Origin: Lentisphaerota bacterium
Lineage (GTDB): Bacteria > Verrucomicrobiota > Lentisphaeria > Victivallales > Victivallaceae
NCBI GenBank assembly: GCA_015061605.1
Contig: SUWH01000014.1
Location: 1 to 64,000, forward strand
Length of the DNA: 64,000 nucleotides
Direction: 5' to 3'
The stretch's first letter is position 1, and each line of letters starts with the position of its first letter. The translations under genes and the position numbers were made by a program. A model generated the notes under the pieces. The model was not told the origin of the DNA. It saw nothing but the letters and a program-made list of their open reading frames with translations, and did no database searches. This document shows, one piece after another, positions 1-64,000 of this stretch.

Positions 1-192
1 GGGGCATCGCTTTCAAACATAACCAAACATAACTTCCGACTATCCTGTGAATGTAAGGGGCAACGCTGATGATGCTTCTTTCCACAAAGTGTTCTTCGCT
101 TAACGATATATAAGATATCACCGGCAAACAGACATCTTGTGTCCACTCGTTTCATCAGCAAGAAAAAACTTCCAAAATAAGGAGAAAAAAAC
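1..192. other. Upstream region of first gene
   Basis: No gene is evident here. Bases 14-23 and 24-33 are a perfect tandem copy of CAAACATAAC, and the second copy runs on as AAACATAACTTCCG. A close variant, AAACATAACTCCGG, occurs at 7151-7164 just past the recombinase module. The ribosome-binding site of the first gene (AAGGAG) is at 179-184. Whether the repeats are an element boundary cannot be decided from one window. Confidence 0.4.
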
Positions 193-873
193 ATGGAAGC
201 AACAGTCAACACCACCGTCAGCAACGAAAACAAAGCCAAGCATAGAGCTCTCTATCACTACACCGCCGGATGGGAAAAAATCGCCGCCATTCTGATAAGC
301 GGAGTCATCAGCAAGGATTTCAAACTGCATGATGAACTTTCTCCGGCGGTTTGGTTTTCCACCAATCCACTGTGGGAAGGTTCTGCGATGAAGGTTTGCG
401 GCGGAGTAGAGCAGCATGCAGAAAAGCTCGGTGCGTTCCGCATCAAAATCAAAAGCAACGTTCCTGTCAGCACATGGGATGACTTTATCGGAGAAAACGA
501 AAAACACAAAAAATACTGCAGTTATCTTGAAACAATTGGGCGCAAACTTGGTGGGGATCCTGAGGAGTGGTACTACTCTGATGATCATATTTCCATTTAT
601 TCAGATTCTGTTGAGTCTATCGGCATCTACCAGAATGGAAAATGGCACGATATGAGTGTTGAAAATTTCTGGAAGAAGTTTTCTGACAACATCAGAGAAG
701 TTAAAATTGAGCCTGTCTCCCTGGCAATGATTGTAAAATTGCAGAAAACTGGCGCTGTTCTTTCTCCTATGTTTGAAAAAACTCTCAAACATATCGAAGA
801 AACCGGAAAAACGGAAAAAATCCTCCCGATCGCAATCGGAAAAATGATCCATTGCCTTTTCGTCAACAACTGA
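193..873 (+). CDS. ART-like HYT-motif protein
   Basis: This 226-aa protein of unknown function begins with ATG 8 bases after a clear AAGGAG site. Residues 21-24 read YHYT and residues 53-62 contain a WFSTNP stretch followed by W-E. That layout (H-Y-T near the N-terminus, a short helix, then a WFS-type strand) recurs in small uncharacterised bacterial proteins and resembles the H-x-T start of ADP-ribosyltransferase or RNA 2'-phosphotransferase-like folds. The fold assignment is inference from pattern alone. No signal peptide or membrane segment is seen. It lies 13 bases before the primase-helicase gene and is probably co-transcribed with it. A macrodomain gene, which would act on ADP-ribose, occurs about 12 kb away in the same accessory region. 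Confidence 0.6.
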   Translation: MEATVNTTVSNENKAKHRALYHYTAGWEKIAAILISGVISKDFKLHDELSPAVWFSTNPLWEGSAMKVCGGVEQHAEKLGAFRIKIKSNVPVSTWDDFIGENEKHKKYCSYLETIGRKLGGDPEEWYYSDDHISIYSDSVESIGIYQNGKWHDMSVENFWKKFSDNIREVKIEPVSLAMIVKLQKTGAVLSPMFEKTLKHIEETGKTEKILPIAIGKMIHCLFVNN

Positions 874-886
874 AAGTGTGTGAGCG

Positions 887-2950
887 ATGGTAAATATCAA
901 GATCGCTCAAGGTTATCTGCAGGCGGGATTAGCCGTCCTGCCTGCGGATAAAGTCCGTAAATGCCCCCTTTTACCCGGTTGGAAACGATATCAGGAGCAA
1001 CTGCCCACCGAACACGAAGTACACGCCTGGTTCAGCAATCAGCACAATGCGCTTTGCATCGTGTGCGGCAAAGTTTCCGGCAATCTGGAAGTCATCGACT
1101 TTGACAATCAGGGAGAACTTTATCCGGCGTGGTCTGAAAAGGTCCCGCCGGAACTTTTTTCCAAACTTGTCATTGAAAGGACACCTTCCGGCGGTTATCA
1201 CATTGCCTACCGCTGCATGGATGAGGTTTGCGGCAATATAAAATTGGCACAGGGCGAACGGGAGGGAAAACTTACAACACTCATTGAAACCCGGGGCAAT
1301 GGGGGCTTGATTCTCTGCGCTCCCGGCGATGGATATGAACTTATTCAAGGAGATTACACACAATTATCTGTATTGACTCCCGGGGAACGGGAAATCCTGC
1401 TCAATGCGGCTTGGCGTTTCGATGAAAAGCCGATGACGGGGAGTACAGCAGAGCCAACATTCCTGAACAGTACAACTGAAGAAACATTTGCAGACTGTTC
1501 CAGCGGAAGTTTTGCTCTTCGCCCCGGTGATGATTACGATACCCGCGGCGATGTCCGGGAAATTCTCATCAAACATGGCTGGACATCCTTGGGTTTCCGT
1601 GGTGACCGTGAGGATTGGAAACGCCCCAGCAAAGAAGGAAACGGCATATCTGCCACTTTGCAGAATGGTTACTTCTACGTCTTTTCCACCAACGCCGCAC
1701 CATTTGAAGCCAATCAGGGCTACGCTCCCCACCGGGTCTATGCTCTGTTGGAACATAACGGCGATTTCACGGCGGCGGCAAATGCCCTGATTGAACAAGG
1801 GTACGGTCAATCCAATCCCATTCTGGAAAATATCGATGAGATCGTGGCAAACCTGACCCATAAAAAAGAGAAGAAGAATGTGTTTACCGCAGCAGAACTG
1901 CTCCGCACATTTACTTCCCTCAATGAACCTGTAATCGATGGTCTTCTGCGAAGAACTGAAGTCATGAATGTGGTTGCCGCGCCCAAAACCGGCAAATCCT
2001 GGTTCATTCTGCAATTGGCATATTCGCTGGTAAAGGGATGGGATTTTCTGGGATTTCCCTGCAAACAATGCAGGGTGATGATCATGGATAATGAACTGCA
2101 CACATCTACGATCAGTTACCGGATGCAGAAAGTTTGTCAAAGTATGAGCATCAGCAAGGAAGATCCTGACCTGGAAAACCTTTCAGTTAATACACAACGG
2201 TTTGAGCGGCACAGTATTCCTGAAATCGTCAAAGTTGCCGAACAAATCAAAGAACAAGGTATTGATCTGGTCATCATTGATGCCCTTTACCGGGCATTAC
2301 CATCTGACGTGGATGAAAACAGCAACGGACAGATTACGCAGATGTACAACCAAATCGATACCTTTGCTCAAAAGTCCGGGGCGGCAGTGATCCTTGTCCA
2401 CCACACCAGTAAAGGTAATCAATCCGGCAAAGGTATCACCGATGTCGGTTCCGGTGCAGGTGCACAGTCCCGAGCCCCGGATACCCATTTGGTATTGCGG
2501 GCGCATCAGGAAAAGAATGCGGTGGTCGTGGGGTGCTGTGTGCGGAGTTTCCCTCCGGTTGATTCCTTCTGTCTGCGGAAGGATGAACACAACCTCTGGC
2601 ACAGAGCAGATGATCTTTCCCCGGATGATCTGGATGGCAAAGCGGAACTCACTCCAACCGGGGAAAAACGCAAAAAGACAGTCAATGAGGCGGCAATAAA
2701 GTTTTTTGAAGAACTTGGCTCAATGAAGTTCCCTATGCACAAAACACTTTTCATAACCGAGCTCAAAGAAAGATTGGATATTTCTATGGATAAAGCCCGT
2801 GCTCTCTGTGAAAAGCTGTTGGAATGTAAAATTCTGGAAGTACGCCCCGGTGATGGTGCAAATCAGCAGGCTGCAAAAAAAATCCATCTTGCACCCGGTA
2901 GTACAGTGAAAATCAACGAATTTATTCAAACCTATGGAGGTACAATATGA
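887..2950 (+). CDS. Prim-Pol primase fused to RepA-like helicase
   Basis: The 687-aa product probably primes and unwinds DNA for autonomous replication of a mobile element. The N-terminal third looks like a bifunctional primase-polymerase domain: an hhhDhD motif (IDFD, Asp71 and Asp73) and a following SGGYH motif near residue 105. The middle third is a RecA-fold ATPase of the RepA/AAA_25 type, with Walker A APKTGKS near residue 366, Walker B LVIIDAL near 462 and a VILVHHTSKG sensor stretch near 500. The last 90 residues are helical and charged and may form a winged helix. A weak ribosome-binding site suggests coupling to the upstream gene. The stop codon overlaps an orphan start (see findings). 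Confidence 0.88.
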   Translation: MVNIKIAQGYLQAGLAVLPADKVRKCPLLPGWKRYQEQLPTEHEVHAWFSNQHNALCIVCGKVSGNLEVIDFDNQGELYPAWSEKVPPELFSKLVIERTPSGGYHIAYRCMDEVCGNIKLAQGEREGKLTTLIETRGNGGLILCAPGDGYELIQGDYTQLSVLTPGEREILLNAAWRFDEKPMTGSTAEPTFLNSTTEETFADCSSGSFALRPGDDYDTRGDVREILIKHGWTSLGFRGDREDWKRPSKEGNGISATLQNGYFYVFSTNAAPFEANQGYAPHRVYALLEHNGDFTAAANALIEQGYGQSNPILENIDEIVANLTHKKEKKNVFTAAELLRTFTSLNEPVIDGLLRRTEVMNVVAAPKTGKSWFILQLAYSLVKGWDFLGFPCKQCRVMIMDNELHTSTISYRMQKVCQSMSISKEDPDLENLSVNTQRFERHSIPEIVKVAEQIKEQGIDLVIIDALYRALPSDVDENSNGQITQMYNQIDTFAQKSGAAVILVHHTSKGNQSGKGITDVGSGAGAQSRAPDTHLVLRAHQEKNAVVVGCCVRSFPPVDSFCLRKDEHNLWHRADDLSPDDLDGKAELTPTGEKRKKTVNEAAIKFFEELGSMKFPMHKTLFITELKERLDISMDKARALCEKLLECKILEVRPGDGANQQAAKKIHLAPGSTVKINEFIQTYGGTI

Positions 2951-2996
2951 GTCCTTGAAGAATTTTCCGGAAGGCATATCAAAATCATTTTTATAT

Positions 2997-3172
2997 ACTG
3001 TTTTCCGATTCTGCGGAAACAGTAATAAAAATAGATTGATGCCCCGCCGCAAATTGATTTTCTTTTTTCTCTTTCACCTTATAAGGCGAAGCAGAAAATC
3101 AAAAAAATCAGAACTATTTAATTTTCAACAATTTGCAAAAGCGGCACAAAAAACACAAAAAGTGCTGCTTTT
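2997..3172 (+). terminator. Two hairpins after primase gene
   Basis: The gap between primase and the next gene holds two stem-loops. At 2997-3023, ACTGTTTTCCG pairs with CGGAAACAGT through a single bulged T. At 3137-3172, AAAAGCGGCAC pairs with GTGCTGCTTTT with one mismatch and is followed by GTTTCTTT. The second has the shape of an intrinsic terminator, although its long A-rich loop makes it weak. Confidence 0.4.
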
Positions 3173-3205
3173 GTTTCTTTAAGAACATCAAGAAAGGATA
3201 TTTTT

Positions 3206-3481
3206 ATGTCTGAAAACACCATTTCTCCAGACATTGAGTGCTGCGAATGTGACAGCTGTGTGGATTGCCAGTATTTTTTGTATTTTTGGGGCGAGTGCCA
3301 AGAAGCACTTCCGGCGCATATTATCAAAAACTACGGTCTTTGCGTATACAACGCTCCGGAATGCGGCAAAGCAATTGCACCCGACAACTTTGCGGCGATG
3401 GGGCTTGTCCCCATCGTCCATAAAAGTTTCAGATGTCGGCATCTCACCTCCGATGATGGCGACCACTTTTACGATCAGTAA
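3206..3481 (+). CDS. Small cysteine-rich protein, unknown
   Basis: This 91-aa ORF has a good GAAAGGA ribosome-binding site 6 bases before its ATG. It contains seven cysteines, of which five cluster at residues 12-30 in a CCECDSCVDCQYF-type run and two or more follow later with histidines (CRHLTSDDGDHF near the end). The spacing suggests a zinc-binding knuckle, but I do not recognise a family. It sits between the primase-helicase and another unknown gene of the element. A nucleic-acid or protein adaptor role is possible but unsupported. The 210 bases downstream are GC-rich with no clear gene. Confidence 0.6.
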   Translation: MSENTISPDIECCECDSCVDCQYFLYFWGECQEALPAHIIKNYGLCVYNAPECGKAIAPDNFAAMGLVPIVHKSFRCRHLTSDDGDHFYDQ

Positions 3482-3695
3482 TGCGTAGAAACGCCCAGAA
3501 AGGGGCTTCTGACACACCCCGAAGCAAAACCCGAGCCTCCGGTGGCAGGATAGCCAAACCGCGCCACAGGGGGCTTCCCCGACTCTTCACGGTTCCCCCG
3601 AAAAAGATATTTATATGAGGGCGCGCGGAAGGAGTCGCGCTGTTATACAGGTAGTGTTGTCAATCGATAAAATAAACAACTTAAAGGAAAAACTT
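3482..3695 (+). other. GC-rich leader between small element genes
   Basis: This gap is richer in G and C than its neighbours and contains runs such as GGGGGCTTCCCC that can fold locally. A longer ORF start at 3615 reads into the next gene but has no ribosome-binding site. I see no tRNA-like or named riboswitch pattern. A structured leader for the gene at 3696 is possible. Confidence 0.25.
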
Positions 3696-4250
3696 ATGTC
3701 TTACAACAAAAATCTCACTGACAAACAGAACGAAATCATCAACGAAAACGCCATCCGGGAAGCCGGAAAATTTTTGATCACAATGTTCGCCACACAGCAT
3801 ACACCGTTTTACTGTGCTGTCGCTGAAAACAAAGCAGGATGTATCACCATCCCCAAAGTCGATATTACTGACGGAGCTGTAACATCTTTGATTCATTGGG
3901 CAGGTGAAGCTGCATGGCAGGTGTACAAGTATCCGGAGAATAAAACTATGCCCCAAGCCCTCTACAACAAACTGAAGGAGGCCGTTTCTCAAGATGTGGC
4001 AAATTTGTGCAAAACAGACTTTGAAGCAGATATTTTTATGCTGAATCTCAACAAAACATTGCTTTATTCCTTGGCTTGCAATCTTAAATTTCACCGCGAA
4101 ATGTACCATCGGGATGTTTGTGAATTTTATGAAGTTCACAAATTTATGTTCCCTGACGGTATAATTCATGTAAATGAATTTCCGGAATTCAGCAAAAATG
4201 AGTTGAAGAATAAGGTGCGGAATTTCAAAAGAAAAAATCAAGTTGCATAA
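3696..4250 (+). CDS. Hypothetical element protein
   Basis: The product is 184 aa. I chose the ATG at 3696 over an in-frame start at 3615 because AAAGGAAA lies 6-13 bases upstream and the extra 27 residues look like translated leader. No family is recognised. The protein is soluble, of mixed alpha/beta composition, with a lysine/arginine-rich C-terminus (FKRKNQVA). It is last in the rightward run from the primase-helicase and ends at a terminator that faces the convergent HARE-HTH gene. Confidence 0.6.
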   Translation: MSYNKNLTDKQNEIINENAIREAGKFLITMFATQHTPFYCAVAENKAGCITIPKVDITDGAVTSLIHWAGEAAWQVYKYPENKTMPQALYNKLKEAVSQDVANLCKTDFEADIFMLNLNKTLLYSLACNLKFHREMYHRDVCEFYEVHKFMFPDGIIHVNEFPEFSKNELKNKVRNFKRKNQVA

Positions 4251-4282
4251 AAAAAGCCCAAGCCCCTTAATGGAGCTTGAGC
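4249..4282 (-). terminator. Intrinsic terminator between convergent genes
   Basis: GCCCAAGCCCC at 4256-4266 pairs with GGAGCTTGAGC at 4272-4282 (9 of 11 pairs) around a TTAAT loop. Read on the - strand the stem is followed by seven T residues (4255-4249), so it should stop transcription from the gene at 4301-4759. It may also serve the + strand gene weakly. Confidence 0.75.
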
Positions 4283-4300
4283 AATTTGCATAATTTGTGG

Positions 4301-4759
4301 TCAGCCCAGCTGAAATTTCCCTTTTTTGTCACTTTTGACGATTCGGGGATTTTCTTTGGTGGCGTTTTCCCGGAAGATGGCGCTGTAGAGTGTCTGCTCC
4401 GGAGTCTTTGCCCCGCTGGGCTGCCACAAACCCTTTTCTACTGCAAGAGCGACCAGTTCCCGGGTGTTGAGTGCAGTCCCCGCCGGTTCGCCCTGTAACG
4501 CCGCTACGACCGCTTCAAAAAGCGAGAGCTTCTTCTCCGACAGGTTCACCGCACATTCCGGAGCAGGATTGGGTGCATCGTCTTCCTCGCTTTCACTTGG
4601 CATCGGCGGCACGGTCAAATGCGCCACATGAAATTCCCGTCCGGCATCGTTGCGGACAAGAAAACTGCCATTTTCAACAGCGATAACTTCAACACTGATC
4701 TCATTACGACCGACTTTCGCAACTGCGCGAGTCCCGACTTCGATGTTTTCATTTGCCAT
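4301..4759 (-). CDS. HARE-HTH domain protein
   Basis: This 152-aa protein has a beta-rich N-terminal 50 residues (GTRAVAKVGRNEISVEVIAV, perhaps an SH3-like fold), an acidic linker at about 53-65, and a C-terminal winged-helix-like domain. The C-terminal stretch from SLFEAVVAAL through LNTRELVALAVEKG to TLYSAIFRE and the final GKFQL fits the HARE-HTH family. That family occurs in chromatin proteins and in bacterial restriction and modified-DNA systems. The start has a strong AAGGAGGT site. It is the only gene on this strand inside the module and is divergent from the 57-aa ORF, so it could regulate the recombinase operon. That role is inference. Confidence 0.72.
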   Translation of the reverse strand: MANENIEVGTRAVAKVGRNEISVEVIAVENGSFLVRNDAGREFHVAHLTVPPMPSESEEDDAPNPAPECAVNLSEKKLSLFEAVVAALQGEPAGTALNTRELVALAVEKGLWQPSGAKTPEQTLYSAIFRENATKENPRIVKSDKKGKFQLG

Positions 4760-4865
4760 ATTTTACCTCCTTGTGGTTGGCTTGTGCATATATAAGCGTG
4801 GCAGTAAAGATATAGCAAGTGAAGACTGCAACAATAACGCAACTTATTTGCAGAAAGGATTTTAT

Positions 4866-5039
4866 ATGGCTGCAGCACAGGCTGTTAACCCAAATATTTC
4901 TATTGATGTCGTTCCGGAAAATCTCCGGCAGCTGGTTTCGCTTATTACATCAGTTATTCGCAGAATAAATGAAAAAGAACTGGATATATCCGGTAATAAG
5001 TGCTTGTATATAAACAACAACGAAAGGAGGTCTCTATAA
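4866..5039 (+). CDS. 57-aa leader ORF of recombinase operon
   Basis: A short ORF starts at ATG 4866 behind AGAAAGGA and ends in TAATG, so its stop shares a base with the start of the DUF2924 gene. The product is hydrophilic with a helical centre (LRQLVSLITSVIRRINEKE). I do not recognise it. Its good ribosome-binding site and the one-base overlap support a real, translationally coupled gene. The AAAGGAGG site for the next gene lies within its last codons. Confidence 0.6.
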   Translation: MAAAQAVNPNISIDVVPENLRQLVSLITSVIRRINEKELDISGNKCLYINNNERRSL

Positions 5040-5488
5040 TGGAAGATAAGACCGTTACTCAGCAGTTATTGCAACTGCGAACTTTATCCAAAGCCAGCTG
5101 CATCCGTAAATTTATTGAACTTTACGGATATGAGCCGAAACAGACTAAAAATGTTCCGGCTCTCCGCGCCCGGCTGGCTTTCCGCGTTCAGGAACTCCAC
5201 TACGGTGGGATCGCTGACAGCACCCGGCAGAAAATCAACGAGTATGCCGACAAAGACCCGATGGCGAACCTTTGCCGCACTCCCAAACCCGGCAGAACTC
5301 CTGTTCTGGGCAAACGCTATGTCCGGGAATGGGACGGTGTCCGTCACGAGGTCATTCTGCTGGAAGATGGCAGAGCCGAGTACAAGGGGCGGTTTTTCCG
5401 CTCGCTGACGGCGGTTGCCGACCACATCACCGGGACGCATATCAGCGGGTATGTGTTTTTTAATGTTCCGAGAGGTAAAAAGCAATGA
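5039..5488 (+). CDS. DUF2924 family protein
   Basis: The 149-aa protein matches the DUF2924 pattern: a helical start, a LYG motif, an RLAFRVQEL helix, then a conserved block with VREWDGVRHEV, a YKGRFFRSLTAVADHITGT run and a GYVFF end. DUF2924 genes are habitually found directly before large serine recombinases in phage-like and integrative elements, and that arrangement is seen here. Its biochemical role is unknown; a recombination directionality or DNA-binding accessory role is often guessed. An AAAGGAGG site 8 bases before the ATG fixes the start. It overlaps the recombinase gene by 4 bases (ATGA). Confidence 0.85.
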   Translation: MEDKTVTQQLLQLRTLSKASCIRKFIELYGYEPKQTKNVPALRARLAFRVQELHYGGIADSTRQKINEYADKDPMANLCRTPKPGRTPVLGKRYVREWDGVRHEVILLEDGRAEYKGRFFRSLTAVADHITGTHISGYVFFNVPRGKKQ

Positions 5489-6771
5489 GTAAAGAACAGA
5501 ACATAGTGCGGTGTGCCATCTACACCCGAAAAAGTACTGATGAAGGCTTGGAGATGGATTTCAACAGCCTTGATGCCCAGCGGGAAGCCTGCGAAAATTA
5601 CATCCGCAGTCAGGTGGCAAAGGGCTGGCAGATCCTGCCCGAGCGTTACGATGACGGCGGTTTTTCCGGAGGCAACACCAATCGCCCCGGCTTGCAGAAA
5701 CTTCTGGAAGATTGCAAACAGGGCAAGGTGGACATCATCGTTATTTATAAAATCGACCGTCTTTCCCGGTCATTATATGACTTTGCGGAGTTGAGCAAAC
5801 TCTTTGATGAATACAAAGTTGACTTCTGTTCGGTAACGCAGGAGATCAACACCAGCACCTCTGCGGGGCGGATGATGCTCAATATTTTAATGACCTTTTC
5901 TGAATTTGAACGCTCCATCGTGACCGAGCGCATTCGCGACAAAATGGCGGCGACCCGGCGCAAGGGCGAATGGGTGGGCGGCACAGTTCCCTGCGGTTAC
6001 AAGGTGGAAAATAAAAAACTTATCGTTGTTCCCGAGCGGGCAGAAGTGGTCAAAAGAGTGTTCAAACGCTTTATTGAGATCCAATCCCCAAAGCAGATCG
6101 CCTACGAACTCAATCAGGAGGGTATATTGACCAATCAAGGCAAGGAGTGGTCGGTGCATCACATTTACCGGATGCTCAATAATTACACCTACATCGGTAA
6201 AATTTATTATAAAGGGGAAGTTTTTGACGGCAAGCAGGAGCGCATCATTTCTGACAAACTCTGGGAACGGACACAGGAAATACTGCAATCAGATGCCCCG
6301 GTAAAAGATTTCAAAGGCAAAGTGGAAACGCTTATGCCGCTGAAAGGTTTGCTTTACTGCGGGCATTGCGGTTGCCGCATGGGACCAACGTATGCGAAAA
6401 AAGGCGATATTATGTATTCCTATTACCTTTGCACCAAGGACAGCAAGCGGTCTGAATCACTTTGTCCGGTAAGCCGGGTTTCGGGTGGTGAAATTGAGGC
6501 TGCGGTTTTGACACACATTAAAAAAATGCTTTGCACGCCGACAATTGTCAATCAGCTTGCCCGGAATTTGAATACACCCGGCAAGGATGTGGCAGAAGTG
6601 CTGAATAAACTTACGCCGCTGTGGGATGAAATGTTTCCGGCAGAACGCAATCGCCTGATGCACTTGCTGCTGAAAAAGGTAACGCTTTACGAAGATCACC
6701 TTGACCTTGATATCCGCACCGCCGGAGTTGAACAGATATTGGAGGAGCTTGATTATGAAAACCTTGATTGA
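5485..6771 (+). CDS. Large serine recombinase
   Basis: This 428-aa site-specific recombinase has a resolvase catalytic domain (residues about 7-150) with the nucleophile Ser17 in YTRKSTDEG, the GGFSGGNTNRPGL segment and IYKIDRLSRS. A Recombinase domain follows (about 170-280), then a four-cysteine zinc ribbon (LLYCGHCGCRM, later CTKDS and LCPVS, about 290-330). It probably integrates and excises the element by cutting both strands through a phosphoserine link. It is at the short end for large serine integrases, with little coiled-coil between the ribbon and C-terminus. It overlaps DUF2924 by 4 bases and the next gene by 17. Confidence 0.93.
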   Translation: MSKEQNIVRCAIYTRKSTDEGLEMDFNSLDAQREACENYIRSQVAKGWQILPERYDDGGFSGGNTNRPGLQKLLEDCKQGKVDIIVIYKIDRLSRSLYDFAELSKLFDEYKVDFCSVTQEINTSTSAGRMMLNILMTFSEFERSIVTERIRDKMAATRRKGEWVGGTVPCGYKVENKKLIVVPERAEVVKRVFKRFIEIQSPKQIAYELNQEGILTNQGKEWSVHHIYRMLNNYTYIGKIYYKGEVFDGKQERIISDKLWERTQEILQSDAPVKDFKGKVETLMPLKGLLYCGHCGCRMGPTYAKKGDIMYSYYLCTKDSKRSESLCPVSRVSGGEIEAAVLTHIKKMLCTPTIVNQLARNLNTPGKDVAEVLNKLTPLWDEMFPAERNRLMHLLLKKVTLYEDHLDLDIRTAGVEQILEELDYENLD

Positions 6772-7150
6772 ACCCTTGGAAGACGGCAATACCCGCATCC
6801 GGATACCCATTGAATTCCGTTATGATAACGGCCGCAAGCGGATATACTTTCCGGAGATGCCCGATGTACACTTGCAAATCAATGAGCCGCTTGCTACTGG
6901 AATCGCCCGAGCCTATCGCTGGCAGGAGTTGCTGGACAATGGAGAATATGATTCCCCCGAAGCCTTGGCTGAAGCATTGGGAGTTCACACCTCCTATGTT
7001 CGGCGTTTTCTGCGCCTTGCCCTGCTCGCTCCACCGATCGTAGATGCCATCTTTGCCGGGAAAGCCCCATGGACACTATCGCTCACCAAACTCGACACCA
7101 CCTTGCCCTATTCGTGGAAAGAACAAATGGAACTTTTCGGAATGTTGTAA
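6755..7150 (+). CDS. ParB-like HTH protein of recombinase operon
   Basis: The product is 131 aa. The ATG at 6755, inside the end of the recombinase gene, is preferred because GGAGGAG lies just upstream. After a beta-rich first half, residues about 68-110 form an HTH (SPEALAEALGVHTSYVRR) followed by a LLAPPIVDAIFAGKAPWTLSL stretch like the DNA-binding region of ParB/KorB-type proteins. Small HTH genes of this kind often follow DUF2924-recombinase pairs and may control excision. That role is inference. The gene ends before a hairpin, facing the giant helicase gene. Confidence 0.75.
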   Translation: MKTLIEPLEDGNTRIRIPIEFRYDNGRKRIYFPEMPDVHLQINEPLATGIARAYRWQELLDNGEYDSPEALAEALGVHTSYVRRFLRLALLAPPIVDAIFAGKAPWTLSLTKLDTTLPYSWKEQMELFGML

Positions 7151-7156
7151 AAACAT

Positions 7157-7198
7157 AACTCCGGTAGTGATGTGCAAAAGCATATCTTTGCCGGAGTT
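7157..7198 (+). terminator. Hairpin after recombinase operon
   Basis: AACTCCGG at 7157-7164 pairs perfectly with CCGGAGTT at 7191-7198. The loop contains a smaller stem (ATGTGC with GCATAT, one wobble). There is no long T-run, so it may be a weak terminator or a recombination/structure site. The remaining 78 bases to the helicase stop codon show nothing else. Confidence 0.4.
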
Positions 7199-7276
7199 TA
7201 ATCGTATTCAATTAAGTCTTCCATGTTGCACAACAGTACTTGGGCGAGCAAGGCAAGTGTTCAACGATGTATGCGG

Positions 7277-10200
7277 TTAAATTTTGCCACTTTTTTGTAA
7301 TGCTGCAAAACCGTATTCAAGGAATCTCCGGGCTTTAGCAGTCACAGCGGATAATCCGAACAGTTTGACTGTTTCCCGGAAAAGTGTGTCTTTTTCGCAG
7401 GAATTAAAATCTATTAACACTTCGTACATAGCGTTTGCCAGTTCTTCCGGGGGGATTTCATCGATTGCACGTTTGGTTTCATCGCTGCTTCCGACACGAT
7501 AAACGCTGTAACTTGCAGCGGTTTGTTCTGTTGACCAGAACACCCGATCTTCACCATGTTGAGTTGTTTCCAATTCTAGCGGAAGGCATTCATCCAATAC
7601 TCTTTGAATATTACCTCCTGTACGACTGAATCCCCACGCTCTTGCGATACGCCGTTTAAGCAGATTTTCATATATTGGAGCTTCTTGGGTAATGACTTCA
7701 GCGATTTGTTGCTTAATGATTTTCCGTCCAGAGAACTCGTAAAAATCCTCCTGATTCAAATAATGCAAATTAGTCCAAATATGGTACTCTTTACGATTTT
7801 CGGAAATCGCTTGTGGAGTTTCTGATGCATATTGTGATGACTCTGATTCTGTTACCGGTATATCTTTGCTGGGTTCTTCTGAAGCAACAGAGGTGATATT
7901 GGAAAGTTCCGTTGAAGACTCCATTGCTTTTTCAATGACATCCAGCAGCGTATTTTCTGCCCGTTCACGGTCAAAAGTCCAATCAACACTCCAAGCTCGA
8001 TAAGTGTGCCATCCCAGACCTTTCAACACCTGGTGACGCAGGTTATCGCGGTCACGCGTAGTCTTTTGAGCAGCGTATGCGGTATTATCACACTCGATAC
8101 CCAACAAAAATTCTTCCGGTCTTTCCGGATGCCGTAGTGCCAAATCTATGCGGAAGCCGGAACAACCGACATTACGTTCAACGGTATAGCCTTTGCCGAT
8201 AAGGAACTCGGCAATTTCATCCCGCAAGCCATCGACATTATTTTCAGAATTAAAATCAGAATAAATATTGACTTTTTTCTCTGCATAATCGAGGAAATAC
8301 TTCAAGTGAGCCGCTCCAACGGCATTAGTGCGGGACAATTCTATCTGATTGGCGTGAATGCTGGAAAATACCACTACCTGCTCTTTGGCACGGGTGATCG
8401 CCACATTGAGCCGCCGTTCTCCACCCTGCCGGTTCAACGGCCCGAAATTCATTGAAAATTTTCCGTTAGCATCAGGAGCATATCCAATGGAGAAAAGAAT
8501 GACATCACGTTCATCTCCCTGGACATTCTCCAGATTTTTGACAAACAGCGGTTCTTCCTGGGTATCACTGAAATATGATTCCAATGCCGGATGTTTGGAG
8601 CGTTCTTTTTCCACGAGGTCTTCGATAAGATCTTTCTGAGCCTGACTGAATGTTACTACGCCGATTGAACGGTAATTGCCGTTGGCGCATTCCAACCGGT
8701 CAAATATATATTTTACCAGTGCTTCAGCTTCTTTGCGGTTGGTTCTGCTTGCTTTGCGATCATAAATACCATCGGGGACAAATTCAAAGCGGATGCCAAG
8801 CTTTTCAGTATTACGAGCCGCCGGGAATGTATATAAACGATCTTCGTAATAATGATGATTACTGAATGCGATCAATGATTCATGACGGCTACGATAATGC
8901 CAGTTCAAATGTGTTGAATGAACTCCGGCAACAATACACTCGTCAAGAATGCTTTCCAGATCCTCGGTATCTTCCGGTGTACTGTCATCACTTTCATTTT
9001 CACCTTTCTGGAAAAAGTTGGTCGGCGGCATCTGTTTCGGATCTCCTACAACGATCAACTGTTTGCCACGTGCAATCACTCCGATTGCATCCCATACCGG
9101 TATTTGCGATGCTTCGTCAAATACGATCAAATCGAAAGCTGCATTGTCTGCGGGCAGATATTGAGCCACGGACAATGGACTCATCAGAAAACACGGTTTC
9201 AAAACAGGAGCAAGGGTCGGTATCTGTTCCAACAATGTCCGCACTGGTTTTTGGCGGGCGCGTTTTTCACATTCCCGCTTGAGAATCCCCAGCTCTGTAC
9301 CTTCGGGGCATGGACCGGAGCGGCGGCGGGGTAAGTTCGCTGCGAGTTTGGCAAAGATCAATTTTTTGGTCAACGTCATATATCTAGCATCGAATAAAGT
9401 GAATTTTTTTATCCGGTCATTTTGAGCAGAACCGCTGAATTGACAAAGCAGTGGTGATTTTCCCAAAATCTGATTCAGCATATTTTTGAAAAACAGAGTA
9501 TCGTAAAATTGGGCAAATTTTTCTGAAATGCCACCATTTTCAAGCATTGAAACCAATGCTGCCAATCCGCTTGCATTGACCTCCGCTCGCAGATTTCGAT
9601 AACGCAGCATATTTCGCAAATGCGGTATATGGGCAATGATCTTTTGAATTTTTTCCAGCAGGACATCAACATCTGTAACAGTAGTTGATGAACTTGCATA
9701 TTCTGCAAACTTTTGCAATTTTGCCTGAAAATCGTTCCATGCCTCAAGCATATTATTGATTGCTTCACGCAACATGGAGTCCCTGCTGCATTTCCGTGAA
9801 ACATCAGGCATCAAATCCTGCAGCTTGAACAGGACAGCCTGTTTGGCTTTATCATCAAAGCGGCAAATTGTTTGAACCTGATCAAGAATAGCTTTGCACT
9901 GTTCGATTTTACGGCTCAAGCCATCCCAATTAGTACTTTCTCCATCCCACTGTTTTCCTAATAAGGTACTTGCTTTTTCTTTGCCATTTTCATATGATTT
10001 AAGGCAATCAATATATTGCCGGGCATCAGGGATAAGTGCTTTCAGTTCTGGAATTGAAAGTTTTACACCGCCGCTTTTTTTCAAAGAAGAGAGTTCTTTG
10101 AGTAAAGCATTATTTTTAAAGAATTTTATTAGGAAAAAAGCGGCTTCATTCAGGGCAATACGTTCTTCTATGCCGGGAAAATCAAATTCAGTAAAGGTTT

Positions 10201-13099
10201 CCAAACGATAATTTTTCAGTTTTTCCTTTAAGATTGTGAGATTTCTGGCATTTTCTGCGTATGAAGCAATGAAATCCATTTTTTCCGGGAATTCGTCACA
10301 GAAAAATGCGCCCGGTATATCTTCACTGGTTTTTACGGCTTCCAAAAGCACTGCAGTTTGATAAATTATATTGATATCTTTGAGATCCTGCAATGAAAAA
10401 TTTTCTGCTGCAGTTTTCAGATTCCGTTTCAAATTGTCAATCGCTGATATGAGCTCTTTCGCGACAGACGATAAATTGTTTTCAGTAACCGGACTCCATT
10501 GCAAAGCATCAAGCATTTCCAGCGCCTGTAAACTTTCGGCAGAAATATGCTGTCGGGCTTCAGTCAAATCTATGAATTTTTGCCGGGCATTGACACAATT
10601 CTCATAGGATTGGGTAAGGAAATCAGCATCAAGCGTAACATCATCAACTGTAATATGCTTCTGAAGGCTCATCAGGTGAGTAAAGCAATCATAGGCAGAA
10701 TAGCCGTTAGGATATTGTCGGTGCAGTTCATTGACATAATCATCGAGTTCTTTCCGCAATGAAGTTAATGTGGCAACGGTATTTTCCCATTCCGCAGGAA
10801 TTCCGATATCAGCTGTTTGCAACGCTTCATTGAATTGTGCCAGAACTTCCGATTTCCCGGATTTATTTGAGTGCAATTCCAAACAAAACGGTTTCAAGCC
10901 GATTTGAGACAACCTTTTATGGACAACATCCAAAGCGGCTTTTTTTTCTGAAACAAACAATACTCTTTTTCCCAATGCCAAATTATGTGCGATAATATTG
11001 GTAATGGTTTGTGATTTGCCTGTTCCAGGCGGTCCATGCAAAACAAAGCTCTTCCCCATTTCGGAATAGAGAACCGCAGCCAGCTGTGACGAGTCGGCAC
11101 TGACCGGGCAATAGAGGCGGGATAAATCCAAATGTTCACTGATTTTTTCAGGTGGAAATACTTCAATGTTATCATCAAAGAGTCCACTTCCGGAAATCAG
11201 GTGTGCAATCAGAGGGGTCTCTTTCAATACATCAATCCGGGCTGTCATATCATTCCACATGACAAATTTGCCAAAAGAAAAATGTCCGATACGGGCTTCT
11301 TCCCGGACTTCCCAGCCTTTCATATCTTTGATGGCCTGTCTGAAAATTTGCATCACCAACGCAACATCCACACCGGAATCGTCTGTCGGCAGAGGTGATA
11401 TGCCGGGAATAGTCAAGTGGTATTGGCTGCGAAGCAGTTCCAATAATGTTTCATTGATGATAGTTTCGCCATCTACGCGTGAAAGTTTGATACCTTCATT
11501 TATTGATTTACGCTGCAATCGAACCGGCAGCAAAAGAATGGGAGCAAGGTATGATTTTTCATCGCGCTCAGAAACTTTCCACTCCACAAAACCGATTGCC
11601 AGATACAAGGTGTTAACGCCGCCTTCTTCCAAATCAGTTTTACCTTGGCGGTAAAGGGCTGTCAGACGGCGAATCATTTCATTCGGCGGCAACATTGTCC
11701 ATAGCCGTTGCTGACCGAGTTCGCGCTCAAGCAAAACCTTGATTTCCGGTTTTACATCGCTGTTCCGCAGCATGGTCAAATCATGCAGATCTTTTTCACC
11801 AAGCAAATTCGGCAGAGAATTGAGAGTCAGAGCTTCATTATCTGCAATTTTATCTTCAAGAATGGTTATATCCGGACAGGCAATCGGAATAATAAACTTG
11901 GTATCCCGTACATTCAAAAGCCGATTACGCAGAGATAAGTCAAGTAATTTATTTGTCCACCGTACTACTCTTGCCGGTTGACTATTTTCATTACTTAGTT
12001 GTGATAAATCGATTTCTTTTTCCAAGCGACGCGCTTGTTCTGCTTCCTGTTCAGCAACTTTACGGTCAATTGGAACAAATTCAACGCCATTTACACTGCG
12101 TTTTAATGGCAGTGGTCTGATTCCGCTGTAACGGGCGCGGATCACATCAATAGCACACTCAAATTCTCCGTCAATATTCAAATGCTCCATCCGTGCCGCA
12201 GCTTCTGCTTCCGCGAAAGAAGAATCACCCGTAACCATTGTAGTTTCGATAACCAGAAACTCATCCAAATCAGCAAGTTTGCGAATCGTTTGCAAGTCAT
12301 CCATGGGAATATCCGGGAAATACCGTTCAACCAGATGGCATCCTACATAAGCATGACCTTTTTGCAGCATAATTACCGGATGTAATCCGCAAGACTCCAT
12401 AACCGATGCAAACAGAATTGCCGTATCCAGACAAGTTCCCAGCTTATACTGGTAAACAGCATCTGCAAAGCGGATCCTTTGACCGGGAGTGCCGAATGAG
12501 GAAGCCGGATTGGAATAGTTGATTCCCCAGTTATGAATTGCCCGGTAAATTGCTGCACAAATTTCATAAACCCGTTTTTTATCTGCCTGATATCCTTGAA
12601 CAGATGCACTGCCGGTGGCACGTTCCAATTCGTGAGCAACGGAACTTTGCAAATGAGCAACAACATCCAAATTCGGTGTAACAAAAGATGTCAGCAGTTC
12701 CGGCATGATTTGCATACCGAGCCACTGGTCAGGAGCAAAGGCTTCACACTCAAAATCTTTCTGGAAAAGTATCTGGTTGCCATCGCTGATTTCCAGCTTT
12801 AATTTTCCCTTCATACTTTCAGAAATGGCAGACAACAAATTGTAGTTAAGCTCAATGTCAGGCTTGTTGATGCAAAGTTCTTCCCCCGCTTTGACCTTGC
12901 TTACCGGAAGGGATTTCTCATGGATAAATTCCGGAACAGCAGAAAAACGGCATTCCAAATTTTCGATATCATTAACAGTGTTATTGATGAGCTTTAATTC
13001 ATATACCACAGGAATGGCATTTTGCTGTAATGCCAAATTGAAAAGCGGTACAAAAGCAAGCTCTGCTGAAAAGATATTTTCCACTGTATCAGTAGCCAT
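7277..13099 (-). CDS. DUF4011 helicase-nuclease, candidate defence protein
   Basis: This 1940-aa protein fits the DUF4011/superfamily-1 helicase/Vsr-like nuclease/DUF3320 architecture reported as a single-gene anti-phage system type (Hhe-like). Residues 215-255 carry a transglutaminase-like Cys...His pair (GTCLDTAIL, GHAYVG). Walker A HGPPGTGKS is near residue 690 and Walker B FDEAS near 1325, separated by an unusually long helical insert of about 630 residues. Helicase motifs NWHYRSRHE and VAITRAKEQ follow (near 1570). A Vsr/DUF559-type nuclease is at about 1640-1740 (FRIDLAL, GIECDN), and DUF3320 ends the protein. I took MATD at 13099 as the start because GGAGG precedes it. It has its own promoter and reads toward the recombinase. 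Confidence 0.88.
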   Translation of the reverse strand: MATDTVENIFSAELAFVPLFNLALQQNAIPVVYELKLINNTVNDIENLECRFSAVPEFIHEKSLPVSKVKAGEELCINKPDIELNYNLLSAISESMKGKLKLEISDGNQILFQKDFECEAFAPDQWLGMQIMPELLTSFVTPNLDVVAHLQSSVAHELERATGSASVQGYQADKKRVYEICAAIYRAIHNWGINYSNPASSFGTPGQRIRFADAVYQYKLGTCLDTAILFASVMESCGLHPVIMLQKGHAYVGCHLVERYFPDIPMDDLQTIRKLADLDEFLVIETTMVTGDSSFAEAEAAARMEHLNIDGEFECAIDVIRARYSGIRPLPLKRSVNGVEFVPIDRKVAEQEAEQARRLEKEIDLSQLSNENSQPARVVRWTNKLLDLSLRNRLLNVRDTKFIIPIACPDITILEDKIADNEALTLNSLPNLLGEKDLHDLTMLRNSDVKPEIKVLLERELGQQRLWTMLPPNEMIRRLTALYRQGKTDLEEGGVNTLYLAIGFVEWKVSERDEKSYLAPILLLPVRLQRKSINEGIKLSRVDGETIINETLLELLRSQYHLTIPGISPLPTDDSGVDVALVMQIFRQAIKDMKGWEVREEARIGHFSFGKFVMWNDMTARIDVLKETPLIAHLISGSGLFDDNIEVFPPEKISEHLDLSRLYCPVSADSSQLAAVLYSEMGKSFVLHGPPGTGKSQTITNIIAHNLALGKRVLFVSEKKAALDVVHKRLSQIGLKPFCLELHSNKSGKSEVLAQFNEALQTADIGIPAEWENTVATLTSLRKELDDYVNELHRQYPNGYSAYDCFTHLMSLQKHITVDDVTLDADFLTQSYENCVNARQKFIDLTEARQHISAESLQALEMLDALQWSPVTENNLSSVAKELISAIDNLKRNLKTAAENFSLQDLKDINIIYQTAVLLEAVKTSEDIPGAFFCDEFPEKMDFIASYAENARNLTILKEKLKNYRLETFTEFDFPGIEERIALNEAAFFLIKFFKNNALLKELSSLKKSGGVKLSIPELKALIPDARQYIDCLKSYENGKEKASTLLGKQWDGESTNWDGLSRKIEQCKAILDQVQTICRFDDKAKQAVLFKLQDLMPDVSRKCSRDSMLREAINNMLEAWNDFQAKLQKFAEYASSSTTVTDVDVLLEKIQKIIAHIPHLRNMLRYRNLRAEVNASGLAALVSMLENGGISEKFAQFYDTLFFKNMLNQILGKSPLLCQFSGSAQNDRIKKFTLFDARYMTLTKKLIFAKLAANLPRRRSGPCPEGTELGILKRECEKRARQKPVRTLLEQIPTLAPVLKPCFLMSPLSVAQYLPADNAAFDLIVFDEASQIPVWDAIGVIARGKQLIVVGDPKQMPPTNFFQKGENESDDSTPEDTEDLESILDECIVAGVHSTHLNWHYRSRHESLIAFSNHHYYEDRLYTFPAARNTEKLGIRFEFVPDGIYDRKASRTNRKEAEALVKYIFDRLECANGNYRSIGVVTFSQAQKDLIEDLVEKERSKHPALESYFSDTQEEPLFVKNLENVQGDERDVILFSIGYAPDANGKFSMNFGPLNRQGGERRLNVAITRAKEQVVVFSSIHANQIELSRTNAVGAAHLKYFLDYAEKKVNIYSDFNSENNVDGLRDEIAEFLIGKGYTVERNVGCSGFRIDLALRHPERPEEFLLGIECDNTAYAAQKTTRDRDNLRHQVLKGLGWHTYRAWSVDWTFDRERAENTLLDVIEKAMESSTELSNITSVASEEPSKDIPVTESESSQYASETPQAISENRKEYHIWTNLHYLNQEDFYEFSGRKIIKQQIAEVITQEAPIYENLLKRRIARAWGFSRTGGNIQRVLDECLPLELETTQHGEDRVFWSTEQTAASYSVYRVGSSDETKRAIDEIPPEELANAMYEVLIDFNSCEKDTLFRETVKLFGLSAVTAKARRFLEYGFAALQKSGKI

Positions 13100-13126
13100 A
13101 AAGTTCCTCCGGATATTACGCAATAT

Positions 13127-13155
13127 ATTATATCATACGAGGAGTACATTTGCAA
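13127..13155 (-). promoter_or_regulatory. Promoter of giant helicase gene
   Basis: Read on the - strand, TTGCAA (13155-13150) and a perfect TATAAT (13132-13127) are separated by exactly 17 bases. The -10 box lies 28 bases before the chosen start codon. It is a sigma70-type promoter by pattern. Confidence 0.75.
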
Positions 13156-13245
13156 ATCAAAAAACAAGATAGCTCTAAAATTTATTGGCAATATAACTTT
13201 TAAAAACCAGAAATAATAATTAATTATATCCATGCAATCAGCCAA

Positions 13246-13755
13246 TCAAGTTTCAACTCTCGATTTTGCGTAGATTGCACGGTAGATTTCGGCGTCGGAG
13301 TCGGAGAAGCAGCAGAAAATCACTTTTTCTATTGGAGCAGAAATGTTGCTCAAAACTGTTTCAATGGCGATTTGTGCCGCCTGTTCTTTGGGGAAGTGAT
13401 AGACTCCGGTTGAAATGCAGGGAAACGCAACCGTTTTGCAGTTGTTTTCTTTTGCCAGAGCCAGTGAGTTAATGTAGCAGTTTTTCAGAAGTTCTGCTTC
13501 GTTGCACTTGCCGCCGTGCCAGACCGGGCCGGGAGTATGGATAACGAACTTGGCGGGCAATTTGAATCCGGGCGTGATGCGGGCTTCGCCGGTTTCGCAA
13601 CCGTTGAATTTACGGCAGGCTTCAAGCAATTCCCGACCTGCCGCCCGGTGGATCGCTCCATCTACGCCACCGCCGCCCAGAAGCGAACAGTTGGCGGCAT
13701 TAACAATGGCATCAACTTTCAATTCGGTGATGTCGGCAGTTATTATTTCGATCAT
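13246..13755 (-). CDS. Macrodomain (ADP-ribose binding) protein
   Basis: The 169-aa protein is a single macrodomain of the YmdB/O-acetyl-ADP-ribose deacetylase type. It shows IVNAAN (Asn19, Asn22), the [10 protein letters not shown] phosphate-binding loop, and [11 protein letters not shown] near residue 118. Such enzymes bind ADP-ribose and remove it, or its acetyl ester, from targets. It starts 8 bases after the stop of the HTH-AAA-nuclease gene with its own AAGGTG site, so the two form an operon. In this context it may neutralise an ADP-ribosylation-based toxin or sense an NAD-derived signal, which is inference. Confidence 0.9.
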
Positions 13756-13763
13756 GATTCACC

Positions 13764-15626
13764 TTACTTCTTTGCTATTTCCACTTTCTTCCCGCTGAAC
13801 GCAACGCCGTATTTGAAAATAGGAGCGATTTGACGGGATTTCATTATGGTATCGTATTGTTTTTCTTCAATTTGGGTCAATGCCTCTTGTGCTAACTGCC
13901 GGAGTTGTTCAGCCGAAGCATCTTTGGCGGCTTTCAATTCGATAAGGATACCCGGCAGATTTCCGCTTTTCGGCGTCAGAGCTATGTCGTATCTGCCTGT
14001 ACCGGATTCACGGTTGGAGGTGATTTCGTAACGATTATCCAAAATTACGCACAACCCCAGAACCAATCCGTGATAGAAGTTTTCATGAGCCGTGTCAAAA
14101 TTGCTTACCGATTCCAGCAGAAGTTTTTGCAACAGGTTCTGCAACGCGGTGCTGTTTCCGGAATAAATCGCTTCCTGAATACTGATCGCTGTTGATTGCG
14201 GAATGATGTCGGTCAACTTTTGCAGGATCTCCTTGTTGTAAACATAGGCGATCTCCTTATTCGGAAGGGCAACTTCGCACATAAAATCCCCGTTGAATGA
14301 CGGTTCGACTTTGGTGATTTTCAAATATCCCGCCACTAGCAGAAAACTGTAAACAGATGACGGATTGTTCTTTATCTGCGGATAAATCACACTGGGGTCG
14401 ATGTAAGTCAAAACGGATTTTCCCTGGAGCAATTGATTGAGTTTTTCATAAATGGACTCATCCGCATTGGTCAGAACTTCGCCGATGATCTCATTATTTC
14501 CGGTGGATTGCCAGAAAGCTCTGGGTTCGCACTCGTTGCTGAAATAGTTGATAACGGACCACGGATTGAAGATTTCCGACTTGCCGAAACGGTATCCATC
14601 GTACCAGGCACAAATTTCATCGTACTTATCTTCCGCTTTGTAGTAACGTGCCATTTCCTTGACTTCATCCGGCGTGAATCCGAAATACTGACTGTATTTG
14701 TTTTCAAGGATCGTATTGATTTTAGGGTTGTTCAGACCGCTGAAAATACTCTCCTTTGCCACCCGCAGAATTCCGGTCAGAAAACCGTAAGAAAGATGCT
14801 TATTATCTTTCAAGCCTCCGGAGAAAAGATTACGCATAAAGCGGATGACGGAATCATAAAATCCACGCATATATCCCTGCTGGATAGGGGTGTCGTATTC
14901 ATCGACAATGATAATTGGAGCAATACCGTAGTGTTTGTCTAGCATTTCAGAAAGGGTCGCAAATGCCGCCATACAATCATTTTCATCAGCTTTACCATCC
15001 AAAAAATCTTTTATTTTCTGCTTATCATATGCGTTGAGGGCAGGACTTTCCAGCAATTCGAGATGGCGTTCAAATTCTTTCTGCAACAGTTTGTAAATAT
15101 TACCGTAAGTATCTTGCCACGTTTCGCATTTGACATCTTTGAAAGAAACAAAAATCACCGGATATTTCCCCTGATAATCCCGGTATTTCTGACCGCACGC
15201 CCAAATCTTTTTGTTTTTGAAATAGACAGAAGTATCTTCATCGCTCTTCTCAAAAAAGGTGCGGAGCATATCCATATTGAGGGTTTTTCCGAAACGGCGG
15301 GGACGGGTGAACAAAGAAACCATGGGGCGTTCATCCAGAAAATCCTTGATGAGCATGGTTTTGTCGATGTAATAATATTCTGTCGAAGCAAGACGGTAAT
15401 CAGAAATACCAATGGGCAACGGCAGATTTTCCGGCAAAGATGTTTTTGCATAAACTCCGCTGCGGATACGCTGGTCGGTCGGTTTGGGCGTTCCAACAGG
15501 AATCATCCATGCTTTACCCATTTTGCGAGCTCGGGCAATTTTTCCCTGCTTGCACAATTCAGACACCCGGCGGGGAGTCAATCCCCAAAGGGCTGCCGCA
15601 TCTTTAACTTTCATCATATCCGCCAT
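13764..15626 (-). CDS. HTH-AAA ATPase-PD-(D/E)XK protein
   Basis: The product is 620 aa. The start at 15626 has AGGAG six bases upstream; an earlier in-frame start is unlikely. Residues 1-50 are a MerR-like or excisionase-like HTH (KVKDAAALWGLTPRRVSELC), ending in a wing (KMGKAWMIPVG). Residues 60-400 are an AAA-ATPase-like domain: RPRRFGKTLN near 112 is the P-loop variant and IIIVDEYDTP near 240 is Walker B. The C-terminal 100 residues are a PD-(D/E)XK nuclease-like domain (GRYDIAL, then ILIELKAAKDA near 555). AAA/PDDEXK_9 proteins are common in gut anaerobes and have no settled function. The HTH and the repeated sites in its promoter suggest autoregulation. Confidence 0.87.
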   Translation of the reverse strand: MADMMKVKDAAALWGLTPRRVSELCKQGKIARARKMGKAWMIPVGTPKPTDQRIRSGVYAKTSLPENLPLPIGISDYRLASTEYYYIDKTMLIKDFLDERPMVSLFTRPRRFGKTLNMDMLRTFFEKSDEDTSVYFKNKKIWACGQKYRDYQGKYPVIFVSFKDVKCETWQDTYGNIYKLLQKEFERHLELLESPALNAYDKQKIKDFLDGKADENDCMAAFATLSEMLDKHYGIAPIIIVDEYDTPIQQGYMRGFYDSVIRFMRNLFSGGLKDNKHLSYGFLTGILRVAKESIFSGLNNPKINTILENKYSQYFGFTPDEVKEMARYYKAEDKYDEICAWYDGYRFGKSEIFNPWSVINYFSNECEPRAFWQSTGNNEIIGEVLTNADESIYEKLNQLLQGKSVLTYIDPSVIYPQIKNNPSSVYSFLLVAGYLKITKVEPSFNGDFMCEVALPNKEIAYVYNKEILQKLTDIIPQSTAISIQEAIYSGNSTALQNLLQKLLLESVSNFDTAHENFYHGLVLGLCVILDNRYEITSNRESGTGRYDIALTPKSGNLPGILIELKAAKDASAEQLRQLAQEALTQIEEKQYDTIMKSRQIAPIFKYGVAFSGKKVEIAKK

Positions 15627-15659
15627 AATAATCTCCTGAAAGGTTCTGTTCACAAAGAT

Positions 15660-15766
15660 ATTATACCACACTTGCGGAACAATGTCAAGCAGAGATACGG
15701 AATAATTCCGTAAAAATGCGGAACAATGTCAATTTGTTTTGATATTATTCCGAATATTATTCCGAA
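15660..15766 (-). promoter_or_regulatory. Promoter inside CGGAAYAAT operator array
   Basis: On the - strand TTGACA (15688-15683) and TATAAT (15665-15660) are 17 bases apart, a consensus promoter for the HTH-AAA-nuclease gene. The area carries repeated half-sites: TGCGGAACAATGTCAA at 15673-15688 and again at 15717-15732, the perfect palindrome TACGGAATAATTCCGTA at 15696-15712, and a tandem 12-mer TATTATTCCGAA at 15743-15754 and 15755-15766. All share CGGAAYAAT or its complement. One copy overlaps the -35 box and spacer, which suggests repression. Confidence 0.8.
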
Positions 15767-15908
15767 ACAGGGAATTTTATGCTGAAAATTGCCAGATGAT
15801 TTGGGAGTAAAAATCAAATGCCCACCCTTAAAACGGATGGTCAGAATTGTTGTGCCCTCTTACTCGATTTGAGGAACGCTTATCACCTCCACCAATCGCC
15901 ACCATTAG

Positions 15909-15932
15909 ACATAACTTCATCCGAAGTTATGT
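15909..15932. repeat. Perfect hairpin ACATAACTTC
   Basis: ACATAACTTC at 15909-15918 and GAAGTTATGT at 15923-15932 form a perfect 10-bp stem with an ATCC loop. Read on the - strand the arm ACATAACTTCGG resembles the sequences at 26-38 and 7152-7164. It may mark a junction between accessory and core DNA. The rest of 15767-16003 shows no gene. Confidence 0.5.
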
Positions 15933-16003
15933 TTAAGTGGCGAATACTCCTCCATATATTGCCCGCGAAGCGCCGCTGCTTACATCATCCGGTTTTGAAC
16001 GCT

Positions 16004-16132
16004 GCGTGCCTGTCGGCACGCACGTTTTGCCTGCGCAAAACAAATCTGACAAAATCACTTTTTCAAAATCCAATTTTCTTCCGCTGAAAAATTAAAAAAC
16101 AGGGATTTTTCCGGTTTTATGGGATATCTGTG
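16004..16132. repeat. Dispersed intergenic repeat, copy 1
   Basis: The segment from 16014 is recognisably the same as 33681-33802, about four-fifths identical by eye over ~120 bases. Both share CACGTTTTGCCTGCGCAAAA, a central TCACTTTTTCAAAA stretch and TTTTATGGGA near the end. It includes a perfect hairpin GTTTTGC-CTGC-GCAAAAC (16024-16041). Copy 1 has an additional 7-bp hairpin GCGTGCC/GGCACGC at 16004-16021. Neither copy is coding. Confidence 0.75.
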
Positions 16133-16152
16133 CATTTTTTTCTCAAACCTGC

Positions 16153-16181
16153 TTGACAATCCGCCCGTGAAGTGATATATT
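16153..16181 (+). promoter_or_regulatory. tRNA-Gly promoter
   Basis: TTGACA at 16153-16158 is followed after 17 bases by TATATT (16176-16181, within TATATTATA). The tRNA begins 15 bases downstream. Confidence 0.75.
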
Positions 16182-16196
16182 ATACATATTCATTGA

Positions 16197-16272
16197 GCGA
16201 GTGTAACTCAGCTGGTAGAGTATCACGTTGCCAACGTGACTGTCGCCGGTTCGAATCCGGTCACTCGCTCCA
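16197..16272 (+). tRNA. tRNA-Gly(GCC)
   Basis: A 76-base cloverleaf can be drawn. The acceptor GCGAGTG pairs with CACTCGC, the D stem ACTC pairs with GAGT, the anticodon stem TCACG pairs with CGTGA around loop TTGCCAA (anticodon GCC), and the T loop is GGTTCGAATCC. The discriminator base is T and CCA is encoded. hrpA starts 29 bases later. Confidence 0.96.
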
Positions 16273-16301
16273 TTTTTTTGTCTTAAAAGGTAACTTGCTG
16301 C

Positions 16302-19300
16302 ATGAGTGACTCCCGACCAATCTTTCGCGAAGCCCGTAAAAGTGCCGCAGAAAAATTCACCATCTCTTATCCGGAACATCTTCCGATAAGCGCAAAGATT
16401 GAAGATATCAAACAACTCTGGCAGAAATCACAACTTATTATTCTCGGCGGCGCCACCGGTTCCGGTAAAACCACCCAGCTTCCCAAAGTCGCTCTGGAAC
16501 TCGGACGCGGCATCAGCGGCCGCATCGGCTGTACCCAGCCCCGCCGGATCGCCGCAACCGCTATGGCAAGACGTTTGTCTACGGAACTCAAGTGTGAATA
16601 CGGTGCCGGAGTCGGCAGTCAGGTGCGTTTTGAAGATCGCACCTCCCCGGAAACCGTATTGAAATTTATGACCGACGGTATTCTGCTTGCTGAATTCCGG
16701 GATGATCCGTTGCTGTATCAGTATGACACTTTGATCATCGACGAAGCACATGAACGCACGCTCAATATCGATTTTCTGCTCGGCTTGCTGAAAAATCTGC
16801 TGCGCCGCCGCAAAGATTTGAAGATCGCCATATCTTCAGCGACTTTGGATCTGGAAAAGTTTCAGGAATTTTTCCCCGGAGCACCGGTGATCGAAGTCGA
16901 AGGACGCACCTTCCCGGTGGAAGACATTTTCCTTATGCCGGAAGCAGATGAGGAACTCCCTGAACATGTCGCCCGCGCCGTCGAACTGCTTTCTTCATTT
17001 GATCCAAAAGGCAATATTCTGGTCTTCCTCCCCGGCGAACGCGAGATCCGCGACTGTACCGATATGCTCAACGGCAGAAATTTCCGCAACACTGAAATAT
17101 TACCACTCTATGCCAGATTGAGCAATGCCGATCAGCAAAAGGTGTTTCAATCCAGTCCTCTGCGCCGCATTATTTTAAGTACCAACGTCGCCGAAACCAG
17201 TTTGACCATCCCGAATGTAAAATTCTGTATCGATTCCGGTCTGGCGCGCATCAGCCGTTACAATCCCCGCACCCGGATACAGGAACTGCAAATCGAAATG
17301 ATTTCTCAAGCCTCCGTGCGCCAGCGCCGCGGACGGTGTGGACGGACAGCCGACGGTATTTGCGTACATCTTTATTCGGAGGATGATTACAACCGTTTTG
17401 CGCCCTACACCGATCCGGAAATAAAACGCAGTTCGCTTGCCGGAGTCATTTTGCAGATGGCGGCACTGAAACTGCCGGACATTTACCGTTTCCCATTCAT
17501 CGATCCTCCGAAAAATCAGCTCATCCGCGAAGGCATGAACACCCTATGCGATCTGAAAGCTTTTGATAAAAACAACCGCCTCACCGCCGACGGCAGAATG
17601 CTTTCCCGGCTGCCGCTTGATCCGTCTCTGGGAAAAATGCTCCTCGAATCAAGTTCACGGAAAGTTGTTCCGCAGCTGCTGGTGCTCTGCGCCGCGCTTA
17701 CCGTCGGCGATGTCCGGGAACGCCCTGCTGAAAAAACGCAGGCCGCCGATGAAGCACACCGCCGTTACAAAGATGAAAACAGCGATTTTATCGCGCTGCT
17801 CAACTTGTGGAACGCGATCGCTCAATGTGAATCAAACTCCATACTGCGCCGCTTCTGTACGCAAAACTTTCTCAATTTGAAGCGGGTGCGCGAATGGCGC
17901 AATCTGGTTGTTGAACTTGCCGATGCGATCCGTTTCCGGGAAAAATTCGCCGATGTCGATCTGTTACCAACGCTTCAAATCCACGAAGCCATTCTCTGCG
18001 GCATCCCCCGCAATATCGCCGTACTGGATAAAGAAAACCGCATCTACCGGGGAACTGACGGCAAAAAGTTCCACATCTTCCCCGGCAGCGCTCTGGCAGG
18101 CAAAAAGCGGCCGCTCCCGGAATGGATACTAACCTTTCACCTGGTCGAAACCAGCCGGGTTTTCGGAAGAACCGTTGCCGCCATCGATCCATTGATGGTT
18201 GAACGGTGCGCCGGACACTTGTGCGGCAGAGTTTACGATTCAGAACACTTTGAACGCCGCAGCGGCTATGTCCGCGCCCGGGAAAAGGTGGTTCTGGGCG
18301 GCTTGATCGTCAATGCCGGACGCAGTGTCGATTTCGGCCGCTGCAATCCGGCTGCGGCGCGGGAAATCTTTATCCGTGAAGGTATTTTAAGCGGTGAAGT
18401 CATCCTCCCCGGAACTCCGCTGGAGAATTTCACCGATGCAAAAAACGAACTTGAAACCCTTGAATTACGGATGCGCCGCCCGGGGCAGCTGTATGATGAA
18501 GTCGCCGCTGAAAACTTTTTTACCGCACATATCCCGGAGGAGGTCAATTCAGTCAAATCGCTCAAGCTCTTTATGAAGCAGAACCCCAACGCTCTCGATA
18601 TTGCCCCGGAAACGTTGATGCTTGAACAATTCATCAGATTTGATAAAAAAGATTTCCCGGACTTTTTGGAGTTCAACAAGGTGAGATTCAAACTCTCCTA
18701 TCTCTTTGAACCGGGTTCCGGATTTGACGGCGTAACGCTTCTGGTAAAAGAGTCCATGCTCAACGCCCTGCCCGACCGGGCGTTGGATTATCCGATCCCC
18801 GGCTACTATGCCGACTTCGCTGAAGCCATGCTCCGCACTTTGAATAAAGACCTGCGCCGCAAATTTGATGGAGGCATCCCCCGGACCGCACAGCGTTTTG
18901 CCGATTATCTCAAAAATGATCCATCCGCCCGGCAGCTGCTTCCGGATGAAGCAATGGCGGAATTTCTCCTTTATGACAGCGAAATCGAACTTCCGCCGCG
19001 CAGTTTCGATCTTGACAAAGTTCCGGAATATCTCAAACTGAAGCTCGGAATCTTAAATGAAAACGGTCAATTGAAAGAGCGTTTGCACGAACTCCCCGGA
19101 CGCATTAAAAATAATTCAAAACTTTCGGTTGCACTTCCCGGTGCCGCGCGGCATATATCCAAAGCCTTGACCGCATGGCCCGCCGATGCCGGAATCATGC
19201 CGGAATCGGTGGAAGTTCCGCCGCGCTCCGGAAGAATAAGTTACCCTGCATTAAGTTTGGAAAACGGCACTGTTTCCCGCCAGCTCTTTCTCAAATCTGC

Positions 19301-20000
19301 CGAAGCACGCCGCAACCACCGCAAAGGTGTGCTGAAACTTTTTATGCTCTCTCATGAACAGCAAATGAAGTTCCTCAAACGCAGTCTGCGTTTTTCCAAT
19401 GAGCTGAAAATGTCCTTTTTACTCAACACATCCGCCGACAGTTTTGCCAACGATCTGCTCAACGCCGCATTGGAAGATGCTGCAGGATGCGATTTGTGGG
19501 AAATTCGTTCACAGGAAAAATTTGATGCGGTTTGCGAAACGATGCAGATGAATTGGAGCGACAGCATAAATAATTTGATCGGTATGGTCGAAGAGTTCGC
19601 CGTGCAGGCTTCTGCGATCCGTGCCATCGCCCGCCGGGCAAAGGATGATGCGATCCCTGTTGCCGAACATCTTGATTTGCTCTTTTCGCCCGGATTCCTG
19701 CGCCGCAAGGCGGTGATTTCCGACTATCCGCGCTATCTGCGCGCACTGAAACTCCGCGCCGAACGGCTGGTCAACGCCCCTGCCCGCGATGCTCAAAAAG
19801 GCGAAATTCTCGAAGAGTATCTGGATAAATTTTATGCGGCATGGGAAAGTATCGGCTCACTGGTCGATTCCGACGGACTTTACGAATTCTGGCTCCTTCT
19901 GGAAGAGTGCCGTATCGCCATCTTCGCCCCTGAAGTCAAGTGTTCCATAAAATCACCCGTCGCCAAACTCCCGGATTTCTGGAAAAATCTGCGCCTTTGA
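16302..20000 (+). CDS. hrpA: DEAH-box RNA helicase HrpA
   Basis: The 1232-aa protein is an HrpA-type ATP-dependent RNA helicase. Walker A GATGSGKTTQLPK is near residue 52 and the DEAH box IIDEAHERTLN near 150. The SAT motif (ISSATLD) and motif VI (QRRGRCGRT) follow. The helicase-associated winged-helix/ratchet and OB-fold regions come after residue 400, and the last ~500 residues match the DUF3418-type extension that marks HrpA rather than HrpB. Escherichia coli HrpA is about 1300 aa, so the length is normal. Family members rescue collided or stalled ribosomes. The gene lies directly after tRNA-Gly and could be partly read through from the tRNA promoter. Confidence 0.95.
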   Translation: MSDSRPIFREARKSAAEKFTISYPEHLPISAKIEDIKQLWQKSQLIILGGATGSGKTTQLPKVALELGRGISGRIGCTQPRRIAATAMARRLSTELKCEYGAGVGSQVRFEDRTSPETVLKFMTDGILLAEFRDDPLLYQYDTLIIDEAHERTLNIDFLLGLLKNLLRRRKDLKIAISSATLDLEKFQEFFPGAPVIEVEGRTFPVEDIFLMPEADEELPEHVARAVELLSSFDPKGNILVFLPGEREIRDCTDMLNGRNFRNTEILPLYARLSNADQQKVFQSSPLRRIILSTNVAETSLTIPNVKFCIDSGLARISRYNPRTRIQELQIEMISQASVRQRRGRCGRTADGICVHLYSEDDYNRFAPYTDPEIKRSSLAGVILQMAALKLPDIYRFPFIDPPKNQLIREGMNTLCDLKAFDKNNRLTADGRMLSRLPLDPSLGKMLLESSSRKVVPQLLVLCAALTVGDVRERPAEKTQAADEAHRRYKDENSDFIALLNLWNAIAQCESNSILRRFCTQNFLNLKRVREWRNLVVELADAIRFREKFADVDLLPTLQIHEAILCGIPRNIAVLDKENRIYRGTDGKKFHIFPGSALAGKKRPLPEWILTFHLVETSRVFGRTVAAIDPLMVERCAGHLCGRVYDSEHFERRSGYVRAREKVVLGGLIVNAGRSVDFGRCNPAAAREIFIREGILSGEVILPGTPLENFTDAKNELETLELRMRRPGQLYDEVAAENFFTAHIPEEVNSVKSLKLFMKQNPNALDIAPETLMLEQFIRFDKKDFPDFLEFNKVRFKLSYLFEPGSGFDGVTLLVKESMLNALPDRALDYPIPGYYADFAEAMLRTLNKDLRRKFDGGIPRTAQRFADYLKNDPSARQLLPDEAMAEFLLYDSEIELPPRSFDLDKVPEYLKLKLGILNENGQLKERLHELPGRIKNNSKLSVALPGAARHISKALTAWPADAGIMPESVEVPPRSGRISYPALSLENGTVSRQLFLKSAEARRNHRKGVLKLFMLSHEQQMKFLKRSLRFSNELKMSFLLNTSADSFANDLLNAALEDAAGCDLWEIRSQEKFDAVCETMQMNWSDSINNLIGMVEEFAVQASAIRAIARRAKDDAIPVAEHLDLLFSPGFLRRKAVISDYPRYLRALKLRAERLVNAPARDAQKGEILEEYLDKFYAAWESIGSLVDSDGLYEFWLLLEECRIAIFAPEVKCSIKSPVAKLPDFWKNLRL

Positions 20001-20009
20001 CCGTTGTTT

Positions 20010-21350
20010 TTAAAGAACCATCCCGGCAATCCACCCGGCAATAAGCAACGGGATATTGAAGTGGATAAAGGTCGGAATCGTTGAATCGTAAATATGGTCA
20101 TGCTGACCGTCAGCATTCAAACCGGCAGTAGGACCGAGAACCGATTCAGAAACCGGCGAACCGGCATCGCCCAAAGCTCCGGCGACACCGACAATGGAAA
20201 CCGTTGCCAAAGGAGAAATACCAAGTTTGATGCACAACGGCACATAGATCGCGGCAATAAGCGGCACCGTGGAAAAAGATGAACCGATCCCCATCGTGAT
20301 GACCAGACCGATAAAGAGCATGATAAAGATCGCCAGTCCACGCCGGTCGCCGATGCCGTCGGCAGTAAGCTGAACGAGCGTATCCACGCTTCCCGTAGCT
20401 TTCATAACTTCGGCAAAGCCGCTGGCGGCGATCATCACGATACCGATGCCGCCCATAAGGTAAACGCCCTGCGTAAAAACATCCTGCGTGCCGCGCATGG
20501 TGATGACCCGCGCTGCAACGAAAACAGCGATACCGCCCAGAGCGGCGATGATGAGTGAGTCAAGGAAAAGTTGTCCGGCAAGTGCAACGATGATGGCGAT
20601 TACACCGGCAATGACATTGAGAGGTTTTATTTCGACTTCTGTATCTCCGGAAGCCATTACCGGCAAATCTTTGTACACCCGCGGATTGCGGTAGGAAAAA
20701 AAGACGGCGATCAGCACGCCGGCGATCATGCCGAGTGCCGGAATAAACATCGCTTTGGGCGCCATATCTGCGGTAGCGGCAAGACCGAATTTATTGATGT
20801 TGCCGATAAGAATTTCGTTGAGGTAGATGCGACCGAAGCCGAAAGGCATAACCATGTAGGGGGTGATCAAACCGAAAGTCAGAATACAGGCGACCGCGCG
20901 GCGGTCAAGATTGATCTTCCGGAACACTCCGAGCAGCGGCGGGATGAACACCGGGATAAAGGCTATATGCACCGGAATAAGGTTCTGGGAAGATATTGCT
21001 GCCAGAGTGAGGATTCCGAGCAGAGTGTATTTGAAAGTGATCAATTTTCCCGGAGTCAGCTCTTTATTGAGCCGTTTAAAGAGCATTTTCGCCAACAGCT
21101 CCGTCACGCCGGAGCGGGAAATGGCGATGGAAAAAGCTCCCAGCATGGCATAGTTGAATGCCAGCTGTGCGCCGTGCTCCAACCCTTTACTGAATGCCGC
21201 CATCGTGGCAACGCCGCTCATCTTGGCAAGCAGTCCGCCAAAAAGCGAAGAAATCACCAGAGCGAACACAACATTGAGGCGCAATGCTGAAAGTATCAAC
21301 AACAGCAACACAGCCAGCACGACCGGGTTTAAAGCAAAATCCCAAAACAT
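20010..21350 (-). CDS. YuiF-type Na+/H+ antiporter family transporter
   Basis: A 446-aa inner-membrane transporter with about eleven to twelve hydrophobic segments. It resembles the NhaC-related group that includes Bacillus YuiF. The C-terminal signature GDAGSPVSESVLGPTAGLNADGQ precedes the last helices and is typical of that group. Annotations vary between sodium:proton antiporter and amino-acid (histidine) permease, so the substrate is not settled. It converges on hrpA with only 9 bases between them. An AAGGGGATG site lies before the ATG. Confidence 0.85.
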   Translation of the reverse strand: MFWDFALNPVVLAVLLLLILSALRLNVVFALVISSLFGGLLAKMSGVATMAAFSKGLEHGAQLAFNYAMLGAFSIAISRSGVTELLAKMLFKRLNKELTPGKLITFKYTLLGILTLAAISSQNLIPVHIAFIPVFIPPLLGVFRKINLDRRAVACILTFGLITPYMVMPFGFGRIYLNEILIGNINKFGLAATADMAPKAMFIPALGMIAGVLIAVFFSYRNPRVYKDLPVMASGDTEVEIKPLNVIAGVIAIIVALAGQLFLDSLIIAALGGIAVFVAARVITMRGTQDVFTQGVYLMGGIGIVMIAASGFAEVMKATGSVDTLVQLTADGIGDRRGLAIFIMLFIGLVITMGIGSSFSTVPLIAAIYVPLCIKLGISPLATVSIVGVAGALGDAGSPVSESVLGPTAGLNADGQHDHIYDSTIPTFIHFNIPLLIAGWIAGMVL

Positions 21351-21371
21351 GACACATCCCCTTGTATTTTA

Positions 21372-21944
21372 TTATTTTTTCTGTTCAACATTGGAAGTCA
21401 CCCGCAAGATGCCGAGTTTACTGGTAAGCGGCAGGGAATCAAGAGTGAGTGCGCCTTTAAAAAAATACATTCGCTCCTCTCCGGGGGGGAGCATAATATT
21501 TTTGATAAAACCGATCTCTTTGGAAACCAGCACCTTATTCCCCGGCATCAAAGTTACCGGATAATGCAAAACCGGTTCTTTGAATTCAAACGGCAAACGC
21601 ACCCAACGTTTTTCATCCGGTCCGGTCATACCGGGCAGTACCGGCTGAATAAAGATCCCGACATTATCTGATTCATTGCTGAACCACTCCGGAATATGCA
21701 CCTTTTTTTCGCCCTTATTGGCGAGAGCAAATGTTACCACTCCCGGACGACCGGCCCGGGCGACAGGATTACCAAGGACTTGCAGCTCAAGATCTTTTGC
21801 ATCGATCTTTTCATATTTTATCTGTCCATGGGGTATCCCCATTGCCACCCGGATTTTTTTCTCTCCGCCTTTGTCGGCGGCACATCCGCAGAGCATACAT
21901 GATAAAACTGATACGACCAAAAGATTCACACTCAAAAGTTTCAC
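21372..21944 (-). CDS. Hypothetical lipoprotein
   Basis: This 190-aa protein starts with GTG behind GGGAGGTC. It has a lipoprotein signal peptide: a hydrophobic run ending in LCGC, so lipidation at about Cys20 is expected. The mature part is beta-rich with an internal repetitive feel (GMTGPDEKRWVRLPFEFKEP) but matches no family I know. It lies between the antiporter gene (21 bases downstream) and dnaG (18 bases upstream), so it may be co-transcribed with both. Confidence 0.7.
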   Translation of the reverse strand: MKLLSVNLLVVSVLSCMLCGCAADKGGEKKIRVAMGIPHGQIKYEKIDAKDLELQVLGNPVARAGRPGVVTFALANKGEKKVHIPEWFSNESDNVGIFIQPVLPGMTGPDEKRWVRLPFEFKEPVLHYPVTLMPGNKVLVSKEIGFIKNIMLPPGEERMYFFKGALTLDSLPLTSKLGILRVTSNVEQKK

Positions 21945-21962
21945 TTTGACCTCCCTTCATAA

Positions 21963-23762
21963 TTATTTTATATTCAATTGACTTATTTCAAGTAATAATT
22001 CAAGTCTGGTCTTCTCGTCATTTTCCACCCGCAACCGTGCCAGCAGTTCCTGCTGGCGGGACAGACGGCGTACTCTTCTCAAATCTGCGACCGCCTCCAT
22101 TACAGCGCGCGGCGCATCAGAAATACGGATGTTTTTTACCAACAGACGGCTGACCTCCGGACAAGGTGTTTCGATCAAAAGGGAATTCAACTCCGCCGGA
22201 ACGGTATCCATTTCATCGTTGAGCGCGCAATTTATTACGATATTCAATGCCTTGACCACCGGGTCACTGTTTTCAAAAGTTTCGTTTTCCAGCTCCTGCG
22301 CGATCCGGCGGGCGCTGTCAACAGAAGCCATGGCGATTTCCAGAAGTTCCAGCAGAGCGACCCGTGCCGGATCGGTTTTAATGACCGGAACTGCCGGAGC
22401 TGCCGGAACCGGATTTACCGGTTGAGCCGGACGGGGACGGTTCGCCGAAGCGACCGATTTATCCAGAGCCGACTTGATCGCATTGGTGCTGACTTGAAGC
22501 ATGGAGGCAACTTTTTCAATATAAACTTCCAATTCGACCTGATTTTGAACCAGTCGGAGGAAATCAGCGACAAATCCCGCCGCTTCCGCCCTGCCAGACG
22601 GGCTATCCATTTGAAATTTTTCCGGAAGGATGGCATTTAAAATATCCAGCCACGGCACAGCCTGATCGACCAGAGATTTCAATACTTCTCCGCCCTGATT
22701 GGCAAACACTTCATCGGGGTCCTTGCCGCCGGGGATCTGCAATACCCGCAAATCGACCGACAGCGGCAGCAGAATTTCTGCAGCGCGCAGTACCGCTTTC
22801 TGTCCGGCACTGTCGGCATCAAAGGAAAGGATAAGATTATTGGAATAACGCCGGATCATCCTTGCCTGTTCCGGAGTGAATGCCGTACCCAATGGGGCGA
22901 CGGCACAATCTATCCCCGCCCGGTGAAAAGCGATGGCATCAAGCTGTCCTTCACAGAGAATGGCTTTTTTCATCCTGCCGATCCCCTGCCGCGCCTGCGG
23001 CAGAGCGTAAAGGAGTTGACCTTTGTGAAATACCGGAGTATCCTGGGTATTGACATATTTTCTGCCGTCGGCAGGTTTGGCTTCCAGAGTTCTGGCACTG
23101 AAACCGACCGGTCTGCCCTGCTCGTTTTCGATGGTAAAAGTAACGCGGTCATGGAACTGGTCATAAAGTCTGCCGGTATCTTCTTTACGGCGGATGATAC
23201 CGGCGGTGAGCAGTTCATGCTCGGTGAAACCAAGTTTGCGGCCGTATTCCAGACAATTTGTCCACCCGGACGGAGCCATACCGATTTTAAATTTCTGTAT
23301 CACATCAGAAGTTATACCGCGATTACGTAGATAATCCGCCGCCGGACTTTGGGGATTTTCTGCGAGCAGACGGCAGAAAAATTTACTGAATTCGGCATTT
23401 ACAGCAAGCAGACGTTCACGTTCACCCTGTTGGACACGCTGTTGGGTATTGAACTCTTTTTCCGGGATGATAACGCCGCACCTGGCAGCCAAAATCTGTG
23501 CGGCATTGACGAAGTCGACATTTTCTTTGTCCATGAAAAAGCGGAACACATCCCCGCCTTTACCGCAACCGAAACAGTGATAACTCTGCCGCGCCACATC
23601 GACATGAAAAGATGGTGTCTTTTCCTGATGAAAAGGACACAATCCTTTGAAGCTCGATCCCCCGGAACGCTTCAACTGTACGCCGAATGAGGAAATGATA
23701 TCCGCAATATCGCTTCGGGAACGGATCTCTTCAATAATATCTTTATTAAGATCCAGACTCAT
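21963..23762 (-). CDS. dnaG: DNA primase DnaG
   Basis: The 599-aa replicative primase makes RNA primers for the replication fork. The N-terminal CHC2 zinc finger is complete (CPFHQEKTPSFHVD, then YHCFGCGKGGDVF, residues about 40-70). The catalytic core has the RNA-polymerase basic motif region and a TOPRIM domain (AILCEGQLDAIAFHRAG near 260-275, LSFDADSAGQKA near 310). The C-terminal ~150 residues are the less conserved helicase-binding part. The start is 3 bases after the stop of the TPR lipoprotein gene, with only a weak ribosome-binding site, which suggests translational coupling. Confidence 0.96.
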   Translation of the reverse strand: MSLDLNKDIIEEIRSRSDIADIISSFGVQLKRSGGSSFKGLCPFHQEKTPSFHVDVARQSYHCFGCGKGGDVFRFFMDKENVDFVNAAQILAARCGVIIPEKEFNTQQRVQQGERERLLAVNAEFSKFFCRLLAENPQSPAADYLRNRGITSDVIQKFKIGMAPSGWTNCLEYGRKLGFTEHELLTAGIIRRKEDTGRLYDQFHDRVTFTIENEQGRPVGFSARTLEAKPADGRKYVNTQDTPVFHKGQLLYALPQARQGIGRMKKAILCEGQLDAIAFHRAGIDCAVAPLGTAFTPEQARMIRRYSNNLILSFDADSAGQKAVLRAAEILLPLSVDLRVLQIPGGKDPDEVFANQGGEVLKSLVDQAVPWLDILNAILPEKFQMDSPSGRAEAAGFVADFLRLVQNQVELEVYIEKVASMLQVSTNAIKSALDKSVASANRPRPAQPVNPVPAAPAVPVIKTDPARVALLELLEIAMASVDSARRIAQELENETFENSDPVVKALNIVINCALNDEMDTVPAELNSLLIETPCPEVSRLLVKNIRISDAPRAVMEAVADLRRVRRLSRQQELLARLRVENDEKTRLELLLEISQLNIK

Positions 23763-23765
23763 TGG

Positions 23766-24509
23766 CTACCGTCCGATGATACGGATACGACGGTTGGCAT
23801 AATCGGCGGCCGCGGCATTACGCATCTTTGCCGGAAGCCGCAGATAAAGCCGGTAAAGCTGAACCGCATATGCCCGGTCAAGCTGGTTGATGTCGATCGT
23901 CCGGGCAATATTGAACAGCAAATTGAAATCACTCAATCCGTTGACCGCACTTTTCAGCGCATCCAGCGCCTCTTTGCGTTTGCCGTGCAAAATCAGGCAT
24001 TTGCCCAATTGATAATTGAGGACATTATCTTTTGCATATTCCGGTTTGCTTTTCAGGAGATTGATGTATTGCAGAACATTTTTATATTTCAATTCAGTAC
24101 CCAGATTGCAGAGTGCGATCAATGTTCCGGTATCTTCACGGCTGAGTTCGTGGGCGTTGCAAAGCATCTGATAGGCGTTTCGGCGGTGCATGGGGAAATA
24201 CATCCGCAACCGTCCGCAGGTATAAAGAGCAGCAAAACTGTCCGGATACTCTGCGGCAACTGCTGAAGCCAGATCCAATGCTTCATTGAGCTTGCCGTTT
24301 TTCTCGTGGTTCAATGCCATCAGCAGCCGGGCTGAACAGTTGTCCGGATTATTTTTCAATATAGCTTCCAATTGAGCGGTACTCTTTTGAATATCTCCAT
24401 TGCGCAATTCGCGGACTGCGATATTCAATCTCTCGTTATCCGCCACCCGTTTGCCGCAACCGCAAAGGATCATTGTCAGCAATAAAAATGCGGTAAAACA
24501 CTTCTTCAT
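23766..24509 (-). CDS. TPR-repeat lipoprotein
   Basis: A 247-aa lipoprotein (hydrophobic signal ending ILCGC, lipidated Cys near residue 17). The mature part consists of tetratricopeptide-like helical pairs, for example STAQLEAILKNNPDNCSARLLMALNHEKNGKLNEALDLA. It probably scaffolds proteins in the periplasm or on the outer membrane. No partner is obvious. It lies directly before dnaG and 23 bases after the start of the znuB gene block, and is likely in one leftward transcription unit with dnaG. Confidence 0.8.
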   Translation of the reverse strand: MKKCFTAFLLLTMILCGCGKRVADNERLNIAVRELRNGDIQKSTAQLEAILKNNPDNCSARLLMALNHEKNGKLNEALDLASAVAAEYPDSFAALYTCGRLRMYFPMHRRNAYQMLCNAHELSREDTGTLIALCNLGTELKYKNVLQYINLLKSKPEYAKDNVLNYQLGKCLILHGKRKEALDALKSAVNGLSDFNLLFNIARTIDINQLDRAYAVQLYRLYLRLPAKMRNAAAADYANRRIRIIGR

Positions 24510-24532
24510 CTTTTCTCCCCTGTATATATAAA

Positions 24533-25372
24533 TTATTTTGTACGCAATCTCTTAAATCCCAGTGCCGCAACATAAACCACTCCGGCAATCACCACGATCG
24601 CGGGGCCGGAAGGCAGACTCAAAAGCGAACTTGTTATCAATCCGGCGACCACAAAAAATGCATTGAATATTCCGGCAACGATCATCATATTTTTCAAACG
24701 CGATGTACAGCATCCGGCGGCGGCGGCGGGCAGTGTCAGCAACGCGATCACCAGCATGATACCGACCAGATTGATCAGCAATACAATGGTGATTGCCGTC
24801 ATAGCAAGCATGATCAGATAGATAAGATTGTTTTTTACCCCGCGCAACGATGCATAAGTTCCATCAAAAAGCATCGCCAGCAGCTGCGGAAAGAACAAAA
24901 CCGTCGGCACGATAACCGCCGCATCCAATGCCAAAGTCAGATAAAGATCCTGACGGGAAAGCAGCAAAATGTTGCCGAAAAGATAACTCTGCCAATCAAC
25001 ATACCCCGGAGTGTGATCCAGAAACAACAAACCGATAGACATTCCGATCGCCCATACCGCCCCGATAACAGTATCTTCACGTTCTTTGGCACAAATACTG
25101 ACGATACCGACAGTCAATGCGGCGGCGAGCGAACCGGCCAGAGCACCAACGGTTGCGGTAATAAAAACCAATCCGCATGCCCGCTGCAAAAAGAGTGCCA
25201 ATCCGAATCCGCCCAGTGCGGCATGGGCACTTGCTCCGGCAAGCGAAGATATTCTCCGGGTAACGACCAGAGTTCCGATGACGCCCAGAGCCGGGGAAAT
25301 CAGAATACTGACGAGCAGTGCAAAACGCAAAAATCCCCATTCCGGAGCAAAGAGTATCGCCTGAATATCCAT
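24533..25372 (-). CDS. znuB: Zinc/manganese ABC transporter permease
   Basis: The 279-aa ABC-3 family permease has about eight hydrophobic segments and the family's GVIGTLVVTRRISSLAGA N-terminal region. With the adjacent ATPase and His-rich binding protein it forms a high-affinity divalent-metal importer. Zinc is most likely because the binding protein has a His-rich loop; manganese cannot be excluded. The start codon overlaps the ATPase stop (TAATG), so the two are translationally coupled. Confidence 0.9.
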   Translation of the reverse strand: MDIQAILFAPEWGFLRFALLVSILISPALGVIGTLVVTRRISSLAGASAHAALGGFGLALFLQRACGLVFITATVGALAGSLAAALTVGIVSICAKEREDTVIGAVWAIGMSIGLLFLDHTPGYVDWQSYLFGNILLLSRQDLYLTLALDAAVIVPTVLFFPQLLAMLFDGTYASLRGVKNNLIYLIMLAMTAITIVLLINLVGIMLVIALLTLPAAAAGCCTSRLKNMMIVAGIFNAFFVVAGLITSSLLSLPSGPAIVVIAGVVYVAALGFKRLRTK

Positions 25373-26169
25373 TATTTCCCCTCCCCGTGTTCACAATGGC
25401 AGAAGCAGGAGTGGTCATGCTTGATCAAACTCATGTGATGGTGATATATCTCATTGGCAGTTTCAGCGGTAAAATCGGCAGGAGAGTGAGTCACCACCAG
25501 CTTATTGACACAGATTATCAAATCGGTTTCCCGGTTGACAAAGCCGAGATCGTGCGAAACGGTGACCACGGTCATGCGTTTACGCAACTCATCAAGAATA
25601 GCGTAAAACTGTTCTTCGGCGCCGGGATCGATATTGGCAGTCGGTTCATCAAGGAGCAGCAGTTCCGGTTCACCGGCAAGTGCGCGGGCGATCAACACCC
25701 GCTGCCGCTGACCGCCGGACAATCCGGCAAAGGAACGCTCAGCCAGATCGGCGATACCGAGTTCAGCGAGAACATCCATCGCGTATTGGCGGTCTTTTTT
25801 ATCATACCGGAAAAAAGTCCTTCTGGAAACCCGTCCCATCAACGCAACTTCCAGCACACTCACCGGAAATGCGGCATCCAACTGATGATACTGCGGCATA
25901 TAACCGATACGGCGGCGGGATTCCGCAGGAGTTTTTCCAAATATTCTGACCCTGCCCTTATCCGGAGCAAGAATACCGAGCAGGATCTTAAGCAAAGTGC
26001 TTTTACCGCCGCCATTGGGGCCGACGATACAACCGGATTCTCCGGGCATCACTTTCAAAGAAGCATCTTCAATGACCGTAGTCCCGTAACTGTAGGCAAA
26101 TGAAACATTTTCAAGTTCAATCACCGGGACGGGCGTTTCGCTTTTACAGCAATGACATGAACAGCTCAT
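25372..26169 (-). CDS. znuC: Zinc ABC transporter ATPase
   Basis: A 265-aa ABC ATPase. Walker A GPNGGGKSTLLK, signature LSGGQRQR, Walker B ELLLLDEPTANID and the H-loop VTVSHD are all present. The N-terminus is Cys-rich (MSCSCHCCK) and the C-terminus has a His/Cys cluster (HHHM, HDHSCFCHCEHGEGK), unusual for the ATPase and possibly metal-binding. I use ATG 26169 because GGGGAG lies upstream and the ATGA overlap with znuA couples translation; an in-frame start at 26193 has no such support. Confidence 0.92.
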   Translation of the reverse strand: MSCSCHCCKSETPVPVIELENVSFAYSYGTTVIEDASLKVMPGESGCIVGPNGGGKSTLLKILLGILAPDKGRVRIFGKTPAESRRRIGYMPQYHQLDAAFPVSVLEVALMGRVSRRTFFRYDKKDRQYAMDVLAELGIADLAERSFAGLSGGQRQRVLIARALAGEPELLLLDEPTANIDPGAEEQFYAILDELRKRMTVVTVSHDLGFVNRETDLIICVNKLVVTHSPADFTAETANEIYHHHMSLIKHDHSCFCHCEHGEGK

Positions 26170-27077
26170 TTTTTCTCCCCGAATCCCCGGCAAATCGCGT
26201 CGCCCATCTTTTTGAAATTATCCATCAGATCATACGCCAGCGGGTCAAGCGGCAACGCTTCACCATCAATACGGCGCGCCAGTTCCTGCGCGGTGCGCGG
26301 ATTGAACTGCGGCTGAACAAAGACCAGTTTTATATTTTCCGCTTCCGCCTTTTTTATCACCGCTGCCAACTGAACGGCGGTCATCTCCCGACCGTTGATC
26401 TCCAATGGATGCTGTTTGAGATCATAAGCATCGGTAAAGTATCCGAATGCCGGATGATAGACCAGGATCGTCCGCTTGGCATAAGGCAAAAGTTTTTTCT
26501 TCAAACTCACCTCAATACCGGAAAGTTCCGACGTGAATTTTTTCAAGTTCTCCGTGTAGTATCCGCCATTTGCCGGATCATACTGACACAGAACCGAGGC
26601 GATATTTCCGGCAATTTTCGCGGCATTTTCAGGAGAAAGCCACACGTGCGGATCAAGTGCTTCTTCATGGTGATGGTCGTGAGCGTGCCCGTGCCCGTCG
26701 CAACAGCCATGTCCATCCTCAAAATGGCGGCGTTTGATATTTTTGGAAACATCAATCACTTTCACCCCGGAAGGCAATGCCCGGACGGCACTGTTTTCAA
26801 AATTCATCCCGGTAGTGAAAAAAAACGCAGATTTTCCGGCGTTGCGAATATCCGCCGGACGGGGGGAATAATCATGCGGACTGCGCCCTTCCGGAAGCAT
26901 AGATACCACGTTTGCCCGGTTTCCGGCGACAGCAGATGCAATAAAAGCGATCGGCGGCAGACCACAGGTTACGGAAATTTTGCTGCCGTCTTGCGGCTCC
27001 GGAGTTTTTCCGCATCCGGCAAGCAACACCCCGGCAGCAACTGCGGCTGAAATTATATATCTTTTCAAAAAGCGCAT
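26166..27077 (-). CDS. znuA: Zinc-binding lipoprotein ZnuA
   Basis: A 303-aa substrate-binding lipoprotein of the cluster 9 metal family. The signal peptide ends in LLAGCGK. The His/Asp-rich loop (GHGCCDGHGHAHDHHHEE) precedes the conserved DPHVWLSPENA motif, and VYHPAFGYFTDAYDL supplies further ligands. It captures Zn2+ outside the inner membrane and passes it to the permease. It is first in the znuA-znuC-znuB operon, with a promoter at 27132-27160. I could not pick out a confident Zur palindrome in the leader. Confidence 0.94.
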   Translation of the reverse strand: MRFLKRYIISAAVAAGVLLAGCGKTPEPQDGSKISVTCGLPPIAFIASAVAGNRANVVSMLPEGRSPHDYSPRPADIRNAGKSAFFFTTGMNFENSAVRALPSGVKVIDVSKNIKRRHFEDGHGCCDGHGHAHDHHHEEALDPHVWLSPENAAKIAGNIASVLCQYDPANGGYYTENLKKFTSELSGIEVSLKKKLLPYAKRTILVYHPAFGYFTDAYDLKQHPLEINGREMTAVQLAAVIKKAEAENIKLVFVQPQFNPRTAQELARRIDGEALPLDPLAYDLMDNFKKMGDAICRGFGEKK

Positions 27078-27131
27078 ACATTCACCTTGAGTAGATTCGA
27101 CAAAAATAAACTGTTACTATCCAATCTGAAG

Positions 27132-27160
27132 AATATAACACCTTTTCATCAATAATTCAA
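27132..27160 (-). promoter_or_regulatory. znuACB promoter
   Basis: On the - strand TTGAAT (27160-27155) and TATATT (27137-27132) are 17 bases apart, about 55 bases before the znuA start. It lies between the stop of the heparinase gene and znuA, so the zinc operon has its own promoter. Confidence 0.6.
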
Positions 27161-27177
27161 GCCGTTTTTACAACAAT

Positions 27178-29157
27178 TCACTTATTCAATGCGGCAAGAT
27201 CGATTTCAAAATGCCTGCCGTTGAAGTCAACCGCATATTTCTGCTGCTTCAAGGCGGTTATTTCCGGCAGTTCCCCTCCACGTCGGATCGGGAACAACAA
27301 AGTGGCAAACCTGAAATTTTTCTTCTTTTTTGTCAGCATCCTGACCGTAGTTGCCGGATGCAGAACAAGATCGTTACGTCCGACGAACCAGCCTGCCATC
27401 GGAGCTTTGGTGCGCCCGGAAACGGCGGAAATTTTCAATTTCTCCGGGAACAGCGGCACGATAAGCAGATCGTACTCTTTTCCGAAATCGCTCATCAATG
27501 CTCCCGGAAACGATTTAACTTTTTTCATTTTCAACGTATCAAGCTGAAAACGCAATTCATAGTCGTGCGGCAAACCGTCGACCGGTTTGAGTGTATCGAC
27601 CACGCAGAAAAATTCCGGCTTGCAGAAACGTACCTCACGAGTATGGGAAGCTACTTTAAACAGCGGAACATCGGCCTCATTGCCATCGTACTTCCATTTG
27701 GCAAAGGTATCAGTATAAGATGCTTTTGCATAATCAAATCCGGCATTGCTGATCCATTCCGCTTTGACCGGCCGTTTGGAAACTTTCGGCATATAGCGCA
27801 TCTGCACCATATTGTCCACCAGAACCGTATTGTGATCTGCTGCCGATCTGCCGTGCCAGCGGAATGCACTCTTTTCGTACTGCCCTCCCCCATCGTCAAA
27901 CAACAGCTCCTCTCCGCCTTTGTAAATATTGATATTGAGTTTATCCCAATGCTGATGCCCGTTACCGATGGGACCGACATCAAAACAGCAGTAAAGCGCA
28001 TCTTTATCCCAGCTTGAACGCATAGCAATAAATCCGGCATAGGGCAAAATACGCGAAGCAGTCGGTTGCCCCTCCGGCACCGTCCCTTTTTTTCGTTCAG
28101 ACACCGCCCACAGAAAATCTTTGCGTCCCGGGAAAAGCATGACCAGTTCACTCAACAACCGCTTCAATTCAAAAGTGTAACAGTCATTGGTCCGCGGCGC
28201 GGTCAAAGCCGGAGTGGACAAATCAACCACCGCGTCCCCGGCATGTTCGATGGTATCGACGAACTTCTCCGGCAACTCTGCCATACGATGACTCAACTGT
28301 GCCTGTTTCAAAATCTTCATGGCGCAATTCAGACTGACGAAGTGATAATCCGGCGACAGCTCATCGTGCATACCATCCGGCAGCATCTGACTGCAAAATG
28401 CTTTACTGAAACGTTTTACTGAAAACTCCCGCAGCTTTGCCGCATGGGTGAACTCCGGAAATTGAGAAGCGAAGGTGTAAATACCTGCCATCTCCATCAA
28501 CAGCCAGTTGCCTCTTTTGCGGTGATGGGTCTTAAGAAATTCAGCCTGCTGACACATTGAAGCCAGCATCAGACACAAATTTTCGTCAGTAAAAACGGTC
28601 GATTCCCGGAAAATTTCAAATGCACAGGGCCAGAAGCTCATCAATCGTATGCCGCACTCGATGGAACGCCACGTATTGAGACCGCTCTCGCCATCTGCTT
28701 CAAGCGGCGAAGTATCATCCACCCAGGAGCGCAACTGTTCATTGAATGCTGCGGCATATTTCACACTTTTGGCAGTTTCAAAACATTTTGCCATATCCAG
28801 CCAGAAATACATTCTGCCCAGCTGCCAGAGCCATTCATGGTTCACCGGCAGTTGTTTCAACGTCGGATTGAAGTGCCAATCGATCCTGCCGTCCGGAAAC
28901 TTCCACGGGATATTTATCACCGTCACCTCTCCGGCGACAGCCCGGTCGGCGGTTTCAACTGAAAAATCCTCATTTTTCCACAATCCGTCAAGAAATGTAT
29001 TCACCGGACGGCGGCGGTAAAACTCCGCAACCGCCCGGATCATACCGGTATCATCCTGTTTCAAATATGCATTTTGAAACTCTTTTCCCAGTAGAGCATG
29101 GTCGAGCCGCTTCCAGAGCAAAGCGAGCAACCGGCGGGATTTTTCAGTTGATTTCAT
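27178..29157 (-). CDS. Heparinase II/III family polysaccharide lyase
   Basis: The 659-aa protein has an N-terminal alpha/alpha-toroid (WQLGRMYFWLDMAKC, RSIECGIRLM, NWLLMEMAGIYTFASQFPEF) and a C-terminal beta-sandwich beginning near residue 390 (GPIGNGHQHWDKLNINIYKGGEEL). This is the heparinase II/III layout of enzymes that cleave uronic-acid polysaccharides such as heparin, alginate or related glycans by beta-elimination. No signal peptide is visible, so it may act on imported oligosaccharides in the cytoplasm. It is third in a leftward block with two GH-like paralogs (13 bases from the nearest), which suggests one degradation operon. Confidence 0.87.
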   Translation of the reverse strand: MKSTEKSRRLLALLWKRLDHALLGKEFQNAYLKQDDTGMIRAVAEFYRRRPVNTFLDGLWKNEDFSVETADRAVAGEVTVINIPWKFPDGRIDWHFNPTLKQLPVNHEWLWQLGRMYFWLDMAKCFETAKSVKYAAAFNEQLRSWVDDTSPLEADGESGLNTWRSIECGIRLMSFWPCAFEIFRESTVFTDENLCLMLASMCQQAEFLKTHHRKRGNWLLMEMAGIYTFASQFPEFTHAAKLREFSVKRFSKAFCSQMLPDGMHDELSPDYHFVSLNCAMKILKQAQLSHRMAELPEKFVDTIEHAGDAVVDLSTPALTAPRTNDCYTFELKRLLSELVMLFPGRKDFLWAVSERKKGTVPEGQPTASRILPYAGFIAMRSSWDKDALYCCFDVGPIGNGHQHWDKLNINIYKGGEELLFDDGGGQYEKSAFRWHGRSAADHNTVLVDNMVQMRYMPKVSKRPVKAEWISNAGFDYAKASYTDTFAKWKYDGNEADVPLFKVASHTREVRFCKPEFFCVVDTLKPVDGLPHDYELRFQLDTLKMKKVKSFPGALMSDFGKEYDLLIVPLFPEKLKISAVSGRTKAPMAGWFVGRNDLVLHPATTVRMLTKKKKNFRFATLLFPIRRGGELPEITALKQQKYAVDFNGRHFEIDLAALNK

Positions 29158-29169
29158 CTTATATCACCT

Positions 29170-31224
29170 TTATTTGACTTTAAGGATCGCCACACCGTAG
29201 CAGGGCAAAGCAACTTCTGCGGAAACAGTTTCCGGACAGAGCCGTTTGAAGTCAACCTTGCTCCATTTGCCTTTTTCGGTGAGTATTTCGATTTTTTCAA
29301 CCTTGTCGAGTTTGATATCCAATGCATCGATGGGGTCATAACCGAGGTTGCAGATCATAAGCAAAGTGGAACCGTCTCTGGCGGTACGCTTGATCGACAT
29401 CACCGGAGTATCATTCATGACCGTTCCCTGAACGACATCTTTATCCAGAAACTCCAGCAAATGTATCATCCAGAGTTTACGGGGCATTCCGGCACGCAGA
29501 GTAAAGTGTTCTTCAGTACTCAAAGCAACGGTCAGGATTTTCCCGCCGAGAGAGTTTTCAAACAGCACTGAACCGGGAACGATCCGGCGGCGGTCGCCTT
29601 TGAGCGCATAAGCTGTAGCTTTAATGTCGGTCAGGACTTTCGCCTTGGGGGATTTCACGACCAGTTCAGGAGCTCCTGCCCAGCTGCGGGTGTAGATATA
29701 ACCTTTACGGTATTTGTAGACTTCGGAGTAGTAGTAGCAATCCGGAGTGCGGGTCTCAATTCCCATGTATTTGGAAAAACCGCGTTTGCACAACTCAATG
29801 GCGGCGGCGCCGTCGATGAACATTTTCTGCTTGAACATCTCCATCAACTGCGCATCGGTCAAACGGCGGACCGCATTGGCACCGCGCAGCGCATAGACCC
29901 CGGGATGATCGAAGAAAACTTCTCCGGAATAAGGAATACCGTAAATACCGGCGTAGTACGCCCAGCTCTCTTTTTTCATCGTCACGATGGGAGTGCTGTT
30001 GCTGGTGGAGTGCAAAAGGTGTTCACTGCGGTATCCGGGGATGTAAAGACCGGTATCGGAACTTCCCTGCACGGCTTCAAAGAGCGCAGGGTAGAATTTG
30101 GCATATTTTTCCAGCAGTGCGGTATAACATTCGCTGACTTTCCAGACACCGCTTTTGGTGGCATTGACATACCAGAGTTTGGAACCTTTCAGACCGTTGA
30201 AAATAGCCGAACAGAGTTTGGCGTGCAGACTCACAGCGGATTTGCTGTGGGGAGCATGGGGGAAAGTGTCGCTTTCATCAAAGAGGGACGGAACAACTGC
30301 TCCGAAATGCTTACGGTACATCTGGGTGCGGAGTACGGTATAGGCGAATTCCCGGGGGGATTCTTCAACGTAGTGCGCGTTATTCATACGCATCATGAGC
30401 GGCTGACCTTTGGCGGCAAATTCCCGGGTGACGTCAAAGTAGTGATAGTATTCTCCTCCGGGACAGCAGGTTCCGCCGGGGATGGAAGGATCGACCGAGT
30501 TGATCCCTTCACGGATATATTTACCGACATTGGCGACGCCTTCACGGCGCAGGATCTCATAATTGAGGTAAACCTGATCGGTATTTTTGGAATTGACCAC
30601 CGCCAGGCGGTACTCTTCCGGAGTTTTGAAGTTTCCGTTGAAGCGGCGGTTGTATTCCGCGACGTGCAGTTCACAGAAACATTCTCTGCCGCCGTTATTG
30701 GAACGGATATCATCGTCACCGAGGATAAAAAACGGTTTTTCCGCCGCGACTCTGGCGCCGACAGTACGGATATACTTGGCAAAATTGGGATTCAACGCAC
30801 AGAAACGGGAGGCTTTCTGAGTCGAAGTATAGGTACGTGTCCAGCCGTCAATGACCACCGTCGGATTGGTAACGTGGCCGAGAATAGCCTGAATCAGGAT
30901 ACCGAGTTTGATCGGATGTCCGGCAAGACCGGCTTTGACCTTGCGGTAACTCCGGATCATCTCTTCCAGATACTGATACTGGTCGGAACGCCGGGGATTG
31001 AGCGGCATACTGTAAAGCACGGTATCGATCCCGGTACGTTTGTGAAATTCAATAATATCTTTGATCGCGGTCTCTTCAAAACCGATCGATGACGGAATGA
31101 TATTCCACATATTGAATTTTTTGGTAAGGAAGTCATAACGACCTTCGGCGCATTTCTGTTCCTTGACACTGGCACAACCGGCGGCAAGTGCGGCAAGAAC
31201 GACCAGTAAAACGGTTTTTTTCAT
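29170..31224 (-). CDS. GH-like lipoprotein, paralog A
   Basis: A 684-aa protein with a lipoprotein signal (LAALAAGCAS, Cys17). It is a clear paralog of the next gene upstream. Shared blocks include FFILGDDDIRS, ECFCELHVAEYNRR, a VDPSIPGGxCxPGGEY run, and FDESDTFPHAPHSKSAVS. The pattern suggests a TIM-barrel glycoside hydrolase-like domain (the FILGDDD and DESD acidic clusters could hold catalytic carboxylates) followed by a beta-rich tail. I do not recognise a named GH family. Neighbouring heparinase and paralog genes indicate work on an external uronic-acid glycan. Surface location is inferred from the lipobox. Confidence 0.72.
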   Translation of the reverse strand: MKKTVLLVVLAALAAGCASVKEQKCAEGRYDFLTKKFNMWNIIPSSIGFEETAIKDIIEFHKRTGIDTVLYSMPLNPRRSDQYQYLEEMIRSYRKVKAGLAGHPIKLGILIQAILGHVTNPTVVIDGWTRTYTSTQKASRFCALNPNFAKYIRTVGARVAAEKPFFILGDDDIRSNNGGRECFCELHVAEYNRRFNGNFKTPEEYRLAVVNSKNTDQVYLNYEILRREGVANVGKYIREGINSVDPSIPGGTCCPGGEYYHYFDVTREFAAKGQPLMMRMNNAHYVEESPREFAYTVLRTQMYRKHFGAVVPSLFDESDTFPHAPHSKSAVSLHAKLCSAIFNGLKGSKLWYVNATKSGVWKVSECYTALLEKYAKFYPALFEAVQGSSDTGLYIPGYRSEHLLHSTSNSTPIVTMKKESWAYYAGIYGIPYSGEVFFDHPGVYALRGANAVRRLTDAQLMEMFKQKMFIDGAAAIELCKRGFSKYMGIETRTPDCYYYSEVYKYRKGYIYTRSWAGAPELVVKSPKAKVLTDIKATAYALKGDRRRIVPGSVLFENSLGGKILTVALSTEEHFTLRAGMPRKLWMIHLLEFLDKDVVQGTVMNDTPVMSIKRTARDGSTLLMICNLGYDPIDALDIKLDKVEKIEILTEKGKWSKVDFKRLCPETVSAEVALPCYGVAILKVK

Positions 31225-31227
31225 TTT

Positions 31228-33189
31228 TCACCTTTCTATCCTGATGATCAAAGTTTCATAACATGCCATAGTCCGGTCGACACTGACAACACCGTCATTA
31301 GCGGTGAATTTCAAATCCTTCCAAGTGCCGTCCGCGGTAAGTTCGGAAACCTTTGCCGCACCGGTGAATTTCAAATCGAGCTGTTCAATGGGATCAAAGC
31401 CGAAGTTGCAGAGCATCAGCAGAACTGCACCGTCCGGGAGCCGGCGGGAAATGGACATTGCCGGATGTTCAATGAGCAATGTACCTTCAGCGGCATTGCT
31501 GTCGATGGCTTCAAGAATTTTGATGAGCCACTCTTTACGGGGCACACCTCCACGGGGAGTGAATTCATCGGTAGTACAGAAAACAGTGGTACAGATCCTG
31601 CCGCCGAGCTGATTGTTATACACGACCGCGCCGGGGCAAACCAGTTTCTGTTCCTCAAGGGCAGCACCGTAGAACGGAGAATAGTACATATTGGTGACCA
31701 CTTCCAAATCATCAGCGACCGGAACCAGTTCAGGAGCTCCCACCCAGGTACGGCAGTAGATCGGAGCATCACTGCCGACATAATGTTCACCGTTGAAGGG
31801 GAATGTCGGCTGCTGTGCTTTTACTCCCATATATTTGTCAAATCCGCGTTCGGTAAGAGCCAGAGCGGCAGCACCGTCAATAAGCAGTTTGCCTTTGAAC
31901 AAAGTTTCCAGAGCTTCATCACTCAGGCAATCGACCGCATCTTTACCGCGGATGGCGTAAACACCGCCGAGATCGAGCTCTTTTTCGGCAGAAAACGGAA
32001 TGCCGTAGATACCGAGAAAATCGCTCCAGGACGGCTCCAGATAAACCCGCACATCCCGGTTGGTGATCGCGTGCCAGTTACCTTTGTCCGGACGGATGGG
32101 GATACGGATACCGGTAGTTTCACTCTTTTTGACTTCGTTATACAACGCCGGATAAAATTTGGCATACTTCGCCAGAATGTCGGTATATTTTCTGCTGACG
32201 ATAACACCGGGACGGCGGCAGTTGACGAACCAGAGCTTGGCACCGTCCAGACCGTTGAAAATAGCAGACACCTCTTTGGCATGAAAACTGATCGCAGCTT
32301 TACTGAAGAGCGAATGGGGGAAAGTGTCACTTTCATCCAGAACCGTTTTCACATTGCTGTGATATTTACGGTAAGCCTGGGTCTTGAAAGCATTGACCGC
32401 CATATTGCGGGGCGACTGCTCCACATAGTCTGCGTTGCAGATACGCATGACTGAACCATCCTGGGTTTTGGAAGCCATGGCAGCGGCGACATCCTGATTG
32501 AAGAAATATTCACCTCCGGGCATACAACTGCCTCCGGGAATGGAGGGATCGACCGAATCAATACCTTCACGCAGCAAAGCCGCGACCCGGTTCACCGTAT
32601 CCTGACGGAGCTGGTCAAAGTTTTTGTAAAGTTCGCTGTTCACATCGGATTCGCAAACCGCTTTCCGGTACTCTTCCGGAGTAAAGTTTGTTCCATGGCG
32701 GCGGTTGTATTCAGCTGTATGCAGTTCGCAGAAGCACTCGACTCCATTTGACCAGGAACGGATATCATCGTCGCCGAGGATGAAAAACGGTTTCTCTTTG
32801 GCAACCAAAGCGCCTACAGTGCGGATGTAATCGGAGAAGTTGGGATCCAGCGAACAGAAACGGCTGATAGCCCCTTCCTTCGCACCATGGGTGACAGCCC
32901 GCGTCCAATTTTCTGCTTCGACATCAGAACCGATAACATGGCCGAGAATGCTCTGAATGAGAACACCGGCTTTGATCCCGGGTTCACAGGCAAGCAATGC
33001 TTTAAGTTTGCGGAAACTTGCGACCAGACGTTCAGCCTTGACGATGGCACGCCCCTGCGGGTGAAAAGACAAACTGTAAAGCACCCGAGGGATACCGGTT
33101 CTCTGATAGAACTCAATAATATCTTTGGCAGTTTCTTCCTCTCTTCCCGGATTGTAGGGAATGATGTTGAAAAATTTAAAGTCACTCAT
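31228..33189 (-). CDS. GH-like cytoplasmic protein, paralog B
   Basis: The 653-aa protein shares its whole length with paralog A (3 bases downstream) but begins directly at MSDFKFFNIIPYNPGREEETAKD with no signal peptide. Conserved blocks include FFILGDDDIRSW, ECFCELHTAEYNRRHG, SVDPSIPGGSCMPGGEY and LDESDTFPHSLFSKAAIS. The pair therefore looks like an external and an internal form of the same enzyme, perhaps acting on polymer and imported oligomer. GAGGTG precedes the ATG. It is the first gene of the block and its leader contains ATTACC/GGTAAT inverted arms at 33226-33276 that might be an operator. Confidence 0.72.
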   Translation of the reverse strand: MSDFKFFNIIPYNPGREEETAKDIIEFYQRTGIPRVLYSLSFHPQGRAIVKAERLVASFRKLKALLACEPGIKAGVLIQSILGHVIGSDVEAENWTRAVTHGAKEGAISRFCSLDPNFSDYIRTVGALVAKEKPFFILGDDDIRSWSNGVECFCELHTAEYNRRHGTNFTPEEYRKAVCESDVNSELYKNFDQLRQDTVNRVAALLREGIDSVDPSIPGGSCMPGGEYFFNQDVAAAMASKTQDGSVMRICNADYVEQSPRNMAVNAFKTQAYRKYHSNVKTVLDESDTFPHSLFSKAAISFHAKEVSAIFNGLDGAKLWFVNCRRPGVIVSRKYTDILAKYAKFYPALYNEVKKSETTGIRIPIRPDKGNWHAITNRDVRVYLEPSWSDFLGIYGIPFSAEKELDLGGVYAIRGKDAVDCLSDEALETLFKGKLLIDGAAALALTERGFDKYMGVKAQQPTFPFNGEHYVGSDAPIYCRTWVGAPELVPVADDLEVVTNMYYSPFYGAALEEQKLVCPGAVVYNNQLGGRICTTVFCTTDEFTPRGGVPRKEWLIKILEAIDSNAAEGTLLIEHPAMSISRRLPDGAVLLMLCNFGFDPIEQLDLKFTGAAKVSELTADGTWKDLKFTANDGVVSVDRTMACYETLIIRIER

Positions 33190-34121
33190 TGCAGCACCTC
33201 TTTATGTAAATGTATTTGAGTAAATATTACCTTTTCGTAATGACTTATACTTAAAATAACGTGATATAAAGGTAATTGCAAGAACAATGAGAAGATTTTT
33301 ATGTTAATTTTTCACATCTGATTTCAATATTTACTGCTTACCGGCTGTGAAAGCAAAAACAGCTTCTGGAATTTCAGCATCGTTCCCGGCAGAATTTCCT
33401 CCGGAGTAATGAAAGAATGCGTTTCCGACTGACATTTTTCTAAAAAAAGTCACAGACATCTCATAAAAAACAACGGACGGCGGCGTCTCGCGGCCAATCT
33501 CGCGCCTTGCTGCGCTCGCCTCGCGGGTCACATACGTGAGTATGCTCCCCGCTCTTCTTGCTTGCAAAACACGACATTGCCGCACGATCCATCCGCCGGT
33601 CTTCGCACAAAGCTCCGCCCCGACAAGCCGATTGAATCATTCGTTTTTTAAACACGGCGTAAAATGGTGGTGCGACCTGACGGCACGCACGTTTTGCCTG
33701 CGCAAAACAGAGTCTGCCAAAATCACTTTTTCAAAATTCAATTTTCTTTCGCTGAAAAACTTGAGAAAGCAGATGTTTTTCTTATTTTATGGGACAGCTG
33801 TGAAAAAAAAGTTATTGTCCCAAATTTTGTGAAACTCCTATGTTAATTTGTAATGATAATCGTTATTGTACAAAAAATATACTGCAAAAACAGTAATTTG
33901 TCAAACAATAAAACGGTTTGATTGCAGTCGGCGGATGCATCCGGCTTCGCGCGAAGCTCCGCCGTGGCAAGGTGTGAAGATGCTTGTCGCGGCGTAATGT
34001 AATGAAGCCGGAAGTCCGAAGATTTGCCAAGAGATTGCGCGCAATGCGCCGCCGTCCCGTCACGGCGTAGTGTAACGAAGACGGAAGGTTATATTTTTCA
34101 CAAAAAATGAGACAAAACCAA
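33190..34121. other. Gene-free gap rich in dispersed repeats
   Basis: No credible gene lies in this ~930-base stretch. It holds an AT-rich leader for the upstream gene (33190-33300) and a GC-rich block at 33470-33640. Bases 33527-33548 match, in reverse orientation with four transitions, the sequence at 37162-37183. Copy 2 of a dispersed repeat lies at 33681-33802. A 25-base unit CGGCGTAATGTAATGAAG... at 33990-34014 recurs at 34063-34087. ORFs of 60-98 codons here have no ribosome-binding sites. Confidence 0.6.
33681..33802. repeat. Dispersed intergenic repeat, copy 2
   Basis: This is the second copy of the element at 16014-16132, in the same orientation. It starts at CGGCACGCAC, keeps the GTTTTGC-CTGC-GCAAAAC hairpin (33691-33708), and ends at TTTTATGGGACAGCTGTG. 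The copies differ by scattered substitutions and a few small gaps, so duplication was not recent. Confidence 0.75.
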
Positions 34122-34170
34122 AAAAAAGATATTACGAGAAACACAAAAGGTCTCTCATAATATCTTTTTT
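34122..34170 (-). terminator. Strong terminator of GDPD gene
   Basis: The arms at 34122-34139 and 34153-34170 pair over 18 positions with one mismatch. Each is flanked by A or T runs. On the - strand the stem ends in a T-rich run. It should end transcription of the glycerophosphodiesterase gene and could also act on the + strand. Confidence 0.8.
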
Positions 34171-34181
34171 GCGTCAGAATT

Positions 34182-34979
34182 TCATCCGATATATTCGATC
34201 AGATTTTCGGTATAGTCGGACAGAATCCCCTGAATGCCCATTTCTGCATAACGCCTGATGTCGCGGGGCAAATTGGCGTAGTAGACATTGGAAAATATTC
34301 CAAGTTCCCTGCTGGTCTGGCAATATTCCGGAGTCATGTCGGTCCAGCGCGGCTGGGCGACTTTGCAGCCGAAATCTTTCATCGTATGCAGCGAGGCGAT
34401 CCGGGTCGGGGTCGGACGGTTGAGTACACACAATTCAATATCCGGATCGATATCGCGGATACGCTGTGCTTCGTCGTAATTCAACATGGTCATGTACGCC
34501 TGATCGTGCATATTGAAGTCTTTGAACATGCCGCAGATTTTTTTTAATCCGGCGTCTTCACTGGTGTATATTTGGATATTCATGAATACTTTATGATGAA
34601 GTTTCTCCAGAACCTCCTGGAATGTGGTAATGGGGCAACTTTCCATGCGGGGAGCATCAAGTTTGCGTCCGGAACAATCGACAAAGTATTCATAGTAGCT
34701 GAAGTTCAACTGTTTAAGCTCTTTCAAAGTATGCTGATCCACCGGACCGGTACCGTTTGAATTGCGGTCAAGATCAGGATCGTGAAGCAGGACGATCTCA
34801 TTGTCTGCGGTAGCACGCAAATCAAATTCAATAAAGTCGGTACCCAGATCCACCGCCGCCTGCAAGCCGGCAAGAGAATTTTCGGGATAACGCCCGATGT
34901 AACCGCAATGGGTGGTGGTGCAGAGACGGTCGATTTTTGCCCAGAATTCATGGATGGAGGAATAAGGATGTTTTTTCAT
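34182..34979 (-). CDS. Glycerophosphodiester phosphodiesterase
   Basis: The 265-aa enzyme has the GDPD TIM-barrel pattern: HCGYIGRYPENSLAGL at the N-terminus (catalytic His, then PENS), IEFDLRATADNEIVLLHDPDLDR (metal-binding E-x-D and the second catalytic His-Asp) and a C-terminal ILSDYTENLIEYI. It hydrolyses glycerophosphodiesters to glycerol-3-phosphate and an alcohol. HCG replaces the usual HRG at the first histidine. There is no signal peptide, so it is cytoplasmic. GGAG precedes the ATG. It is divergent from the metallophosphoesterase lipoprotein gene. Confidence 0.9.
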   Translation of the reverse strand: MKKHPYSSIHEFWAKIDRLCTTTHCGYIGRYPENSLAGLQAAVDLGTDFIEFDLRATADNEIVLLHDPDLDRNSNGTGPVDQHTLKELKQLNFSYYEYFVDCSGRKLDAPRMESCPITTFQEVLEKLHHKVFMNIQIYTSEDAGLKKICGMFKDFNMHDQAYMTMLNYDEAQRIRDIDPDIELCVLNRPTPTRIASLHTMKDFGCKVAQPRWTDMTPEYCQTSRELGIFSNVYYANLPRDIRRYAEMGIQGILSDYTENLIEYIG

Positions 34980-35135
34980 GATTTACTCCGGATTGGTGTT
35001 TTTAATGAAATACTGTGTTAATGTAGCATCGGTTCAGCACTAAAGCAAATGCATTTTTATGATTTCTGCTTGAAAAAAGTTAAAAACAGATGTATTTTAA
35101 AAACAACCCCAAAAATTAATTCAAGGAATTGGATC

Positions 35136-36350
35136 ATGTTGAAGAAAACCAATCTGTTGTTGGCGGCATTGGCTCTGGGAATTTTTTCCGGATGCGCCAC
35201 CGCCGAAGTCACAAAAACTGCGCAACCTGAAACTGCAAAGCAAACGGTGAACGCCGCTCCCAAAGCCAAAGCAGCAAAAAAAGCTAAAAAAGTTAAAAAG
35301 CCGGTCATCAAGTACCCTGCCCTCACCGATCCGCAATCCTGGACCATGGTCGTTGTGCCGGATGTCCAGACCTACATCAAACAGATCGAAAATCAGGGTA
35401 TCATGGATATGATGCTGGCATGGATCGTCCGCCGCCGCGAAGAGATGAATATCCGGCAGGTGCTTTTTACCGGCGACCTGGTCTACTCCAACAGCCACGG
35501 CTATGTTGAGCAGCCCAAGGGGTTGCGCTTCTTCCGTTCCGGCAGACTGCGCGATTTGATCGGCGAAGAACAGTGGAAAGCCTTTTCCCGGTTGATGGAA
35601 CGGTTGGACGGTGAAGTTCCCTATATCCTCTCCACGGGTAACCACGATTACGGTGTCGGCAGCGCGGAAAACCGCAACTCCTATTTTGATAAATATTTCC
35701 CGACTGACCGCAATCCGCTCACCCGCCGCCACCTTGTTGCCTGTGCCCCGAATGCTTTCGGTTTGAGCACCCTGCAGACTGCTGCCTATGAATTTACCGC
35801 CCCTGCCCCGGACGGCAGAAAGTTTCTGGTCATTTCCCTTCAGTTTGCTCCCACCGATGCCGATCTCGCCTGGGCGAAAAAAATCGCTGACATGGAACGT
35901 TTTGAAAACCATATCGGCATTGTGCTGACCCACAGCTACATCCGCGCCAACGGTCTCCGCATTGAAAGTGAAAAATATGCGTTGAGCAAAGCCGGCGGCA
36001 ACCCCGGTGAACAGATTTTCCAAAAGTTGGTTTATCCTGCCAAAAACATCCGTATGGTCGTTTGCGGTCATGTCTGCAGTCCCGACAAATGGGAAAGTGC
36101 GGTCGGTTTCTCCTGGGCGAAAAACTCTTCCGGCAAGAGCGTTGCCCAGATGGTTTTCAACACCCAGGCCATCGGCGGAGGATTCAGCGGCAACGGCGGC
36201 GACGGCTGGCTGCGTCTGCTGGAATTCATGCCCGACAGAAAGACCATCAAAGCAACCACCTATTCTCCGTTCTTCGGCAGCTCGACTTCCACCAACCACA
36301 TGTCGTGGAAAACCGATGCCCGCAACGAATTCACATTCACTCTTGAATAA
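35136..36350 (+). CDS. Calcineurin-like phosphoesterase lipoprotein
   Basis: The product is 404 aa. I use ATG 35136, which has AAGGA upstream and gives a lipoprotein signal (ALALGIFSGCAT), rather than the ORF opening at 35049. A lysine/alanine-rich linker (residues about 40-60) precedes a metallophosphoesterase domain: VVPDVQTY (D-x-Q replacing D-x-H), FTGDLVYSN, STGNHDYG, LTHSYI and CGHVCSPD (second His of GHxH absent). The D-x-Q form is known in this superfamily; loss of the last His is less usual and may alter metal binding. It is probably anchored facing the periplasm. The substrate is unknown. Confidence 0.85.
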   Translation: MLKKTNLLLAALALGIFSGCATAEVTKTAQPETAKQTVNAAPKAKAAKKAKKVKKPVIKYPALTDPQSWTMVVVPDVQTYIKQIENQGIMDMMLAWIVRRREEMNIRQVLFTGDLVYSNSHGYVEQPKGLRFFRSGRLRDLIGEEQWKAFSRLMERLDGEVPYILSTGNHDYGVGSAENRNSYFDKYFPTDRNPLTRRHLVACAPNAFGLSTLQTAAYEFTAPAPDGRKFLVISLQFAPTDADLAWAKKIADMERFENHIGIVLTHSYIRANGLRIESEKYALSKAGGNPGEQIFQKLVYPAKNIRMVVCGHVCSPDKWESAVGFSWAKNSSGKSVAQMVFNTQAIGGGFSGNGGDGWLRLLEFMPDRKTIKATTYSPFFGSSTSTNHMSWKTDARNEFTFTLE

Positions 36351-36420
36351 TCTTTTTCATTCAACTTTCGGCAACTTTCGGGGTGCATTTTTTCACCTCT
36401 TTCCGGAAAAAGCAGAGTAT

Positions 36421-37232
36421 TTTGCCGCTCCGTTGTCCAGATATCAGATTGCTGATTTGACACGTTGAGTTGGACATGTCGTACGGGTACGAGATGTCCA
36501 ACTCGCGGCAAAACAGATCGTGCAGCATCCGCAAACATAAAGACAATGGGCAGCTTGTTGTCCGTTATCGTCCGTCAGACAACATCGCGCCATGTGGTAC
36601 TTCGCCCGTGCGCCGGCCTCGACCGAGGCGACGACCGCAAGGCCAGCGGGAGCAAAAAAAACCGCCGTCAGGCGAGCGGTAAACGTGCCGCTGCGAGGTA
36701 TCGCGCCCTCCCGCTGGTCGGACTTGATCGATTTACCACTAAAAAAACAAGTGCATTACTTACTACCTCACGCATGTCGGGCGAACAGCCCGACGATATG
36801 CGCACAGCCAGTCGCCAAGGAGCGATATCGCGCCGCTATCCGGTGGTTTTGTCAAGGCGAAGCCGAGGGAGTGAACTTATGTTCTCGACCGAGGCTGAGT
36901 CCGCCGACAAGGCCAGCGGGAGCAAAAAAAATCCGCCGTCAGGCGGAATCAAAAACTACCTCACGCATGTCGGGCTGAAAAGCCCGACGATATGCGCACA
37001 GCCAGCGGGAGCTAAAAAATCCGCCGTCAGGCGGAATCATCTGCCGCGACAGCGGCTACCTCACGCCTGTTGCGCGTTCAGCGCAACGACAGGCGCACAG
37101 CCAGCAGCTCAAGGAGCGATATCGCGCCGCTATCCGGTGGTTTTGCCGAGGAGCCGCGACAGGAGCGTACTTGCGTACGTGACTGGAGCGGCGACGACCG
37201 CAAGGCCAGCGGGAGCAAGCAAGATCGCTCCG
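36421..37232. repeat. Mosaic of palindromic repeats, no gene
   Basis: This gene-free block is built from repeated pieces. A near-perfect palindrome lies at 36468-36505 inside 9-bp outer arms (TTTTGCCGC 36421-36429, GCGGCAAAA 36506-36514). A 28-base unit is identical at 36628-36655 and 37191-37218. A 35-base unit is identical at 36817-36851 and 37111-37145. Three hairpin units occur at 36763-36811, 36956-37005 and 37056-37104. ATCCGCC-GTCA-GGCGGAAT hairpins lie at 36931-36948 and 37020-37036. A long open frame through it has no coding signs. Confidence 0.85.
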
Positions 37233-37580
37233 TTATTTCTTAAACATGAAATAAACGGCGCCCACCATGCATAGACCGGCCCAGAGGTAGTTCCAGCGCA
37301 GAGGTTCTTTCATGTAAATAACGCTGAACGGCACAAAGATGGAAAGCGTTATCACTTCCTGAATGATTTTCAATTGTGCCAGAGTCAAATGCCCTTCATG
37401 TCCGATACGGTTGGCGGGGACTTGAATCAGGTATTCAAAGAATGCCACGCCCCAGCTGACAAGGACGGCGATTATCCACGGCTTACTGCTCAGGGTACGC
37501 AAATGGCCGTACCAGGCAAAGGTCATAAAGCAGTTGGAAAGGACCAAGAGCAAAACAGTTTTAAGCAATACTTGCGCCAT
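37233..37580 (-). CDS. DUF486 (DMT-like) membrane protein
   Basis: A 115-aa inner-membrane protein with four predicted helices and the DUF486 landmarks CFMTFAWYGHL, VSWGVAFFEYLIQVPANRIG and a C-terminal YLWAGLCMVGAVYFMFKK. It belongs to the small DMT-related transporters whose substrate is unknown. It is the last gene of the operon that begins with the kdgK-like gene, 17 bases after the beta-sandwich paralog. Its stop codon borders the repeat mosaic, which may supply the terminator. Confidence 0.85.
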   Translation of the reverse strand: MAQVLLKTVLLLVLSNCFMTFAWYGHLRTLSSKPWIIAVLVSWGVAFFEYLIQVPANRIGHEGHLTLAQLKIIQEVITLSIFVPFSVIYMKEPLRWNYLWAGLCMVGAVYFMFKK

Positions 37581-37597
37581 AATAATACCTGATTTTA

Positions 37598-38251
37598 CTA
37601 TTCTGCATTGGGAGCGGAAATTTTGAAATCATAGAAACGGTTGCGGCCCTCACAGGCAATGATGCCCAGATAGAACTCTTTTCCAAGTCCGGGGAGGAAA
37701 CAGCCAAAAACCTTGCCGTCACATTCGACTTCCAGATGTTCTCCTTTGGCAGTTTCGCTGATTGTGACTTTGAGTTCATAGCGGGTGTTGGGCTGATAAG
37801 TTCCATTCATATAAGCAAACTTGACCCAGTCGGGGGCATTATTTTTCCACATGTGCTTCCAAACATTCATGCCCAGATCATAGAGGACGATCTCCCAGTG
37901 TTCGCGGAATTCCGGCGCACCGGATGGAGTGTGGACACCGAATTCCGGAGCAATAACGATCAAAGGCGCCATGCGGTCATCAAAGGACATGGTGGATGAG
38001 CAGACGATTTTTTTATCCATTTTGATTTTTTTGCCGTAACACATGGCGACATAGGCTTCATCCTGCATGGGACCGTGAAGCTGTTCATTGGTGGCATCAT
38101 CGGGAACATTCTGGACGATGTGATCATCTTCCTGGCGCCAGCTGCGCACGCAGCTCCAGCGGGGCCCTTTGACCATAACAAAGTCTGTCGGATTCCATTT
38201 ATTTCTGGAAAAATCCGCGTTAAATTCAAACCCTTCAACAGCGTGAACCAT
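37598..38251 (-). CDS. Beta-sandwich protein without signal, paralog
   Basis: This 217-aa protein is a close paralog of the gene 2 bases upstream (38254-38955) but lacks its signal peptide. Shared blocks include DFVMVKGPRW, DHIVQNVP, EAYVAMCYGKKI, APLIVIAP, EHWEIVLYDLGMNVWKHMW and a C-terminal GLGKEFYLGIIxCEGRNRFYDFKIS. The last block is the jelly-roll end seen in concanavalin-like domains (DUF1080/LamG type). A glycan-binding or lyase role is inferred from its place in an operon with a KDG-kinase-like gene. GGAG precedes the ATG. Confidence 0.68.
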   Translation of the reverse strand: MVHAVEGFEFNADFSRNKWNPTDFVMVKGPRWSCVRSWRQEDDHIVQNVPDDATNEQLHGPMQDEAYVAMCYGKKIKMDKKIVCSSTMSFDDRMAPLIVIAPEFGVHTPSGAPEFREHWEIVLYDLGMNVWKHMWKNNAPDWVKFAYMNGTYQPNTRYELKVTISETAKGEHLEVECDGKVFGCFLPGLGKEFYLGIIACEGRNRFYDFKISAPNAE

Positions 38252-38253
38252 TT

Positions 38254-38955
38254 TTACTTCTCCAAAACTTTGCCGTTGGGCGCACTGATTTTAAAATCAT
38301 AGAAGCGGTTGCGGCCCTCACAACCGATGATACCGAGATAGAATTCTTTACCGAGTCCGGGAAGATGGCAGCCGAATTTTCTGCTTTCGCACTCAACTTC
38401 CATCATCTGCCCTTTTCTGGTGGCGGAAATGGAGATTTTTAGTTCGTAGCGGGTCAGCGGCTTGTAGGGAGCAAGCAAGTAGGAGTGTTTGACCCACGCC
38501 GGTTTGTCATTGATCCACATGTGTTTCCAGACATTCATCCCCAGATCGTAGAGGACGATCTCCCAGTGTTCGCGAAACTCCGGAGAACCGGATGGTTTAT
38601 GAGTTCCCAGCGACGGAGCGATCACGATCAGGGGAGCCATACGGTAATCAAAAGACATGGTGGAAGTGCAGACGACCTTTTTGTCCATTTGGATTTTTTT
38701 ACCGTAACACATGGCAACGTATGCTTCATCGTGCATGCGGCGGTACAAATCAAGTTCGGTCGCAGTTGCCGGAACATTCTGGACGATGTGGTCTTTTTCC
38801 TGTATCCAGCTGCCGACTTTGGTCCAGCGGGGGCCTTTTACCATGACAAAGTCGGCGGGATCCCATTTACCTTTGGAAAAATCGGCTTTAAATTCAAATG
38901 CAGAAAGTTGTACAGCAAAGAACAATCCGGCAAGCAGTACAAAATATTTTTTCAT
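38254..38955 (-). CDS. Secreted beta-sandwich protein, paralog
   Basis: A 233-aa protein with a standard signal peptide (MKKYFVLLAGLFFAVQLSAF; cleavage after about Ala19) followed by the same jelly-roll-like domain as its paralog. The mature part carries FREHWEIVLYDLGMNVWKHMW and a GLGKEFYLGIIGCEGRNRFYDFKIS ending typical of concanavalin-like folds. It probably acts in the periplasm on a carbohydrate. It lies between the kdgK-like gene (21 bases upstream) and its signal-less twin, again giving an external/internal pair as in the GH-like block. Confidence 0.7.
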   Translation of the reverse strand: MKKYFVLLAGLFFAVQLSAFEFKADFSKGKWDPADFVMVKGPRWTKVGSWIQEKDHIVQNVPATATELDLYRRMHDEAYVAMCYGKKIQMDKKVVCTSTMSFDYRMAPLIVIAPSLGTHKPSGSPEFREHWEIVLYDLGMNVWKHMWINDKPAWVKHSYLLAPYKPLTRYELKISISATRKGQMMEVECESRKFGCHLPGLGKEFYLGIIGCEGRNRFYDFKISAPNGKVLEK

Positions 38956-38976
38956 AAATCATATCTCCTTTTTTTT

Positions 38977-40059
38977 TCAGCGATCGACCCGGGCGGAGCC
39001 GCCGCCGATCAATTTTTCGACTTCAGCTTTGGTCGCCATTGAGGTATCGCCGGGGGTGGTCATTGCCAGCGCACCGTGAGCGGCGCCGTATTCAACGGCA
39101 ACTTCCGCTTTACCGGTGGTGAGCAAGCCGTAGATAAGTCCGGAAGCAAAACTGTCTCCGCCGCCGACCCGGTCAAAAATTTCCAGAGCTTTGCGTTCGG
39201 TGGATTTGCAGAATTTTCCATCCTGATATGAGATAGCTGACCAGTCATTTATTGAAGCGGAAATAACCTGGCGCAAAGTGGTGGCGACCACCTGAAAATT
39301 GGGATAGAGTTTAACGACTTCTTTGATCATGGCCTCAAATTTGGAAGAGTCGATATTGTTGAGATCGTTTTCAGCCATACCGAGACAGGCGGAAAAATCC
39401 TCTTCATTACCGATCATGACATCCACATAACGGGCGATCTCTTTATTGACCTCCTGCGCACGCGCCTTGCCGCCGATGCTTTTCCAGAGGCTGGGGCGGT
39501 AGTTGAGGTCATAACTGGTGATGGTATCATATTTTTTGGCGCACTTCAATGCTTCGATGACGACCTCCGGGGTGGTATCGGAAAGCGCGGCAAAGATACC
39601 GCCGGTATGGAAGTGGCGGACACCCTGTCTGCCAAAAAGTTCTTCCCAGTCGATGTCACCGGCTTTGAGTTGGGAAACAGCGGTATTTCCCCGATCGGAA
39701 CAGCCAACAGCGCCCCGGATACCGAAGCCGCGTTCGGTGAAATTCAATCCGTTGCGCACCGTTCTGCCGGTGCCGTCATAGGGGACCCACTTGATAAATG
39801 AGGTATCTACCCCACCCTGTAAAATAAAGTCTTCGACCAGACGGCCCACCGGATTGTCGGCAAAAGCTGTCACTACTCCCGCACGCAGACCGAAACAGCG
39901 GCGCAGACCGCGGGCGACATTGTATTCACCGCCCCCTTCCCAGACATTGAATGTACGTGTGGTATGTATTCTTCCGGCACCGGGGTCGAGCCGGAGCATA
40001 ACTTCGCCGAGACTTACGATATCAAAGCGGCATTGTGAAGCATCTTTATATTTCAGCAT
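38977..40059 (-). CDS. kdgK: PfkB-family sugar kinase, KDG kinase-like
   Basis: The 360-aa ribokinase-family enzyme has the PfkB signatures GGGEYNVARGLRR near the start and RVGGGDSFASGLIYGLL near residue 290, with the catalytic Asp in GGGDS. The N-terminal SLGEVMLRLDP and the general layout fit 2-keto-3-deoxygluconate kinase, which phosphorylates the end product of uronic-acid polymer breakdown. That fits the heparinase nearby, but another sugar is possible. It is the first gene of a four-gene operon and is divergent from the gene at 40201. Confidence 0.82.
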   Translation of the reverse strand: MLKYKDASQCRFDIVSLGEVMLRLDPGAGRIHTTRTFNVWEGGGEYNVARGLRRCFGLRAGVVTAFADNPVGRLVEDFILQGGVDTSFIKWVPYDGTGRTVRNGLNFTERGFGIRGAVGCSDRGNTAVSQLKAGDIDWEELFGRQGVRHFHTGGIFAALSDTTPEVVIEALKCAKKYDTITSYDLNYRPSLWKSIGGKARAQEVNKEIARYVDVMIGNEEDFSACLGMAENDLNNIDSSKFEAMIKEVVKLYPNFQVVATTLRQVISASINDWSAISYQDGKFCKSTERKALEIFDRVGGGDSFASGLIYGLLTTGKAEVAVEYGAAHGALAMTTPGDTSMATKAEVEKLIGGGSARVDR

Positions 40060-40200
40060 AAAACAGATCCTTATGTTAATAATATATGACGATTTGATAA
40101 GATAACCGGAAATTCCGTATTTGTCAAGTTTTTTTGCCTTGCAAAAAGATAAAAAAACGGTTATATTTTGTTATGTGAACATCAACCACCGGAATAGACT

Positions 40201-41334
40201 ATGAAACCGTTTTTTAAAATCTTTTTACTTATGCTGTCAACTGCGCTTACTGCAATTGAACCGTTCCGTTCGCCGACGCCGCTGGAAAAAAGGCTTGCCG
40301 CTGCCAAGGCGGAATTTTACCGCGACTATGATAAAATTGATGCTCACTTCAAGTTTATCAGACACCTTTATGATGCCGGTTGTCTGGAAAGTGCTTTCTG
40401 CAATGCTGAAACTTTATTGAAAAACGCCGTTGACAATAAAGCAAAAGAGAGTTTTGACCGCTGTTCACGGCGTAAACTGGATGAACTTCTCAACACAAAA
40501 GAACGGGAATCTATTGCAAAACTGCCCAAAAAAGAGCAGTTCAACCAAATCAATATCATCTTGCAGAACAAGGCTTCAGTAAAACCGGTGTTTACTGAAT
40601 ATTTGCGTTTTTCCGGAGATCCGGAAAAATGGAACAGCCGCAATCCCAAAGATATAGCATTGGTAAAAAAACAGATCTCTGAAGCCTCGGCTTCCGGTAA
40701 ATTCGATTATCTGCTGGATTATAATTCCGCAGTTGCCAACTACCTCTATCTGGCGGCAAAAGATTATGAGAATGCCCTGCCCTGTTTTATCAGATTATAT
40801 TTTCACGACCCGGAATACCGGACCGCACTGCAATCACCATTGGGATACACTATAAACCATATTCTGCAAATATTGACTCCGCTTCGCCGCAATCATGCAG
40901 AAGTGATCTCCCGCCGCGATCCGGTGAAGCTCATCATTGAAAACATGCACACCCACCCCCGCACCGTAGAAAATTTCCTGCGGAACAGTAAAAAGGAGCT
41001 GTCGGCAGAAAAATTTGTCAAACTCTGCTTGCTGGCATCCGATTCGGTTGATCTTCAATTGCGTTCATTCACATTCGGTGAATTGATGCGGCGCGATCTT
41101 TCGCCGCTGCTGCCGCTTTTAAAAACACTGCTCGCCGATGACGATGCCGGAAGACGGGCAGCAGCAGCATTGATCCTCCCCTTTGCCATCCCGGCAAATC
41201 AACTGCCCGATGCGCTGGCTGAAATGTATAAAGATGAAAGCGCAATAGTCAGAATGACCGTAAAAAACGTTGCACAAAACCGTTGTTCAGCCGAAAACCA
41301 CGCCAGATTTCAACAGTTGATCAAAAGCAAATAA
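40201..41334 (+). CDS. Secreted helical-repeat protein, unknown
   Basis: The 377-aa product has an N-terminal signal peptide ending near ALTAIE, so it is exported. The rest is almost entirely helical, with TPR-like pairs in the first half (DAHFKFIRHLYDAGCLESAFCNAETLL) and HEAT-like repeats at the end (LPLLKTLLADDDAGRRAAAALILPFA, LAEMYKDESAIVRMTVKNVA). It is probably a scaffold or interaction protein in the periplasm. No catalytic motif is seen. It stands alone between the divergent kdgK operon and the convergent murJ gene, which starts at the next base. Confidence 0.7.
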   Translation: MKPFFKIFLLMLSTALTAIEPFRSPTPLEKRLAAAKAEFYRDYDKIDAHFKFIRHLYDAGCLESAFCNAETLLKNAVDNKAKESFDRCSRRKLDELLNTKERESIAKLPKKEQFNQINIILQNKASVKPVFTEYLRFSGDPEKWNSRNPKDIALVKKQISEASASGKFDYLLDYNSAVANYLYLAAKDYENALPCFIRLYFHDPEYRTALQSPLGYTINHILQILTPLRRNHAEVISRRDPVKLIIENMHTHPRTVENFLRNSKKELSAEKFVKLCLLASDSVDLQLRSFTFGELMRRDLSPLLPLLKTLLADDDAGRRAAAALILPFAIPANQLPDALAEMYKDESAIVRMTVKNVAQNRCSAENHARFQQLIKSK

Positions 41335-42939
41335 CTATTTCCGGCGGCGGAGCAATCTGAAGAGTTCTTTGATTTCAGAAGAACCGAGAACCAAAGTTGC
41401 AACGGAATAACCGGCAACTGTTACCGAACCGGCACCACCAAGCAGAATAAGTTCATTCATCCAGTGTTTTGCCGCCCACGCTTCAATACCGGAACTGCGG
41501 CTGAACATCAATACCGCAAATGCGATACCGAATGCGGCAATCGCGTTGCGGCAGAAACTCACTGCGACCGCACCGTAATTGCGGGTCATATTCTCCTTTT
41601 TCAACAACCATAACAATACGCCGTTATTGAAAAGAGAAGATATAACGGTTGCCAGAGCGATACCGCCCTGGGATAAAAACTGCATCAAAATATAGTTCAT
41701 AACAATGTTGATCACTGTTGCGCAAACCGAAACTTTCAATACTGTAACCATCTTCTTTCTGGCGTAAAAAGCCGGATAAATAACTTTCAGCGAACAGAAA
41801 AACGGTATTCCTGCTCCGTAAAAAACCGCCACCCAATGAGCAGCAAGCAGATCCGACATCGTATACCGCCCGCCAAGACACAACACATGGAGCATACCGG
41901 TATGAAAGAACACCACCATTGCCGCCACCGGCAGAGTGATAAACCATATCATACGCAAACTTAAAGCCAGTGTGTCCGCAATTTCTTCACAATTGCCCTC
42001 TGCCGCAGAACGCGACATCATCGCCATCAGTACATTGCCCAGACTTACAGCCACAATGCCGATGGGAATATCCACGATCCGGTCGATATAGGTCAATGCG
42101 GGGATCGCCTGATCCCCCAGACTTGCCGCCATCGCCCGGTCGATGATGAAACTCACCTGCAATGCGGCATATCCGCATATCCCGGGCAGCGCCAGTTTGA
42201 AGAGTTTCCCCAGAATATTGCGTTCCTGCCAAAAATGGCGAAAATCGGGAAACAATCCCGTTTTAACCAGAACGATCGCCACCATGAGCAACTGCAACAC
42301 TCCTGCCGCCGGAACCAGTAACGCCAGCATCGGCAGAAACTGCGTTTCCGGCATAGACCAATACCATGCGGCACTCAATCCGCCCAGCAGAACGATATTC
42401 AGCAGCAATGCCGCCAGAGCCGGAAGCAGAAATATTTTAGAGTAATGCAGGATCGCCCCCACCACTCCGGCAAGACAGATAAACAATCCGTAAGGCATCA
42501 ACAACGGCAGAAGTTTGAAAGTCAGCACGATCCGCGGATGGGTAAAAAATTCAACTCCCCACGAAGCAGAATATTTTACGACAACAATGCTGAAAAGTGA
42601 TACCAGCAAAACTATTGCAAGCAGAATACCGCTCAAAACCGAAAATACCACCGCCAACTGTTTGCGTACCCGCCCAGTGCCATCATTGACACAATTTTCA
42701 GCGATCAGCGGAATGAGCGCATTTGACAACGCCCCCTCCCCCAATACCCGGCGCAATAAATTCGGAATGGCAAAAGCGAGGAACCAGGCGCTGGCGACTT
42801 CACCTCCGCCGAGTACAGTAGACTCCAACCGCACCCGGACAACGCCGAGGAGGCGGCTCAAAAAGGTGGCAAATCCCATGGAAAGAGTGCCTTTGAAAAT
42901 ACTTTTTTTATTTTCAGAAACATTGACAGTATTGTTCAT
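41335..42939 (-). CDS. murJ: Lipid II flippase MurJ
   Basis: A 534-aa integral membrane protein with about fourteen hydrophobic segments, in the MurJ/MviN branch of the MOP flippases. The N-terminus has GTLSMGFATFLSRLLGVVR followed by the conserved FLAFAIPNLLRRVLGEGALSNALIP. It flips lipid II across the inner membrane during peptidoglycan synthesis. I place the start at ATG 42939, with GGAGA upstream and an ATGA overlap with the preceding gene; an in-frame TTG at 42948 is less likely. It is the last gene of the long leftward operon. Confidence 0.95.
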   Translation of the reverse strand: MNNTVNVSENKKSIFKGTLSMGFATFLSRLLGVVRVRLESTVLGGGEVASAWFLAFAIPNLLRRVLGEGALSNALIPLIAENCVNDGTGRVRKQLAVVFSVLSGILLAIVLLVSLFSIVVVKYSASWGVEFFTHPRIVLTFKLLPLLMPYGLFICLAGVVGAILHYSKIFLLPALAALLLNIVLLGGLSAAWYWSMPETQFLPMLALLVPAAGVLQLLMVAIVLVKTGLFPDFRHFWQERNILGKLFKLALPGICGYAALQVSFIIDRAMAASLGDQAIPALTYIDRIVDIPIGIVAVSLGNVLMAMMSRSAAEGNCEEIADTLALSLRMIWFITLPVAAMVVFFHTGMLHVLCLGGRYTMSDLLAAHWVAVFYGAGIPFFCSLKVIYPAFYARKKMVTVLKVSVCATVINIVMNYILMQFLSQGGIALATVISSLFNNGVLLWLLKKENMTRNYGAVAVSFCRNAIAAFGIAFAVLMFSRSSGIEAWAAKHWMNELILLGGAGSVTVAGYSVATLVLGSSEIKELFRLLRRRK

Positions 42940-43676
42940 TTCCGGCAATCTCCGGCAAGTTTATCCAGGACAGCATAATTTTCCGCATCAGTTCCCTGTC
43001 CGGGGGCAAAGATCATGTAATCATTTTCCCAAGTAGCGGGACGGGAGACATTCATCACCCGTTTGACCACTTCAGCACTCAAATAGTTACAGCTGGCAAC
43101 CTCAAACGAAATGCGCCAGTTGTCACAATCAAAAGGAAATTTCTCTGCAGCCGCAGTCAGATAATCAAAACTTTTAGGTTCGTGCGGATGAAAATCCAAC
43201 AGCAGTTTACGGAACAATGTACTGCTGCGCAAAAATTTGCCGGTAAGCTCCAGCGCCTGCTCAAAATTTTCCGGCAGGCGCAATTCATAGCGCAATTCAA
43301 TATCGAATCTTTCACAAATACCGGAAACACACAACAGAATATCGTTGAGAGCTGCCGCATATTTCCGGTCAGCAGCCGCCCGTCCGATATCGGGAGTCAG
43401 AGTGGCGATCCGGATCCCGGACTGATTCATTATCCTGCATCGCTTTTCCAACACAGACAGAAAACCGCAACACACCTGAAACGGGACTTCCGGTAATTCA
43501 GAAATGATACTGCGTCCGAAAAGCTCCCGGACATGAACACGGTATCCATCCGGCAACAGTTCTTCGAGGTTGTCAGAATCCAGCATTTCGCCGGAGATTT
43601 CGACAATGGAAAAATTTTTGAAACGGTCAAGAAGTTTCAAATCATCGGCGGTATATATTGCAATTCCCCATTCCAT
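42936..43676 (-). CDS. TIM-barrel-like protein, unknown
   Basis: The 246-aa protein resembles the sugar phosphate isomerase/endonuclease IV type TIM barrel: SIVEISGEMLDSDNLEELLP near the start, RIATLTPDIGR in the middle and LLLDFHPHEPKSFDYL later. The match is weak and no metal-binding His/Glu set is complete by eye. The function is unknown. It sits between ribE (17 bases upstream) and murJ, overlapping the latter by 4 bases, so it belongs to the housekeeping operon. Its CxxPGQGTDAEN-like end (FAPGQGTDAENYAVL) is distinctive. Confidence 0.6.
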   Translation of the reverse strand: MEWGIAIYTADDLKLLDRFKNFSIVEISGEMLDSDNLEELLPDGYRVHVRELFGRSIISELPEVPFQVCCGFLSVLEKRCRIMNQSGIRIATLTPDIGRAAADRKYAAALNDILLCVSGICERFDIELRYELRLPENFEQALELTGKFLRSSTLFRKLLLDFHPHEPKSFDYLTAAAEKFPFDCDNWRISFEVASCNYLSAEVVKRVMNVSRPATWENDYMIFAPGQGTDAENYAVLDKLAGDCRK

Positions 43677-43693
43677 AGCGCGGCATCACCTTG

Positions 43694-44338
43694 TCAAAAG
43701 AATCCGGCTTCACGCAAGGTATCCATAGTGATGCAGGAAGGCTTCTTTGCCATTGCGGCAAATTCCATCTGCCGGATGACATAACGGCCGATGATATCGA
43801 ATTCAACATTGATGAGAGTGCCGGCTTTTCTGGAAGCAAGCGCAGTTTCAGAAAGAGTCACCGGGATGAGACGGACACCGAAAAAATCTTTTTCCGCTTC
43901 GACAACAGTAAGTGAAACACCATCCAATGCTACGCTGCCTTTTTCAACGACCAATGGAAAATCGTTTTCTTCCAGAGCGACCAGAAGTTCCACATCACCG
44001 TCAGGCAGATGTTTGAGTTCCAACACCTGCGAACAGCAATCGACGTGTCCCTGCACGATGTGACCGCCCATCCGGGCTCCGGCACACATGGCACGTTCCA
44101 GATTGACCTTGGCGCCAACGGGTATTTTACCGAGATTGGTACGGCGCAAGGTTTCTTCCAGAGTATGAAAAACCAGTTCGCCGTCGGGTAGAACCTTTTC
44201 CAGAGTGAGACAGCAGCCATTCACGGCGATACTTTCACCATAGACCGGATCATCCCATTTTTTTCCGGGAGAAACGACCACCTTATTGCCGCTGCGCTGA
44301 CGCAGCGTTCCGACAGATTCAACAAGACCGGTAAACAT
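43694..44338 (-). CDS. ribE: Riboflavin synthase
   Basis: The 214-aa alpha-type riboflavin synthase has the diagnostic MFTGLVESVG start and two lumazine-binding repeats. The first has GESIAVNGCCLTL and the second has GSVALDGVSLTVV; GGHIVQGHVD lies between them. It dismutates two 6,7-dimethyl-8-ribityllumazine molecules to riboflavin. It follows ribD by 6 bases, and ribH lies three genes upstream, so the operon covers the middle and end of riboflavin synthesis. A ribBA gene is not in the window. Confidence 0.96.
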   Translation of the reverse strand: MFTGLVESVGTLRQRSGNKVVVSPGKKWDDPVYGESIAVNGCCLTLEKVLPDGELVFHTLEETLRRTNLGKIPVGAKVNLERAMCAGARMGGHIVQGHVDCCSQVLELKHLPDGDVELLVALEENDFPLVVEKGSVALDGVSLTVVEAEKDFFGVRLIPVTLSETALASRKAGTLINVEFDIIGRYVIRQMEFAAMAKKPSCITMDTLREAGFF

Positions 44339-44344
44339 GATTTT

Positions 44345-45370
44345 CTACGCCTTCAAATATCCGCAGACAGCGATATCATCGCCGTACTGTTTGATTTCCA
44401 TATTTTTCAACATCAACGCCTGACTCATAAGTTCCGGAGCCAATCCGCCAACGACCGGACGCCCGTGACCTCCGAGCAGTTTAGGCGCGATATGAAATTC
44501 AACATAATCGACCACTCCGGCACGGAGCGCGCTTCCGGCAAGCTCTCCGCCGCCTTCAAGCAGAATGGCGGTCATCTTGCGTTCTCCCAGTTCCAGCAGG
44601 AAACTTTCCCACTTTTCCGGAGTGGACAAATCGGCGGCGATGGCGTTACCATCCGGAAAAAATTCATTCAGTTCAGCTTCAGAAAACTTTGAACTTGCAA
44701 CCACCCGCAACGGCTGACGTTCCCAGCTTTCCGGTTCGCGTACTGTCAACTGCGGATGATCGATGCGGACGGTGTTTGCTCCGACAACAACCGCATCACA
44801 CAAACGGCGCAACTGCTGCACCCGCTTGCGGGCGACAGTTCCCGTCACCCATTTGGAATCCCCGGTAGAGGTAGCGATATTACCGTCCAAAGTCATTGCC
44901 ATTTTCAATATGACCAACGGTTTTCCGGTGGTGACCCAGCAGAAAAAGGGATGGTTCAATTCACTGCAGGCGGAACTTTCGACACCGTATTCGACTTCGA
45001 TACCGTGGTTGCGCAAAATTTCCACCGCTTTGCCATTATGTTTGGGATTGGGATCCAGCGAACCGATCACCACCCGGGCAAGTTTGTTGGCGATGATCGC
45101 TTCGGTACAAGGTGGTGTCCTGCCGTAAGTCGAACACGGTTCGAGGGTGACATAGATCGTCGCCCCTGCCGGATCGATATTCTTGCATTTGACATCATTG
45201 AGCGCATTGATTTCGGCATGAGCTTCTCCGGCTTTGCGGTGGAATCCCCTGCCGATGATCTTGCCGTCTTTGACGATGACCGCACCGACCATGGGATTGG
45301 GATTGGTCAATCCCCACCCCATTTGAGCAAGCGCCAGAGCTTCCAGCATAAATTCGCGGTCAGTGGTCAT
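44345..45370 (-). CDS. ribD: Riboflavin biosynthesis deaminase/reductase RibD
   Basis: The 341-aa bifunctional enzyme has an N-terminal cytidine-deaminase-like zinc domain (GEAHAEINAL and PCSTYGRTPPCTEA) and a C-terminal reductase domain of the dihydrofolate-reductase fold (KMAMTLDGNIATSTGDSKWVTG, ILLEGGGELAGSAL). It performs the second and third steps of riboflavin synthesis. A GAGGAG site fixes the start. It is 6 bases after ftsY, with which it is not functionally related. Confidence 0.96.
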   Translation of the reverse strand: MTTDREFMLEALALAQMGWGLTNPNPMVGAVIVKDGKIIGRGFHRKAGEAHAEINALNDVKCKNIDPAGATIYVTLEPCSTYGRTPPCTEAIIANKLARVVIGSLDPNPKHNGKAVEILRNHGIEVEYGVESSACSELNHPFFCWVTTGKPLVILKMAMTLDGNIATSTGDSKWVTGTVARKRVQQLRRLCDAVVVGANTVRIDHPQLTVREPESWERQPLRVVASSKFSEAELNEFFPDGNAIAADLSTPEKWESFLLELGERKMTAILLEGGGELAGSALRAGVVDYVEFHIAPKLLGGHGRPVVGGLAPELMSQALMLKNMEIKQYGDDIAVCGYLKA

Positions 45371-45376
45371 GATCCA

Positions 45377-46300
45377 TCACTCCTCTATACCAAACAGTGC
45401 ATCGGCGTAATATTCCGGATCAAACTCCTGAAGATCTTCCGGGCTTTCTCCAAGTCCGATGTAAAAGAGCGGCAAATCAAATTCCCGGTGCAGAGCAACC
45501 GCCATACCGCCGCGGCCGGTTCCGTCAAGTTTGGTCACGACCAGACCGGTGACTCCGGCGCACTTGCTGAACTCTCTTGCCTGGGAAACCACATTTGATC
45601 CCAGACTTGAATCGACGGTGAGCCATACTTCGTGCGGAGCGCCCGGATAGGCTTTATTCACCGAACGGCGGATCTTTTCCAGTTCCGCCATCAAATTCGC
45701 CTGATTGTGCTGACGTCCGGCGGTATCAATAAGAAGATAATCCGCTTCCCGCGCCAATGCGGCGCTGGCGGCGTCAAAAGCAACACTGGCAGGATCGGCA
45801 CCGTGTTTGGAAGAAACGACCTGCGTATTGGTGCGTTCCCCCCACAATTGCAGCTGTTCAACAGCGGCGGCACGGAAAGTATCACAGGCAGCGAGGATAA
45901 CCTTTTTGCCCTGTTTTTTCAAATTCGCCGCCATCTTACCAATGGTGGTGGTTTTGCCGCTGCCGTTGACACCGACCATGAGGATGACCACGGGACCGCC
46001 GTTTTCAGGACGGTTGATTTCGCGCTGACCGTTTTTCAATATTTCAGCGACCATTTTGCGGGCGCATTTGACCAGATCGGCATCGGTGGCAATAGCTCCG
46101 CGCTCGTACTGTTCACGCAGTTCGTTAGTGATCTGCATTGCCGCCGGAACGCCGAAATCGGCAGAAACCAGCATCGCCTCCAAGTCGTCAAAGCTCTCTT
46201 TACCCTGAATTTTCACTCCGGAAAAGACCGACTTGACGACCCGTGAAATTTTGGTCGCGCTCTTTTCCAGTCCGCGTTTAAAAATGGAAAAAATAGACAT
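45377..46300 (-). CDS. ftsY: SRP receptor GTPase FtsY
   Basis: A 307-aa signal-recognition-particle receptor consisting only of the NG domain. It shows G1 GVNGSGKTTTIGK, ACDTFRAAAVEQL, DTAGR, TKLDGTGRGG and GLGESPEDLQEFDPEYY. The acidic A domain of the Escherichia coli protein is missing, as in many bacteria. It receives SRP-bound ribosomes at the inner membrane. I use ATG 46300; a TTG three bases upstream is also in frame. ffh is not in the window. It sits between nusB and ribD. Confidence 0.96.
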   Translation of the reverse strand: MSIFSIFKRGLEKSATKISRVVKSVFSGVKIQGKESFDDLEAMLVSADFGVPAAMQITNELREQYERGAIATDADLVKCARKMVAEILKNGQREINRPENGGPVVILMVGVNGSGKTTTIGKMAANLKKQGKKVILAACDTFRAAAVEQLQLWGERTNTQVVSSKHGADPASVAFDAASAALAREADYLLIDTAGRQHNQANLMAELEKIRRSVNKAYPGAPHEVWLTVDSSLGSNVVSQAREFSKCAGVTGLVVTKLDGTGRGGMAVALHREFDLPLFYIGLGESPEDLQEFDPEYYADALFGIEE

Positions 46301-46312
46301 CAATCATCCAGA

Positions 46313-46804
46313 TCATTTCTTATCAGCGGCGGAAAATTCGCGATTTTTGATCGCATTCAACACACCGTTGATAAAGTTACCGGCTTCCACTCCGGAAAAA
46401 TCCCGGGCGATCTCCACCGCTTCGTCAATACTTACAATGACTGGCACATCCTCAAATGAACGCATTTCGGCAACTGCCACGCGCATGATATTGCGGTCGA
46501 CATGGGACAAACGTTCCCATGCCCAGTTTTCGCAATACCGGATAATGATCTCATCAATGGCTTCACGTTCAAGCGTCACACTCTCGTAAAGTTTACGGGC
46601 ATACTCTTCGGCGCGGCGGGCCTGACGGTTGTCTTTCATTTGAAATTCATCTCTGGCAGTTTCCAGAAACTCTTCAAATTTAGCGATCCCCGGAACTTCT
46701 TCCTGCAATTCACAGCTGAAAAGAAATTCCATTGCAAGCTCCCGACCAAGCCGCTTGGAGTGCATCGGTACACTGTTTTCAACTTCCCCGGAAAACTCAC
46801 TCAT
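46313..46804 (-). CDS. nusB: Transcription antitermination factor NusB
   Basis: The 163-aa helical protein has the NusB pattern: RLGRELAMEFLFSCELQ at the N-terminus, IIRYCENWAWERLSHVDRNIMRVAVAEM and a C-terminal VIVSIDEAVEIARDFSG...FINGVLNAI. It binds boxA RNA with NusE (S10) to support rRNA antitermination. Its start overlaps the ribH stop (ATGA). The ribH-nusB pairing is one of the commonest gene neighbourhoods in bacteria. Confidence 0.95.
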   Translation of the reverse strand: MSEFSGEVENSVPMHSKRLGRELAMEFLFSCELQEEVPGIAKFEEFLETARDEFQMKDNRQARRAEEYARKLYESVTLEREAIDEIIIRYCENWAWERLSHVDRNIMRVAVAEMRSFEDVPVIVSIDEAVEIARDFSGVEAGNFINGVLNAIKNREFSAADKK

Positions 46805-47286
46805 TTTTTCATCACCCGGACGAGATTTGCCATTTCAATCGCCGCAAGAGCCGCATCGACACCTTTGTTGCCGGCTTTGGTTCCGCTGCGTTCAATAGCC
46901 TGTTCCAGATTATCGGCGGTGATCATGCCGTAGGTGACAGGAACGCCGCTTTCCAGACTGATCTGCGCCAGACCTTTGGCGACTTCGGAGTTGATGTAGG
47001 AAGCGTGGGGAGTGGCGCCTTGAATAACGACCCCCAACGCCATGACCGCATCAAATCCGCCTTTCTGAACCATCTGCTTGACCGCAAACGGAATTTCGTA
47101 GGAACCGGGAACGTAAGCCACGGAAACATCATCAGCATTGCCGCCGTGACGGACGATGGCATCAACGGCTCCGGAGAGCAGACGGCTGACGAAGAAATCA
47201 TTGAAACGGCCGCAAACGATACCGAATTTCAAACCTTTGGCATCAAGAGTACCTTCATAAACAGTACCGGCATTTTTATTAAGCAT
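46801..47286 (-). CDS. ribH: Lumazine synthase RibH
   Basis: The 161-aa 6,7-dimethyl-8-ribityllumazine synthase has the family motifs FGIVCGRFNDFFVSRLLSGA, YVPGSYEIPFAVKQM and GVVIQGATPHASYI, with the catalytic His in the last. It condenses the ribityl-diaminouracil with a four-carbon ketone phosphate and forms a capsid-like oligomer. It starts 17 bases after pheT and overlaps nusB by 4 bases. Confidence 0.97.
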   Translation of the reverse strand: MLNKNAGTVYEGTLDAKGLKFGIVCGRFNDFFVSRLLSGAVDAIVRHGGNADDVSVAYVPGSYEIPFAVKQMVQKGGFDAVMALGVVIQGATPHASYINSEVAKGLAQISLESGVPVTYGMITADNLEQAIERSGTKAGNKGVDAALAAIEMANLVRVMKK

Positions 47287-47303
47287 AATAAAATCTCCTT
47301 AAT

Positions 47304-49709
47304 TTATCTCAATTCAACATTCAGTTCCGCTGCCAGACGGCTGCGCACCTTGTCCATTGCCGCATTGACTTCGGTGTCGGTCAGAGTGCGTTCTTTGTTG
47401 CGGAAGTTCAAACTGTAAGCCATGCTCTTTTTGCCCTGGGCTTTGAGAGCATCATCGACAAAGATGTCGAACAAACGGACCGATTCCAGATTTGCGACTT
47501 TGCAGCGGCGCAGGAAATCCAGCACCGTACCGGATTCCAGTTCCGCCGGGGCGACGAAAGCGATGTCGCGGGCGGTACCGGGATACTGGGGCAGCTCTTT
47601 GTAACTCTTGGAAGAGTGTTCGGCAGCCGCCAGCAGTTTGGCGAAGTCGATCTGGGCGAAAAAGACCGGGGCGGCATTGCGCCATTTTGCAGAATATTCC
47701 GGAGCAAGTTCCCCGAAAAAGCCGGCAGTTTTGCCTTCGAGCTGAAGTTCCATCACACACTTTTCGGCAAATCTGCCGTCATTATTTTCCGGGACTACCA
47801 GACGGTAGTTACGGATATTGAGCCGTTCGAGCAGAACTTCTACTTCACCTTTGATGTCGTAGAAGTCATAGTCGGCTTCACCTTCGGCGGAGAAGCGTTC
47901 CGGATGACGGCGGCCGGTAAGCAGCATCAGAAGTTCATAGCGTTCTTCAGGATACTTTGCCGGATTTTTGCAGAATGCCTTATCCAGTTCAAAGAGCTTC
48001 ATATCGCGGTTGCCGCGCGCCAGATTACGTCCGACAGTGGCAACCATTTCGCCGAACAATCCGGGACGCATCCACGCACTGTCCGGGCTGAGCGGGTTGG
48101 ACAATTCGATAAGATCATCTTTGGTAAAACGTTTGTCAGCCAGAGCAGAAGCAGTACTGACGATACTGTAATGGATACATTCATAATAGCCCATGCCGAT
48201 GATGCAGTCGCGGATCTTGCGGACTGGGGTGTAGACATCTTCACTGCTTGAGTGGCAGAATTTGCCCTGCACCGGGATCGCCGGGATCTTGTCCAATCCG
48301 TCGATACGGGCGACCTCTTCAGCGAGGTCGGCCTCGCGGGTAAGATCAAGCCGGAACAACGGACAGATGACTTTGCAGCTTTCGGAAGTGATATCTTCAA
48401 CGGTCAGGCGCAGACCTTTGAGAATCTCCACGATGCGTTCATTGGTGACAGTCGTACCGATAAGGGCGCGGATCCTGTCAAAGCGGCAGAGGATGACCGG
48501 TTCCGCCGGACGGACGCCTTTGACTTCCATCGCGGCACATGCGATCTCCCCTCCGGCGGTCGCCAGAATAAGCTGGCAGGCGCGGATGGATGCCAATTCA
48601 GCCATGTCGAAGTCAACTCCGCGCTCGTAGCGGTAACTGGCATCGGTGGAAATACCCAACGCGCGGCTGGTGGTGCGGATGTGGGAAGATTTGAAAACGG
48701 CACTTTCCAACAATATTTCGGTAGTGGCTTCAGTGACACCGGAATTTTCTCCGCCCATGACACCGGCAAGTGCCATCGGTTTTGCCGCATCGGCGATAAC
48801 GAAGTGGTCATTGGTCAATTCAACAACTTTGCCGTCCAGCAGAGTGATTTTTTCTCCGGCTTTGGCGCGGCGGGCGACCACCCGTTTACCGGCGAGGGTA
48901 TTGCGGTCAAAAGCATGCAGCGGCTGACCGAGTTCCATCATCACAAAGTTGGTCACATCGACCACATTGTTGATGGAACGAAGACCGATGCTTTCCAAAC
49001 GTTCTTTGAGCCAGTCGGGACTGGGACCGATTTTGACATTTTTGATCACCCTGCCGATGTAACGCGGACAAAGTTCCAAATCTTCGACCGTGACCAGATC
49101 CGGAATGATTTCATTGCATTCCGGGATGGAGATCTCCGGAAGTTTGGCTTCACATTTGAGCTGGCAGGAAACATCCCGCGCCACGCCCCAGATGGAAAGG
49201 CAATCCGGACGGTTCGGAGTGATTTCCAGTTCGATTTGAGTATCGCCCGGATAGAGCGATTCGATGGGAGTACCAAGTTTCGTATCGGCGGGCAGGATCA
49301 TCAACCCGTCGTTGTTATCGGAAATACCCAGTTCCGCTTCGCTGCACATCATGCCGAAAGATTCGACGCCGCGCAGTTTGGAGCGTTTGATTTTGAATTC
49401 GCCTTCGGGGGTGCTGAAAACCGTACCGATTTCAGCCAGCGGCACGATGCATCCGGCATCACAGTTAGGTGCACCGCAGACGATCTGCAGCTCTTCACTG
49501 CCGTTGGTAACTCTGCACACCGAAAGGTGATCGCTGCCCGGATGGGGGTTGCGTTCCAGAATTTTCGCGGCGACCACACCGGCAGGAACGGTAGATTTCT
49601 TTTCAACATGTTCGACTTCGATACCGGCCATGGTAAGTTTGTCGCACAAAGTCTTATCGTCGCAATCAAGTGCAACGTAATCAGCCAGCCATTTGCGTGA
49701 AATATCCAT
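47304..49709 (-). CDS. pheT: Phenylalanyl-tRNA synthetase beta subunit
   Basis: The 801-aa beta chain has the tRNA-binding EMAP-like domain (residues about 40-155), the B3/B4 editing region, B5 and the C-terminal ferredoxin-fold anticodon-binding domain (KELPQYPGTARDIAFV). The length is normal for the long bacterial form. With PheS it forms the alpha2beta2 enzyme that charges tRNA-Phe and edits mischarged tyrosine. A GAGGAG site precedes the ATG, 16 bases after pheS. Confidence 0.97.
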   Translation of the reverse strand: MDISRKWLADYVALDCDDKTLCDKLTMAGIEVEHVEKKSTVPAGVVAAKILERNPHPGSDHLSVCRVTNGSEELQIVCGAPNCDAGCIVPLAEIGTVFSTPEGEFKIKRSKLRGVESFGMMCSEAELGISDNNDGLMILPADTKLGTPIESLYPGDTQIELEITPNRPDCLSIWGVARDVSCQLKCEAKLPEISIPECNEIIPDLVTVEDLELCPRYIGRVIKNVKIGPSPDWLKERLESIGLRSINNVVDVTNFVMMELGQPLHAFDRNTLAGKRVVARRAKAGEKITLLDGKVVELTNDHFVIADAAKPMALAGVMGGENSGVTEATTEILLESAVFKSSHIRTTSRALGISTDASYRYERGVDFDMAELASIRACQLILATAGGEIACAAMEVKGVRPAEPVILCRFDRIRALIGTTVTNERIVEILKGLRLTVEDITSESCKVICPLFRLDLTREADLAEEVARIDGLDKIPAIPVQGKFCHSSSEDVYTPVRKIRDCIIGMGYYECIHYSIVSTASALADKRFTKDDLIELSNPLSPDSAWMRPGLFGEMVATVGRNLARGNRDMKLFELDKAFCKNPAKYPEERYELLMLLTGRRHPERFSAEGEADYDFYDIKGEVEVLLERLNIRNYRLVVPENNDGRFAEKCVMELQLEGKTAGFFGELAPEYSAKWRNAAPVFFAQIDFAKLLAAAEHSSKSYKELPQYPGTARDIAFVAPAELESGTVLDFLRRCKVANLESVRLFDIFVDDALKAQGKKSMAYSLNFRNKERTLTDTEVNAAMDKVRSRLAAELNVELR

Positions 49710-49725
49710 TATTCACTCCTCTTGC

Positions 49726-50742
49726 TCAAAATTGTCCCAGAAAACGGACATCGTTATCGTACAGGAAACGCAGATCGGGAATGTGATAACGCAGCATCGC
49801 CAGACGTTCCAGTCCCAGACCGAAAGCGTAACCGCTCCAGATTTCCGGATCGATACCGACATTTTTCAACACATTGGGATCGACCATACCGGCACCGGCG
49901 ATCTCGATCCATCCGGACTGCTTGCAGACATTGCATCCCTTGCCGCCGCAGACCACACAGGAGAAATCGTATTCAACGCTGGGCTCGGTAAAGGGGAAGA
50001 AGTGGGGACGCAGACGGATCTTGACATCTTTGCCGAACATCTCCCAGGCAAAATTCTGCAAAACGCTTTTCAAATCCGCCATGGAAACATTGCGGTCGAT
50101 ATAAAGACCTTCGATCTGGTGGAAGTTCATACCGTGAGTGGCATCCGGCGTATCGCGGCGGAAAACCCGGCCGGGAGCAACGATGCGCACCGGCAGTTCA
50201 TGCGTTTCCATAACGCGCACCTGAACCGGGCTGGTCTGGGAACGCAAAATGCGACCGTCGGGGAAATAAAAGGTATCCTTGGGATCACGTGAGGGGTGAT
50301 CGTCAGGGGTATTCAAGGCATCAAAGTTATGATAAATATCTTCGATCTCCGGACCGTCAACGGCGACAAAACCCATGCGGCCGAAAACTTCAACGCATTC
50401 GTCGGTGAGCTGGGTGATGGGGTGACGGTGACCGCATCCATTGCGGCGGCCGGGGAGAGTAAGGTCGAGTGCTTCGCTGTTTTTACCGGATTTTTTGCGC
50501 TGACTCAAAGCATCATTGAGCGCATCCTGGATTTTGCTGCGTCCGGTATTGAAAGCGCATCCGGTCTCCCGGCGTTCTTCCGGGGGCACAGAACCCATTT
50601 TTTTGGATAATTCGGGGAACAGTCCATTGCGCCCCAGATAGGCGATACGGACAGCTTCCAACTCTGCGCTGTCTGTTGCCGCAGCGATTTTTGCCACCGC
50701 CTCATCGGCGGCGCGATTCACGGCTTCAATGATTACGTTCAT
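49726..50742 (-). CDS. pheS: Phenylalanyl-tRNA synthetase alpha subunit
   Basis: The 338-aa catalytic subunit has an N-terminal coiled coil (residues 1-90) and class II motifs: motif 2 in a VFRRDTPDATHGMNFHQIEG stretch and motif 3 in GLGLERLAMLRY near the end. FTEPSVEYDFSC and the cysteine-bearing CGGKGCNVCKQSGWIEI loop are typical of bacterial PheS. It lies 143 bases after rplT, beyond a terminator-like hairpin that may attenuate pheST. Confidence 0.97.
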   Translation of the reverse strand: MNVIIEAVNRAADEAVAKIAAATDSAELEAVRIAYLGRNGLFPELSKKMGSVPPEERRETGCAFNTGRSKIQDALNDALSQRKKSGKNSEALDLTLPGRRNGCGHRHPITQLTDECVEVFGRMGFVAVDGPEIEDIYHNFDALNTPDDHPSRDPKDTFYFPDGRILRSQTSPVQVRVMETHELPVRIVAPGRVFRRDTPDATHGMNFHQIEGLYIDRNVSMADLKSVLQNFAWEMFGKDVKIRLRPHFFPFTEPSVEYDFSCVVCGGKGCNVCKQSGWIEIAGAGMVDPNVLKNVGIDPEIWSGYAFGLGLERLAMLRYHIPDLRFLYDNDVRFLGQF

Positions 50743-50820
50743 AAAATCTACCAGAATATGTTGTTAAAAAAATTATCTTCAAACTCCGGAAAACTCCGGA
50801 AAAAACTGTCGAAAAAACAA

Positions 50821-50864
50821 AAAGCAACCTGAAAACGGTGAAGTCCGTCTCTCAGGCTGCTTTT
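50821..50864 (-). terminator. Terminator/attenuator between rplT and pheS
   Basis: Read on the - strand, AGCAGCCTGA pairs with TCAGGTTGCT (one wobble), with ACGG/CCGT as an inner stem and a TTTTTGTTTTTT tail. It ends the infC-rpmI-rplT transcript and, if read-through is controlled, could attenuate pheST. I see no Phe-rich leader peptide within it. Confidence 0.8.
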
Positions 50865-50885
50865 ACGGTTTCAAGCTGTGCTTAA

Positions 50886-51236
50886 TCAGGCCTGGGTGAC
50901 TTTCTCCACCAGAGCCTTAAACTCAGCCGGCGCAGTGACCGCCAGATCAGCGAGGACCTTGCGGTTGAGGCCGATGTTGGCTTTCTTCAAGCCATTCATG
51001 AAGGTACTGTAATTGACGTTCAGCGCGCGGCAGGCGGCGTTGATACGGACGATCCACAGCTGACGGTACTGCTGTTTTTTCTGCTTGCGTCCGACATAAC
51101 TGTGGGACAGAGCTTTATCGACAGCATCATAAGCGGTACGGATGTTGCGGCTGGCGTTGCCGTAGAAACCTTTGGCGCGCTGAAGCACCATTTTACGGCG
51201 TTTGCGGGACGGAACAGCATAAGTTACACGTGACAT
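50886..51236 (-). CDS. rplT: Ribosomal protein L20
   Basis: The 116-aa protein is L20: [15 protein letters not shown] at the N-terminus, [20 protein letters not shown] and [19 protein letters not shown]. It is an early 23S rRNA-binding assembly protein and, in studied bacteria, the autoregulator of the rpmI-rplT unit. It follows rpmI by 21 bases, and the terminator at 50821-50864 lies just downstream. Confidence 0.98.
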
Positions 51237-51257
51237 AATTCCTCATCTCCTCTTCAA

Positions 51258-51458
51258 TTACAGACCATAGGGCAGCGCGGCTTTGATACGGCTGTTCTCG
51301 GCGGGAGAGACAGCTGCGTCATGACGCAGACGGCGTTTACGCTTGGCGTTTTTGCAGGTTTTGAGGTGACGGGCACCGGCTTTGTGGTGACGGAACTTAC
51401 CGGTTCCGGTCTGCTTGAGCCGCTTGGCGGCACACTTTCTTGTTTTAAGTTTCGGCAT
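51258..51458 (-). CDS. rpmI: Ribosomal protein L35
   Basis: The 66-aa basic protein is L35: MPKLKTRKCAAKRLKQTGTG at the start, then HHKAGARHLK and RKRRLRHDAAVS. It sits between infC and rplT in the usual order. The 119-base gap from infC can fold (CCGGT pairs with ACCGG; GTAGTGC occurs twice) and is where an L20-responsive leader would be expected. Confidence 0.97.
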   Translation of the reverse strand: MPKLKTRKCAAKRLKQTGTGKFRHHKAGARHLKTCKNAKRKRRLRHDAAVSPAENSRIKAALPYGL

Positions 51459-51577
51459 TGTTTACATCCTTTTTATTTGATGTTTTACGCCCCGCCGGTC
51501 AATGCACTACCGGGCGCGGCACTACTTTATTATATTTCAAAGGACACCGTGTCTCCGGCATTCTTCAAAAACCTTTC

Positions 51578-52087
51578 TCATTTCGGTGCAAAATTCACCG
51601 AGATATTACGACCGAGGAGCTTGGGCTTACCGTCGGCTTCCGCGTAAGCAGCGAGGTCGGCGGAGACCTTTTCCATAAGCTCAAAAGCCATATCCTGATG
51701 CGCCATCTCGCGACCGCGCAGAGCCAGGGTCACTTTGAGGCGGAACTTCTTCTGGATGAAGTCGATCGCCCGATTGATCTTGGTCTCATAATCGTGCTGG
51801 TCGATATTGATGTGAAACTTGACCTCTTTCAGTTTCTGAGCGATGGTGTTCTTGCGCTGTGCTTTCTGATTCTTTTTCTGCTCATAGAGCAGTTTGCCGA
51901 AATTCATGATCCGCACCACCGGCGGATTTGAAGTATCCGACACCAGAACAAGATCCTCACCGGCTTCCGCCGCCAGTTCTTTGGCACGGGCATAGGAAAC
52001 CACACCGAGCTGGGTTCCGTCGGCACCGATAAGGCGCACATCTTCCAACTGGATGCTCCGATCATTGGGTTTCAGCAGCTTTGCAAT
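51578..52087 (-). CDS. infC: Translation initiation factor IF-3 (ATT start)
   Basis: The 169-aa IF-3 has VRLIGADGTQLGVV and the NPPVVRIMNFGKLLYEQKK linker, then the C-terminal domain (EVKFHINIDQHDYETKINRA). The shortest open frame starts at a TTG at 52048, which would cut off the first conserved strand. An in-frame ATT at 52087 restores AKLLKPNDRSIQLEDVRLIG and has AAAGGAGGG eight bases upstream. AUU starts on infC are known in other bacteria and let IF-3 repress its own synthesis. The same control is likely here. Confidence 0.93.
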   Translation of the reverse strand: MAKLLKPNDRSIQLEDVRLIGADGTQLGVVSYARAKELAAEAGEDLVLVSDTSNPPVVRIMNFGKLLYEQKKNQKAQRKNTIAQKLKEVKFHINIDQHDYETKINRAIDFIQKKFRLKVTLALRGREMAHQDMAFELMEKVSADLAAYAEADGKPKLLGRNISVNFAPK

Positions 52088-52184
52088 AAGAACACCCTCC
52101 TTTCAAACGTCAATAAATCCGGTTTCTTTTTTGCAACATACAATGCACCGGAAAAACCATTTCCCGGCGCATTTATATAATATA

Positions 52185-53912
52185 TTACCAAATTTCGCGA
52201 TTGTCAACCGCTTCTTTCATTTTTTCAGCAAGATTACTCAAATTCATCTCGCCAAGCTCACCATCGCGGCGGTTGCGGACGGCAAGAGTGCCGTTTTCCG
52301 CCTCTTTTTCACCGAGGACGAGCAGATAGGGAATGCGCTCCTGACGGGCGGCGCGGATCTTGGCACCCAGACCGGCGGCCTGTTCATCGACATCGACCCG
52401 GAAGCCCATGCCGCGCAGCTCTTTGCAATACTGTTTTGCGATATCCAGCTGCTTGTCGGAAACCGGCAGAATTCTCGCCTGCACCGGCGCGAGCCACATC
52501 GGGAAAGCTCCGGCGTAGTGTTCAACCAGAATACCGAAGAAACGTTCCAGAGAACCGAGCAGTGCGCGGTGGACCATGAACGGACGATGCTTCTTGCCAT
52601 CTTCGCCGATATAGGTCATATCAAAACGTTCCGGCAGATTGAAGTCAAACTGAATGGTGGTCGTCTGCCATTCACGGCCGATGGCATCACGCAGTTTGAG
52701 GTCGATCTTGGGACCGTAGAATGCGCCGCCGCCTTCATCGACATCACAATCAAGTCCGCATTTTTCCACCGCTTTACGCAGTGAGTCGATTGCCTTTTCC
52801 CAACGTTCGGGTTCACCGACCGCCTTTTCCGGACGGGTAGAGAGGTAGGCTTTGATGTCGGTGAAACCGAAAGCACGGTTGATTTCCAGACTGAAGCGCA
52901 GGACTTCGGCGATCTCCTCTTCGATGGATTCCGGAGTACAGATGATATGGGAGTCATCCTGGGTAAATCCGCGCACCCGCATCAGTCCGTGCAGAGAACC
53001 GGACTTTTCATAGCGGTAGACGGTTCCGAGTTCAGCCCAGCGCAGCGGCAGTTCGCGGTAACTGCGCAGACGGGAACGGTAAACTTCGATATGGAACGGA
53101 CAGTTCATCGGCTTGACATAGTAATCTTTTTCGTCGATCTGCATTGCCGCATACATACCTTCGCGGTAGAAGTTCAAGTGACCGCTGGTCTCCCAGAGGT
53201 TGCTCTGACCGATATGCGGGGTATAAAGCAGTTCATAACCGTTTTTGTAGTGCTGATCTTTCCAGAAAGTTTCCATAAGGTGACGGATCAGCGCACCCTT
53301 GGGGTGCCACAGCAGCAATCCGGGGCCGACACAATCGGAGAAACCGAAGAGATCAAGTTCAGTGCCGAGTTTGCGGTGGTCGCGTTTGGCGGCTTCTTCC
53401 AGCTGGCGCAGATGATCTTTCAACTCCTGTTCAGTTGCAAATGCGGTTCCGTAGATGCGCTGAAGCATCGGATTTTTTTCATCGCCGCGGAAGTAGCTGC
53501 CGGCGATGGCGGTCAACTTGATCGCGCCGACTTCGCCGCTGTTGCTGACATGAGGGCCGCGGCAGAGGTCGACAAAGTCCCCTACCCGGTAGAAGCTGAT
53601 CGCTTCGCCTTCGGGGATATCAGCCAGACGTTCCAGTTTGTAGGGCTGATCTTTAAGCATCTCCTGCGCTTCGGCGCGGCTGGTTTCGAAGCGTTCAAAG
53701 GGGAGCTTGCGTCCGATAAGTTTTTTCATCGCTTTTTCGATCTCTTTGAGATCTTCGGCGACCAGCCGGTGTTCCATATCGAAGTCATAATAAAAACCGC
53801 CTTCGGTGGCAGGTCCGATATCGAACTTGGCATCGGGATAAATTTTCTGAACAGCGGCAGCCATGATATGCGCCGCACTGTGACGGATGGTTTCCAAAGA
53901 AATTTCGCTCAT
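52185..53912 (-). CDS. thrS: Threonyl-tRNA synthetase, TGS-less
   Basis: The 575-aa class II synthetase starts directly at the editing domain (SLETIRHSAAHIMAAAVQK, with the zinc-site HxxxH in HSAAH). It continues through the second additional domain to the catalytic core (MNCPFHIEVYR, FTQDDSHIICTPE, VHRALLGSLERFFGILVEHY) and the anticodon domain. Bacterial ThrRS is usually about 640 aa with an N-terminal TGS domain, absent here. GGTGT precedes the ATG and no in-frame extension is visible, so the absence looks genuine. It charges tRNA-Thr and edits serine. Confidence 0.96.
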   Translation of the reverse strand: MSEISLETIRHSAAHIMAAAVQKIYPDAKFDIGPATEGGFYYDFDMEHRLVAEDLKEIEKAMKKLIGRKLPFERFETSRAEAQEMLKDQPYKLERLADIPEGEAISFYRVGDFVDLCRGPHVSNSGEVGAIKLTAIAGSYFRGDEKNPMLQRIYGTAFATEQELKDHLRQLEEAAKRDHRKLGTELDLFGFSDCVGPGLLLWHPKGALIRHLMETFWKDQHYKNGYELLYTPHIGQSNLWETSGHLNFYREGMYAAMQIDEKDYYVKPMNCPFHIEVYRSRLRSYRELPLRWAELGTVYRYEKSGSLHGLMRVRGFTQDDSHIICTPESIEEEIAEVLRFSLEINRAFGFTDIKAYLSTRPEKAVGEPERWEKAIDSLRKAVEKCGLDCDVDEGGGAFYGPKIDLKLRDAIGREWQTTTIQFDFNLPERFDMTYIGEDGKKHRPFMVHRALLGSLERFFGILVEHYAGAFPMWLAPVQARILPVSDKQLDIAKQYCKELRGMGFRVDVDEQAAGLGAKIRAARQERIPYLLVLGEKEAENGTLAVRNRRDGELGEMNLSNLAEKMKEAVDNREIW

Positions 53913-54006
53913 ATTTACACCATATATATAATAATATTAAAATTCACAAAAAAACATCAACGGTAAAACAGCCGGTTCAACGGCACAATTTTACAGTACA
54001 GTACCA

Positions 54007-54025
54007 CCCGCGTCGGTAACGCGGG
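54007..54025 (-). terminator. Hairpin between rnhB and thrS
   Basis: CCCGCGT (54007-54013) and ACGCGGG (54019-54025) form a perfect 7-bp stem with a CGGTA loop. There is no immediate T-run on the - strand, but TTTTTTT occurs about 60 bases further. It may be a weak terminator or a thrS leader element. Confidence 0.4.
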
Positions 54026-54054
54026 CATTTCCTCCAAATAAACGGACCATTTCC

Positions 54055-54723
54055 TCAAAACTCCAATTCCTGCTGAACCGGGGTCTCCGGCAGCACCTCT
54101 GCCACCGGACGGAAACTTTTGCGATGGATGGGGCATGCCCCGTACTTCCGCAACGCTTCCAGATGTTCAGCACTTCCATATCCTTTATGCGAAGCAAAAC
54201 CGTACTCCGGATACTTCGCATCATAATCCATCATCATCCTGTCCCGCACGACCTTTGCCACGATACTGGCGGCGGCGATACTGGCACTGCGGGCATCACC
54301 TTTTATGAGATTGCGTGAAGGGACTTCAAATCCTTTTACCGGCAATCCGTCAACCAGAACGCAATCGACTTTTTTCAACTGCGCCACCGCCCGGAACATC
54401 GCCAGATGGGCGGCTTTCAGAATATTCAATTTGTCGATCTCTTCAACATCGGCAATGCCGATGCCGATATCGATATTTTCAAGTGTCAGAAGCTCTTCAT
54501 AAAGTTCTTCTCTTGCTTCTGCGCTCAACTGCTTGGAGTCAAAGACTCCCGGCAGTCCGTTTTGGTGCCACGGCAGGATCACTGCACCGGCGGTCACAGG
54601 ACCGGCCAAAGGACCACGCCCTGCCTCATCGACACCGGCGATCCAACAAAAACCCTCCGCCCGGAGCTCACGTTCCGACCGGAGGAGTTCATCATCCAAA
54701 GATAAAACCGTACGGCGACTCAT
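54055..54723 (-). CDS. rnhB: Ribonuclease HII
   Basis: The 222-aa enzyme has the RNase HII signature AGVDEAGRGPLAGPV (catalytic Asp-Glu), DSKQLSAEAREELYE, and VDGL and SIVAKVVRDRMM motifs supplying the remaining carboxylates. It cleaves RNA-DNA hybrids and single embedded ribonucleotides. I use ATG 54723 (GGTGGAG upstream) rather than the GTG 15 bases before. It follows rplS in a common neighbourhood (rplS-rnhB). Confidence 0.96.
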   Translation of the reverse strand: MSRRTVLSLDDELLRSERELRAEGFCWIAGVDEAGRGPLAGPVTAGAVILPWHQNGLPGVFDSKQLSAEAREELYEELLTLENIDIGIGIADVEEIDKLNILKAAHLAMFRAVAQLKKVDCVLVDGLPVKGFEVPSRNLIKGDARSASIAAASIVAKVVRDRMMMDYDAKYPEYGFASHKGYGSAEHLEALRKYGACPIHRKSFRPVAEVLPETPVQQELEF

Positions 54724-54759
54724 AATGCAATGCTCCACCGTACGATATTCATCATAAAC

Positions 54760-55107
54760 TTACTTGGTGCGCAATTCTTTGACGCGGGCGGCTTTACCGA
54801 CTTTGTCGCGCAGGTAGTACAGTTTGGCGCGGCGGACAAGACCGCGGCGGATAACTTCCACACCGGCGATACGGGGGCTGTTGACCGGGAACACACGTTC
54901 CACACCCTGACCGGCCTGAACGCGGCGGACGGTGAAGGTTGCTTCGATACCGCTGCCGCGACGGGCGATGACGGTACCCTGGAACTTCTGGATACGTTCA
55001 GTATCACCTTCGACGATCTTGACCGCGACGCGGACGGTATCACCGACATTAAAATCGAAACGCTGTTCCTGCGCTTCCTGTTTACGAATAGTATCAACAA
55101 TATTCAT
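54760..55107 (-). CDS. rplS: Ribosomal protein L19
   Basis: The 115-aa L19 has [33 protein letters not shown] and the ending [20 protein letters not shown]. It lies at the 30S-50S interface. It begins 1 base after trmD, in the standard rpsP-(KH)-trmD-rplS order. Confidence 0.98.
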
Positions 55108-55108
55108 C

Positions 55109-55807
55109 TCAAACCTCTTTCATTTCCGTTTGCAGATATTTTTTCCATAAATCCGGACGACGTTCTCTTGTAACTTTTTCCGCTTCGCTTTTGCGGAACT
55201 CGGCAATTCTGCCGTGGTCACCGCTCAACAAAACTTCAGGCACCCTGCATCCGCGGAACTCCACCGGACGCGTGTACTGCGGGTACTCGAGCAATCCCAT
55301 TGAATGCGACTCCTCGACCGAGGATTCATCATCCCCGAGCGCACCGGGCAGCAATCTTATCACTGCATCGGCGATTGCCATTGCTGCGATATTGCCGCTT
55401 GACATCACGAAGTCACCCAGTGATATTTCGCGGTCAACCGCCAGATCGATCACCCGCTGATCGACACCTTCATAGTGTCCTGAAACCAGCACGAGGTGGT
55501 CAAGTTTGGCAAATTCTGCTGCGATCTTCTGGTTGAACACCTCTCCGCGCGGAGAAGTGAGAACCACCAGAGTCCCCGGCTGGCGGACACTTTCGATAGC
55601 TTCGGTCAACACGTCGGGAATCATCAGCATTCCCGGCCCGCCGCCGTAAGGCTTCTCATCAACGGTTCCCCGGCTGTCTTTGGCGAAGCTGCGGATATCC
55701 ACCGCGTTTATTTCCACCAGATCCTGCCTGACCGCCCGTCCGACGATGCTGCCTCCGAGAGGCCCCGGAAACAATTCCGGAAACAAAGTCAAGACATCGA
55801 TCCGCAC
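55109..55807 (-). CDS. trmD: tRNA (guanine37-N1)-methyltransferase
   Basis: The 232-aa SPOUT methyltransferase has [28 protein letters not shown] and the trefoil-knot SAM site ([28 protein letters not shown]). It makes m1G37 in tRNAs and so prevents +1 frameshifting. It uses a GTG start with AAGGTG upstream. It is 36 bases after the KH gene. Confidence 0.96.
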
Positions 55808-55843
55808 AAATGCACCTTAAAAAGTTACTTTTTCAAACATCCG

Positions 55844-56146
55844 TCAGTCGAGGACGTCGACGGAGACGCGCTTATGCTGTCTTCCGGCGGCACCGCTCAC
55901 CAGCGAACGAATGGCCATAATGGTCTTCCCCCGCTTACCGACGATTTTACCGATATCATCTTTACAGCAGCGAACCTGGATAGTGGCACCTTCGTTGCCG
56001 TCAACAGTGGTGATTTCGACCTCTTCGGGCTTGTCGACCAATGCTTTAACGACATATTCGACGAAAGCTTCCATTTCGCGGATATCTCCGGAAACGGCAC
56101 TTTTTTTCGCTTTGCCGGTAAAGAAACTTATCAATTTCTCAAACAT
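55844..56146 (-). CDS. khpA: KH-domain RNA-binding protein
   Basis: The 100-aa protein contains a single type II KH domain with the GKRG loop (DIGKIVGKRGKTIMAIRSLV). This family (KhpA/YlqC) usually sits between rpsP and trmD, as here, and binds RNA, often with KhpB. The ATG at 56146 with GGAG upstream is preferred over a GTG at 56161; the start overlaps no coding sequence but lies 11 bases after the rpsP stop. Confidence 0.9.
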   Translation of the reverse strand: MFEKLISFFTGKAKKSAVSGDIREMEAFVEYVVKALVDKPEEVEITTVDGNEGATIQVRCCKDDIGKIVGKRGKTIMAIRSLVSGAAGRQHKRVSVDVLD

Positions 56147-56157
56147 TGCCGGCTCCG

Positions 56158-56544
56158 TCACGCCTCTGCGGAAGCTTCGCCTTCGCTGGCGGCGGCTTCA
56201 GCGGCGGCCTTGGCTTCGGCTTCGGCAGCAGCTTTAGCTTCTGCTTCGGCGGCGGCTTTGGCTTTGGCCTTCTTGGACATCGCGGGTTTGCGTTCGCGAT
56301 CTTTCAGGCTCTTGCCGGAACGGACGCGTTCAATAATGTCTTCGACAGTTTCAGAAAACACTGCACCAACGCTCTTCCAGTAATCAACGCGATCGAGTTT
56401 GATTTTTTCCTCTTTGCTGCGGGGATTGTAAAAACCCAACTCTTCGATTGCTCTTCCGTCACGGGCGGAACGCTGATCCATCACCACAACCCGGAAACAA
56501 ACAGCGTTACGGGTTCCGGTACGTTTCAATCTGACTCTTACCAT
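56158..56544 (-). CDS. rpsP: Ribosomal protein S16 with Ala/Lys tail
   Basis: The 128-aa S16 begins MVRVRLKRTGTRNAVCFRVV and has the IEELGFYNPRSKEEKIKLD core. The normal protein ends around residue 85; here a further ~40 residues are a low-complexity helix of Ala, Glu and Lys with repeated AEAKAAAE units. I use ATG 56544 because AGAGGT lies upstream; the open frame extends 34 codons further but that part looks non-coding. It is the first gene of the rpsP-khpA-trmD-rplS-rnhB run. Confidence 0.95.
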   Translation of the reverse strand: MVRVRLKRTGTRNAVCFRVVVMDQRSARDGRAIEELGFYNPRSKEEKIKLDRVDYWKSVGAVFSETVEDIIERVRSGKSLKDRERKPAMSKKAKAKAAAEAEAKAAAEAEAKAAAEAAASEGEASAEA

Positions 56545-56805
56545 AGAACTTTTTACCTCTTTATAATTCTTTTCTTCATTTTTTCCTTTATGTCCATTGG
56601 TATCAACGCGGGGAACAGCTACGTTATATCCCGTCTTCGTCAGCACGGGCCCCCCGGATGAAACTTCCGGCGATCAGACAGGCCCAGAGGATCGGCCATA
56701 TGATCACGCACAAGCATCATAAAGTTCACATAATATACATCTGCAAAACAACTTTTGCAAATGCTTAAAGCTCAAAAAAACAAAAGTTTTTCAAAGAAAA
56801 CTCAT

Positions 56806-57012
56806 TCAACGGGCGGCTTTTTCGTATTCTGCATTTCTTTTGGCGTTATCGAGCTGCAATTTTTCAACTGTTTTGTTGACGAACTTGCCGCCCGGCGTGC
56901 TTTGAGAAGATTTTTTGACCGGCTCCGGCTTCTTTTCGGGAGCGGGTTCACAGGAACACATTGAAAGCATAACAACAGCGGCAGCACCAAAAGCAAACAA
57001 TAACTTTTTCAT
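56806..57012 (-). CDS. Small lipoprotein
   Basis: A 68-aa protein starts at ATG 57012, which has AGGAGG 7 bases upstream (an earlier in-frame start lacks one). The signal peptide (FAFGAAAVVMLSMCSC) ends in a lipobox, so the mature form is about 47 residues. It is proline- and lysine-rich at first (EPAPEKKPEPVKK) and helical at the end (TVEKLQLDNAKRNAEYEKA). Such short lipoproteins can be structural or envelope stress related, but no family is recognised. It stands alone, 260 bases before rpsP. Confidence 0.65.
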   Translation of the reverse strand: MKKLLFAFGAAAVVMLSMCSCEPAPEKKPEPVKKSSQSTPGGKFVNKTVEKLQLDNAKRNAEYEKAAR

Positions 57013-57091
57013 ATTCGATCCTCCTGATTTATAAACTGACATACAATATCATTGCAAAGGTAAAAATTCAACATCTTCAATGATCGTTTTT

Positions 57092-57119
57092 TTGAAAAAA
57101 TCTGTTTTTGTGATATATT
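57092..57119 (+). promoter_or_regulatory. Candidate promoter of PHP gene
   Basis: TTGAAA at 57092-57097 and TATATT at 57114-57119 are 16 bases apart. The PHP gene starts 30 bases downstream. This is a pattern match only. Confidence 0.45.
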
Positions 57120-57149
57120 AAATGTGGAACAAAAAAATCAGACAGGAAA

Positions 57150-57956
57150 ATGAGCATGATGGAAAAATTCACCTTCCCCGGTCCCGGGATCGGATATTCG
57201 ATGCACAATCACAGCAACTTCAGCGATGGAGCAAGCACCCTCGAAGAGATGTGCCGCGCCGCCAAGGCTTCCGGGTTGAAACTGTTCGGAATGTCCGACC
57301 ACTGGGTGGTGCCCGCATACGAAGGTACCGGCACCGAAAGCTGGCGGATGAAGCATGACCGCCTTGCGGAGTATATCGAAACTTTGCAGAAACTAAAAAA
57401 AGAGCTTGAAGACGACAACTTTACTCTGAAAATCGGTCTGGAAGTTGATTTCTTTTTTGAAAATATGGATGAAATCATTGACGATTTGAATAAATATCCG
57501 CTGGACTACCTCATCGGTTCCGTCCACTGCTGCGGAACTTTTCCGGTCGATCACGCCGCTTACGATTGGGAGCCGCTTCCGATGGAAGAGCGCGATGCGA
57601 TATGCGAAATGTACTGGAAAAAAGTGGAAGGTGCCGCCGCCCGGAAAGAGTTCCTTTTTCTCGGACACCTTGATCTGCCGAAAAAATTCGCCCTGATCGA
57701 TAACAGCCGCTACATCGCCCATGCTGCGCGGGTACTGGATATTCTGCAGCAAAATGGAGGAGCCATTGAACTCAATACCTCCGGCTGGTTCAAGCCTTGC
57801 GCTGCCCCCTACCCTGATTTGGAAATCCTCAAACTTGCCAATGCAAGAAAAGTTCCGGTCGTCGTCAACGCCGATGCCCACCATCACGACCACGTCCGCC
57901 GAAACTTCAATGAAGCAGAACAATTGCTCGCCGAAGCAGGATACCACTTCAATTGA
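57150..57956 (+). CDS. PHP-domain phosphoesterase, HisK-like
   Basis: The 268-aa protein is a PHP-domain enzyme close to histidinol-phosphatase (HisK/HisJ type). It has the metal motif MHNHSNFSDG (His-x-His), GMSDHW, IGLEVDFF, IGSVHCCG, FLGHLDLPKKF and the final NADAHHHDHVRRN. It probably removes phosphate from a small metabolite. No histidine biosynthesis genes are nearby, so the substrate is open. The start has AGGA upstream. A decayed copy of the 3' end of a related gene lies at 62916-62987. Confidence 0.85.
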   Translation: MSMMEKFTFPGPGIGYSMHNHSNFSDGASTLEEMCRAAKASGLKLFGMSDHWVVPAYEGTGTESWRMKHDRLAEYIETLQKLKKELEDDNFTLKIGLEVDFFFENMDEIIDDLNKYPLDYLIGSVHCCGTFPVDHAAYDWEPLPMEERDAICEMYWKKVEGAAARKEFLFLGHLDLPKKFALIDNSRYIAHAARVLDILQQNGGAIELNTSGWFKPCAAPYPDLEILKLANARKVPVVVNADAHHHDHVRRNFNEAEQLLAEAGYHFN

Positions 57957-58011
57957 CAGAACGTGTATTCAAATGTAAAAAAAACGTGCTGCGGCAAAAA
58001 CTTATTGCCAA

Positions 58012-61000
58012 TCACCGGAAAACGACTTTCACCTGGTAAGGTATCGCAAGTTCAGCTTTCCGGTTCCGCAAGTGAGCCGGCAGACTGAGATATTTCAAAT
58101 TATCACATTTGTAAAATGCTTCGAGACCGATTTTCTGTACACTGTCAGGAATCGTTACCCGGCTTAAACCGAAGCAGTAACTGAAAGCTCCCGCACCAAT
58201 AAAATCTACACTGGCAGGAATTTGTATCTTCTTAAGTCTGACACAACCGTAAAATACATAATTGTTGATCTTCTGCACGGTATCCGGTATCTTTACTTCA
58301 GTCAAGTTGGTACATCCGTAAAAAGCATCAAGGTGGACGACCTTCACACCGCGCGGGATTTCATAATATCGAATATTTCTGGGAACGAAGATCAATTCTG
58401 TATTGTCATTTCTGACAATTGCCCCGTAAGAGTCGGTTTTATAGTGACGGTTACCCTTGTCCAGAGTCACCTGCTTTGCAGAAGTGAAAGCACCGCCTCC
58501 GATATTTGTCACTCCGGCGGGGATATTCACTTTCAACTGGCGGCAAAATACAAATACGCCACCACCTATATCAGTAACGGAATCCGGAATATGCAGTTGT
58601 TTCAGAGCGGAACAATTAAAGAAGGCATTTCTCCGTATTTCAAGCAATCCGGCAGGCAATGTGAGCTGAGTCATGCTGCTGCAATTCTTAAAAGCACTGT
58701 CTTTGATTATTTTCACTCCGCGCGGAATAACAGCTTTTCTGATTTTTTTATTTCTGCACTCGATCAATACTTTACCGTCACCACTTAAAGTGAAGTCACC
58801 GACTTGCTTGGTTGTATTGAATGAAGTTGAATCATCCGTATCATCGCTCTTTTCTCCGGCAATTTTTATCTTGCATCCCTTGGGCAAGCTCCATTTGGAA
58901 CTTTGAGACTTCAAATGCGCCGGAATGGTAACTCTCTCTAAACTCTGGCAACTGTAGAATGTACTGCCACCGATCGTGGTCACGCTGTCGGGGATCGTTA
59001 CACTGGTCAAACTACTGCAACCGGAGAATGCGTAGTCACCGATCTTGGTCACGCTGTTCGGAATCGTTATACTGGTCAATCTAATGCAACCGGAGAATGC
59101 ACTGCCACTGATCGTGGTCACGCTGTTCGGAATCGTTACACTGGTCAAACTGCGGCAACCGGAGAATGCAAAGTTCTCGATCGTGGTCACGCTGCTCGGG
59201 ATCGTTACACTGGTCAAACTGTCGCAAGGGGAGAATGCCCCGACACTGATCGTGGTCACGCTGTTCGGAATCGTTACACTGGTCAAACTGCGGCAACCGG
59301 AGAATGCCCTGTCACCGATCATGGTCACGCTGTTCGGAATCGTTACACTGGTCATATTGTAGCAAAAGTCGAATGCGTAGTCACCGATCGTGGTTACGCC
59401 GGATGGGATTTGATAAGATTTAATATTTTGTGGAACATAGATCAACTTTTTATTATCTTTTGTAATTATTGCCCCATAAGAATCGTTTTTATAAAATCTG
59501 TTTTCAGGGACTAACGTTACTTTATCGATACCTGCAAATGCTCCGTTACCAATTGTGGTCACGCTGTTCGGAATCGTTACACTGGTCAATCTCCGGCAAT
59601 GGGAGAATGCGCTGTCACCGATCGTGGTCACGCTGTTCGGAATCGTTATACTGGTCAAACTGAGGCAATCGGCAAATGCCCTGCCACTGATCGTGGTCAC
59701 GCTGTCTGGAATCGTTATACTGGTCAATTTTTCGCAACCGTTGAATGCCTCCTTCCCGATCGTGGTTATTCTGTCAGGAAGCGTTACACTGGTCAATTTT
59801 TCGCAACCGTCGAATGCCATGTCACTGATCGTGGTCACACTGTCGGGGATCATTATACTGGTCAATTTTTCGCAATCTCTGAATGCGCTGTCACCGATCG
59901 TGGTCACGCTGTCGGGAATCGTTATTCCGGTCAAACTGTTGCAACCGGCGAATGCGAAGTTACCAATCTTGGTTACGCTGTTGGGAATCGTTATACTGGT
60001 CAAACTCAGGCAAAGGGAGAATGCGCTGTCCCCGATCGTGGTCACACTGTCGGGAATCGTTACACTGGCCAGACCTCTGCAATGTGCGAATGCGAAGTTA
60101 CCAATCGTGGTCACGCTGTCAGGAAGCGTTACACTGGTCAATTTTTCGCAACCGTCGAATGCCCTGTCACCAATCGTGGTTACACCGGGAGGAATTACTG
60201 CTTCTATTATTTTTTTATCAGTACATTTGATCAATACTTTGCCATCACCGCTTAAAGTAAAATTGGTTGTCTTGAATGAAATTGAATCATTCGTATCATC
60301 GTTCTTTTCTCCGGCAATTTTTATCTTGCATCCCTTGGGCAAGCTCCAACGATAACTTTGAGACTTCAAATGTCTCGGGATCGTTATACTGGTCAAACTG
60401 TCGCAACCAGAGAATGCGTAGTATCCGATCGTGGTTACGCTGTTCGGAATCGTTATACTGGTCAATTTTTCGCAACCTCTGAATGCGTAGTCTCCGATCG
60501 TGGTCACGCTGTTGGGAAGCGTTATACTGGTTAAGCGGCTGCAACCGAAGAATGCCCTGTCTCTAATCGTGGTCACGCTGTCTGGAATCGTTACACTGAT
60601 CAAACTCTGGCAATCAGCAAATGCCTCGTTTTCAATTATAGTTACACCGAGAGGAATTACTGCTTTTTTTACGCTTCTATTGGCACACTTGATCAATATT
60701 TCTCCGTCATCGTTTAAAGTAAAATCATCGCTCTCTCCGGCAGTTTTGATCTTGCATCCCTTTGGTAAGTCCCATCTGTTCCGGATGTCTCTTTGCGACC
60801 TCAAATGTCTCGAAATCGTTATACTGGTCAAACTCCGGCAATCGGAGAATGCACCAATTCCAATCGTGGTCACGCTGTCAGGAAGCGTTACACTGGTCAA
60901 TTTTTCGCAACCGTCGAATGCCATGTCACTGATCGTGGTCACACTGTCGGGGATCGTTATACCGGTCAAACTGTTGCAATCGTAGAATGCCCTGTCACCG

Positions 61001-62469
61001 ATCGTGGTCACACCGGGAGGAATTACTGCTTCTATTATTTTTTTATTGATGCATTTGATTAAAGTTTTACGGTCACTGCTGAATTGAAAAACTTCATCTT
61101 CTATAGCAACTTGCGTTCTTGATTTGGATTTTGGCTTTGGTTCTGGCTTCAGAACGACGGGCGGAGCGGCGGGGACTTTTTCAATAACTTTGACTATCTT
61201 TACTTCAGATTCTGCTGTCTTTTTGTTTCCGTAAACAGCTTTTGCCGTCAGCCATGCTCCGCAAACAAGCAGGAGCGCAAAAACCGCAAACCAGACATAT
61301 TTAAATGAGAAAACGGCTTTCAATTTTTTCCGGAGCAATGCAGTAAAGCCAACTTTTCTGCCGCTGTTCAACTCGTCGAGCAGTTTTCCGAAGTCATCCG
61401 GACGGTCTTCACGCTTTTTTGCCATCATCCGGGAAATGAGTTCCGAGGTTTTGAGCGAAATTTCCGGATTGACGGTGTGTGCCATCGGCAAATCTTTTTC
61501 CAAGACATTGCACATCACACCTAAAAGGGATTCCGCTTCAAAGGGACGTTTGCCGGTAAGCATGTGGTAAAGCGTTGCGCCCAGACTGTAAATGTCGGCG
61601 CGGCAGTCGACCTGATGGGAGGAACGCAACTGTTCCGGTGAAGCATAATAAGGTGTACCCAAGACCGCATTGTCCATGGTCAAAGTCATATTCTGCCTGC
61701 CGTCGCTTTCAACTTTGGCGATACCCAGATCGGCAACTTTGATCTCCCCGGTGCGGCTCAACATGATATTGGCTGGCTTGATGTCGCGGTGGGTTATCTT
61801 GTGTTCAGAAGCGACCTTCAACGCTTCGGCAACTTCAGAAATTATTTCCAGTGCGCGCTCTTCGAGCATCGGGCCGTCAACTAAAATCTGTTCGATGGAA
61901 ACCCCGTCGATATACTCCATCACGATATAGCCGGTCGCGGTTTTCTCATCCAGCTCCGCATCCAGTACCGCAATCAGATTTTTATGCTGGATCTGACTTG
62001 CCAGCCGCGCTTCACGGAGCAGACGCGCCCGCATTTCCGGATCATCTTTGGCAATACCATTCTTCAAAAGTTTCAAAGCGCAGCGGTGATTTAAAAGTGT
62101 ATGTTCAACCAGATAAACTTCACCCATGCCGCCGATACCCAGACAGCGGATCACCCGGTATTTACCGATGATGTCGCCGGCTTTATGAGTGGCAGTTTTG
62201 AGCATTTCGGTATGCTTCGGGGATTCCGGCAGATACTTCGCTGAATCTTCACCCAGAGAAAGTATGATGCTTTTCTGACAATGCGGACAACTGCTTGAGG
62301 AACCCAGCATCCAGATCGAAATATCCAGCATCCCGCCGCACTCCGGACAGGGACAGATGATCTGTTTGTCAACGACATTTACCGTTCCGGTACAATTCGG
62401 ACAGCGGACTTTGCTGCCGAGCGAATCGGCTGAAACATAAAATTCATAATGACAATATTTACAAAGCAT
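58012..62469 (-). CDS. Zinc-ribbon Ser/Thr kinase with LRR_5 array
   Basis: The 1485-aa protein starts with two zinc ribbons (Cys3/6/23/26 and Cys41/44/61/64). A Hanks-type kinase follows at about 102-375: glycine loop LGIGGMGEVYLV, catalytic HRDIKPAN near 228, DLG near 247 and SPEQL. One membrane helix (WFAVFALLLVCGAWLTAKAV, near 400) places the kinase inside and the C-terminus outside. Residues from about 460 are BspA-like LRR_5 repeats of 23 residues (LTSVTIPDSVTTIGDxAFxxC), grouped in four blocks. Each block starts with a DGxxLIKC...AVIPPGVT module; the blocks are joined by a LPKGCKIKIAGE linker. The repeats are nearly identical at the DNA level (69 bp). It probably senses an external ligand or surface. 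Confidence 0.88.
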   Translation of the reverse strand: MLCKYCHYEFYVSADSLGSKVRCPNCTGTVNVVDKQIICPCPECGGMLDISIWMLGSSSSCPHCQKSIILSLGEDSAKYLPESPKHTEMLKTATHKAGDIIGKYRVIRCLGIGGMGEVYLVEHTLLNHRCALKLLKNGIAKDDPEMRARLLREARLASQIQHKNLIAVLDAELDEKTATGYIVMEYIDGVSIEQILVDGPMLEERALEIISEVAEALKVASEHKITHRDIKPANIMLSRTGEIKVADLGIAKVESDGRQNMTLTMDNAVLGTPYYASPEQLRSSHQVDCRADIYSLGATLYHMLTGKRPFEAESLLGVMCNVLEKDLPMAHTVNPEISLKTSELISRMMAKKREDRPDDFGKLLDELNSGRKVGFTALLRKKLKAVFSFKYVWFAVFALLLVCGAWLTAKAVYGNKKTAESEVKIVKVIEKVPAAPPVVLKPEPKPKSKSRTQVAIEDEVFQFSSDRKTLIKCINKKIIEAVIPPGVTTIGDRAFYDCNSLTGITIPDSVTTISDMAFDGCEKLTSVTLPDSVTTIGIGAFSDCRSLTSITISRHLRSQRDIRNRWDLPKGCKIKTAGESDDFTLNDDGEILIKCANRSVKKAVIPLGVTIIENEAFADCQSLISVTIPDSVTTIRDRAFFGCSRLTSITLPNSVTTIGDYAFRGCEKLTSITIPNSVTTIGYYAFSGCDSLTSITIPRHLKSQSYRWSLPKGCKIKIAGEKNDDTNDSISFKTTNFTLSGDGKVLIKCTDKKIIEAVIPPGVTTIGDRAFDGCEKLTSVTLPDSVTTIGNFAFAHCRGLASVTIPDSVTTIGDSAFSLCLSLTSITIPNSVTKIGNFAFAGCNSLTGITIPDSVTTIGDSAFRDCEKLTSIMIPDSVTTISDMAFDGCEKLTSVTLPDRITTIGKEAFNGCEKLTSITIPDSVTTISGRAFADCLSLTSITIPNSVTTIGDSAFSHCRRLTSVTIPNSVTTIGNGAFAGIDKVTLVPENRFYKNDSYGAIITKDNKKLIYVPQNIKSYQIPSGVTTIGDYAFDFCYNMTSVTIPNSVTMIGDRAFSGCRSLTSVTIPNSVTTISVGAFSPCDSLTSVTIPSSVTTIENFAFSGCRSLTSVTIPNSVTTISGSAFSGCIRLTSITIPNSVTKIGDYAFSGCSSLTSVTIPDSVTTIGGSTFYSCQSLERVTIPAHLKSQSSKWSLPKGCKIKIAGEKSDDTDDSTSFNTTKQVGDFTLSGDGKVLIECRNKKIRKAVIPRGVKIIKDSAFKNCSSMTQLTLPAGLLEIRRNAFFNCSALKQLHIPDSVTDIGGGVFVFCRQLKVNIPAGVTNIGGGAFTSAKQVTLDKGNRHYKTDSYGAIVRNDNTELIFVPRNIRYYEIPRGVKVVHLDAFYGCTNLTEVKIPDTVQKINNYVFYGCVRLKKIQIPASVDFIGAGAFSYCFGLSRVTIPDSVQKIGLEAFYKCDNLKYLSLPAHLRNRKAELAIPYQVKVVFR

Positions 62470-62488
62470 ACCTGCCCCTCAATGATAA

Positions 62489-62516
62489 AAAAGCGCATGA
62501 TTTTTTACGCGCTTTT
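62489..62516 (-). terminator. Terminator upstream of kinase gene
   Basis: AAAAGCGC (62489-62496) pairs with GCGCTTTT (62509-62516). On the - strand the stem is followed by TTTTTTATC. It would end transcription of the frameshifted gene at 62526-62778, so the kinase gene needs its own promoter or read-through. Confidence 0.7.
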
Positions 62517-62525
62517 CAGTTTTTA

Positions 62526-62778
62526 TTAAATTTCAAATTTTACAGTGACTGCACCTTCAATGCGGATAACACCTTTTTTGCCGCCCCGGATATCTTCGGT
62601 AATATCGGAAGTGACTTTGAACTTCACCAGATGGCAGATACCATCACCAACCGCCGTCCGGGCGCGGGTCAAATTCAAAAGCCTGTGCCTCGTACCATTT
62701 GCCGGAATCATGGCTGAAAAATTTTGCTTTCATACCGCCTTTTATATAAGGAACCCCGTTCAGAATTACGACTGGCAT
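62526..62778 (-). pseudogene. Frameshifted small gene
   Basis: An ATG at 62778 with GAGGT upstream opens MPVVILNGVPYIKGGMKAKF... and runs 44 codons to a TGA. The coding-like sequence continues one frame over (VGDGICHLVKFKVTSDITEDI... to VKFEI at 62526). Joined, the two parts would give about 84 residues. One base appears to be missing or extra near 62645. Sequencing error cannot be excluded. The function is unknown; the end (GGKKGVIRIEGAVTVKFEI) is beta-rich. Confidence 0.6.
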
Positions 62779-62850
62779 TAATATATTACCTCAAGCAAAA
62801 AAAACAAGCCGAATTCAAATTAAATTTTCAAAATATTTTGGAACGGCAGC

Positions 62851-62923
62851 GCGCGCTATTCGAGCATCGGGCCGTCAACTGAAATCTGTTCGATGGAACC
62901 CCCGTCGATACACTCCATCACGA
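62851..62923 (-). pseudogene. 73-bp remnant of kinase gene
   Basis: These 73 bases match 61853-61925 of the kinase gene with four differences, in the same orientation. The matching part encodes VMEYIDGVSIEQILVDGPML of the kinase domain; here one change turns the Glu codon after it into TAG. The copy is isolated, so it is the remains of a recent duplication. Confidence 0.9.
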
Positions 62924-62987
62924 CCACATCCGCCGCAACTTTGAAGAAGGCTATGCCTTACTGCAGGAAGCCGGTTATAAGTTCTGA
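62916..62987 (+). pseudogene. Remnant 3' end of a PHP gene
   Basis: Read on the + strand this encodes HHDHIRRNFEEGYALLQEAG then YKF and a stop. Sixteen of 23 residues match the end of the PHP gene at 57882-57956. It joins the kinase remnant at CCATCACGA (62915-62923), which is present in both parent genes. Confidence 0.85.
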
Positions 62988-63085
62988 CAGGAATCGGGAG
63001 CCGGGGAAGTTTGCTTCCGATGGTCGAAACCAATATATAAATCCGCACTTTACTTGCGTTATCGTGGCTCGCTGCAATTTGCTGT

Positions 63086-64000
63086 TTATTCTCCGGCAAT
63101 TTTGATTTTGCATCCATTGGGCAATTTCAGTTTAGAAAATTGCGACTTCAAATGCGCCGGAATGGTAACACTCTTTAGGCTCCGGCAACCTATGAATGCA
63201 AAGGTCCCAATCTTGGTCACGCTGTTGGGGATCGTTATACTGGTCAATTTTTCGCAACCTCTGAATGCGCTGTATCCAATCGTTGTTACACCACTTGGTA
63301 TTCTGTAAGATTTAATATTTTTTGGAACCCGAATCAACTTTTTATTATCTATGGTGAGTATTGCTCCGTAAGAATCGCTCCTGGTTGCCTTGGATGAAAT
63401 TGAATTACCTGTATTATCGTTGTTTTTTTCGGCAATTTTGATTTTGCATCCTATGCGTTCAGAAAATTGCGACTTCAAATGCGCTTTCCGTTTAGAAAAT
63501 TGCGACTTCAAATGCGCCGGAATGGTAATTTCGTCTAAGAATCGTAACGAGAAAGAATTGTTCTCAACATTTTTTACACTGAACGGTACTTGTACATTTT
63601 TAAGTTTGTAGCAGCGGGAAAATGCTCCGTCACCTATCTCCTGCACTGTATCCGGTATTTTTACTTCGGTCAAGTTGTTTTCAGCATACGCTGCCGGACT
63701 AAACGCTTCGGCATTTATAATTTTTACGCCATATGGAATCTTATAACGCTGCAGATGTGGCGGAACATAGAGCAACTCTGTGCCGTCTTTCTTTAATATT
63801 GCTCCGAAAGAATCCCTTTTGTAATACTTGTTTCTACTTGCCAAAATCACCTGTTGGACACCGATAAATGCACCTCTTCCTATGCTTTTTACATTGGCAG
63901 GAACGCTTACTGTTAACTGCATGCAATGTGCAAATACATATTCTCCGATAACGGTAACCGTATTGGGAATTGTCAGCCTTTTCAATGAAGAACAGCTGGC
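63086..64000 (-). CDS. LRR_5 (BspA-like) protein, truncated by window
   Basis: The frame stays open to the window end, so the N-terminus is missing; the visible part is about 304 codons. It is made of the same LRR_5 repeats (LKRLTIPNTVTVIGEYVFAHC, LTSITIPNSVTKIGTFAFIGC), with the linker LPNGCKIKIAGE immediately followed by the stop. It is a paralog of the kinase-LRR protein's outer part and may or may not carry a kinase domain beyond the window. An 11-residue in-frame duplication (24-bp unit AGAAAATTGCGACTTCAAAT... at 63461-63484 and 63494-63517) shows continuing repeat growth. Confidence 0.85.
   Translation of the reverse strand, partial: ASCSSLKRLTIPNTVTVIGEYVFAHCMQLTVSVPANVKSIGRGAFIGVQQVILASRNKYYKRDSFGAILKKDGTELLYVPPHLQRYKIPYGVKIINAEAFSPAAYAENNLTEVKIPDTVQEIGDGAFSRCYKLKNVQVPFSVKNVENNSFSLRFLDEITIPAHLKSQFSKRKAHLKSQFSERIGCKIKIAEKNNDNTGNSISSKATRSDSYGAILTIDNKKLIRVPKNIKSYRIPSGVTTIGYSAFRGCEKLTSITIPNSVTKIGTFAFIGCRSLKSVTIPAHLKSQFSKLKLPNGCKIKIAGE

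Follow-up and report, generated by a model that had tools for sequence, protein, structure and literature searches.

Do three adjoining genes beside a recombinase module in a Lentisphaerota bacterium act together as one defence system? The genes lie in a stretch of 64,000 nucleotides (hereafter the window; contig SUWH01000014.1 of assembly GCA_015061605.1, forward strand) and encode a ProA-family helicase-nuclease, a macrodomain protein and an AAA-ATPase with a nuclease domain (AAA-nuclease). A sequence-only reading had suggested that they could be either one multi-part system or two systems side by side. In place of a three-part system, our analysis arrives at a simpler, testable picture: very probably the trio does not form a single system, its genes being exchangeable cargo next to a serine-recombinase module, and ProA, which belongs to a known family of single-gene defence proteins, acts against phage by itself.

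Layout of the genes and the element

The source genome (2.56 Mb in 52 contigs) is 88.7% complete. Because the window begins at base 1 of its contig (C50), the left end of the element lies out of view. The features of the locus are as follows.

193–873, plus strand: supposed "ART-like" protein, no family found
887–2950, plus strand: primase-polymerase/AAA_25 protein of the element, by domain match
5000–5488, plus strand: DUF2924 protein of the recombinase module, 112.4 bits
5485–6771, plus strand: large serine recombinase (Resolvase, Recombinase, Zn_ribbon_recom; phrog_95 integrase)
6701–7150, plus strand: 149-aa ORF ending the recombinase module (phrog_14161), followed by a hairpin, identified by eye, that ends near 7199
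7277–13099, minus strand: ProA-family protein, 1940 aa, ATG start (a longer TTG ORF reaches 13123)
13127–13155, minus strand: promoter-like site of ProA, TTGCAA-17-TATAAT (10/12), with TG before the -10 element
13246–13755, minus strand: MacroD-type macrodomain protein, 169 aa, macrodomain 167.7 bits
13764–15626, minus strand: HTH – AAA-ATPase_like – PDDEXK_9 protein (DUF1703 type), 620 aa, ATG start
15657–15765, minus strand: promoter TTGACA-17-TATAAT (15688–15660, 12/12) with operator-like repeats ATTGTTCCG / CGGAATAAT
16197–16272, plus strand: tRNA-Gly(gcc), followed by an hrpA-like gene

Three adjoining minus-strand genes do occupy 7277–15626, as the sequence-only reading had described, and the module beside them is that of a serine recombinase, with its DUF2924 and large serine recombinase genes paired at 5000–6771. 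The starts had to be revised: ATG 13099 for ProA and ATG 15626 for the AAA-nuclease, each preceded by a GGAGG/AGGAG-type site, are the likely ones, not those of the longer TTG and GTG frames.

The gap between the macrodomain and AAA-nuclease genes is 8 bp, and the two may share a transcript. ProA starts 146 bp beyond the macrodomain gene, with its own sigma70-like site between them, and the same arrangement can be read from the sequence before the ProA gene of locus L004, described below. A single promoter-like site is weak evidence, because the sigma70-like scan as a whole returned 26 sites where shuffled sequence gave 17.4 (sd 4.3). A single operon spanning the trio was considered and is disfavoured by ProA's own promoter-like site and by the arrangement in L004.

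On the right, the tRNA-Gly and the gene after it, taken as hrpA from its sequence, probably mark the host side. None of ten element and cargo proteins was found in the DNA examined before tRNA-Gly–hrpA in two other genomes (G092 and G073); the contig of a third (G392) offers only about 240 bp before its tRNA-Gly, too short to judge insertion. A CpaF-like gene adjoins tRNA-Gly in G092, and its counterpart in the window's own genome lies on contig C6 (49348–51066). As to possible attachment ends, the right-hand similarity stops near 15892, and the left end lies beyond the contig start. A block at 15823–15892 is common to the window, L135 and L138 and stops at GAGGAACG, past which the flanks diverge; this point is possibly the edge of the mobile cargo. 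Separately, 16016–16137 is a dispersed intergenic repeat, with one copy in G092 and numerous incomplete ones in G414, a related genome; most of the 33 matches listed lie in this interval.

Domains and distribution of ProA

The first gene product scores 1963.1 bits against the NCBIfam model NF058533, "anti-phage protein ProA" (cut-off 1500), covering model positions 1–1902 of 1903, and 1280 bits against PADLOC PDC-S37. A probable defence gene beside a mobile module had been suggested earlier, and the protein indeed scores higher than the threshold curated for a named family of anti-phage proteins; it is from this family name that we infer a function in defence. Membership of Hhe (NF042953), the label first given to this gene, was rejected at 816.3 bits against an equivalog cut-off of 2000. 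The literature searched yielded no study of an anti-phage role for ProA; a study of P. aeruginosa hotspots describes a DUF4011 gene as a core flank of a defence hotspot (PMC10250203). The parts of the window protein, all on the minus strand, are:

12731–13081: N-terminal beta-sandwich, residues 7–123
12095–12721: transglutaminase-like (TGL) domain as predicted, residues 127–335, with C223, H249 and E285
11432–11950: DUF4011 domain, above the Pfam cut-off
8363–11095: SF1 helicase core (AAA_11 / AAA_12), above the Pfam cut-offs
7937–8221: REase_MTES_1575 (Vsr-like) nuclease, 96.1 bits
7604–7747: DUF3320 domain, above the Pfam cut-off

Every domain of the architecture read earlier, from DUF4011 through helicase and Vsr-like nuclease to DUF3320, thus exceeds its Pfam cut-off. 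An alignment of 26 sequences shows the catalytic motifs of both helicase and nuclease to be intact in the window protein. The helicase has a Walker A motif at residues 689–698 and a Walker B-like FDEASQ at 1327–1332; FDEASQ and the G-K-S of Walker A are kept in 26/26 sequences, Q697 and T698 in 24/26. The nuclease residues are D1652, E1669-C-D1671 and R1684, and D1652 is retained in 25 sequences, E1669 in 23, and D1671 and R1684 in all 26. Most likely, the DUF4011/SF1 helicase would engage incoming DNA and run along it, and the Vsr-like nuclease would cut that DNA.

Residues 1–335 form a further N-terminal part, absent from the sequence-only reading, and shallow-alignment models assign a TGL fold to residues 127–335. 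A Cys-His-Glu triad is kept in the ProA alignment (C223 in 31/35, H249 and E285 each in 32/35), E285 being the presumed third residue. Pfam Transglut_core reaches 16.4 bits on the window protein, below its cut-off of 23, and PDB sequences searched with a profile of the N-terminus yielded no match. With the whole N-terminus, Foldseek returned three matches under E 0.001, including transglutaminase 2, for which the rmsd of 18.3 is poor; with the TGL domain alone it returned none under that value. The TGL assignment is drawn from weak sequence scores and shallow-alignment models.

The TGL domain has no match in 12 of 46 ProA-like loci, L056 and L057 included. Some of the loci without it share 58–59% identity over the remainder, and at least one of the 12 (L073) reflects only a cut-off at a contig end.

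The TGL domain is probably an additional enzyme of the cysteine protease or amidase type, which would have a protein as its target and act after the helicase has engaged. We consider it possible, if rather unlikely, that ProA is a three-enzyme defence protein that, in addition to translocating on DNA and cutting it, uses an active TGL cysteine enzyme to cleave or modify a protein of the host or the phage. If this were true, TGL action would be triggered once the helicase meets foreign DNA, with proteolysis or deamidation as part of the response, and, since some related proteins do without the domain, it would be an add-on effector. The literature searched contained no report of a TGL domain in ProA, and such an enzyme domain has apparently not been described in this protein before.

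In the phylum sample, 31 of 387 genomes exceed the NF058533 cut-off. Among 72,556 plasmid records, 324 match at E 1e-50, and in 58 a match covers 80% or more of the protein. Neither ProA nor the AAA-nuclease, queried directly, had a relative in IMG/VR; a search with the N-terminal ProA alignment found four loci there. Phage records gave 1 match among 50,697.

To what extent do these genes keep the company seen in the window? We assembled 40 ProA stretches: 29 came from the 30 other genomes that exceed the cut-off, all but G084 being used, and 11 from genomes that fall short of it; together with L004 and L005 they make 41 distinct loci, L005 and L023 being on the same contig. In the flanking DNA examined, none of the 41 had a macrodomain or an AAA-nuclease (tblastn, E 1e-4). 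Flanks were counted for 40 loci, leaving out L005/L023, which has almost no flank: upstream DNA reaches 1.2 kb or more in 33 and 3 kb or more in 30, and 23 loci have 3 kb or more to either side. As contigs often stop near ProA, the absence of partners is firm for many loci, not all; the closest relative, L004, has only 1.25 kb upstream, and L051, of the same genus, 0.39 kb. Both partners were equally absent from eight further viral or plasmid stretches (L196–L203; 0/8), which include near-copies, L198 duplicating L197 in its match and L203 resembling L200. Clustering of neighbouring ORFs over 46 ProA loci found no family in more than five.

In L004, which comes from a close relative, a ProA gene 89% identical to the window's lies between a tRNA-Glu and a gene that, in our reading, is RNase Y-like. 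Similarity to the window ends at 7285 and 13171, that is, it spans the ProA gene plus about 70 bp, and the genome has no DNA match to window positions 13246–16002 at E 0.001, a search that a diverged copy would escape. The 89% identity is not proof of transfer, because the RNase Y-like protein is itself 93% identical.

These neighbourhoods bear directly on the proposal that ProA, the macrodomain and the AAA-nuclease act together as one multi-part defence system. The three genes adjoin on one strand of one element, and two nucleases and a macrodomain could have a common task. Nevertheless, the proposal now appears very improbable, given the 41 ProA loci with no partner in the flanking DNA examined, the separate promoter-like site of ProA, the L004 genome, where ProA is 89% identical but neither partner has a DNA match, and the occurrence of the AAA-nuclease/macrodomain pair without ProA in another genome, G373. 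The survey of homologue neighbourhoods that the sequence-only reading had itself put forward therefore turned out largely against linkage.

Macrodomain, AAA-nuclease and their slot

The macrodomain assignment was correct: besides its domain score, the protein reaches 234.9 bits against NF001664 (cut-off 200) and matches MACROD2 in the PDB at E 4.5e-53. Macrodomain matches occur in at least 147 of the 387 genomes, and no PADLOC family matches the window protein at E 0.01. Its likely role would be that of a MacroD-type ADP-ribose hydrolase carried downstream of the AAA-nuclease.

A second ADP-ribose-related fold had been read in the protein at 193–873. Searches of Pfam, PADLOC, NCBIfam and PHROGs gave no match to this protein at E 0.01, the top hit among PDB sequences is at E = 0.23, no relative was found on viral contigs, and it is present in 1 of 120 genomes, its own; the ART fold was dropped. 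PADLOC includes DarTG models in its library, and at E 0.01 no DarT or DarG family there matches either this protein or the macrodomain. By position the two genes belong to the same stretch, as a DarTG-like toxin/antitoxin split across the element would require, but they are 12 kb apart on opposite strands, and with a MacroD-type macrodomain lacking any PADLOC match and a presumed partner that matches no ART family, such a split is exceedingly improbable.

The AAA-nuclease had been read as an HTH-AAA-PD-(D/E)XK protein. AAA-ATPase_like (137.3 bits) and PDDEXK_9 (66.6 bits) are both over their cut-offs, HTH_17 is borderline at 27.5 bits against 27, and Walker A, DEYD, RYD and ELK motifs are present. 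A search that scored no more than three candidates in each genome found matches at E 1e-20 in 36 of 387 genomes and matches covering the HTH in six.

Its promoter is overlain by repeats: TTGACATTGTTCCG occurs twice (0.02 expected), and there are five CGGAATAAT-like copies, a number that 0 of 60 shuffles reach. Similar repeat units precede homologues in L135, L139, L140 and L141, and the homologue on a Butyrivibrio plasmid (L204) has a different, seven-copy array upstream, again reached by 0 of 60 shuffles. Among seven upstream regions, those of the window, L135 and L204 stood above all shuffles, the first two belonging to near-identical genes and not being independent. Taken singly, those of L139, L140 and L141 are weak (reached by 3, 2 and 1 of 60 shuffles), and the L142 region has no array above shuffles (44/60 reach it). 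The operator-like array suggests that the AAA-nuclease, as a unit separate from ProA, probably represses its own promoter through its HTH.

Is it a defence gene at all? That the AAA-nuclease is instead a selfish or mobile-element gene is a serious possibility, though short of probable. DUF1703 genes are reported to have expanded in Cardinium with transfer and recombination, in a study that gives their role as undetermined (PMC6387759). The window protein has no PADLOC match, and 42 plasmid records match it at E 1e-20. On the other hand, its own genome has only two PF09820 matches, and the operator-like units are kept before single genes with differing flanks.

The AAA-nuclease/macrodomain pair, noted earlier in the window, recurs in G373 (L135), where the two proteins are 96% and 91% identical to the window's. 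There the macrodomain gene directly follows the end of the recombinase module (window position 7199), so that the ProA slot is empty, and the genome (93% complete) has no ProA match. The module end has 92% DNA identity to 6978–7199 and the remaining recombinase region is unmatched; the empty slot is thus seen in this one genome, over 222 bp of matching module end. Between the AAA-nuclease and the macrodomain lie about 460 bp, in which there is a 117-aa ORF.

In G144 (L136), the ProA slot holds an unrelated 253-aa ORF, an AAA_14-DUF4143 ATPase (PADLOC PDC-S01, 353 bits) lies upstream of the macrodomain, and ProA is located on a different contig from the macrodomain. The DNA similarity of the window with G373 and with G144 stops at 7199. 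In G293 and G299, the operator region stands directly before the macrodomain, with no AAA-nuclease between. Since the contents of the slot differ in three genomes, we regard them as exchangeable cargo. The hrpA products of G373 and G144 are 62% identical to the window's, against 89–96% for the cargo, which points to transfer.

The G373 contig (C43) continues from the pair into DISARM genes, a setting that also speaks for the earlier suggestion of a probable defence gene beside a mobile module. PADLOC labels there (L135 9760–14015; L218 101–17834) are DrmMII, DrmA/DrmD, DrmMI, DrmA, DrmB and DrmC, the labels DrmA and DrmD falling on one protein (1438 and 1418 bits), and the set is accompanied by PDC-S39, PDC-S64 and a protein with a weak match to pAgo. 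In G373 the element also has a HARE-HTH gene followed by a Zeta_toxin-like gene (L135 3611–4618).

These observations also bear on the proposal of two systems, in which ProA would stand beside an AAA-nuclease/macrodomain module, the macrodomain serving to undo or restrict an ADP-ribose signal linked with the AAA-nuclease. The 8 bp gap in the window, the same gene order at 96% and 91% identity in G373 despite the 62% of hrpA, and the contig shared with DISARM genes speak for such a module. We nonetheless consider it unlikely: among the places listed, the two genes lie within 5 kb in only 2 of the 36 AAA-nuclease genomes (its own and G373), only two of the six HTH-bearing AAA-nucleases have a macrodomain nearby, the macrodomain occurs without an adjoining AAA-nuclease in G144, G293 and G299, and the intervening ORF parts the pair in G373.

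Comparison with known systems

Reading the locus as exchangeable cargo with a stand-alone ProA draws attention to the transglutaminase-like enzyme domain predicted in ProA and to the probable self-regulation signal before HTH-bearing DUF1703 genes. These two features are the ones that deserve further work.

ProA of NF058533 is the closest known counterpart of the first gene: the match is whole-length, the gene stands singly in annotated plasmid stretches, and no decisive difference was found; the model name does not mention the TGL domain predicted in the window protein. The likeness to Hhe (NF042953 / PADLOC Hhe) extends over the helicase-nuclease-DUF3320 part. Positions 10–1537 of the 1550 in PDC-S37 match residues 386–1947 of the longer ORF, and this model omits the beta-sandwich and TGL part present in the window protein. 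The AAA-nuclease shares both domains and motifs with DUF1703 proteins, to which it adds the N-terminal HTH and the operator-like array. The macrodomain resembles MACROD2 and the E. coli-type O-acetyl-ADP-ribose deacetylase, as its PDB match and its ISTGVY stretch indicate; here it is carried beside a recombinase module.
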